A stretch of 34,125 nt of DNA from Acidimicrobiia bacterium. Lineage in GTDB: Bacteria; Actinomycetota; Acidimicrobiia; IMCC26256; PALSA-555. Under the pieces are notes generated by a model. It saw only the letters and a list, made by a program, of their open reading frames with translations, was not told the DNA's origin and did no database searches. The DNA lies in NCBI GenBank assembly GCA_040881685.1, contig JBBECS010000039.1, positions 1 through 34,125 on the forward strand, written 5' to 3'. Below are positions 1 to 34,125 of the stretch, in pieces. Within the stretch, counting starts at the first letter, position 1, and every line of letters begins with the position of its first letter. Made by a program: the position numbers and the translations under genes.

Positions 1-64
1 CTCGCTCGGCGCCGGGATACCCGGCGCCGCCCTCCGGGACGCTCGCCACGCACCGAGGTCGCTC
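1..64 (+). repeat. Dispersed hairpin repeat, copy A (may continue left of window)
   Basis: Bases 7-16 and 20-29 form a perfect 10-bp stem around the 3-base loop ATA. A second small hairpin (CCC/GGG around position 34) and CGCTCGCC follow. Bases 1-48 match the minus strand from 26987 to 26940 at 44 of 48 positions, and GAGGTCnCTC follows in both copies (55-64 here). Two of the four differences are a compensating pair in the stem (12/24, C-G here, T-A in copy B). This points to a REP-like intergenic element selected for structure. It lies just before the promoter of the HAD gene. Confidence 0.7.
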
Positions 65-76
65 ACCGGCGCACGG

Positions 77-82
77 TAGCGT
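77..82 (+). promoter_or_regulatory. -10 box TAGCGT, leaderless-type promoter of the HAD gene
   Basis: TAGCGT ends 8 bases before the ATG at 91, so a transcript starting 6-8 bases downstream of the box would begin at or next to the start codon. The same hexamer at the same distance precedes orn (13931-13936). No Shine-Dalgarno sequence is visible. No convincing -35 element was found. Confidence 0.45.
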
Positions 83-90
83 GCGCGTCG

Positions 91-738
91 ATGCGCTTCC
101 GGGCCGTGATCTTCGACCTCGGCGGTGTGGTCTTCCCGTCTCCGATTGACGGGTTTCGTGAGTACGAGCGCCGCGTCGGTCTTCCCCACCGCTTCATCAG
201 CGACGTGATCATCGGCAGCGACGAGGACGGCGCGTGGGCACGCCTGGAACGAGGCGAGGTCGCGCTCGAGGAGTTCGCGATCGCCTTCGAGGCTGAATGC
301 GCGGTCGCTGGCGAAGCCGTGCGCGCGGCCGACATGTTCGCCGCGCTCCAAGGTGGTGAGGGCGGCGGGCATCCGGCGATGCTCACGGCGATCGCGCGGA
401 TTCGAGAGGAAGGCCTCAAGACGGCGGCGCTCACGAACAACTGGGTCGCGGATGACGGCGCCGGTATGCAGGACCGCGTTCCCGGCTTGTCCGATGTGTT
501 CGACGTGATGATCGAGTCGTCGGTGGTCGGCCTCCGCAAGCCCGACCCTCGCATCTACGAGCTCGCGTGTTCAGAGCTCGCCGTGTCACCGACCGAAGCC
601 GTGTTCCTGGATGATCTCGGCGTGAACCTCAAGCCAGCGCGCGCGATGGGCATGACCACGATCAAGGTTGCTGGTGTCGACGCGGCGCTCGCCGAGCTCG
701 AAGCCGCCCTCGGGTTCTCGCTCTCCGAGACAGCCTGA
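91..738 (+). CDS. HAD-family hydrolase (HAD-IA, epoxide-hydrolase N-domain/ACAD10-like)
   Basis: The 215-residue protein has all four HAD motifs: FDLGGVVF with nucleophile Asp9, TNNW near residue 113, the lysine of GLRKPDP, and the acidic pair in VFLDDLG. The residue two after the nucleophile is Gly instead of Asp, as in the FDxGGV subgroup related to the phosphatase domain of soluble epoxide hydrolase and ACAD10. The length is normal for a stand-alone HAD-IA enzyme. It is probably a cytosolic phosphatase on a small phosphorylated metabolite; the substrate cannot be read from sequence. The downstream histidine phosphatase and crotonase suggest acyl-CoA metabolism. In actinobacteria this HAD type often sits with APH-like kinases and acyl-CoA dehydrogenases, which could lie left of the window (inference). 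The ATG at 91 is supported by TAGCGT 8 bases upstream. Confidence 0.85.
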   Translation: MRFRAVIFDLGGVVFPSPIDGFREYERRVGLPHRFISDVIIGSDEDGAWARLERGEVALEEFAIAFEAECAVAGEAVRAADMFAALQGGEGGGHPAMLTAIARIREEGLKTAALTNNWVADDGAGMQDRVPGLSDVFDVMIESSVVGLRKPDPRIYELACSELAVSPTEAVFLDDLGVNLKPARAMGMTTIKVAGVDAALAELEAALGFSLSETA

Positions 739-752
739 TGGAGGCGACTGTT

Positions 753-779
753 CGCGCCGCAGGTACCCGTGCGGTGCCG
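753..779. repeat. Imperfect inverted repeat sharing a 16-base core with 16413-16428
   Basis: In the 100-base gap between the HAD and histidine phosphatase genes, GCGCCGCA pairs with TGCGGTGC (one G-U pair) around a GGTACC centre. The 16 bases cgcgccgcaggtaccc recur upstream of the DUF501 gene, where they form part of a perfect hairpin. No run of T follows, so it is not a classical terminator. The rest of the gap shows only a weak GGCGC/GCGCC hairpin around 812-824. Confidence 0.4.
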
Positions 780-838
780 CTCGCCGTTCGCCGAAGTGGA
801 GTTGAGCGGCCCGGCGCGCAGCGCCGAGAGCGGGCGTA

Positions 839-1468
839 GTGGAGCTCCTGCTGGTGCGGCACGGCGAGCCTGTGCGCATCGAGGAAGGTGAGGTCGAGGG
901 CCCGGCCGACCCGGGGCTCACGGAGCGCGGCCACGACCAGGCTGCGCGAGTGGGTGCGTGGCTCGCCGCCGAGGGCGTGGACGCGGTCGTCACGAGCCCG
1001 CTGCGGCGAGCGCGGGAGACGGCGGTGCCGCTCGCCGCCGCGCTCGGCGTGGAAGCCGAAATCGACGCCGGCGTATCCGAGTACGACGCGACCGCCGGTC
1101 ACTACATCCCGATCGAGGAGCTGCGCGAGGCCAAGGACGAGCGTTGGTACGCCACGATCGAAGGGCGCTGGGCCGACGTCGGCGGGATCGACCCACACGA
1201 GTTCCAACGCCAGGTGGTGCCTGCGCTCGACGACTTGATCGCGCGGCATGCCGGCCAGCGTGTCGCGGTCATGACGCACGGTGGCGTGATCAACGTGTTC
1301 CTCGCGCACGTGCTTGGCATCGATCGCTTGTTGTGGTTCCATCCCGAGTACACGTCGATCAGCTGTGTTCGCGCCGCGCGGTCGGGTGAGAAGAGCGTCG
1401 CCACCGTGAACGAGACCGCGCACCTCGTCGCATCCCGAGATCCGATGAGCACCGGAGGTTCGAGATGA
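839..1468 (+). CDS. Histidine phosphatase family protein (phosphoglycerate mutase-like)
   Basis: The 209-residue protein opens with LLVRHGEP, the catalytic RHG of the histidine phosphatase clan (His8 is the phospho-acceptor). SPLRRARETA supplies the second phosphate-binding arginine and MTHGGVINVF the second catalytic histidine. It is a cytosolic phosphatase or mutase. Broad families such as CobC, phosphoglycerate mutase-like and SixA share these motifs, so the substrate is unknown. The start is GTG at 839, because the RHG motif needs this short N-terminus. The stop overlaps the next gene's start in ATGA (1465-1468), which indicates translational coupling to the crotonase. Confidence 0.87.
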   Translation: MELLLVRHGEPVRIEEGEVEGPADPGLTERGHDQAARVGAWLAAEGVDAVVTSPLRRARETAVPLAAALGVEAEIDAGVSEYDATAGHYIPIEELREAKDERWYATIEGRWADVGGIDPHEFQRQVVPALDDLIARHAGQRVAVMTHGGVINVFLAHVLGIDRLLWFHPEYTSISCVRAARSGEKSVATVNETAHLVASRDPMSTGGSR

Positions 1469-2256
1469 CCGTGCACACTGAGTCGGACGGCCCCGTTCTC
1501 GTTGTGACGATCGACCGCCCCGAGCGCCGCAACGCGGTCGACGGACCGACGGCGACGGCGCTCACCGACGCGTTCCGAGCATTTGAAGCCGACGACGGGC
1601 TTTCGGTCGCCGTGCTCACCGGCGCGGACGGCATGTTCTGCGCGGGCGCCGATCTGAAAGCGATCCTCGAGGGGTGGGACGGCAGCGAGGACGGCAAGCC
1701 TGTCGACCCGCGCTCACTGTCGGCTGGTGAAGGGCCGCTCGGGCCCACGCGGATGCTGCTGGCGAAACCCGTCATCGCCGCGGTCGAGGGCTTTGCCGTT
1801 GCGGGCGGGCTCGAGCTCGCGTTGTGGTGTGATCTTCGCGTTGCGGCCCGCGATGCGGTGTTCGGCGTCTTCTGTCGGCGCTGGGGCGTGCCGCTGATCG
1901 ACGGTGGCACGGTGCGCCTCCCGCGCCTCATCGGCATGAGTCGTGCGCTCGACATGATCCTCACCGGTCGTGGTGTGTCGGGCGACGAAGCCATGACCAT
2001 GGGCCTCGCGAACCGGCTCGCAGAATCGGGTGGCGCGCTCGAGGCTGCGGTCGCACTCGCGCACGAGCTGGCCCGACTCCCCCAGGCATGCATGCGCGAA
2101 GACCGCGCCTCGACCTACGAGCAGGCGGGGATGGCACTCGACGAAGCGCTTCGCAACGAACACGAGCACGGAATCGCGCTGCTGAAGGGCAGCGACTTCC
2201 GCGCCGGCGTGGAGCGCTTTGGTGCCGGAGAAGGTAGACACGGCGCGTCGGCGTGA
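1465..2256 (+). CDS. Crotonase/enoyl-CoA hydratase family protein
   Basis: The 263-residue protein has the crotonase fold signatures: an N-terminal DRPERRNAVDG segment, the CAGADLKA oxyanion-hole motif, and the GFAVAGGLELAL block. Aligned by eye to mitochondrial enoyl-CoA hydratase, the first catalytic glutamate (GGLE) is present, but the second (GQPE in hydratase) is replaced by Cys in VFGVFC. Textbook hydratase chemistry is therefore uncertain, and an isomerase, hydrolase or other acyl-CoA role is possible. The start ATG overlaps the preceding stop by four bases and has a good ribosome binding site (GGAGG, 6 bases upstream). It forms one unit with the histidine phosphatase and probably with the HAD gene. 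Confidence 0.88.
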   Translation: MTVHTESDGPVLVVTIDRPERRNAVDGPTATALTDAFRAFEADDGLSVAVLTGADGMFCAGADLKAILEGWDGSEDGKPVDPRSLSAGEGPLGPTRMLLAKPVIAAVEGFAVAGGLELALWCDLRVAARDAVFGVFCRRWGVPLIDGGTVRLPRLIGMSRALDMILTGRGVSGDEAMTMGLANRLAESGGALEAAVALAHELARLPQACMREDRASTYEQAGMALDEALRNEHEHGIALLKGSDFRAGVERFGAGEGRHGASA

Positions 2257-2271
2257 CGGCGCGCCGAACGA

Positions 2272-3891
2272 TCAAACCTCGGGGAGCGGTCGCTCGGCCA
2301 TCGCCTCGGCCGCCTCGCTGGTGATGACCTCGATGGCCCGGTCGTAGATCGCGCGCGCGTCATCAGGCGAGTCGCCCACGGCCGTCAGACCGAAGAACCC
2401 ACGCTCGCCGAGGGCCCGGAGCATGTGGAACACCGCCCCGGTCTGGCGTGAGTGATCGAAGTGCAACCCGTTGCGCACGACGATGTCGAAGAGGTCGTCG
2501 GGTGTCAGCCCGCGATACAACGGCGACTCGACGTGGTCGCTCGCCACGAAGAACTTCTGCGTCCCCGACGGGGCCGTGAACGTGGCGGTCTCGGCGTCGT
2601 ACGTGCCGTCGGTGAGGAACTGAAGCGTGAGGAACGGATGGGTCGTCCCGCCCTTGCGGAGGTTGATCTCGATCGCGTATGTCTCCCACTCGTTCGCGTC
2701 GTTGCGCACCGCGATGAAATCGAGCGCGAACCGGCCGATGACGCCCTCTTTCGCGAGGCGCTTGCCGACCTTGGCTGCCTCGCGGGTGATCGCCCGCGCG
2801 TAGCCAGGGTTCGCCGGAAAGACGCACCCGAGGTAGGTCTGGCCGCTCGGCCCGCCGAGCAACTGGTCGTGCGTCGAGAGCAGCTCGACATCGCCGAGCG
2901 GCGTGATGCGCAGCTGCACGCTCGGGCTCTCGAAGTCCTTCCCCTGGATGAGCTCCTCGACGATCCCTCCGGTCACCTCCAGCTTCTCCGCGTACTGCGC
3001 GAACGTGGCGCCGGCCAGCTCGCATTGCATGCCCTCCAGCGCGCGGCGGATCGCGTCCTTCTCACCCGCGGAGCCAGGCTCGGGCACCCCGGCGAGATCG
3101 ATGAGCGCGTTGCCATGGCCCGAAACCCCTTCGTTGAGCTTGATGAGGACCTGGCTCATGGCCGGCTTGCGAGCGCGCACGTCGGCGATGGCGTCGATCG
3201 CGTCGTCGATCGTCCAGAGATCCTCGACGCCGAGCGGGTGCGACACGCCCTCGTCCTCGAAGATGCGTCGACAGCCGGTCTTCGTGCCGAAGGTGAAGTG
3301 CCGCGGGTCGGCTCCGTACATCGGGATGCCGAGACGAACCGCGACGTCACGCTCGAGCTCCGTCGTGTTGTACGGAACCAAGTGGGCACGGTTCGGGTCA
3401 GGGATCAGCGAGCGAATCCGCTCGAGAAGCCGGGGACGGTCGAGCAGCTTCTTGGACAACGGACCGGGCGAGGCGTCATGCACGGGCACCAAGAAGAGGC
3501 GCGGTCGCGCGTGGCTGGGGATCACCCCTGGAAGCAAGTCGAGGTAGTAGTCGATGACGCTTTGCAGGATCGGCTCGCAGGTGACGTAGATCAGCCGCGC
3601 CTTTGGCTGACGCAACAGCAAGAGGAGGAACAGGAATCGCTCCTCGTAGGGCTGTGACGAACTGGCCACGGCCGTACTGCTCTTGAGTGATCCCTCGAGC
3701 GTCATCGACGGGATCACGACGATCGTCTGCTCGTCCTGATTCATCGACCGGATGGACTTCCAGAGCGGCACGAGCTTCTCCTGGAGCAGCTCGAACCGCT
3801 CCTGGGCGTGCGGGGGCGATCCCGGCTCCAGGGCTTCGTCGATCTCCGACACGCGTGACTCCTCTGCTCCGTCCCCCAGGCGCGAGATCAT
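2272..3891 (-). CDS. PGM1-related ATP-grasp peptide ligase-like protein
   Basis: This 539-residue protein resembles the family named after PGM1, the ATP-grasp peptide ligase of pheganomycin biosynthesis. Seen in sequence: an N-terminal block with LIYVTCEPILQSVIDYY and LPGVIPSHARPRL, typical as I recall of the pre-ATP-grasp domain (about residues 95-215). A central ATP-grasp region follows with GTKTGCRRIFEDEGV, VLIKLNEGVSGHGN (Lys and Gly-rich loop) and YAIEINLRKGGTTHP (metal-binding Glu/Asn). A C-terminal region of about 100 residues carries YRGLTPDDLFD. It should activate a carboxylate as acyl-phosphate and ligate an amine; the substrates are unknown. It stands alone, with no precursor peptide or other biosynthetic gene nearby, and is divergent from the CBS-citrate synthase across 38 bases. 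No clear ribosome binding site was seen for the ATG at 3891. No signal peptide, so cytosolic. Confidence 0.82.
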   Translation of the reverse strand: MISRLGDGAEESRVSEIDEALEPGSPPHAQERFELLQEKLVPLWKSIRSMNQDEQTIVVIPSMTLEGSLKSSTAVASSSQPYEERFLFLLLLLRQPKARLIYVTCEPILQSVIDYYLDLLPGVIPSHARPRLFLVPVHDASPGPLSKKLLDRPRLLERIRSLIPDPNRAHLVPYNTTELERDVAVRLGIPMYGADPRHFTFGTKTGCRRIFEDEGVSHPLGVEDLWTIDDAIDAIADVRARKPAMSQVLIKLNEGVSGHGNALIDLAGVPEPGSAGEKDAIRRALEGMQCELAGATFAQYAEKLEVTGGIVEELIQGKDFESPSVQLRITPLGDVELLSTHDQLLGGPSGQTYLGCVFPANPGYARAITREAAKVGKRLAKEGVIGRFALDFIAVRNDANEWETYAIEINLRKGGTTHPFLTLQFLTDGTYDAETATFTAPSGTQKFFVASDHVESPLYRGLTPDDLFDIVVRNGLHFDHSRQTGAVFHMLRALGERGFFGLTAVGDSPDDARAIYDRAIEVITSEAAEAMAERPLPEV

Positions 3892-3914
3892 CGCGCGCCG
3901 ACAGCAGGCCCGGA

Positions 3915-3920
3915 TAGCCT
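3915..3920 (+). promoter_or_regulatory. -10 box TAGCCT upstream of CBS-citrate synthase
   Basis: TAGCCT lies 9 bases before the ATG at 3930, within the 38-base divergent gap shared with the ATP-grasp gene. Such a short gap means any regulator binding here would affect both genes. No -35 element is obvious. Confidence 0.4.
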
Positions 3921-3929
3921 GCAGTACCG

Positions 3930-5477
3930 ATGGCGGCAGCAGCAGACGGCAGGGTGCGGACCGTCGCCGACATCATGAGCCGTCCGGTCGTCACTGCCAC
4001 GGCCGACGAAGCCGTCGCCGACGCCGCGAACCGGATGCGCGAGCAGGGTGTTGGTTCGGTCGTCGTGGTGGAAGGCGATCGTCCGGTCGGCATCCTCACC
4101 GAGCGTGACCTCGTGCGATTGGCCGCGGCGCGCGCGACCGGGACCGACCTCGTTGAGCAGTGGATGACGCCCGACCCTGATTCGGTCGCGCCCCACGCCG
4201 AGGCCACCGCGGCATTCACGAGCCTGGCCGAGCACGGCTACCGGCACATCCCGGTGGTGGACGACGGGAAGCTGGTCGGGATCGTCTCGATGCGCGACCT
4301 CATGCGCATCGCACAGATCCAACCGGCCGAGCACCTTTCCCAGGATCTCCCCCGCGGACTCGAGGGCGTGGTCGTCGCCGAGACCGCGATCGGTGACGTG
4401 CGCGGGCTCGAGGGCTTCTACCACTACCGCCAGTACGACGCCGTGGAGCTCGCCGAGACCCGGTCGCTCGAAGACGTCTGGTACCTGCTGTACGAGGGCG
4501 AGCTGCCCTCGCGCGCCGAGCGCGACGCGTTCATGCGCGAGATCGCACCACTGCGCGTGATCCCACCCCCAGTGTTCGCGGCGCTTCCGCGGATCGCCGA
4601 GAGCGCGCCCGACGCGCCGCCCCTCGACCAGCTGCGGACGAGCGTCTCGCTGATGGGCGCCGCGCTCGGGTTCGGGCCCTCGCTGGACGTGAGCGCGGCG
4701 GAGCTGCGTGAGCAGGCATTGCGTGTGTGCGCGGCGGTCCCGAGTCTCTTGTGCGCCTTGTACCGCTTGAAGCACGGGCTCCCGGTGATCGAGCCCGACC
4801 CCGATCTCCCGTACTCAGCGAACTACCTCACGATGATGAAGGGGGAGGTACCGGATCCGGAGCACGCCCGCGCCGTCGAGCAGTACCTCATCTCGACGAT
4901 CGACCACGGCTTCAACGCATCCACGTTCACGGCCCGCGTGATCACGTCGACTGGCGCCGACCTCGCGGCGGCGGTGGTCGGCGGCATCGGCGCGCTGTCT
5001 GGGCCGCTTCACGGCGGGGCACCCAGCCGCGCGCTCGGCATGCTCGAGGACATCGGGACCATCGACAAGGCCGAGCCCTGGATTCGCGACGCGATCGAGC
5101 GCGGCGACCGGCTCATGGGCTTCGGTCACCGCGTCTACAAGACCGACGACCCGCGCTCGGTCATGCTCCGCAGCGTTGCCGAGCGCCTCGGTGGCGACAA
5201 CGTCGAGTTCGCCAAGCAGGTCGAGCAGAAGGCGATCGACCTCCTCGCCGAGCTCAAGCCCGGCCGCAAGCTGTACACGAACGTGGAGTTCTACGCCGGC
5301 ATCGTGATGGACGCGTGCGGCGTACCGCCGGAGATGTTCACCCCGACGTTCGCGTCGAGTCGCGTCATCGGGTGGACCGCGCACATCCTCGAGCAGGCCG
5401 CCGACAACCGCTTGATCCGACCGAGCGCGCATTACGTCGGGCCACCCCCGCCACAACCCGTTCCCGCCGCGGAGTAG
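3930..5477 (+). CDS. CBS-domain/citrate synthase fusion protein
   Basis: The 515-residue protein joins two CBS domains (about residues 12-66 and 75-128, with VGILTERDLVRL and VGIVSMRDLMRI) to a complete citrate synthase domain (about 143-510). Visible citrate synthase motifs are GPLHGGAPSRA (His361), MGFGHRVYKTDDPR (His400) and the C-terminal FTPTFASSRVIGWTAHILEQ. The third catalytic position, normally Asp in NVDFY, is Glu453 here. Citrate or 2-methylcitrate synthases condense acetyl- or propionyl-CoA with oxaloacetate. CBS pairs usually bind adenylates such as AMP, ATP or SAM, so energy-state control of the enzyme is a plausible inference. The ATG at 3930 has TAGCCT just upstream. A GNAT gene follows after 4 bases with a GGAG site inside this gene's end. 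Confidence 0.9.
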   Translation: MAAAADGRVRTVADIMSRPVVTATADEAVADAANRMREQGVGSVVVVEGDRPVGILTERDLVRLAAARATGTDLVEQWMTPDPDSVAPHAEATAAFTSLAEHGYRHIPVVDDGKLVGIVSMRDLMRIAQIQPAEHLSQDLPRGLEGVVVAETAIGDVRGLEGFYHYRQYDAVELAETRSLEDVWYLLYEGELPSRAERDAFMREIAPLRVIPPPVFAALPRIAESAPDAPPLDQLRTSVSLMGAALGFGPSLDVSAAELREQALRVCAAVPSLLCALYRLKHGLPVIEPDPDLPYSANYLTMMKGEVPDPEHARAVEQYLISTIDHGFNASTFTARVITSTGADLAAAVVGGIGALSGPLHGGAPSRALGMLEDIGTIDKAEPWIRDAIERGDRLMGFGHRVYKTDDPRSVMLRSVAERLGGDNVEFAKQVEQKAIDLLAELKPGRKLYTNVEFYAGIVMDACGVPPEMFTPTFASSRVIGWTAHILEQAADNRLIRPSAHYVGPPPPQPVPAAE

Positions 5478-5481
5478 GCCC

Positions 5482-6006
5482 GTGGGCGCACCGACGCTCG
5501 AGACCGAGCGGCTCTTCTTGCGCGCGTGGCGCGACGAAGACCTCGACCCGTACGCGCGCATGTGCGCTGATCCCGAGGTGATGCTCCACATCGGCGACGG
5601 ATCCACGTTGAGCCGCGAGGACGCGTGGCGATCCATGGCCATGTTCACCGGCCATTGGGTCCTCCGCGGCTTCGGCACCTGGGCGGTCGAAGATCGCTCG
5701 TCCGGCGCGATGGTGGGACGGATCGGCTTGCACCATCCGAGCGGCTGGCCGGGACTCGAAGTCGGGTGGGCGCTCGACCGCTCGGTCTGGAGTCGCGGGT
5801 ACGCGACCGAGGGCGGTGCAGTGGCGCTCGAGCACGCGTGGCGCGAGCTCGAGGCTGACCGCGTGATCAGCCTCATCGCCCCCGACAACACGCGCTCCAT
5901 CGCCGTCGCCCATCGCCTGGGCGAGCGCTTCGAGCGCACGATCGACCTGCGCGGACACGACGTGCGCGTCTACGGCATCGACCGCCCGGCTGAACCAAGC
6001 GCTTGA
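5482..6006 (+). CDS. GNAT family N-acetyltransferase (RimJ/RimL-like)
   Basis: The 174-residue protein begins with LETERLFLRAWRDEDLDPY, typical of RimJ/RimL-type GNAT enzymes, and continues with EVGWALDRSVWSRGYATEG, the acetyl-CoA binding motif A, and NTRSIAVAHRLGERF near the end. These enzymes move an acetyl group from acetyl-CoA to a protein N-terminus, amino acid or small molecule; the substrate here is unknown. The start is GTG at 5482, preceded by GGAG with 7-base spacing that lies inside the citrate synthase stop region, so the two genes are very likely cotranscribed. The neighbour makes it conceivable, but not shown, that this enzyme acts on the citrate synthase or a related product. 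Confidence 0.88.
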   Translation: MGAPTLETERLFLRAWRDEDLDPYARMCADPEVMLHIGDGSTLSREDAWRSMAMFTGHWVLRGFGTWAVEDRSSGAMVGRIGLHHPSGWPGLEVGWALDRSVWSRGYATEGGAVALEHAWRELEADRVISLIAPDNTRSIAVAHRLGERFERTIDLRGHDVRVYGIDRPAEPSA

Positions 6007-6019
6007 CCGCAGCGTTGCG

Positions 6020-6102
6020 TGCCCGGAGCAGGATTTGAACCTGCACGTCCTTACGGACAAACGGTTTTAAGCCGCTCGCGTCTGCCGTTCCGCCATCCGG
6101 GC
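6020..6102 (-). tRNA. tRNA-Leu (anticodon UAA)
   Basis: On the minus strand the acceptor arms GCCCGGA (6102-6096) and TCCGGGC (6027-6021) pair perfectly, with discriminator A at 6020. The D-stem is GCG/CGC, the anticodon loop CTTAAAA gives anticodon TAA (6069-6067), and the long variable arm TGTCCGTAAGGACG is of the class II type expected for leucine. The T-arm is CAGG TTCAAAT CCTG. Length is 83 bases without CCA, which is not encoded. The 5' half overlaps the end of a small minus-strand gene, so the tRNA may be processed from that transcript. Confidence 0.95.
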
Positions 6103-6426
6103 CTCCACCGAGGGTAGGCCCGCCGCGTCGGAGAGGGCGGTGCGGAAGCGCTGGGCGGCCTCGCCCTCGAGCTTGTTCACGACGAGCACGCCTTCGACCA
6201 TGTCGGTGGCGACGTCGCCGAAGGTGCGGCCCTTGAGCGTGACGGACACCACCGAACCGCCTGGGAACCGGCGGACGGTGCGGCGCGCCCCCGGAACCCG
6301 CGGCGGGCAACGGAACGCGGGCACGACGAGACCCGCCGCGCGCGCTGCAGCGCCGAGGCGCCTTGCCGTGTCGGCAAAGCGCAGTACGGGCCCCCCGTTG
6401 CCGGGGTGCTGGGGTTCTCCGCCCAT
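6067..6426 (-). CDS. Small conserved-looking protein of unknown function, overlapping tRNA-Leu
   Basis: The 119-residue reading frame has features I recall from small actinobacterial proteins of unknown function: LRFADTARRLG, VPAFRCPPRVPG, and a core VSVTLKGRTFGDVATDMVEGVLVVNKL. The pattern of a hydrophobic beta strand followed by a DMVEGVLVVN segment looks like real coding and not a shadow. The start chosen is ATG at 6426; an in-frame ATG at 6459 would add 11 residues. TTGACG at 6476-6471 could serve as a -35 element for it. Oddly, the last 14 residues are read from the 5' half of tRNA-Leu, and the TAA stop is exactly the tRNA anticodon (6069-6067). The true protein may depend little on that tail. 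Function unknown. Confidence 0.62.
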   Translation of the reverse strand: MGGEPQHPGNGGPVLRFADTARRLGAAARAAGLVVPAFRCPPRVPGARRTVRRFPGGSVVSVTLKGRTFGDVATDMVEGVLVVNKLEGEAAQRFRTALSDAAGLPSVEARMAERQTRAA

Positions 6427-6467
6427 GGACCCACCATCGCACCCGGGTATGACAGGCATCTGACGCC

Positions 6468-6473
6468 TACCGT
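6468..6473 (+). promoter_or_regulatory. -10 box TACCGT upstream of MATE exporter
   Basis: TACCGT ends 6 bases before the ATG at 6480, the right distance for a leaderless transcript. It overlaps the TTGACG (6471-6476, minus strand) that could be the -35 of the divergent small gene, so the two promoters may exclude each other. Confidence 0.4.
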
Positions 6474-6479
6474 CAACTG

Positions 6480-7805
6480 ATGCGGCCCCTCGGGCGCAGC
6501 CCGCATGACCGGGAGATCCTCCGGCTGGCGCTCCCGGCGTTTGGGGCCCTCGCCGCCGAGCCGCTCTACCTGCTGGCCGATACCGCCATCGTCGGCCAGC
6601 TGGGCACCCGTCCGCTCGCCGGGCTCGCCATCGCCGGCACCGTCCTCACCGCTGCGTTCGGCGTGTGCAACTTCCTCGCCTATTCGACGACCGCGGCGGT
6701 GGCGCGGCGCGTGGGCGCCGGCGACCGCCGCACCGCGGCCCAGCTCGGCATCGACGGCATGTGGCTCGCGCTCGCCCTAGGCGTCGTGGTGATGATCGTC
6801 GGCGTCTTGCTCGCCCCCGACATCGTCGACGCCATGGGCGCATCGGCGCGGGTACGCCCCTTCGCGATCACGTACCTGCGGGTGAGCATGATCGGCGCTC
6901 CCGCGTTGCTCATGACGCTCGCAGCCACCGGGTATCTGCGCGGTCTCCAGGACACGCGAACAACGCTGGTGATCGCGGTCGCGTCCAACGCACTGAACCT
7001 GGTGCTCGAGATCGTGTTCGTCTTCGGCTTCGATTGGGGCATTGAGGGCTCAGCGTGGGGCACGGTGACCGCACAGCTCTGCGCTGCGGTGGCGTACGTG
7101 GTCATCGTCACGCGGTCGGCGCGCACCGAGGGCGCGTCGATCCGGCCGCGAAGTGTCGGCATGCGCCAGACCGCCGTGGTCGGCGGTCCGCTCATCCTGC
7201 GCACTGCGTCCCTGCTGGCCACGTTCCTTGCGGTCACGAACCTCGCCGCCCGGATCGGGGACGACGACGTCGCCGCCCACCAGATCGCCTTCCAGACGTT
7301 CTTCTTCCTCGCGCTGTCGGTCGACGCGCTCGCGATCGCCGGCCAGGCGATGGTCGGCCGCTTCCTCGGGGCGTCCGACGCAGCGCAAGCCCGAGCTGCC
7401 GCGCGCCGCCTCATCGAGTGGGGCGTGGCCCTCGGGCTCGTTCTCACGGTCGCGGTGGCCGCGGCGGCCACCTGGGTGGTTCGCGGCTTCAGTGACGATC
7501 CCGACGTCCGCCATCTCGCTCTCCAGCTCTTGCTGGTGGTCGCCGCGTTGCAACCCCTGAACGCGATCGTGTTCGTGCTCGACGGTGTGCTGATCGGAGC
7601 GGGCGACCAGCGCTTCCTCGCGCTCGCGATGGTCGGCGCGACGTTCGGCGTGTTCGCCCCCCTGGCGGTGGGCGTGACCCTGGCCGACGCGGGCGTGCTC
7701 GCACTGTGGGGCGCGTTGACGTGCTGGTTCGCGGCGCGCGGCGTCGCGCTCGTCGCGCGCTACGCAGGCCCGAACTGGCAGGTCACGGGCGCGATGAGAC
7801 GATGA
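6480..7805 (+). CDS. MATE family efflux transporter (DinF-like)
   Basis: The 441-residue membrane protein has length and hydrophobicity pattern of a 12-helix MATE exporter. The start LALPAFGALAAEPLYLLADTAIVGQLG contains the typical first helix with P..A......L.DTA.VG motif, and the matching helix of the second half includes AHQIAFQTFFFLALSVDALAIAGQ. The GDQRFLALAM stretch near the C-terminus is also common in the DinF branch. MATE proteins exchange protons or sodium for cationic drugs or metabolites; the substrate cannot be predicted. It is a single gene, 54 bases before the acyltransferase. The ATG at 6480 is supported by TACCGT upstream and by the short cytosolic tail expected before helix 1. 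Confidence 0.92.
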   Translation: MRPLGRSPHDREILRLALPAFGALAAEPLYLLADTAIVGQLGTRPLAGLAIAGTVLTAAFGVCNFLAYSTTAAVARRVGAGDRRTAAQLGIDGMWLALALGVVVMIVGVLLAPDIVDAMGASARVRPFAITYLRVSMIGAPALLMTLAATGYLRGLQDTRTTLVIAVASNALNLVLEIVFVFGFDWGIEGSAWGTVTAQLCAAVAYVVIVTRSARTEGASIRPRSVGMRQTAVVGGPLILRTASLLATFLAVTNLAARIGDDDVAAHQIAFQTFFFLALSVDALAIAGQAMVGRFLGASDAAQARAAARRLIEWGVALGLVLTVAVAAAATWVVRGFSDDPDVRHLALQLLLVVAALQPLNAIVFVLDGVLIGAGDQRFLALAMVGATFGVFAPLAVGVTLADAGVLALWGALTCWFAARGVALVARYAGPNWQVTGAMRR

Positions 7806-7847
7806 GCAGACCGGGGCACCGATTGCGCCCGGCGGCGCACCGCGGGC

Positions 7848-7853
7848 CACACT
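7848..7853 (+). promoter_or_regulatory. -10-like box CACACT before the acyltransferase GTG
   Basis: CACACT ends 6 bases before the GTG at 7860. It is one mismatch from the TACACT in front of the P450 gene, and there is no Shine-Dalgarno sequence. Weak on its own; it gains weight from the repeated pattern across the window. Confidence 0.3.
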
Positions 7854-7859
7854 TGGCCC

Positions 7860-8771
7860 GTGGCCGACGCGCCAACCGAGACCGGTTCTCCCACGGACGT
7901 CTGGGCCAATGTGCTCGGCACGACCACGACGGGCGGTGACCTCGTGCCCGTCGCGCCGCCGAGCCGCGCGCAAGACCGCGAGCTGCGCCGCGGTGACGTG
8001 GACGGGTGGGGCCGCAGCGAGCGGATGCGTGCGCTCGCGCGCCGCCTCTACGACCCCGTCTACCGGCGCTGGTTCCGTGTCGAGTGGGAGGGGCTCGAGC
8101 GCATCCCACGCGAAGGGGGCGCGCTGCTCGTCGCTAACCACGGCGGGGCGATCCCTTCCGACGCGCCAGTCATCATGCACGGGGTCGAGTCCGAGTTCGG
8201 CCGACCTGTCTACGGGCTCGCCGACAACCGCTTCCGATCGGTTCCCGTCGTCGGAACACTGTGGTCTCGCACCGGTGGTGTGCCCGCGAGCCCGGACAAC
8301 GCGTATCGCCTCTTGCACGACGAGCAGCAGCTGGTGCTCGTGTTCCCCGAGGGCACGAAGGGGACCGGCAAGCATGTGCGCGACCGGTACCAGCTCCAAC
8401 GCTTCGGTCGGGGCGGCTTCGTGGAGATCGCGATGCGCGCGGGCGTGCCCATCGTGCCCGTCGCGATCGTCGGCAACGAGGAGGCTATGCCGATCATCTG
8501 GAAGAGCCCGACGCTGGCGAGGCTCATCGGCGTCCCGTACTTCCCGGTGACCGCGAACCAGTTCGTGTTCGGTCCATTGCTCGGACTCGTCGTGCCCCTG
8601 CCGTCGAAGTTCCGCCTGCGCGTCCTTCCGCCGGTCACGTTCGACGTGGCCAGCAACCAGGAGCGGTACAACCGCTCGATCGTGGTCGAGCACGCCGAGG
8701 CGATCCGGGCGTCCATCCAGGAAGAAGTGCGTGACATGGTGCGGCACCGACGAAGCGTGTGGTTCGGATGA
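7860..8771 (+). CDS. Lysophospholipid acyltransferase family protein
   Basis: The 303-residue protein has the two key motifs of glycerolipid acyltransferases: VANHGGAIPSD (His and Asp of the catalytic dyad, in a spacing I also recall from mycobacterial homologues) and VFPEGTKG, with RPVYGLADNRF and GVPIVPVAIVGNEE between and after. It probably transfers an acyl group from acyl-CoA to a lysophospholipid or related acceptor at the inner membrane face. A loose N-terminal extension of about 60 residues precedes the domain. The GTG at 7860 was chosen because it follows a -10-like box; a later start would still keep the domain. The end overlaps the epimerase start in ATGA (8768-8771). The pairing with an epimerase recalls Mycobacterium Rv0501 (galE2) and Rv0502, from memory. 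Confidence 0.88.
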   Translation: MADAPTETGSPTDVWANVLGTTTTGGDLVPVAPPSRAQDRELRRGDVDGWGRSERMRALARRLYDPVYRRWFRVEWEGLERIPREGGALLVANHGGAIPSDAPVIMHGVESEFGRPVYGLADNRFRSVPVVGTLWSRTGGVPASPDNAYRLLHDEQQLVLVFPEGTKGTGKHVRDRYQLQRFGRGGFVEIAMRAGVPIVPVAIVGNEEAMPIIWKSPTLARLIGVPYFPVTANQFVFGPLLGLVVPLPSKFRLRVLPPVTFDVASNQERYNRSIVVEHAEAIRASIQEEVRDMVRHRRSVWFG

Positions 8772-9790
8772 GAGTCCTCGTGACCGGGCTCGGTTCCGTG
8801 TGGGGATCGCGCGTCGCGCTTGCGCTGGAGCAGGAGCCGTCGGTCGAGCTCGTCGTGGGCGTCGACACCGACGAGCCCGAGCTCGCCCTCGCCACGACCG
8901 AGTTCGTGCGCGTCGACCCGACGTACTCGCTCCTCCAGCGCATCGTGGCGGCCGCTCGGGTCGACACGATCCTGCACCTGCACACGATCACCGACTCCAG
9001 TCAGGTTGGGCGGCGAGCACTCCACGAGACGAACGTGATCGGTACCGCGAACCTGCTCGCCGCGGCCGCGGCCGGCGAGGTCCGCAAGCTCATCGTGAAG
9101 AGCTCGACGCACGTGTACGGGTCGACCTTCGAAGATCCCTATTGGTTCCGCGAGGACACCCCCCGGAAGCGACCACCGAGCGACAGACTCGAACGCTCGC
9201 TCGTCGAGGCCGACGACATGGTCAGCGAGCTCGTCGAAGACGACCGGCGGGTGATGGTCACCCGGCTGCGCTTCGCCGATGTCCTCGGCGCCGACGTGGA
9301 ATCAGCGTTCTCCCGCGTGCTCCAGCTGCCCGTCGTCCCGGAGGTCCTCGGGTTCGACCCGCGACTCCAGTTCCTGCACGAGCACGACGCGGTGGCGGCG
9401 GTTGTGTTCGCGACCGTCAACCAGGTGCCGGGCGTGTTCAACGTGGCCGGTGACGGCATCATGCCGTGGAGCGAGGTGTGCGCGGTGTCAGGGAAGCGCC
9501 GTGTGCCGTTACCGCCGCTGCTGACCGCGTGGGCGGTCGAGCCGCTGCGTCGCCTCCGCCTCGCGCCCATCCCGAGCGAGATGCTGCGCGTGCTTCGCTA
9601 CGGACGCGCGGTCGACACTTGGCGCTACCAGCGCGCTGGGTTCCGATTCACGCACACAACCGCATCCGCAGTCGATGACTTCGCGCAGTGGCTCCGGCTG
9701 CACTTGACGGTGGGTGACGCGCCCGAGTACCGCTACGAGCGCGAACCCGAGACGTTCCTCTGGCGCGCACCCGCGGTCGTGCGAGACTGA
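8768..9790 (+). CDS. NAD-dependent epimerase/dehydratase family protein (GalE2-like)
   Basis: The 340-residue protein begins with MRVLVTGLGSVWGSRVALAL, a Rossmann-fold nucleotide-binding motif of the extended SDR type, followed by the acidic VVGVDTDEPE that fits NAD preference. LHETNVIGTANLLAAAA and LIVKSSTHVYGS match the family. The catalytic YxxxK motif expected about 25 residues after VYGS is not visible: the equivalent stretch reads DRLERSLVEAD. It may be a non-catalytic or altered member, as the helix order is otherwise intact. ATG at 8768 overlaps the acyltransferase stop by four bases, so the two are translated together, suggesting a shared role in envelope lipid or glycolipid metabolism. 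A GTG nine bases upstream is a less likely start. Confidence 0.85.
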   Translation: MRVLVTGLGSVWGSRVALALEQEPSVELVVGVDTDEPELALATTEFVRVDPTYSLLQRIVAAARVDTILHLHTITDSSQVGRRALHETNVIGTANLLAAAAAGEVRKLIVKSSTHVYGSTFEDPYWFREDTPRKRPPSDRLERSLVEADDMVSELVEDDRRVMVTRLRFADVLGADVESAFSRVLQLPVVPEVLGFDPRLQFLHEHDAVAAVVFATVNQVPGVFNVAGDGIMPWSEVCAVSGKRRVPLPPLLTAWAVEPLRRLRLAPIPSEMLRVLRYGRAVDTWRYQRAGFRFTHTTASAVDDFAQWLRLHLTVGDAPEYRYEREPETFLWRAPAVVRD

Positions 9791-9795
9791 CGCTG

Positions 9796-10509
9796 GTGCC
9801 TCTCGTCGTCGAACACCGCGACCGCGTTGCCGTACTGATGTTGGATGACCCGCCGAAGCGCAATGCGCTCGGCTTCGACATGGTCGAGCAGATCGTCGAG
9901 GCGGTCTCCGCCGCGGAAGCCGATGAGAACGTCGGCGCGCTCGTGGTCACGGGCGCGCCGCCGGCGTTCTGCTCTGGTGCTGACCGCTCGAACCTCGCGC
10001 AGCTGCGTGTGGACCGCGGTGCTGATCCGAGCGAGGTTCGCAACATCTACGAGGGCTTCCTCTCCGTGCGCGACTGCCCGTTGCCGACGGTGGCCGCGGT
10101 GAACGGGTTCGCGGTCGGGGCCGGGTTCAACCTCGCGATGTGCTGCGACCTGATCCTCGCCGCGGAGTCGGCTCGGTTTGAGCCCGGCTTCACCAAGATC
10201 GGAATCCACCCCGGCGGCGGGCACACCTGGATGCTCGAGCGGGCCATCGGCCCGCACGCCGCGGCGGCGATCGCCCTCTTCGGCGAGGGTGTCGACGGCC
10301 GTCGCGCCGCGGAGATCGGCCTCGCTTGGCGTTGCGTTGCCGACGACGCGTTGCTCGATGACGCAGTGGCCATGGCGACGCGGGTCAGCGAGCTCCCCCG
10401 CGATCTCGCGATCGCGATCAAAGCAAGCCTGCGCGAGATGCCCTGGCAGCCCGACTTCGCGTCCGCCGTCACCACCGAGCTCGACCGCCAGAAGCGCTCC
10501 TTCGAGTAG
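9796..10509 (+). CDS. Crotonase-fold protein lacking both catalytic glutamates
   Basis: The 237-residue protein has the crotonase signatures DDPPKRNALGFDMVEQI, AFCSGADRSNL (oxyanion hole) and NGFAVGAGFNLAMCCDLILA. At the positions of the two hydratase glutamates it has Asn (GAGFN) and Phe (RFEPGF), so ordinary enoyl-CoA hydration is unlikely. The fold also serves isomerases, hydrolases, dehalogenases and decarboxylases. It starts with GTG at 9796, only 5 bases after the epimerase stop and without an evident ribosome binding site. It is 70 bases upstream of the SDR and may belong to the SDR-ThDP lyase cassette. The protein is slightly short for the family because the C-terminal trimerisation helix region is compact. 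Confidence 0.85.
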   Translation: MPLVVEHRDRVAVLMLDDPPKRNALGFDMVEQIVEAVSAAEADENVGALVVTGAPPAFCSGADRSNLAQLRVDRGADPSEVRNIYEGFLSVRDCPLPTVAAVNGFAVGAGFNLAMCCDLILAAESARFEPGFTKIGIHPGGGHTWMLERAIGPHAAAAIALFGEGVDGRRAAEIGLAWRCVADDALLDDAVAMATRVSELPRDLAIAIKASLREMPWQPDFASAVTTELDRQKRSFE

Positions 10510-10579
10510 TTGGGCGGGGCAGGAACCCCATGACCCGCGGAGTTGACGCGCGCGTTGACGGACGGGTCGAATCTCGGGC

Positions 10580-11368
10580 GTGCCGGACGCGAGCAACGTC
10601 TTCGATCTGAGCGGGCAGGTTGCGGTCATCACGGGCGGGGGGACCGGGATCGGGCGGGCCACGGCGCTGGTCTTCACCGACTTCGGTGCTCGGGCCGTCG
10701 TGCTTGCGAGCCGCAAGACCGAGAACCTCGAGACCGTCGCGGCCGACGTCCGCGAGCGCGGAGGCACGCCCCTCGTGGTGCAGACCGACGTGCGCAAGCC
10801 CGAGGACTGCCAGGCGCTCATCGACGCGACGATCGACGAGTTCGGCCAGATCGACATCCTCGTGAACAACGCGGGCGGCAGTCACTCGTACCCGCTCGAG
10901 AGCTGGACCCTCGACGGGTGGGCGAACATGCTCGACCTGAACCTGCGCAGCGTGTTCCTGCTCAGTCAAGCCGCGGCCAAGCACATGCTCGAGCGTGGTC
11001 GGGGGAACATCGTGAACATCTCATCCGGCGCGAGCCAGCTCGGCCTGCCTTACGTCGCGCCATATGGCGCAGCCAAGGCCGGCGTGAACAACCTCACCGC
11101 GACGTTTGCGGGCGCGCTGGGTCCGCACGGCATCCGCGTGAATTGCGTTGCGGTGGGTGCAGTGGCGTCCGAGGGCTTCGTGAAGGAGATGCAGCGCATC
11201 GGGCGCGACCCCGACGACGTCGGTGGACGCTCGAACGCCGTGGGCCGGGCCGGACGCCCAGAGGAGATCGCATATCCGATCCTGTTCCTCGTGTCGGAAG
11301 GCGCATCGTTCCTCTCGGGAGAGACGATCTATGTGGGTGGCGGCCCGCACGTCCCCAAGATGCTGTGA
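10580..11368 (+). CDS. SDR family oxidoreductase
   Basis: The 262-residue classical short-chain dehydrogenase has TGGGTGIG (residues 18-25) for cofactor binding, NNAG (96-99), Asn121, Ser149, and the Tyr162/Lys166 pair in YGAAK. The C-terminal FLSGETIYVGGG is typical. It reduces a keto group or double bond, or oxidises an alcohol, with NAD(P)H; the arginine-rich ASRK after strand 2 would favour NADP. It is similar in style to 2,4-dienoyl-CoA or 3-oxoacyl reductases. GTG at 10580 is the start; a weak box GAATCT lies 5 bases upstream. The stop overlaps the next gene's GTG (GTGA, 11365-11368), so the small unknown protein is translationally coupled. Confidence 0.92.
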   Translation: MPDASNVFDLSGQVAVITGGGTGIGRATALVFTDFGARAVVLASRKTENLETVAADVRERGGTPLVVQTDVRKPEDCQALIDATIDEFGQIDILVNNAGGSHSYPLESWTLDGWANMLDLNLRSVFLLSQAAAKHMLERGRGNIVNISSGASQLGLPYVAPYGAAKAGVNNLTATFAGALGPHGIRVNCVAVGAVASEGFVKEMQRIGRDPDDVGGRSNAVGRAGRPEEIAYPILFLVSEGASFLSGETIYVGGGPHVPKML

Positions 11369-11685
11369 ACGTCAAGCGGCTGGAGCGGGTGCGCGACACG
11401 CTGCCGCAACAGCTGAACGCGGGCATCCTGCTCGGCGACGGCGGCTTCTGCGTGCTCGGCTGGATGATGGTCTGCGCCGGCTACCACGAGATCACCTTCT
11501 ACTCGAGCACGATCGCCGTGCTGCATCCCCAGCACGGCGGCTCGGTGATCGATGTGGTCGCGCGCGAGTACGAGATCGACCGCGAGCACGTGGTGCACCT
11601 CGCCCGTTTGAATGACGAGACCCCCGTGCCCGAGCGCAGCGACGTCGTGCGAGCCGCGCTCAACGAGTTGCTGGCATCGGCCTGA
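11365..11685 (+). CDS. Unknown 106-residue protein coupled to SDR and ThDP lyase
   Basis: I do not recognise this family with confidence. The gene starts with GTG at 11365 inside the SDR stop (GTGA) and ends in TGATG, where its TGA shares a base with the ATG of the ThDP enzyme, so it is locked between two enzymes. The protein has a central CVLGWMMVCAGY segment, a hydrophobic strand TIAVLHPQHGG, and ends with HLARLNDETPVPERSDVV and a helix. The layout (C-x-LG, later LND.T....VV..L..L) is loosely like small actinobacterial DUF6197-type proteins, a weak impression only. No transmembrane segment or signal peptide. The same frame stays open upstream through the SDR gene, but that part is antisense-like shadow, so only these 106 codons are real. 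Confidence 0.75.
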   Translation: MNVKRLERVRDTLPQQLNAGILLGDGGFCVLGWMMVCAGYHEITFYSSTIAVLHPQHGGSVIDVVAREYEIDREHVVHLARLNDETPVPERSDVVRAALNELLASA

Positions 11686-13274
11686 TGGCGCGCATCGACG
11701 GCGGGGAGCTCTTCGTGCGTGCCATGGCGCGCGAGGGCGTCACCCACCTGTTCGGGCTTCCGGGCGGTCACATCAACCCGATCTGGTGGGCGGCACCACG
11801 ACACGACATCAAGATCATCGACACCCGCCACGAGGCGGTGGCGGCGCACGCGGCGGAGGGTTTCGCGCTGGCCACCGGCCAGGTTGGAGTGTGCGCGGTG
11901 ACCGCCGCACCTGGCGTGACGAACGCGCTCACCGGCATCACGACGGCCAACCACAACGGCACCCCCATGGTTGTCCTGGCCGGCGCGGCGAGCGTGCGCA
12001 GCGCGGACAGCGGCGAGGTCGAGACGCTCGACCAGCTCGCGATCGTCCGGCCGGTGACGAAGTGGGCTCGCCGCATCGATCAGCTCGACCGGATCCCCGA
12101 GTACGTCGCGGCTGCGTTCAAGGAAGCGGTGACCGGCCGGCCGGGCCCCGTGTACCTCGAGATCCCGATCGACCTCGTCCACTCGCAGATCGACGAGGAC
12201 GGCATCGTGTTCCCGGAGCCGATCGGTCGCGCGCAGCGCGCGGTCGGACCTACACCCGCGCTGGTGGAACAAGCGGCCGCGCTACTCGCGGGTGCTCAAC
12301 GCCCGGCCATCGTCGCCGGCAGCGGCGTGTGGTGGAGCGACGCGGCCGACGAGCTGCGAGCGCTGGCAGAGCGGGGCATCCCGGTTGCCACCCGCCGACA
12401 GGGTCGCGGCACGATGCCCGACGACCACCCGCTGTGCGTGGGACGCGATTGGCAGAACCTCGTGTTCCAGGCCGACGTGCTGCTCGTCGTCGGTACCCAG
12501 CTGGACTACTTCTTCGGGTTCGCCAACTTCCCGCACCTCGACGCGCTCATCCAGGTCGACATCCACCCTGGGGAGCTTGGCCGGAACCGGATCCCGGTGA
12601 CCGTGCCCATCCTCGGCGACGCGCGCGTCGTGCTCGCTGCGCTCGGAGATCTCGTCCCGCGCCTGCCCACCGACGATTGGGTGCAACGCATCCAGGCGCA
12701 GTACGCCGAGCTCGCGGCTCGCCGGGCCGAGCTCGGGAAGTCCGACGCGGTGCCATTGCACCCGTTCCGCATGTGCGCGGAAGTCGCCGCTCGCCTCGAC
12801 CGCGACGCCACGGTGGTCGGCGACGCCAGCAACATGCTGATGTTCGTGGACGCGGCGATCCCGGCATACCTGCCCGGACGCAACCCGGCCATGAGCACGC
12901 TAGGGACCATCGGACACGGCATCGGATATGCGATCGGTGCGGCCGCGGCGCGGCCGGACTCACAAGTCGTGTGGATGGTCGGCGACGGTTCGTTCGGCTT
13001 CAACGCGATGGAGCTCGACACGGCTGCCCGTCACGGCATGCCGATCGTCACGATCGTGATGAACAACCGCGGCTGGAGCGCGTCGTGGGTACCGCTGGGC
13101 GTCCGCCATTACGAGCTCATGGCGCCGGCGTTCGACGGCGAAGGCCTGTTCGTGGAGACGCCCGATGAGCTCGGCCCCGCGCTCGACCGCGCCTTCGCGT
13201 CCGAGGCACCGTCGATCGTCAACGTGATGCTCGACCCGGCCGCACCCTGGTACGCGGGCCGCTACCTCGGCTGA
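11685..13274 (+). CDS. Thiamine diphosphate-dependent lyase (2-hydroxyacyl-CoA lyase/oxalyl-CoA decarboxylase-like)
   Basis: The 529-residue protein has the three-domain layout of ThDP enzymes: the catalytic glutamate Glu50 in DTRHEAVAAHAAEGFA, a middle domain with GRGTMPDDHPLCVG and LIQVDIHPGELGRNR, and the ThDP/Mg motif GDGSFGFNAMELDT (from residue 433) followed by MNNRGW. PDDHPLCVG and the VDI.PGELG.N stretch resemble 2-hydroxyacyl-CoA lyases and oxalyl-CoA decarboxylases more than acetolactate synthases, but I cannot exclude the latter or benzoylformate decarboxylase-like activity. A lyase would split a 2-hydroxyacyl-CoA into formyl-CoA and an aldehyde, and the upstream SDR could act on that aldehyde (inference). 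The start overlaps the previous stop by one base. Confidence 0.88.
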   Translation: MARIDGGELFVRAMAREGVTHLFGLPGGHINPIWWAAPRHDIKIIDTRHEAVAAHAAEGFALATGQVGVCAVTAAPGVTNALTGITTANHNGTPMVVLAGAASVRSADSGEVETLDQLAIVRPVTKWARRIDQLDRIPEYVAAAFKEAVTGRPGPVYLEIPIDLVHSQIDEDGIVFPEPIGRAQRAVGPTPALVEQAAALLAGAQRPAIVAGSGVWWSDAADELRALAERGIPVATRRQGRGTMPDDHPLCVGRDWQNLVFQADVLLVVGTQLDYFFGFANFPHLDALIQVDIHPGELGRNRIPVTVPILGDARVVLAALGDLVPRLPTDDWVQRIQAQYAELAARRAELGKSDAVPLHPFRMCAEVAARLDRDATVVGDASNMLMFVDAAIPAYLPGRNPAMSTLGTIGHGIGYAIGAAAARPDSQVVWMVGDGSFGFNAMELDTAARHGMPIVTIVMNNRGWSASWVPLGVRHYELMAPAFDGEGLFVETPDELGPALDRAFASEAPSIVNVMLDPAAPWYAGRYLG

Positions 13275-13278
13275 CGCT

Positions 13279-13884
13279 TCAGCGCGTGAGGAAGTCAGCC
13301 TCGAGGTCGGGCTTGCGCATGGCCCAATCCTCGGCGGTGATCGCGTAGCGGGCGTGGTCCTCCCAGACGCCACGGATCTGCAGGAAGCGATCGGACGTGC
13401 CCTCGTCACGCAGGCCGAGCTTCTTGACGACACGCCGGCTCGCCTTGTTGCGAGGCACGATCGCAGCCTCCACGCGGTGCAACCCGAGCTCTTCGAACGC
13501 GAATCGAATGACGAGCGCGACCGCCTCGGGCATGAAGCCGCGACCCGCCTCGGCCTCGTCGATCCAGTAGCCCACGTTGGCCGATTGGAAAGGACCGCGC
13601 TGCACACTTCCGAGGCTCACCTCGCCGATGAAGCGGCCCTTGCGCAGGAAGATGCCAAAGCCGTACGCGGCGTCGAAGTGGCGTTGACGCTCCCACGCGC
13701 CGCAGCGCGCCTTGAACGCGTCGGCGTCCGTGACGGGGTCGGCGGTGCCGGGTTCACCGAACGGCTCCCACGGTTCGAGCCAGTCGCGGCTGCGCAGGCG
13801 CACGTCGCGCCACTGTTCCCAGTCGCTGGCCTTCAGCGGGCGTAGCTCCACCCGCGGCCCGACGAGCACCTCGCCCCGACGCAC
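13279..13884 (-). CDS. GNAT family N-acetyltransferase (ribosomal-protein-alanine acetyltransferase-like)
   Basis: The 201-residue protein shows LVGPRVELRPLKASDWEQW, GRFIGEVSLGSV, ANVGYWIDEAEAGRGFMPEAV (acetyl-CoA loop with G-R-G-F), and LGLHRVEAAIVPRNKASRRVVKKLGL, the full RimJ-like GNAT signature. It probably acetylates a protein N-terminus such as a ribosomal protein, as known for RimJ/RimL. GTG at 13884 was preferred over an upstream ATG at 13914 because TAGCCT (13898-13893) ends exactly 8 bases before it; the longer form would read through the -10 box and add 10 residues not needed by the fold. It converges on the ThDP gene with only 4 bases between stops and diverges from orn. Confidence 0.87.
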   Translation of the reverse strand: MRRGEVLVGPRVELRPLKASDWEQWRDVRLRSRDWLEPWEPFGEPGTADPVTDADAFKARCGAWERQRHFDAAYGFGIFLRKGRFIGEVSLGSVQRGPFQSANVGYWIDEAEAGRGFMPEAVALVIRFAFEELGLHRVEAAIVPRNKASRRVVKKLGLRDEGTSDRFLQIRGVWEDHARYAITAEDWAMRKPDLEADFLTR

Positions 13885-13892
13885 GGCCGCAG

Positions 13893-13936
13893 AGGCTATC
13901 GAGTCGCGCCGCAAGTGGTCCGGGTTGCCCTAGCGT
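13893..13936. promoter_or_regulatory. Divergent leaderless promoters between GNAT and orn
   Basis: Two -10 boxes face away from each other: TAGCCT on the minus strand (13898-13893), 8 bases before GTG 13884, and TAGCGT on the plus strand (13931-13936), 8 bases before ATG 13945. The equal spacing on both strands is the clearest local example of the leaderless pattern in this window. Confidence 0.5.
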
Positions 13937-13944
13937 CGGCCTTC

Positions 13945-14511
13945 ATGACGACGAGCGCATCCGAGCCCGATCGCCTGGTCTGGCTCGACCTGGAGATGAC
14001 CGGGCTCGACGTCAACCGCCACGTGATCGTGGAGATCGCCGCGCTCGTGACCGACACCGAGCTCGAGGCGCTCGACGACGGCATCGACATCGTCGTCCAT
14101 CAGCCCCCGGAGGCACTCGCCGAGATGGACGACGTGGTGCGAAAGATGCACCAGAAGTCGGGGCTCATCGCCGAGATCGAAGCATCCGACGTGACGCTGG
14201 CCGACGCCGGCGCGCGAACACTCGAGTACGTACGCGGCCACCTCGCCAAAGCCGGCATGTCGCCGCTCTGCGGGAACTCGATCGGCGTGGATCGACGCTT
14301 CCTCGACCGCCAGCTGCCCGAGCTCGATGCGTACATCCATTACCGCAGCATCGACGTGTCCTCGTTGAAGGAGCTGTGCCGGCGCTGGTACCCCGAGGCA
14401 TACCGCGGCCGTCCGGCCAAAGCCGAGACGCACCGTGCGCTCGACGACGTACGCGAGTCAATAGCCGAGTTGCGCTACTACCGCGAGGCGATGCTCAAGC
14501 CTCCGGGATAA
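13945..14511 (+). CDS. orn: Oligoribonuclease
   Basis: The 188-residue protein is a DEDDh 3'-5' exonuclease that degrades 2-5 base RNA fragments, including pGpG, to mononucleotides. Seen: WLDLEMTGLD with Asp15 and Glu17, GNSIGVDRRFLDRQLPELD with the second Asp, and ETHRALDDVRESI with His163 and Asp168. YRSIDVSSLKELCRRW is highly typical of Orn. The length is close to the usual 180-200. ATG at 13945 is supported by TAGCGT 8 bases upstream; a GTG at 13915 would place that box inside the gene. The gene converges on a small unknown gene 10 bases downstream. Confidence 0.95.
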   Translation: MTTSASEPDRLVWLDLEMTGLDVNRHVIVEIAALVTDTELEALDDGIDIVVHQPPEALAEMDDVVRKMHQKSGLIAEIEASDVTLADAGARTLEYVRGHLAKAGMSPLCGNSIGVDRRFLDRQLPELDAYIHYRSIDVSSLKELCRRWYPEAYRGRPAKAETHRALDDVRESIAELRYYREAMLKPPG

Positions 14512-14521
14512 CCACCGCCCG

Positions 14522-14893
14522 TTACGCTTCGGCGCGGGCGGGCTCCCAATGCTCGAGGAGGAGCCGGACGATCGGCCGGGCGGCCGGTCCGGCGGCGAGG
14601 CCCCGCGCTACATCGGCCGCGGCGCGCGCGACCCGAGTCACCCCGGGATCGGGCAGCGAGATGCCGTCGCGTTCAGCGGCTTCCTGCACGGCTCGGGTCG
14701 CGTCGTTGGCGGCGCTGGCGGCCTGCCGGCTGCAGCGCGAGTGGCGGAGCACCTTGTCGATCGCGATCGTTGCTCGCCACCAGTCGACCTCGTCGGTGAG
14801 CGCCTCGGAGTCGAGCGAGTCCACGATGCGACCGATGGCGTCGGCGGTCAGGTCCCGAAGCCCGTCGACGAAGCCCGCGACGGTCGTCTCCAT
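14522..14893 (-). CDS. Small helical protein of unknown function
   Basis: The 123-residue product starts METTVAGFVDGLRDLTADAIG and contains ALTDEVDWWRATIAIDKVLRHSRCSRQAASAANDATRAV, an all-helical, alanine-rich soluble pattern, then ARPIVRLLLEHW at the end. I recall similar DEVDWWRATI-type proteins in other actinobacteria but no named function. ATG at 14893 was chosen; an open frame continues upstream to 15040 but crosses a hairpin and lacks protein-like sequence. It follows ppx on the same strand after 118 bases, so it may be expressed separately or by read-through. No membrane segment or signal peptide. Confidence 0.72.
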   Translation of the reverse strand: METTVAGFVDGLRDLTADAIGRIVDSLDSEALTDEVDWWRATIAIDKVLRHSRCSRQAASAANDATRAVQEAAERDGISLPDPGVTRVARAAADVARGLAAGPAARPIVRLLLEHWEPARAEA

Positions 14894-14955
14894 TTCGGGA
14901 TTCTGCGGCCAAAACCGCCCGAAGTGGTGGATACCGGGTGAACTTGAACGGCTTT

Positions 14956-14996
14956 TCGGCACGCAAACGCTCGCCCTGTGAGCGCCAGCGTGCCGA
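14956..14996 (-). terminator. Two-tier hairpin after ppx, possible terminator
   Basis: TCGGCACGC (14956-14964) pairs with GCGTGCCGA (14988-14996), and inside it CGCTC (14968-14972) pairs with GAGCG (14980-14984) around a 7-base loop, with 3-base internal bulges on each side. It begins 15 bases past the ppx stop on the minus strand. No T run follows, so this would be a T-less terminator or a structured 3' end. The remaining bases of the gap show nothing else. Confidence 0.45.
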
Positions 14997-15011
14997 GAAT
15001 CCCAGCGTCGG

Positions 15012-15938
15012 CTACTCGGCGAGCGAGCGAACGAGGCCATCGAGGATGTCGGTCTCGCTCACGAGCACCTCGTCGAACCCGAGGACGCGCAAGATCGTGA
15101 CGAGCACGAGCACCCCGCCGACGATCACGTCGATGCGCCCTTCCTCGAGACCAGGGTTGTGCCGCCGCTGTGCAGCCGACTCGAGCGCAAGCGTGCGGAA
15201 CACGTCTTCGGCCGCGGCGCGCGTGAGTCGGAAGTGGTGGATCGCGGAACCGTCGTACTCGGGGAGACCCAGCTCGATCGCGGCCACGGTCGTGACCGTG
15301 CCCGCCAGCCCCACGAGCGTCTTCGCGGTGCGGATGTCGGGGATCTCACGTACGACGTCGGCCACCTGATCACGCACCACCGACACCGCCGCCGACAGCT
15401 CCTCGGGCGCGGGTGGATCGCTGTACAGGAACTGCTCCGTGACCCGGACACACCCGACGTCGACCGAGCACAGTCCTTCCGGTTCCTGAGTGCCGACGAC
15501 GAACTCCGTCGAGCCGCCGCCGATGTCGACGACAAGGTACGGCGCCGGCGCGTCGAGACCGGCGGTGGCACCGAGGAAGGAGAGCTGAGCCTCGTCCTCG
15601 CCCGACAGCAACTCGGGCCGCACCCCGAGCGCTTCGGTGGCCGCAGCGAAGAAGTCGTCGCGGTTCGTCGCATCTCTGGCCGCGCTCGTTGCGGTGGCCC
15701 GCACCCGGGCCGCTCCGAGGTCGTCGATCACCCCGCGGTATTCGCGGAGCACGTCGAGCGTGCGGTCGATTGCGTCCGGCGCGAGCGCGCGCGTTGCGTC
15801 CACGCCTCGCCCCAGGCGCGTGATCCGCATGCGGCGGTCGATGGGGGTGACGCGGGCATCACGCCCGTGCCCTTCCAAGTCACCCACGAGGAGGCGCACG
15901 GAGTTGGTGCCGATGTCGACGCCGGCGAGGCGAGTCAT
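15012..15938 (-). CDS. ppx: Ppx/GppA family exopolyphosphatase/guanosine pentaphosphatase
   Basis: The 308-residue protein has the actin-like ATPase fold of Ppx/GppA: VDIGTNSVRLLVGD at the N-terminus, ATSAARDATNRDDFF with the conserved Arg and Asn, ELLSGEDEAQLSF with catalytic Glu, VDIGGGSTEFVVG and VGLAGTVTTVAA. It removes terminal phosphate from polyphosphate or pppGpp, linking to stringent response and phosphate storage. At about 300 residues it is the short form found in actinobacteria, without the C-terminal HD domain. ATG at 15938 overlaps the DUF501 stop (ATGA), so it is translated with it. In Mycobacterium the same order eno-divIC-DUF501-ppx is seen, from memory. Confidence 0.93.
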   Translation of the reverse strand: MTRLAGVDIGTNSVRLLVGDLEGHGRDARVTPIDRRMRITRLGRGVDATRALAPDAIDRTLDVLREYRGVIDDLGAARVRATATSAARDATNRDDFFAAATEALGVRPELLSGEDEAQLSFLGATAGLDAPAPYLVVDIGGGSTEFVVGTQEPEGLCSVDVGCVRVTEQFLYSDPPAPEELSAAVSVVRDQVADVVREIPDIRTAKTLVGLAGTVTTVAAIELGLPEYDGSAIHHFRLTRAAAEDVFRTLALESAAQRRHNPGLEEGRIDVIVGGVLVLVTILRVLGFDEVLVSETDILDGLVRSLAE

Positions 15939-16393
15939 GCCGGTGCGCTTTCGAGGCGCTCGGCCACCCACGCGCCGACCGGGTCCTTCCCGCCGGCGAG
16001 GTACCACGCGTAGTGCGCATGGAGGCACTTCACGCCGGTGCGGGTGCCGCCCACCCCACCCGTCGGGCGCGGCCCGGCGTGGTCCGGCGGGATGGCCGCG
16101 TCGCGATCGGCTGCGTACGCAATGTGCGCCGCGGTCAGCGCGCCGGGATCGATCTCGCGCTCGGCCGCACGCACGCCGCCTGCCCCTTCGAGGCGACCCA
16201 CGGCGCGCGCGATCTCCGGGTCGACCAGCCAGTACCGCGTGGGCATCGGCGCGCCGTCGTGCATGAACGGGGCGTTGCGCACGACGACCGGTTCACCGGC
16301 CGCGTCGCGCACCACGACATCGAAGCTGGCTTGTGGCTCTCTTCCGAGGCGCGCGCGGACAGCGTCGACATCAGCATGGGCACGACCAGGCAC
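15935..16393 (-). CDS. DUF501 domain-containing protein
   Basis: The 152-residue protein matches the actinobacterial DUF501 family: VRARLGREPQASFDVVVRDAAG near the start, APMPTRYWLVDPEI in the middle, GRPTGGVGGTR-like glycines, and the hallmark VKCLHAHYAWYLAGG near the end. Its function is unknown, but it is almost always found between ftsB-like/eno and ppx genes. The start GTG at 16393 is strongly suggested by TAGCCT (16407-16402) exactly 8 bases upstream, and the family begins near this point; the frame stays open further upstream but has no conserved sequence. Cys and His residues near the C-terminus could bind metal, which is speculation. Confidence 0.9.
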   Translation of the reverse strand: MPGRAHADVDAVRARLGREPQASFDVVVRDAAGEPVVVRNAPFMHDGAPMPTRYWLVDPEIARAVGRLEGAGGVRAAEREIDPGALTAAHIAYAADRDAAIPPDHAGPRPTGGVGGTRTGVKCLHAHYAWYLAGGKDPVGAWVAERLESAPA

Positions 16394-16401
16394 GGGACCT
16401 G

Positions 16402-16407
16402 AGGCTA
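16402..16407 (-). promoter_or_regulatory. -10 box TAGCCT of the DUF501-ppx operon
   Basis: On the minus strand TAGCCT ends 8 bases before GTG 16393, the same hexamer and spacing as for the GNAT gene at 13884. A perfect 10-bp inverted repeat (16414-16436) occupies the place where the -35 element would be, so it could be an operator. Confidence 0.45.
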
Positions 16408-16413
16408 CCGACC

Positions 16414-16436
16414 GCGCCGCAGGTACCCTGCGGCGC
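16414..16436. repeat. Perfect 10-bp inverted repeat at the -35 region of DUF501
   Basis: GCGCCGCAGG (16414-16423), loop TAC, CCTGCGGCGC (16427-16436). The left arm and centre recur at 752-767. It may be a binding site, or the terminator of the upstream ftsB-like gene; no T run follows. A second hairpin, GTCGCCGC/GCGGCGAC (16498-16518, loop TTGCG), lies in the same 181-base gap, nearer the ftsB-like gene. No gene is visible in this gap. Confidence 0.55.
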
Positions 16437-16574
16437 AGGTGGCCGTGGCCTAGCGGCCCCGCGCAGGCGGCGGCTATGCCGACCGCCCGAGCACGGAGTC
16501 GCCGCTTGCGGCGGCGACCAATGGAGGCTCGTAGCGCCAAGAGCGGGCGAGCGTACAGAGGGTTCGGTGTCGGC

Positions 16575-18441
<1,867 letters not shown>

Positions 18442-18456
18442 TCACCGTGCCGTCCG

Positions 18457-18462
18457 TACACT
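18457..18462 (+). promoter_or_regulatory. -10 box TACACT of the P450 gene
   Basis: TACACT ends 5 bases before ATG 18468, consistent with a transcript starting at or just before the A of the start codon. No Shine-Dalgarno sequence is seen. It helps to choose 18468 over the open frame further upstream. Confidence 0.45.
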
Positions 18463-18467
18463 CTGGC

Positions 18468-19688
18468 ATGGCGGTGGCCGACGAGCAGGTCTTCCTGAAC
18501 CCCTTCGAGCCTGGCTTCTTCGACGACCCGTACAGCCAGTACCGACGCCTGCGCGAGCTGCGGCCGGTCCATCAGAGCCCGTTCGGCCCGTGGACGCTCA
18601 CCCGCTACGACGATGTGTCACGCCTGTTGCGCGATCCGTCGCTCTCGGTCGAGGACCGCAACGCAGCGGTTGACCGGCGCGCCGACCTCTTCCCCGGCGA
18701 CGACGAACGCCAGCGACGCGGCTCGCTCGCCATCCTCAACCTCGACCCACCCGACCACACCCGATTGCGACGACTCGTGAGCAAGGCCTTCACGCCGCGA
18801 CGGGTCGAGCAGCTCTTCCCGCGGGTGGAGAGCCTGGTCGGCGGGATGCTGGACGCGGTCGAGCCGGCCGGGACGATGGACGTGATCGCAGATCTTGCGT
18901 TCCCGCTGCCGTTCGCGGTGATCTCCGAGATGCTCGGCTTGCCCGAAGGGGATCGCGACCAGCTGCGCGGCTGGTCGCACACGCTCGTCAAGACGTTCGA
19001 GCCGCTCTTGACTCCCGAAGAGGTGCCCGAGCTCATGGCCGCGAGCGACGCGATGGCCGAGCACGTGACCGAGGCGATCGAGTGGAAGCGCGGCGCACCG
19101 GCCGATGACCTGCTCTCGGCGATGATCGCGGTCGAGGAGGAAGGCGATCGCCTCTCCACCGAGGAGCTCATCGCCCAGGTCGTCCTCTTGTTCGTCGCCG
19201 GCCACGAGACCACGGTGAACCTGATCGGCAACGGCACGCTCGCGTTGCTTCGTCACCCCGACCAGCTCGCCGCGCTCCGCGACGATCCCGACCTGATCGG
19301 CAACGCGATCGAGGAGCTGCTCCGCTTCGACTCCCCGGTGCAGTTCTCGCGGCGCATCACGCTCCAACCGCTCGAGATCGACGGGCAGCACATCGAGACG
19401 GGATCGTTCGTGTTCACGATGCTCGGCGCGGCCAATCACGACCCCGCGCACTTCGGTGAAGATGCCGACGAGCTCGATCTGCGCCGTCGCGATTCGCCGC
19501 ACCACGTCTCGTTCGGGGGCGGCATCCACCACTGCCTCGGGGCGGTGCTCGCGCGTGCCGAAGCGCGTGTAGCGATCGGCGCGCTCGTGCGTCGCTTCCC
19601 CGCGATGGCGCTCACCGCAGACTCCCAGGCATGGAACGGACGCCTCGTGCTCCGCGGCCTCGACGCGCTGCCGGTCACGCTGGGCTGA
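18468..19688 (+). CDS. Cytochrome P450
   Basis: The 406-residue soluble bacterial P450 has the I-helix AGHETT (244-249), the ExxR pair in IEELLRF, and the heme loop FGGGIHHCLGAVLARAE with Cys356 as thiolate ligand. The N-terminus FLNPFEPGFFDDPYSQYRRLRE is typical of actinobacterial CYP families, without a membrane anchor. It inserts oxygen into an unknown substrate, using a ferredoxin and reductase that are not in the window. It is the only plus-strand gene between the minus-strand eno and mazG genes, and its 3' end overlaps that of mazG by 14 bases. In the mycobacterial order known to me no P450 lies here, so this looks like an insertion into a conserved block. Confidence 0.95.
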   Translation: MAVADEQVFLNPFEPGFFDDPYSQYRRLRELRPVHQSPFGPWTLTRYDDVSRLLRDPSLSVEDRNAAVDRRADLFPGDDERQRRGSLAILNLDPPDHTRLRRLVSKAFTPRRVEQLFPRVESLVGGMLDAVEPAGTMDVIADLAFPLPFAVISEMLGLPEGDRDQLRGWSHTLVKTFEPLLTPEEVPELMAASDAMAEHVTEAIEWKRGAPADDLLSAMIAVEEEGDRLSTEELIAQVVLLFVAGHETTVNLIGNGTLALLRHPDQLAALRDDPDLIGNAIEELLRFDSPVQFSRRITLQPLEIDGQHIETGSFVFTMLGAANHDPAHFGEDADELDLRRRDSPHHVSFGGGIHHCLGAVLARAEARVAIGALVRRFPAMALTADSQAWNGRLVLRGLDALPVTLG

Positions 19689-21156
19689 CCGACACCTCCA
19701 ACCAGAGCGCCTCGACGTCGCTGGGGCTCATCGTGTGGAGGTCGAGGCCACGCTCGGACGCGATGCGCTCCATCGCCTCGAAGCGGTCCCGGAACCGTGC
19801 GGCCCAGCCGCGCAGTGCCGACTCGGTGTCGACGCCGAGCCCTCGTGCTAGCGCGACCGCTGCGGCGAGCAGCTCTCCGAGCGTCGTCTCGGCGTCGGCA
19901 TCACCACCGCGCAGCGAGGCCGTCGCGCCATCGATGCGCTCCAATGAGCGACCCACGTCGCCCGGGTCGAGCCCAACCGATGCCGCCTTTCGGAGGAGCT
20001 TGTGTGCGTAGAGCAGTGAGGGAAGCCCCGGCGTGATGCCGGCGACGATCGACTGCGCACCCTTCTCGGCCTTCTTGATCTGCTCCCAGTTCGCCATCAC
20101 GTCATCGCTCGTGGCCGCGGCAACGTCACCGAACACGTGCGGGTGCCGGTGCACGAGCTTGTCGTGGATGCCCTGGGCGATCTCGGCCATGCCGAACGCG
20201 CCCGCCTCGTCGGCGAGCACCGCGTGGAAGATCACCTGGTACAGCAGGTCCCCGAGCTCGTCGACGAGCGCGACGTACGCGGGGTCGTCGGCCGCGACGC
20301 CATCGGGTGCATCCGCCGGCAGCCGCTCGACCGCCTCGACGACCTCGTACGACTCCTCCAACAGGTACCGCGTGAGCGAGTGGTGCGTCTGCTCGGCGTC
20401 CCACGGGCAACCTCCGGGGCGACGCAGTCGCTCCGCCAGCGCCAGCAGTCGCGCCAGCTCTCGCGCCGCCGACGCAACCGGCGCCGGTACGAAGATCGAG
20501 GTGAGATGGTCGGGCTCGACGACCCGATCGAGGTCGGCGAGCGCGACCTCGCGCACACGCTGGTCGGGGAGCCCGAGGTGCGCGAGCACGGTGACGCGCG
20601 TGTCGGACGCGAGGCCTTCGAGCAGTGCGATCTTGAGGTCCGAGAGCACGAGTGTGTGGTCGCACTGGGCGATCAACATCGGACCGCTGGCTGCCGTGAT
20701 CCCGTCGAGATCGCGCGCGTCGGCGAGACGGGCACCACTCTGCATCGGGTCGACGCCGAGCGTTGCCCACGCGATGTCGGCGAACGACAACCCGGGCACC
20801 ACGTCGAGGTGGACACGACCCGCCGCGGCCGCTTCGTGCAGGAGGCCGACCGTGCGCTCTGCGACCCCGGGACTCCCGGGTACGGCGTACGCGACGGCAC
20901 CGTGCTCGGATGCTTTCGTGATCAGCGTCTCGACGATGGAGCGGTAGACCTCGTCGAGATCATCCCCGGCGTCGTAGCGGTCATCGAACGAATCGAGGGC
21001 GAGCCCCTCTTCCCGGAGCTCGACCACCGCGGGGTGACGCGCGGTGCGCGTGTATCGCGGTTCGCAGCCAACCAGCGCCGCGCGCGCTGCGGGGGTGACG
21101 AGATCGGCGCCCCCCGGCCCGAGTCCGACCACGACGACCCGGCCCGGCTCCCCCAT
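19675..21156 (-). CDS. mazG: Tetrapyrrole methylase/MazG nucleotide pyrophosphohydrolase fusion
   Basis: The 493-residue protein combines an N-terminal SAM-dependent tetrapyrrole methylase-like domain (VVVVGLGPGGADLVTPAARAAL, then YAVPGSPGVAERT) with a C-terminal MazG domain (LRRPGGCPWDAEQTHHSL, LLEESYEVVEAVE, VDELGDLLYQVIFHA, NWEQIKKAEKG). MazG hydrolyses NTPs, including aberrant ones, to NMP and pyrophosphate; the EExxE and ExxD metal ligands are present. The same fusion is known in Bacillus YabN, where the methylase substrate is unclear. ATG at 21156 follows the PpiC stop by 4 bases; the open frame upstream is not conserved. Third gene of the mfd-ppiC-mazG operon. Confidence 0.93.
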   Translation of the reverse strand: MGEPGRVVVVGLGPGGADLVTPAARAALVGCEPRYTRTARHPAVVELREEGLALDSFDDRYDAGDDLDEVYRSIVETLITKASEHGAVAYAVPGSPGVAERTVGLLHEAAAAGRVHLDVVPGLSFADIAWATLGVDPMQSGARLADARDLDGITAASGPMLIAQCDHTLVLSDLKIALLEGLASDTRVTVLAHLGLPDQRVREVALADLDRVVEPDHLTSIFVPAPVASAARELARLLALAERLRRPGGCPWDAEQTHHSLTRYLLEESYEVVEAVERLPADAPDGVAADDPAYVALVDELGDLLYQVIFHAVLADEAGAFGMAEIAQGIHDKLVHRHPHVFGDVAAATSDDVMANWEQIKKAEKGAQSIVAGITPGLPSLLYAHKLLRKAASVGLDPGDVGRSLERIDGATASLRGGDADAETTLGELLAAAVALARGLGVDTESALRGWAARFRDRFEAMERIASERGLDLHTMSPSDVEALWLEVSVSPA

Positions 21157-21160
21157 CGGC

Positions 21161-22054
21161 TCAGCCCGCGGCGGTCGTGGCGGCTTGCAGCACCTGGGCG
21201 GTCGCGGCGTCCCACCGGCCGTAGCGAGGGTCGAGCTCGATCGGCACCCGGCCGATCCGTCGCAACACCACGGCAATTGAGGCCGCGTCGAGATCGGTTT
21301 GCGCCGGCGTGTCGGTCACGAGGATCAAGTGGAACCCGAACTCGGTCGCAACCGGCCCGGACACGACACCGACCTGCGCTGCCTCGGCGGCGGCGAGGAA
21401 GGGCGCCACCGCGTCGCCAAGCTCGTCGAGGCAGCCGAGTTGGCCCCCGACCTCGGCCGAGCCGGGGTCGGTCGAGCGCTCGACCGCGAGCTCGGCGAAG
21501 TCGGCGCCACCGGCAAGCTCGGCTGCGATCGCGCTTACTTCCGCCTCGGTCTCGACCAGGATGTGCGACACGAAGCGCGCCGAAGGGCACGCGCTCAGCA
21601 CCGCGTCCTGGACAGAGCCGGACGGGTCATCTTCGAGTGACCGCTGGAGCGCGCGCAGCGACGCGAAGCCATGTGATAGGCGCGCGCGCATCTCGGGTGG
21701 CAGCTCGCTGAACGAGGGCACACGCGCGAGCCCAGTGGCGGCCCGGTCATCGGCGGTGACGCGCTCACCCCGTCGTGACAGCTCGTCGATCGCATACGTG
21801 GTCACGATCCGGAAGCTCAGCCAGCCCGCCGACAGGTTGGACGGGACCGACGCCTTCGCTGCGAGCACCTCTTGACCCACGAGACCCGCGGCGAACTCGG
21901 GGTTCCCGGCAAGGGCTTCGAGCTCGGCGTCGACTTCGGACTGCGACACTTCGTGGTTGGCCACCGTGAACGCGTTCGGTCCGTCACCGGCCGCGAGCAC
22001 GACTGCACCCACGACGAGCGCGACGACCAGAGCGAGTGTGAACAAGCGCTGCAT
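21161..22054 (-). CDS. Secreted or anchored PpiC-type peptidyl-prolyl isomerase (SurA/PrsA-like)
   Basis: The 297-residue protein has an N-terminal hydrophobic segment (about 4-22, FTLALVVALVVGAVVLA) acting as signal peptide or anchor, with no lipobox cysteine. A SurA-N-like helical region follows (about 30-145), then a parvulin domain (about 158-247) with ARFVSHILVETEAEV, GADFAELAVERSTDPGSAEVGGQLG and FGFHLILV. It should help fold secreted proteins outside the membrane. It lies 12 bases downstream of mfd and 4 bases upstream of mazG in one operon. In Mycobacterium a lipoprotein (lpqU) lies near mazG instead, from memory, so this chaperone may be specific to this lineage. Cys156 and Cys208 could form a disulfide. 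Confidence 0.87.
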   Translation of the reverse strand: MQRLFTLALVVALVVGAVVLAAGDGPNAFTVANHEVSQSEVDAELEALAGNPEFAAGLVGQEVLAAKASVPSNLSAGWLSFRIVTTYAIDELSRRGERVTADDRAATGLARVPSFSELPPEMRARLSHGFASLRALQRSLEDDPSGSVQDAVLSACPSARFVSHILVETEAEVSAIAAELAGGADFAELAVERSTDPGSAEVGGQLGCLDELGDAVAPFLAAAEAAQVGVVSGPVATEFGFHLILVTDTPAQTDLDAASIAVVLRRIGRVPIELDPRYGRWDAATAQVLQAATTAAG

Positions 22055-22066
22055 GAGCCGCCGACT

Positions 22067-25000
22067 CTACTTTTCCCACTCGGGCGGAATCAGTTCGGCC
22101 AGCAGAGACGTGAGCGTGGCAGCCGTCTCAGGCGCGGGCGCGCGCAACGGTACGAGCACCTCCTCGCGGCTCACCTTGGACCCGGGCGCAAGCCGGTTGA
22201 GCCGCACCTTCTGTGAGTCACGCAGCGTGAGCCCACGGATGCGCGCCGCATCGCCACCCACCACGACGCTGCGCACACCGAGGCGCACGCACTCCGCGCG
22301 CAGCCGCGCCGCGTCGAGCAGCGCCTCGGCCGGCGGGGGCGGCGGCCCATAGCGATCGCTCCACTCGCTGCGCACGTCTTCGACGTCGCTCGGGTCGGTG
22401 ACCGCGGCGAGGCGCCGGTACGCCTCCATGCGCACGTCGTCGCGCGCCACGTAGTCACGCGGGAGGTGGGCATCGACGGGCAGGTCGATGGTGACCTCGA
22501 TCGGCTCGGGCGGCACCTCGCCCGTGAGCTCGCCCACCGCCTCGGTGACCATCTGGCAGTAGAGATCGAAGCCGACGGCCGCGATGTGGCCTGACTGCTC
22601 GCCGCCCAGGAGGTTGCCCGCACCACGGATCTCGAGATCGCGCATGGCGATCTTGAACCCGGAGCCGAGCTCGGTGAACTCGCCGATCGTCTTGAGCCGC
22701 TCGTAGGCCTGCTCGCTGAACGAGCGATCGGGCGGATGCAACAGGTATGCGTACGCGCGCTGGCCCCGTCGCCCGACCCGGCCTCGCAGCTGGTACATCT
22801 GCGCGAGACCCAAGCGATCGGCGCGGTCGACCACGAGGGTATTGACATTCGGGATGTCGAGACCACTCTCGACGATGGTGGTGCACAGCAGCACGTCGAA
22901 CTCGCGCTCCCAGAAGTCGAGCACCACCCGTTCGAGCCGTGCCTCGTCCATCTGACCGTGGGCGATCCCGATGCGCGCCTCGGGCACGAGCTCGTGCAGG
23001 TGCTCGGCAACGAAGTCGATGTCCTTCACCTGGTTGTGCACGAAGAACACCTGCCCCTCGCGGAGCAGCTCGCGCCGGATCGCTTCCGCCACGGCCCGGT
23101 CGTCGTACTCGCCGACGTAGGTGAGGATCGGCTGGCGCTCCTCCGGCGGCGTGTTGACGAGCGAGAGGTCACGGATCCCTGTGAGTGAGAGCTCGAGGGT
23201 GCGCGGGATCGGAGTAGCCGAGATCGTCAGCGCGTCGACGCTCGTACGCATCGACTTGATGCGCTCCTTGTGCTGCACGCCAAACCTCTGCTCCTCGTCG
23301 ATCACGAGGAGACCGAGGTCGCGGAACGCCACGTCGTCCGAGAGCAAGCGGTGCGTCCCGATGACCACATCGACATCACCACTCGCGACGCCATTGACCA
23401 CGGCCGACTGCTCTTTCGGCGACAGGAACCGGGAGAGCACCTCGACCCGAACCGGGTAGTTGGCAAACCGGTCACGGAACGTCTGGCCGTGCTGGCTCGC
23501 GAGCAAGGTGGTCGGCACGAGCACCGCGACCTGCGCGCCGTCCTGCACCGCTTTGAACGCGGCCCGCACCGCGACCTCCGTCTTACCGAAGCCGACGTCA
23601 CCGCACACCAGCCGGTCCATGGGCACGTCGCGCTCCATGTCGCCCTTCACGTCGGCAATCGCCTTGACCTGGTCTGGCGTCTCCTCGAACGGGAACGCCT
23701 CCTCGACCTCGTGCTGCCAGGGCGTGTCGGGACCGAACGCGCGCCCAAGGCTCGCGAGTCTGCGCCGGTACAGCACCACGAGCTCCTGAGCGATCTCCCG
23801 GACCGCGGAGCGCACGCGCGCCTTCGCCTTCTCGAAGTCGGCGCCTCCCATGCGGTTCAGCGTCGGCGTCTCGCCGCCGGTGTAGCGCCGAACGGTGTGC
23901 ACCTGGTCGGTGGGGACGTAGAGCTTGTCGTCGCCGCGGTACTCCAGCAGCAGGTAGTCGCGCGCGGTGCCGCCGATGGCACGCTGGACCATTCCCGAAT
24001 AGCGAGCCACACCGTGCACCTGGTGCACGACGTGATCGCCCGGCGTGAGCGCGTCGTAGAGGTCGGCGCCGCGCCGCGCACCTCGGGGTCGTCGATGCAC
24101 CCGCCGACGGCCCGTGAGATCAGCCTCGGCCACCACCGCGATTCGAACTCCGGGTACGACGAAGCCGCGGTCGAGGGGCGCGACCACGGCGCCGATCACA
24201 CCCGGCTGCACCGCGTCGTGCAGCATCTCGACGCCCTCGTCAGCCAAGACCTGGCCGAGCCGCGCGGCCGACCCCTCCCCGTCGGTTGCGAGCACGACCT
24301 GGAAGCCGTCGCCCGCCAGCCGCCGGAGCCGTTCCGCCAACGTGTCGCTGGCGCCGGCCACGGGGTCGAACGCGGTGGCCGCGAGGTGCGGCGTGGCCGG
24401 CCCCTCGGGCGCGGACAGCACGTTCGTCGCGCCCGCGCTCGTGTGTGCGAGCAAACGGTCGAACGGCAGCGAGAGGCGTGGGAACTCGCGGCCCTGCGCG
24501 CCCCAGGTTGTCGCGAGCGTGCTCGCGAGCGCGGCCTCCTCGTCGAGCAGCTCCCGCGCGCGGTCGCGCATCCGTCGCGGCTCGCACAGCAGCACCAACG
24601 CGTCGCCAGGCAGCAGGTCGGGCAAGAGATGCTCGTCTGCGGTCAACCAGGGCAGCCATGACTCCATGCCGTCGAACGTGTGGCCGTCGGCGAGCCGCTC
24701 CCAACTCTCGGCCCCCCACGGCTCCGTGGCTACAAGCGCGGCCGCGCGTTCCTGCACCTCCGCGGTGGGAAGCAGCTCGCGCGCCGGGAACACCTGCACC
24801 TCGGTGACCTCGTCCGTCGAGCGTTGGTCGGCCACCGCGAACGCACTCAGCCGATCGACCTCATCGCCCCATAGGTCGATGCGGACGGGATGATCGTCGT
24901 TGACGGGGTACACGTCCACGATCGATCCTCGGACCGCCACCTCACCGCGCGCTTCCACCTGGTACTCACGCCGGTATCCAGCAGCGACGAGCGACTCGAC

Positions 25001-25474
25001 GAGACCGTCGCGGTCAACGACGTCCCCCTTGCGTGCCACGATCGGCTCGACCTCTTCGACGTGCGGCCCGAGCCGCTGCACGAGCGCGCGGACCGGAGCG
25101 ACGAGCACGAGCGGAGGCGCTCCCGTGCGCAATCGCCACAGCACGCGCTGGCGGCGTCCCATCGTCTCGAGCGACGGCGAGACGCGCTCGAACGGCAGCG
25201 TCTCCCACGCCGGGAACGTCTCCACCTCTCCTGGTGGCAGGAAGCATGCGAGGTCGTGGGCGAGGCGCTCGGCCTCGGCACCCGTTGGCACCGCCACGAG
25301 GATCGGGCGTCGGGTGGTCAGGCGGGCGACTGCGGCACTGAACACGGCCCGAGCCGCGTCTGGCACCGCCACGACCGGTGCGCGGGCGATGACGGCGCGC
25401 ACCGCCGGCTCCTCGGCGAGGAGCGTTGCGATGCCAGCGAGCGGCGGGGCGGCAGCTGTGTCAGTGGTCGTCAT
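22067..25474 (-). CDS. mfd: Transcription-repair coupling factor
   Basis: The 1135-residue protein is full length. It has the UvrB-homologous N-terminal part (with FPAWETLPFERVSPS), the RNA polymerase interaction domain near 470-540 (GDHVVHQVHGVARYSG, LEYRGDDKLYVPTDQV), the RecG-like translocase with Walker A GDVGFGKTEVAVRA near 625 and Walker B VIDEEQRFGV near 725, motif TTIVESGLDIPN, and RGRVGRRGQRAYAYLL. A C-terminal D7 domain closes it. Mfd removes stalled RNA polymerase from lesions and recruits UvrA. No ribosome binding site is seen at the ATG; 59 bases with a hairpin separate it from pth. Head of the mfd-ppiC-mazG unit. Confidence 0.97.
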   Translation of the reverse strand: MTTTDTAAAPPLAGIATLLAEEPAVRAVIARAPVVAVPDAARAVFSAAVARLTTRRPILVAVPTGAEAERLAHDLACFLPPGEVETFPAWETLPFERVSPSLETMGRRQRVLWRLRTGAPPLVLVAPVRALVQRLGPHVEEVEPIVARKGDVVDRDGLVESLVAAGYRREYQVEARGEVAVRGSIVDVYPVNDDHPVRIDLWGDEVDRLSAFAVADQRSTDEVTEVQVFPARELLPTAEVQERAAALVATEPWGAESWERLADGHTFDGMESWLPWLTADEHLLPDLLPGDALVLLCEPRRMRDRARELLDEEAALASTLATTWGAQGREFPRLSLPFDRLLAHTSAGATNVLSAPEGPATPHLAATAFDPVAGASDTLAERLRRLAGDGFQVVLATDGEGSAARLGQVLADEGVEMLHDAVQPGVIGAVVAPLDRGFVVPGVRIAVVAEADLTGRRRVHRRPRGARRGADLYDALTPGDHVVHQVHGVARYSGMVQRAIGGTARDYLLLEYRGDDKLYVPTDQVHTVRRYTGGETPTLNRMGGADFEKAKARVRSAVREIAQELVVLYRRRLASLGRAFGPDTPWQHEVEEAFPFEETPDQVKAIADVKGDMERDVPMDRLVCGDVGFGKTEVAVRAAFKAVQDGAQVAVLVPTTLLASQHGQTFRDRFANYPVRVEVLSRFLSPKEQSAVVNGVASGDVDVVIGTHRLLSDDVAFRDLGLLVIDEEQRFGVQHKERIKSMRTSVDALTISATPIPRTLELSLTGIRDLSLVNTPPEERQPILTYVGEYDDRAVAEAIRRELLREGQVFFVHNQVKDIDFVAEHLHELVPEARIGIAHGQMDEARLERVVLDFWEREFDVLLCTTIVESGLDIPNVNTLVVDRADRLGLAQMYQLRGRVGRRGQRAYAYLLHPPDRSFSEQAYERLKTIGEFTELGSGFKIAMRDLEIRGAGNLLGGEQSGHIAAVGFDLYCQMVTEAVGELTGEVPPEPIEVTIDLPVDAHLPRDYVARDDVRMEAYRRLAAVTDPSDVEDVRSEWSDRYGPPPPPAEALLDAARLRAECVRLGVRSVVVGGDAARIRGLTLRDSQKVRLNRLAPGSKVSREEVLVPLRAPAPETAATLTSLLAELIPPEWEK

Positions 25475-25489
25475 GGGCGCGCGACAGCG

Positions 25490-25513
25490 CCGGGAACGCG
25501 CTCGCGCTCCCGG
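25490..25513 (-). terminator. GC hairpin between pth and mfd, possible terminator or leader structure
   Basis: CCGGGA (25490-25495) pairs with TCCCGG (25508-25513), with CGCG-rich sequence between. It lies in the 59-base gap after the pth stop and just before mfd on the minus strand. No T run follows. Confidence 0.3.
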
Positions 25514-25533
25514 GTATCCTCGCCAGCGTACCG

Positions 25534-26145
25534 CTAGGCGTTGTACTTGTTCATCGCCGCTTGGACGCCGTCCGTTGCGATGAGCTCGACGGCGTCGGCA
25601 GCTTGCTCGAGGGTCACGTCGATCTCGGCGCGCTCGCGCTTGGAGAACCGACTCAGCACGTGGTCGGCGCCGTGCTCCTTCGCGGTCGGCTTGCCGACGC
25701 CGATGCGAACGCGCTGAAAGTCATCGGAGTGCAGGTGGTTCTGGATCGATCGCAGGCCGTTGTGCCCTGCAAGTCCACCGCCCGACTTCACGCGCAGCGC
25801 AGCAACCTGAAGGTCGAGCTCGTCGTGCACCACCACGAGCTGCTCGGGGGTCACGCCGTAGCGGCGCACCAACAGCCGCACCGACTCACCGGAATCGTTC
25901 ATCCACGTGAGCGGCACCGCCAGCGCGACCCGCCGCCCCCCGACGTGCACCTCGTCGGCGAGCGCCCGCTCCTTGCCACGGCGCAGACGTGCGCCGTGAC
26001 GCTCCGCGAGGAGCGACACCACGTCGGTACCGACGTTGTGCTTGGTGTGCGCGTACTCATCGCCGGGATTGCCGAGACCAACGACCAAGAGGTCGGCCGC
26101 GGTGCCCGTGCGCGGTGCCGACGGCGCGCGACGCCGCCGCAGCAC
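25534..26145 (-). CDS. pth: Peptidyl-tRNA hydrolase
   Basis: The 203-residue enzyme frees tRNA from peptidyl-tRNA dropped by ribosomes. Seen: VVGLGNPGDEYAHTKHNVGTDVV with the catalytic His in HNVG, PLTWMNDSGESV, VVHDELDL with the conserved Asp, and KSGGGLAGHNGLRSI. GTG at 26145 follows the L25 stop by 3 bases and has GGAG 6 bases upstream, which decides the start even though it gives an N-terminal extension of about 17 residues compared with E. coli. The rplY-pth pair is conserved in actinobacteria. Confidence 0.96.
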   Translation of the reverse strand: MLRRRRAPSAPRTGTAADLLVVGLGNPGDEYAHTKHNVGTDVVSLLAERHGARLRRGKERALADEVHVGGRRVALAVPLTWMNDSGESVRLLVRRYGVTPEQLVVVHDELDLQVAALRVKSGGGLAGHNGLRSIQNHLHSDDFQRVRIGVGKPTAKEHGADHVLSRFSKRERAEIDVTLEQAADAVELIATDGVQAAMNKYNA

Positions 26146-26148
26146 GCG

Positions 26149-26832
26149 TTACTCCCCGCTGCCCTCGTCGTCGCCACCCGACTCTTCGGCCGGCGCTTCG
26201 CCCTCGGCACCCTCTTCGCCCTCGAGGCCCTCTTCGCCCTCGAGGCCCTCTTCGCCCTCTTCGGGAACCTCTTCCTCGACGACGCGAGGCGCGATGACCT
26301 GGGCCACCAGCGTGTCGGGTTCGAGCGTCGTGGTCACACCCGCGGGCAGCGAGACCTCGGTCATGCGGATCTGGTCGCCGATGAACAGGTGGGACACGTC
26401 GGCTTCGAGGTCGTGCGGGATGTCTTGCGGCTTGGCTTCGACCGGGATGGAGAACACGAGCTGCTCCAGCACCCCGCCGTCCTTCACGCCGGCGGGCTCG
26501 CCGGTGAGACGGAGTGCGACATCGGCCGACACCGCGACGTCGGTGCGAACCCGGATGAAATCGACGTGGAGGAGCTGGCCCTTCGTCGGGTGGCGCTGCA
26601 CCTGCCGCGCGAGCGCAAGGGCGTCGTCGCCACCGACCTTCAGCGTGATGAGCGTGTTGGCGCCGGCAGCCAGGATGTGGTTCAGCTCGCGAGCCGGCAC
26701 GGTGACTTCGAGGGTGTCGCTGCCCAGGCCGTAGACGACAGCCGGCACGAGACCGGCGCGACGCAGGCGTCCGGCCGGTCGCGAGCCGCGCTCAGCCCGC
26801 GGTTCGGCAAAGAGGGTGATGTCGTCAGCCAT
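26149..26832 (-). CDS. rplY: 50S ribosomal protein bL25 (CTC form, acidic tail)
   Basis: The 227-residue long form has the 5S rRNA-binding L25 domain (RAGLVPAVVYGLGSD, HPTKGQLLHVDFIRV) and the C-terminal beta domain of TL5/CTC proteins (EAKPQDIPHDLEADVS). A tail of about 40 residues after VVEEEVP is almost wholly Glu and Gly with a tandem LEGEEG repeat. Acidic tails are common in actinobacterial L25. A box GAATAT ends 7 bases before ATG 26832, weakly suggesting leaderless transcription. First gene of the rplY-pth unit, followed 3 bases later by pth. Confidence 0.96.
   Translation of the reverse strand: MADDITLFAEPRAERGSRPAGRLRRAGLVPAVVYGLGSDTLEVTVPARELNHILAAGANTLITLKVGGDDALALARQVQRHPTKGQLLHVDFIRVRTDVAVSADVALRLTGEPAGVKDGGVLEQLVFSIPVEAKPQDIPHDLEADVSHLFIGDQIRMTEVSLPAGVTTTLEPDTLVAQVIAPRVVEEEVPEEGEEGLEGEEGLEGEEGAEGEAPAEESGGDDEGSGE
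26212..26256 (-). repeat. 18-bp tandem repeat encoding the L25 acidic tail
   Basis: The unit CTCTTCGCCCTCGAGGCC (plus strand) is repeated at 26212-26229 and 26230-26247 with a half copy to 26256. It is in frame and codes for a Gly/Glu-rich hexapeptide, so copy number can vary without a frameshift. Confidence 0.85.
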
Positions 26833-26921
26833 GAGCCAGATATTCTGCCCGCTGCGAGCGCTTCAGACCAACTGCGGCACCGGAAGTAAGCGGAGCGCTC
26901 GGGGCGGCGAGCGAGCGAAGC

Positions 26922-26987
26922 GAGTGACCTCGCAGGCGCTGGCGAGCGTCCCGAAGGGCGGCGTCGGGTATCCAGACGCCGAGCGAG
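26922..26987 (-). repeat. Dispersed hairpin repeat, copy B
   Basis: Read on the minus strand from 26987, the element matches positions 1-48 of the window at 44 of 48 bases, with stem 26981-26972 against 26968-26959 (one mismatch) and a 3-base loop. It is followed by the same CCC-GGG mini-hairpin and by GAGGTCACTC. It lies in the 164-base gap between prs and rplY, starting 10 bases after the prs stop, so it may act in prs 3'-end formation. A GCGAGCGAGCG-rich stretch completes the gap; no gene is seen there. Confidence 0.7.
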
Positions 26988-26996
26988 CGCGCCGAG

Positions 26997-27980
26997 TCAG
27001 GTGTTGTCGCCGCGGAAGATCTCGCTGACGCTCGTGTCCTCGAACACCGCCTTCAGGGCCTCGGCGATGATCGGTGCGATCGAGAGCACACTCAATGCAT
27101 CCCATCGCTTGTCGGTGGGGATCGGCAGCGTGTTGGTGACGACGACCTCGCGCACCGGCGCGTTCTTGAGCCGGTCGACCGCAGGACCCGAGAGGATGCC
27201 GTGGGTCGCCGCGATCGTGACGTCGTTTGCCCCGCGCGCGTGCAAGAGGTTGGCTGCGCTCGTGATCGATCCCGCGGTGTCGATCATGTCGTCGACGAGC
27301 AAACACGAGCGGCCGTCGACATCACCGATGACCTCGACGGCCTCGGCGACGTTCTGCGTCCCTTTCGGGCGCCGCTTGTCGATGAACGCGAGGTCGGTCG
27401 TGACACCGTGATCATTGAGGTAGCTCGCGAATCGGTGGGCGAGCTTGCCGGCACCCGCGTCGGGTGCGACCACCGTGATGTCCTTGCCCACAGAGCCGGA
27501 GAGGTGCTCGGCGAGGATCGGGACCGCGGTGAGGTGATCGACGGGGAAGTCGAAGAAGCCCTGGATCTGGCCCGTGTGCAGGTCGACGGTGACCACCCGA
27601 TCAGCGCCAGAGACACTCAAGAGATCGGCGATGAGCCGCGCCGAGATCGGTTCGCGCCCCGAGGCCTTCCGATCTTGGCGCGCGTATGCGTAGAACGGGA
27701 TGACAGCAGTGATCCGCTTCGCCGACGCGCGCTTGGCTGCGTCGAGCATGAGGAGCTGTTCGAAGATCCGATCGTGGATCGGCTCGCAGTGCGTCTGGAT
27801 GATGAACACGTCGGCACCGCGGATGCTCTGGCTGTACCTCGGCAGCATCTCCCCGTTCGCGAAGGTCGAGTGCGCGACCTCGCCGAGTGGTTCGCTCAGG
27901 CAGTCCGAGATTTCTCCCGACAGCTCGCCGTTCCCCTGCCCGGCGAACAACATGAACGACTTCTTGGAGACGAGCTCCAT
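26997..27980 (-). CDS. prs: Ribose-phosphate pyrophosphokinase
   Basis: The 327-residue enzyme makes PRPP from ribose 5-phosphate and ATP for nucleotide, His and Trp synthesis, and in actinobacteria for decaprenylphosphoryl-arabinose precursors. Seen: FANGEMLPRYSQSIRGADVFIIQ, IPFYAYARQDRK (flexible ATP-binding region), DLHTGQIQGFF, APDAGAGK, and the PRPP loop CLLVDDMIDTAGSI. The length is typical for class I enzymes. ATG at 27980 lies 2 bases after the glmU stop, forming the conserved glmU-prs operon. Confidence 0.97.
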   Translation of the reverse strand: MELVSKKSFMLFAGQGNGELSGEISDCLSEPLGEVAHSTFANGEMLPRYSQSIRGADVFIIQTHCEPIHDRIFEQLLMLDAAKRASAKRITAVIPFYAYARQDRKASGREPISARLIADLLSVSGADRVVTVDLHTGQIQGFFDFPVDHLTAVPILAEHLSGSVGKDITVVAPDAGAGKLAHRFASYLNDHGVTTDLAFIDKRRPKGTQNVAEAVEVIGDVDGRSCLLVDDMIDTAGSITSAANLLHARGANDVTIAATHGILSGPAVDRLKNAPVREVVVTNTLPIPTDKRWDALSVLSIAPIIAEALKAVFEDTSVSEIFRGDNT

Positions 27981-27982
27981 CG

Positions 27983-29416
27983 TCAGCTGCTCCCTTCCCC
28001 GTCGAGCTCCCCGGCCTCATCTGCGGCGCGCCGCTTCGCCCAGCCTTCTTCGATCTCGGCCGGAACACCCTTGGCCAGCGCGCCCGCGGGTACGTCGCGA
28101 CTGACGACCGCGCCCGCGCCGGTGTACGCGCCCTCGCCCACCTCGACCGGGGCGACCAGCACCGTGTTCGACCCGATGCGCGCATCTGCGCCCACGACGG
28201 TGCGGTGCTTCTCGCGACCGTCGTAGTTGGCGGTGATCGTGCCGGCGCCGATGTTGGCGCGCGCCCCGATCTCGGCGTCGCCGATGTACGCGAGGTGCGG
28301 CACCTTGGCACCTTCCCCGATCTCGGAGTTCTTGACCTCGACGAAGCTGCCCACGTGCGCGTCAGCGGCGATGTGCGACCCGGCGCGCAACGAGGCAAAC
28401 GGTCCGACGGTCGCCCGGTCGCCGATCTCGCTCTCTCGAGCCACCGTCTGGGCGACGACCGCGTCGGAACCGACGATGGTGTCGACGAGCCGGCTGTCGG
28501 GCCCGATCACCGTGCCGCTGCCGACGACGGTGCGGCCCTCGAGGATCGTGCCCGGCAACAGCTGCACCTCGGGCTCGAGCTCGACCATCGCGTCGATATA
28601 GGTGCGCGCGGGATCGGTCATCGAGACGCCTTCGCGCATCCACCGCTGGTTGATCCGGGAACGGAGGACGGTCTCGGCTGCAGCGAGCTGCGCGCGATCG
28701 TTCACACCGAGCGTCTCGGTCGCGTCCGCGGCAGGCGCACCGACGACGAGGTGCCCGGCTTGGCGCAGCACGGCAACAACGTCGGTCAGGTAGTACTCGC
28801 CTTGTGCGTTCTCCGGGCTCAACCGGCGAAGTGAGGGCGCGAGGAACGCGCGTCGGAAGCAGTAGATCGAAGGGTTGATCTCGGTGATCTCGAGCTCGGC
28901 CTCGTTGGCGTCGGGTTGCTCGACGATGCGCTCGACGCCGTCGCGGGCATCGCGGATCACGCGGCCGTACCCCGTGGGGTCGTCGAGGTGGGCGGTGAGC
29001 AACGTGGCTGCGGCGTCGGCGAGACGATGCTCGGTCGCGAGATCCGCAAGGCTCCCTGAGCGCAGCAGGGGTACGTCACCGGCGAGCACCAGCACGTCGT
29101 CTTCAGCGTCGAGCGTGTCGGCGAAAGCAGTGAGCCCGACGCTGGCCGCGTCACCGGTGCCGCGTTGCACACGTTGCTCGACGAACTCGATGGGGATCTC
29201 GGTGGCGAGCTGCTCTTGCACCATCTTGGTGACGCGCTCGGCGCCGTGACCGACGACCACGACGATGCGCTCGAGGGGGAGGGCGATGAGCGTGTCGAGC
29301 ACATGGAGCAGCATCGGGCGGCCGCACAGCGGGTGGAGGAGCTTCGGCGTCGCCGAACGCATCCGAGTGCCTTCTCCCGCGGCGAGCACCACCGCCGACA
29401 AGGGTCGATAGGCCAC
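27983..29416 (-). CDS. glmU: Bifunctional GlcNAc-1-phosphate uridyltransferase/glucosamine-1-phosphate acetyltransferase
   Basis: The 477-residue enzyme makes UDP-GlcNAc for peptidoglycan. The N-terminal uridyltransferase domain shows VVLAAGEGTRMRSATPKLLHPL, VLAGDVPLL and YGRVIRDA. The C-terminal left-handed beta helix carries hexapeptide repeats with GAGTITANYDGREKHRTVVG and IGSNTVLVAPVEVGEGAYTGAG. ATG at 29416 has an excellent ribosome binding site, GGAGGAGG, 7 bases upstream. tRNA-Gln ends 24 bases upstream on the same strand, so both may share a transcript. Confidence 0.97.
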   Translation of the reverse strand: MAYRPLSAVVLAAGEGTRMRSATPKLLHPLCGRPMLLHVLDTLIALPLERIVVVVGHGAERVTKMVQEQLATEIPIEFVEQRVQRGTGDAASVGLTAFADTLDAEDDVLVLAGDVPLLRSGSLADLATEHRLADAAATLLTAHLDDPTGYGRVIRDARDGVERIVEQPDANEAELEITEINPSIYCFRRAFLAPSLRRLSPENAQGEYYLTDVVAVLRQAGHLVVGAPAADATETLGVNDRAQLAAAETVLRSRINQRWMREGVSMTDPARTYIDAMVELEPEVQLLPGTILEGRTVVGSGTVIGPDSRLVDTIVGSDAVVAQTVARESEIGDRATVGPFASLRAGSHIAADAHVGSFVEVKNSEIGEGAKVPHLAYIGDAEIGARANIGAGTITANYDGREKHRTVVGADARIGSNTVLVAPVEVGEGAYTGAGAVVSRDVPAGALAKGVPAEIEEGWAKRRAADEAGELDGEGSS

Positions 29417-29440
29417 CGCGACACCTCCTCCTCACGAGCG

Positions 29441-29511
29441 CTCGGGGGCGAGGTTTCGAACCTCGACTTGGGACTCCAAAGGACCCCGTGCTGCCGTTAC
29501 ACCACCCCCGA
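29441..29511 (-). tRNA. tRNA-Gln (anticodon UUG)
   Basis: On the minus strand TCGGGGG (29511-29505) pairs with CCCCCGA (29448-29442), discriminator G at 29441, no encoded CCA. D-stem GTG/CAC, anticodon loop CTTTGGA giving TTG, T-arm CGAGG TTCGAAA CCTCG. The anticodon stem GGGTC/GTCCC has one T-T mismatch at its fourth pair. Length 71 bases. It is directly upstream of glmU, as glutamine tRNA genes often are in actinobacteria. Confidence 0.93.
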
Positions 29512-29577
29512 CCGGTCGACTCGACCCTACCCGTCAGCCGTGCGAAAACGAGTCAACCTTTATTTGCGGTCCCTGAT

Positions 29578-29606
29578 GTGACACCACAAGACCGCACGAC
29601 TAGGTT
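29578..29606 (+). promoter_or_regulatory. Promoter GTGACA-N17-TAGGTT for bS22
   Basis: GTGACA (29578-29583) and TAGGTT (29601-29606) are separated by 17 bases, the best full promoter match in the window. The start codon follows 11 bases later, so the leader would be a few bases at most. A TTGACT on the minus strand (29556-29551) may belong to the divergent tRNA-Gln promoter, but its spacing to TAGGGT is too long (21) to be convincing. Confidence 0.5.
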
Positions 29607-29617
29607 GCCACGACGCC

Positions 29618-29719
29618 ATGGGCTCCCTGATCAAGAAGCGCCGCAAGCGCATGCGCAAGAAGAAGCACAAGAAGCTGCTGAAGAAGACCCGCTGGCAGCG
29701 GCGCCAGCAGGGCCGCTAG
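29618..29719 (+). CDS. Small basic ribosomal protein bS22 (AURKAIP1/COX24 domain)
   Basis: The 33-codon gene encodes MGSLIKKRRKRMRKKKHKKL followed by LKKTRWQRRQQGR, nearly all Lys and Arg. This matches the 33-residue actinobacterial protein seen bound to the small subunit in Mycobacterium smegmatis ribosome structures and called bS22, with AURKAIP1/COX24 similarity (from memory). It is easily missed because of its size. ATG at 29618 is preceded by a good promoter and no Shine-Dalgarno site. It stands alone on the plus strand and converges on ispE with 5 bases between stops. Confidence 0.92.
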   Translation: MGSLIKKRRKRMRKKKHKKLLKKTRWQRRQQGR

Positions 29720-29724
29720 CGCGC

Positions 29725-30636
29725 TCAGCCGCTCCCGAGACGGACACCACGCGACACGGTGGCCGCCGGTGTGACCGGAACCCTCAGGCGACGTTGCACG
29801 CGACGCGCGTATGACGTGGCGTCCAAACCGTCGCCCACCGGCACGACGTAGGCCGACCCGCTCCCCGCGAGGAGCGCCGGCGCCTCTGCCGCGGCTTCGA
29901 GCTCTGTCCGGAACTCGGTGAGCCGCGGCTCCACCGCTTCGGCGGCAGGCTCGAGGTCGTTCGACAGCTCGGGCAGGACCTCGGCGATCTCTCCCGTTGC
30001 CGCGACTCGACGGGTCGCGGCCGGCCGCCCCAGGTCGTCCCATGCGCGGTACACGTCCGACGTCTGGAGGCGAAACGGCGGCAGGGCGACGAGGAACGGC
30101 AAGCCGATCGGCAGGTCAACCGGATCGAGCTTCTCGCCGCGGCCCCGCATCCACGCCGCGCCACCCTCGAGGCAGAACGCGACGTCGGAGCCGAGCTTCA
30201 GCCCCAGCTCCCACAAACCGCGGTCGTCCATGTCGATCTCGAGCATGCGGCGCACGGCGACCAACGTCGCGGCCGCGTCAGCCGAACCGCCACCGAGTCC
30301 GGCTCCGGCTGGGATCTTCTTGCTCAACGTGAGAAGCACGCCGTGACCGGATCGCCCCGCGCGCACGAGCAGCTCGTCGGCCGCGCGTGCTGCGAGGTTC
30401 GTCATGTCATTGGCCACACCTTCGGTCTCACCCCGCATCTCGAACGTGACACCGCCGGGGTGCGGAACTGCGCGGACCTCGACGACGTCATGTGGATCGC
30501 TGATGGACACGGTCAGGGCTTCGATGTCGTGGAACCCGTCGTCGCGCAACGCCCGAACCCGCAGCGCGAGCGTGAGCTTGCTGTACGCGGTGGCCCGGAC
30601 GCGCCCCAGCCTCCCGGCGGTGGTGAGCTCGTTCAT
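29725..30636 (-). CDS. ispE: 4-diphosphocytidyl-2-C-methyl-D-erythritol kinase
   Basis: The 303-residue GHMP kinase phosphorylates CDP-ME in the MEP isoprenoid pathway. Seen: ATAYSKLTLALRV (N-terminal Lys motif), the ATP loop IPAGAGLGGGSADAAATL, LGSDVAFCLEGG with the catalytic Asp, and LAGSGSAYVVPV near the end. ATG at 30636 overlaps the rsmA stop (ATGA); an open stretch of 10 codons upstream is inside rsmA and is not needed. The rsmA-ispE pair is conserved in actinobacteria. Confidence 0.95.
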   Translation of the reverse strand: MNELTTAGRLGRVRATAYSKLTLALRVRALRDDGFHDIEALTVSISDPHDVVEVRAVPHPGGVTFEMRGETEGVANDMTNLAARAADELLVRAGRSGHGVLLTLSKKIPAGAGLGGGSADAAATLVAVRRMLEIDMDDRGLWELGLKLGSDVAFCLEGGAAWMRGRGEKLDPVDLPIGLPFLVALPPFRLQTSDVYRAWDDLGRPAATRRVAATGEIAEVLPELSNDLEPAAEAVEPRLTEFRTELEAAAEAPALLAGSGSAYVVPVGDGLDATSYARRVQRRLRVPVTPAATVSRGVRLGSG

Positions 30637-31469
30637 TCGGCCGCCGACCGCGCGACCGCTGCCCACGCTTCAAGATCGAGCTCTTCGGCACGCGCCGTGG
30701 GTGCGACACCGGCCCGCTCGAGGACCGCCTCTGTGCGATCTCCGAGTGCACTCGCCAACGCACGCCGCAACATCTTCCGCCGGTGCGCGAAGCCCGCGCC
30801 CACGAGCTCGAACATCGCCGCGTACGACGGAACCTCCACCGGTGGCGTCGCGCGCCGTTCGAGCTGCACCAGCGCTGAATCTACATTCGGTCGCGGCACG
30901 AAGACGGTCGGGGGCACCGCCCCAACGATACGCGCGGTTGCGTGATACGCCACCTTCACCGTCACCGCGCCGTACGCCTTCGTCCGCGGCGCCGCCGCCA
31001 GTCGCTCCCCCACCTCGCGCTGCACCATCACCAGCAGACGTGTCACCGTGGGCGCTTCCTCGAGGACGCGCGCGACGACTGGTGTCGCCACGTTGTACGG
31101 CAGGTTCGACACGCACGACCACGGACCGTCACGGAGTCGCCCGGCATAGTCCCAGGTGAGGGCGTCCCCCGCCTCGGCGGTCACGTTGGGCGCGGCGCCG
31201 AGCACGGCTTCGAGGACCGGCACGAGGTGGCGATCGAGCTCGAGCGCATGAACGCGGGCTCCGGCTTGGGCCAGCGCGAGGGTGAGCGAACCGAGTCCCG
31301 GGCCGATCTCGAGGACACGGTCGCCTCGCTCGATTCCGGCGAGCCGAACGATGCGGCGCGCCGTGTTCGCGTCGGCCAGAAAGTTCTGCCCGAGCGCGCG
31401 GCTCGGCCGGATCCCGTGCTCGCGCAGGAGCGACCGCACGTCGGACGGGCTCAGCGCGTCGCGAGTCAT
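30633..31469 (-). CDS. rsmA: 16S rRNA (adenine1518/1519-N6)-dimethyltransferase
   Basis: The 278-residue KsgA protein dimethylates two adjacent adenosines in 16S rRNA helix 45. Seen: LLREHGIRPSRALGQNFLAD, the SAM motif LEIGPGLGSLTLALAQAG, acidic LELDRHLVP, catalytic SNLPYNVATPVV, and FVPRPNVDSALVQL. ATG at 31469 is chosen because the family begins about 15 residues before LGQNFL; the preceding GTG codon is an equal alternative. No ribosome binding site is clear. It is 40 bases downstream of the rpf gene on the same strand. Confidence 0.96.
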   Translation of the reverse strand: MTRDALSPSDVRSLLREHGIRPSRALGQNFLADANTARRIVRLAGIERGDRVLEIGPGLGSLTLALAQAGARVHALELDRHLVPVLEAVLGAAPNVTAEAGDALTWDYAGRLRDGPWSCVSNLPYNVATPVVARVLEEAPTVTRLLVMVQREVGERLAAAPRTKAYGAVTVKVAYHATARIVGAVPPTVFVPRPNVDSALVQLERRATPPVEVPSYAAMFELVGAGFAHRRKMLRRALASALGDRTEAVLERAGVAPTARAEELDLEAWAAVARSAAE

Positions 31470-31509
31470 CACGTCCGAAGAAGTCGAGATCGAGGCCGGT
31501 ATGCGGACG

Positions 31510-33144
31510 TTAGAACTGGCGCTTTCCGTCGTCCTTCGTGTACCCCAATGTCTTGGCGCAACCCCACGCACCCCAACCGTGCTCGGCGAGGATCCGCTCC
31601 GCAACGATGATCTGCTGGTACTTCGTGGCGTGGCCGGCATTCTTGGCCCACCCCTTGTCCTTCAACGCCGACCAGTTGTCGTACCAGATCCCGAGCGCGC
31701 CCTGATAGACGGGTTTGATGATGTCCCATTTCAGTTCGCCGGCCTTCGGGTGGGAAGGCCCGTAACGACCGGTCTCGCACTCCGCGATCTTGTCCCACCT
31801 CGAGTCGTACTTCACCCCGTAGTACGTGATCGTCGGGACGGCTGGCTCCACGTCGACGGCGCCGGTGGCCACCCGGCCGGTCACCACGCCGTTCTGACGA
31901 ATGATCAGGTACGTCACCGTGTGCACACCCGGCTTGCCCCGGACGACCCGGTTCGGCGCGGTGACCGCCACGTTCGGGTCGGGGAACATCTGATCCGGGA
32001 GCGAATACACCTCGTCGACGGCTTCGGTCTCGTTGCGGTTGCGGTTGACGGCGATGGCCACCTTGTCCCCGTCGGCAGCCACGGCCGGCAGTACGTCGGC
32101 CACGCCGTAGGGACTCGTGGTGTCGATGTCGTCGAGCTTGACGTCGTACGCCGCGAGGAGCTCGGCCACGGTGTGCACGGGGGCGTCGTATTCGATGAAC
32201 TCGCTGTCGACGACGAGCACGCCGGTCTTCCTCGTGCGCACGGCGACGGCCGTGGATTCGTCGATCCGATTCGGTGCGTCGAGCACTCCGAGCGCAGCGC
32301 CCCCGGCGTTGAGCTGGGCGGTGGCGTCCTCGAGGAAACCGTCCGCGTGACGATAGGTCGTCTGCACTTCCCCAAGCGTCCCGTCGAAGTTCACCGGAAC
32401 CGCGAACGCGCGCAGCACCCGCACGGTCATGTTGTTGTCGATCGGCGTGCTCGCGTCGGGTGTGGTCCGGTCGAACTCACCGAGCGCCACGTTCTGCTCG
32501 ACGAGCAGGTCACCCACCGTGTCGACACCTGTCTCGGCGGCGATCAAGCGTCCATCGACGCGCACGTCGACGTCTGCGCCCTTGTCGAGGAGCGTTCTGA
32601 CGCCCAGAAAGGCGCCGCCCATGGTCGCGACCACGGCCAGGCTGGTCAGGACGGCGCGTGTCGGGAAGTGGAAGCGGCGGGCGCGGCGGGGGCGACCGCG
32701 CGGGGGCCCACCCTGATCACCGCTGGCCGCCGGCTCGGGATCGAACTCGGGGAGCGGCAGCCAGGCGGTCGCGTCGTGCGGCTCGGCCCGCGCCGGCGAC
32801 GGGAGGCCGACCGGCACCTCACGCGGCGCCGTCGGGGCGACGGTCGGGTCGGGCACGAGCAGCGTGTCCACCGACGGGAGCTCCTCGACCTGGGGCAAGG
32901 GCAGCCAGGCGGTCGCGTCGTGCGGCTCCGCGCGGGCGGGTGACGGGAGGCCCACCGGCACCTCACGTGGCGCGGCCGGCTCGACGTCGGGGTCGGGGAC
33001 GAGAAGTCGGTCGAGCGGTGGGAGCTCGGCGAAGTCGGGCAGGGGCAGCCACGTGGTCGCGTCGTGCGGCTCGGCTCGCGCCGGCGACTCGCGCACCGCG
33101 TCGGCAACGTGCGCGCTCGACGGTCGAATCGCTCGCCGACGCAC
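31510..33144 (-). CDS. rpfB: RpfB-like resuscitation-promoting factor with N-terminal repeats
   Basis: The 544-residue protein has, in order: a Pro-rich cytosolic region with 2.4 copies of a 48-residue repeat (20-132), a basic stretch (149-157), one transmembrane helix (about 164-186), three DUF348/YabE-type modules (about 190-375), a G5-like module (about 370-440), and a C-terminal Rpf lysozyme-like domain (450-544). The Rpf domain shows WDKIAECETG with Cys456 and catalytic Glu457, and HGWGAWGCAK with partner Cys529. It should cleave or remodel peptidoglycan outside the cell and promote exit from dormancy, as known for RpfB. GTG at 33144 is the first in-frame start but has no ribosome binding site; Val13 and Val17 are alternatives. 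It sits between tatD and rsmA, the same order as in Mycobacterium from memory. Confidence 0.9.
   Translation of the reverse strand: MRRRAIRPSSAHVADAVRESPARAEPHDATTWLPLPDFAELPPLDRLLVPDPDVEPAAPREVPVGLPSPARAEPHDATAWLPLPQVEELPSVDTLLVPDPTVAPTAPREVPVGLPSPARAEPHDATAWLPLPEFDPEPAASGDQGGPPRGRPRRARRFHFPTRAVLTSLAVVATMGGAFLGVRTLLDKGADVDVRVDGRLIAAETGVDTVGDLLVEQNVALGEFDRTTPDASTPIDNNMTVRVLRAFAVPVNFDGTLGEVQTTYRHADGFLEDATAQLNAGGAALGVLDAPNRIDESTAVAVRTRKTGVLVVDSEFIEYDAPVHTVAELLAAYDVKLDDIDTTSPYGVADVLPAVAADGDKVAIAVNRNRNETEAVDEVYSLPDQMFPDPNVAVTAPNRVVRGKPGVHTVTYLIIRQNGVVTGRVATGAVDVEPAVPTITYYGVKYDSRWDKIAECETGRYGPSHPKAGELKWDIIKPVYQGALGIWYDNWSALKDKGWAKNAGHATKYQQIIVAERILAEHGWGAWGCAKTLGYTKDDGKRQF
32749..33087 (-). repeat. 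144-bp tandem repeat in the 5' part of rpfB
   Basis: Two full units (33087-32944 and 32943-32800) and a partial third (32799-32749) encode a 48-residue block that starts SPARAEPHDAT and includes WLPLP, LLVPDP and APREVPVGLP. Units are close at the DNA level, which points to recent duplication, and are in frame. Confidence 0.9.
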
Positions 33145-33302
33145 ATGCCGGTGCAGGAAGCGTCCGCGGCGCGGCTCCGGCTCGGTGATGGTTGTCCGCC
33201 CTCCGTGGCGCTGGAGCTGGCACGCCCGCGACAGGACGCCACCAACTCGATGGGATTCATTGCAAAATACCCCAAGACCGTGCCGCCGGGACGGCCCGCG
33301 GG
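33145..33302 (-). promoter_or_regulatory. 158-base gap upstream of rpfB, candidate -10 TATTTT and long leader
   Basis: On the minus strand TATTTT (33269-33264) is the most AT-rich hexamer in the area. If it is a -10 box, rpfB would have a leader of about 110 bases. Unlike most starts here, no TAnnnT lies just before GTG 33144. No -35 match stands out. I tried to fit a c-di-AMP or cobalamin riboswitch and saw no convincing core. Confidence 0.3.
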
Positions 33303-34070
33303 TCAGAGGCCTTTGATCAGCCCAAACGCAGCGTCTGCCGCGGCCGTGGTCGCCGCGGCGACGTTTTCCACAGGCTCACCGAGTGCGGCCGCGAGCGCCT
33401 CACCGACGAACGTCACGTAGGCAGGCTCGTTCTCGCGGCCGCGGTGAGGCACGGGGGTCAGGTACGGCGAGTCGGTCTCGACCAGCACGCGGTCCAGCGG
33501 ACACAGCGCCGCCGCGGCGCGCACGTCGTCGGCGTTCGGGAACGACACGATGCCGCTGAATGACAGCCGCGCCCCGAGATCGAGCGCGCGCCGGGCTTCG
33601 TCGGGGCCGCCCGTGAAGCAGTGGAAGACGGTACGCGCCGGGACTCCCTCGTCGGTGAGCACACGAAAGGTGTCGTCCCACGCCTCTCGCGAGTGGATCA
33701 CCAGCGCGCGGTCGAGCTCGTGAGCACGACGGATCTGCGCTCGGAAGGCTTCCTCTTGGACATCCGGCTCCGAGTGCCGGTAGTGCAGGTCGAAGCCGGC
33801 TTCGCCGACGGCGACGACGCCGTCGCTCGCGGCCAGCGCCTCGAGCTCGGGCCACTGCTCCGCGAAGCTCGACGCGTCGTGCGGGTGGAGCCCGACCGTG
33901 GCTCGCACGTCGGAATGGCGGGCGGCGAGGTCCACGGCCGCGCGCGACGACTCGACGTTGGTGCCCACCACCACCATCGCGGTGACACCTGCGGCCCGTG
34001 CCCGTTCGATCGCGGCGTCGGCCCCGCCGGTCGCCCACTGCACATGGCAATGGCTGTCGATCCACACCAT
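33303..34070 (-). CDS. tatD: TatD family metal-dependent hydrolase (DNase)
   Basis: The 255-residue TIM-barrel enzyme has all TatD metal motifs: IDSHCHVQW at the N-terminus, VGLHPHDAS, GEAGFDLHY, ALVIHSREAWDDT, VFHCFTGG, and LVETDSPYLTPVPHRGREN. TatD proteins are 3'-5' nucleases on DNA or RNA and take part in repair. The length is typical. ATG at 34070; no ribosome binding site is obvious. It is the first gene of the tatD-rpfB-rsmA-ispE series on the minus strand, and a hairpin repeat lies just before it. Confidence 0.95.
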   Translation of the reverse strand: MVWIDSHCHVQWATGGADAAIERARAAGVTAMVVVGTNVESSRAAVDLAARHSDVRATVGLHPHDASSFAEQWPELEALAASDGVVAVGEAGFDLHYRHSEPDVQEEAFRAQIRRAHELDRALVIHSREAWDDTFRVLTDEGVPARTVFHCFTGGPDEARRALDLGARLSFSGIVSFPNADDVRAAAALCPLDRVLVETDSPYLTPVPHRGRENEPAYVTFVGEALAAALGEPVENVAAATTAAADAAFGLIKGL

Positions 34071-34071
34071 T

Positions 34072-34125
34072 GGCTCGCTCGCTGCGGCGGAGGGTACCTC
34101 CGCCGCGGGCGCTTGCTCCCCCGTG
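34072..34125 (+). repeat. Hairpin repeat, probable copy C (cut by window end)
   Basis: GCGGCGGAGG (34084-34093), loop GTA, CCTCCGCCGC (34097-34106) form a perfect 10-bp stem with a 3-base loop, flanked by GCTCGCTCGCT before and GGGCGCTTGCTC after. Architecture and flanks resemble copies A and B, but the stem sequence differs, so membership of the same family is inferred. It covers the upstream region of tatD. Confidence 0.5.

Follow-up and report, generated by a model that had tools for sequence, protein, structure and literature searches.

The window, meaning the whole 34,125-nucleotide stretch analyzed here, encodes a BesA/PGM1-like ATP-grasp ligase that falls short of the curated cut-off for BesA itself. 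The reading that we prefer, at a probability of about 0.6, is that this protein is an intact carboxylate-amine ligase of the BesA/PGM1 type with a putative gamma-glutamyl-type product, and that the window copy is a divergent stray, relocated or acquired, that now fills the gap separating a crotonase gene from a citrate synthase gene.

In ATP-grasp ligases, ATP serves to activate a carboxylate, which an amine then attacks (acyl-phosphate chemistry). By this scheme, the ligase would bind ATP and Mg2+ and would activate its carboxylate as an acyl phosphate. Attack of an amine on the acyl phosphate would then give an amide. The likeliest product would be a small amide or a dipeptide, gamma-glutamyl or similar, of the kind made by BesA, which according to its database name joins L-glutamate to an amino acid. 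A gamma-glutamyl amide is our best single guess, because BesA is the nearest solved relative and because the ligase has a GATase_4 partner in its closest relatives. We infer the acyl-phosphate chemistry, from the superfamily, and the glutamyl donor.

Identity of the ligase

The best Pfam match of the ligase is ATP-grasp_IQCH (PF24923), at 76.1 bits against a cut-off of 27. PGM1_C (37.2 bits, cut-off 22.5) and ATP-grasp_3 (26.9 bits) are also above their cut-offs. The PreAtp-grasp domain is below its cut-off in the window ligase (21.1 against 27.5 bits) and is passed by a distant relative (locus L023, 29.6 bits). The best NCBIfam match is BesA (NF042917), at 109.5 bits against an equivalog cut-off of 750. 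In the PDB, a single-sequence search matched BesA (8yi6) at an E value of 1.7e-28. There are 519 PDB matches with E values up to 0.001, the best being BesA and other ATP-grasp ligases; the carboxylases among them presumably carry ATP-grasp domains. A profile of 49 relatives matched BesA at 5.6e-79 over profile positions 34-497 of 505, the Streptomyces ATP-grasp peptide ligase 8ynd at 7.8e-8, and PGM1 at 0.047 over part of the length.

The predicted structure has the ATP-grasp fold (AlphaFold model, mean pLDDT 92.0, pTM 0.91). BesA 8yi6 ranks first in structural comparison, with a Foldseek E value of 1.0e-32 and a Z of 41.9 over 448 residues (rmsd 2.8). It is followed in order of Z by PGM1 (3wvq, 31.3; 3wvr, 30.9), 8ynd (30.7), and 8ynq (28.5), and the remaining ATP-grasp enzymes, of which 7r8q is the first, score 22.2 and lower. 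The original prediction called the protein a PGM1-type peptide ligase. The ligase identity holds and the PGM1_C model is passed, but the nearest solved enzyme is BesA, and PGM1 is more distant.

Extent and integrity of the gene

An open reading frame of 539 residues had been placed at 2272-3929. The 539-codon frame exists, but it is on the minus strand from 3891 to 2272, and the end at 3929, one base short of the citrate synthase start, includes the intergenic gap; read on the plus strand, the first frame of 2272-3929 contains 4 stops. The GTG at 3852, giving 526 amino acids, is more likely to be the start than the ATG at 3891, because AGAGGAG lies six bases upstream of the GTG, no clear ribosome-binding site is seen by eye at the ATG, residues 1-15 of the long form have pLDDT below 50 in an otherwise confident model, and the GTG matches the region in which the closest relatives start. 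The divergent orientation of the two genes holds as proposed, but the 38-base gap given for them depends on the ATG and becomes 77 bp with the GTG. A scan of 3780-4010 for sigma-70 consensus promoters and terminators found nothing.

The ligase reading frame has no internal stop codons. At 53 columns conserved in at least 95% of a 77-sequence alignment, which includes the window copy and leaves out six short or cut sequences, the window ligase has no deviations. A check for missing ATP-grasp ligands had been suggested, and none is missing: Lys204, Lys251, Glu312, Glu408, Asn410, and Arg412 are invariant in 49 sequences and are all present in the window ligase. We take these residues to be ATP/metal ligands from superfamily knowledge mapped onto the alignment. 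A loss of catalytic residues in the window ligase is excluded by the two alignments (77 and 49 sequences). About 27 of the 36 invariant columns of the 49-sequence alignment are kept in BesA too, as read by eye from the printed alignment. Compared with a second copy in the same genome, the window copy has a dN/dS of 0.19 (NG86).

Table 1. Coordinates of features in the window and at related loci (L numbers; G numbers are genomes)
Feature	Position	Strand	Remark
Crotonase/enoyl-CoA hydratase family gene	1465..2256	+	Looks intact in the window
9-bp direct repeat GCGCGCCGA, left copy	2259..2267		Edge of putative inserted segment
BesA/PGM1-like ATP-grasp ligase	2272..3852	-	Likely extent, GTG start, 526 aa; frame open to ATG 3891 (539 aa)
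Divergent intergenic region	3853..3929		77 bp with GTG 3852, 38 bp with ATG 3891
AGAGGAG, likely ribosome-binding site for GTG 3852	3859..3865	-	Read by eye
9-bp direct repeat GCGCGCCGA, right copy	3893..3901		Other edge of putative segment
TAGCCT, -10-like TANNNT hexamer	3915..3920	+	9 nt before the citrate synthase ATG
CBS-domain citrate synthase	3930..5477	+	515 aa, two CBS stretches and a citrate synthase domain
Ligase and amidotransferase-like two-gene unit	L015:8552-10936, L017:13015-15398, L018:9815-12181
Small gene and amidotransferase-like gene	L192:4443-5541, L193:5950-7048		G007 and G009, respectively
Kinase-cyclase-ligase operon	L014:3702-10635, L136:1271-6144, L138:5836-12654

Citrate synthase, crotonase, and other neighbors in the window

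The divergent citrate synthase with its two CBS stretches, as described in the original prediction, is real (Table 1). The TAGCCT hexamer before it may be part of a leaderless promoter of the citrate synthase; TAGCCT and TATCCT are found by eye at the same distance before the citrate synthase start in genomes G001 (L026) and G002 (L027), respectively.

Whether relatives keep the pair had been set as a check, with homologues that never stand beside a citrate synthase as the refuting outcome; this outcome is what the loci covered show. On the ligase side, 85 loci were covered, and 83 of these have a called ligase gene (the window and 82 elsewhere); some are short contigs and the matches in class and phylum genomes were fetched in part, so this is a partial view. 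A citrate synthase stands beside the ligase in none of the 82 other loci. The sole further citrate synthase-like gene called among the ligase loci is a truncated piece (101 residues, 40.6%) at the far end of L107; about 7 kb separate it from the ligase, and it is not a neighbor. On the citrate synthase side, the 12 full-length orthologues with CBS domains (L026-L037, 63-88% identical) all lack a ligase within 1.5 kb. In the loci covered, the idea of a conserved divergent unit is rejected from both sides. Because the ligase stands beside a citrate synthase only here among the genomes examined, the proposed role with a TCA-linked acid finds no support.

In 8 of the 12 orthologous loci, the citrate synthase is preceded by a crotonase gene or its remnant. 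In the sister genomes G001 and G002, the remnant is C-terminal, with matches to only the last 99 and the last 22 residues, respectively, and the crotonase gene of the window looks intact. Both genomes also carry sequence that by eye resembles the stretch before the window's citrate synthase, without the ligase. The simplest reading is that the ligase gene entered the gap that joins crotonase and citrate synthase in relatives. We infer this insertion event, by which the window copy would have moved or been acquired between the two genes in this lineage. The 9-bp direct repeat at the edges of the segment is suggestive only as an insertion scar and counts as weak evidence, because 160 of 20000 random pairs of window pieces do as well. 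Among repeats of at least 14 bp between 2100 and 4100, nothing was recognized as the ends of a mobile element. If the ligase was relocated or acquired, its citrate synthase neighbor says nothing about its substrate.

The original prediction also held that precursor, tailoring, and transporter genes are lacking. No precursor peptide or tailoring gene was recognized among the called window genes of at least 45 amino acids, and no RiPP-type cluster is seen among them; a tiny precursor peptide could escape, because genes below 45 amino acids were not called. A transporter gene is present, since a MATE-family gene lies at 6480-7805, 2.6 kb from the ligase and with no tie to it.

The second copy and its amidotransferase-like partner

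The genome encodes a second ligase copy on the same contig (G000:C39:69379-70929), 65 kb away and 76% identical to the window copy. The description of the ligase as an orphan therefore holds only in part: the window copy is alone, but a partnered copy exists in the same genome. A tree of 31 rows was built from 28 called ligases with at least 53% identity and 3 outgroup rows. The second copy and the copy of G002 form a pair (100/98) with the window copy outside, which rejects an origin of the window copy by recent duplication of the second copy. The window copy falls in a set of four (95/92) with L073, which is from another family, and its order relative to L073 has low support (80/44). Its end branch is 0.26, compared with 0.054 for the second copy. 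The window copy is thus either an old copy that has disappeared from other genomes or an acquisition from a relative. A foreign origin is not apparent from GC content, as both copies have a GC3 of 0.885.

A class II glutamine amidotransferase-like gene lies 9 bp downstream of the second copy. The two-gene unit is found at the second copy, in G002, and in G010, and the amidotransferase-like gene follows the ligase after 9 bp in L015, 8 bp in L017, and 18 bp in L018; in G003, it adjoins a ligase fragment at a contig end. The amidotransferase-like gene has a Pfam GATase_4 domain (194.1 bits). The protein starts with Met/Val-Cys, and we take the Cys near its start to be the expected nucleophile. 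This partner may remove or exchange the glutamyl group, or it may supply ammonia.

Close homologues of the amidotransferase-like gene (E below 1e-70) are found in 6 of 61 relatives, all of them among the 9 that have the ligase (E up to 0.001), and a cut-off of 1e-30 returns the same 6 from 395 genomes of the class. In 12 further relatives, only weak amidotransferase matches are found (31-37% identity). Among the 44 class genomes that have a ligase (43 plus the G003 fragment), 38 lack the close gene. With a presence in 6 of 44 ligase genomes, it cannot be a required partner of the ligase family, and the 6 genomes are not independent cases because they all come from one family. The contigs that carry the amidotransferase-like gene in G007 and G009 are not those of the ligase; on them, the gene comes directly after a small VOC/glyoxalase-like gene (by eye), whose counterpart, likewise by eye, is the gene just before the G010 ligase (L018:9263-9664). 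In L105, too, a gene from the cluster of this small gene precedes the ligase. The ligase has apparently been lost from, or gained at, the spot between the small gene and the amidotransferase-like gene.

Distribution and neighborhoods of the family

At E values up to 1e-30, the ligase is found in 43 of 395 genomes of the class, about one in nine, and in 49 of 396 genomes of the phylum. This makes the housekeeping role suggested for it doubtful. The ligase is also found in two Chloroflexota records and one Terrabacter record (L014). The record CAMDCC010000025.1 (L011) is titled Bifidobacterium breve and has 10611 bases identical to part of G002, which is from the window's genus; because of this identity, its title is probably wrong.

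No neighboring gene is common to all 83 ligase loci, which excludes a universal partner. The 42 same-strand neighbors within 100 bp are from many families, and recurrence is mostly among close relatives. In L014, L136, and L138, which form one tree clade (100/99), the ligase is the last of an operon with a kinase-like gene, a response regulator, and a response regulator/class III nucleotide cyclase, and the cyclase-ligase junction is a -4 overlap in all three. The kinase label is from a response-regulator match and size only, and the cyclase was assigned by Pfam in L014 and L138 and by similarity to both in L136. L014 and L138 also have a CRP-like gene on that strand, downstream of the ligase. 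A regulated product is possible for the ligase in this operon, and the operon hints that in other lineages the product is made on a regulatory cue.

An arginase-family gene (Pfam on L162 only) converges on the ligase in seven loci (L150, L156, L157, L161, L162, L164, and L170); it directly adjoins the ligase in six and is one gene further away in L156. In L137, L140, and L141, a transglutaminase-like gene (Pfam on L141) is convergent with the ligase; close by are a proteasome-like gene (Pfam on L140) and, by eye, an alpha-E-like gene, a set that to us resembles an Anbu-type proteasome cluster. In L098 (3954-12322), large proteins with class III cyclase-like sequence are encoded on both sides of the ligase, on the same strand 54 bp downstream and on the opposite strand upstream; the profile that detects them was partly built from one of them.

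Alternative explanations

The ligase could be tied to the citrate synthase, with the divergent promoter controlling both genes, and could convert a TCA-cycle acid into an amide. In favor of this, 38-77 bp separate the divergent genes, the ligase is intact and has a low dN/dS, and SAOUHSC_02373 (7r8q), which comes next in structural similarity after the BesA/PGM1 group, was solved together with ADP and citrate. At only Z 22.2 and 13% identity, 7r8q carries little weight, and its citrate may be a crystallization ion. The pairing is absent from the 82 other ligase loci and the 12 orthologues, and by eye the citrate synthases of the sister genomes have a similar upstream sequence without a ligase. 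We regard this explanation as very improbable, the least probable of those considered. The window copy could also be a decaying duplicate without function, in keeping with its longer end branch and its lack of an amidotransferase-like neighbor. The probability of this is low, given a frame without stops, the conservation of 53 of 53 near-invariant columns, and the dN/dS of 0.19. That the protein is a PGM1-like ligase acting on ribosomally made peptides, their precursor gene being unlinked, is somewhat less improbable but still unlikely: PGM1_C exceeds its Pfam cut-off and PGM1 and another Streptomyces peptide ligase rank next after BesA structurally, but BesA is much closer by sequence and fold, and the 83 loci have no neighbor cluster in common. 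None of the clusters listed or scanned was recognized as peptide biosynthesis, although most neighbors are unannotated and genes below 45 amino acids are uncalled.

The amidotransferase-like partner bears on two further explanations. In a glutamine-dependent amide synthase, the partner would free ammonia from glutamine and the ATP-grasp enzyme would amidate an acid, with the window copy using free ammonia or borrowing the partner. The GATase_4 membership, the spacing of 8-18 bp to the ligase seen in three genomes, and the Met/Val-Cys start are consistent with this. We nevertheless consider it unlikely, since the partner is absent from most ligase genomes, its best NCBIfam match, EgtC, is far below the cut-off, and the amine of BesA is by its name an amino acid. 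Somewhat more plausible, though still improbable, is a two-gene glutamylation/deglutamylation (or amidation) unit that, in this bacterial family, would serve a small-molecule pathway and pair a BesA-like ligase with a class II amidotransferase-like hydrolase; the window copy would be a partner-free member with a changed role. The points against our preferred reading, an intact BesA/PGM1-type ligase in a new location, include the low identity to BesA and the missed NF042917 cut-off, the absence of the amidotransferase-like gene from most ligase genomes, the place of the window copy outside the pair in the tree, and the quite different neighbors that the ligases of other lineages have.

Significance

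The interest of this gene is in the product of a patchy ligase family with no common neighbor. We know of no product for this family. BesA belongs to an antibiotic-type pathway. PGM1 belongs to such a pathway as well, according to PMC8939145. A literature search found no paper on the BesA structure, this bacterial family, or its product. The amidotransferase-like partner and the nucleotide cyclase operon are two leads to the product; the citrate synthase neighbor is none.

Comparison with known systems

BesA (L-propargylglycine--L-glutamate ligase, 8yi6) has its fold in common with the window ligase over 448 residues, and the stretches SPS, HDQ, GCRFPAD, and EINLRK are common to BesA and the profile consensus of the relatives. 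In contrast, the two proteins are only 25-26% identical, and none of the annotated neighbors in the window (eight proteins) matches a Bes-type model. Because of this identity and because the NF042917 cut-off is far from reached, the substrates of the ligase may differ from those of BesA. PGM1, the pheganomycin peptide ligase (3wvq/3wvr), has the same fold (Z 31.3) but is 16% identical with a profile match of 0.047, and no linked peptide pathway is seen for the window ligase.

The best Pfam model, PF24923, is named for IQCH, which we take to be an animal protein. This one domain model (ATP-grasp_IQCH) spans the bacterial ligase family and the animal protein, and no function is transferable from it to the window ligase. 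EgtC, of ergothioneine biosynthesis, is the best NCBIfam match of the amidotransferase-like protein (62 bits against a cut-off of 218.65), and the PDB entry 1te5 is matched at an E value of 7.3e-30. These two are relatives of the second copy's partner and not of the window gene. They have the class II amidotransferase domain in common with that partner, and here the domain is linked to an ATP-grasp ligase.
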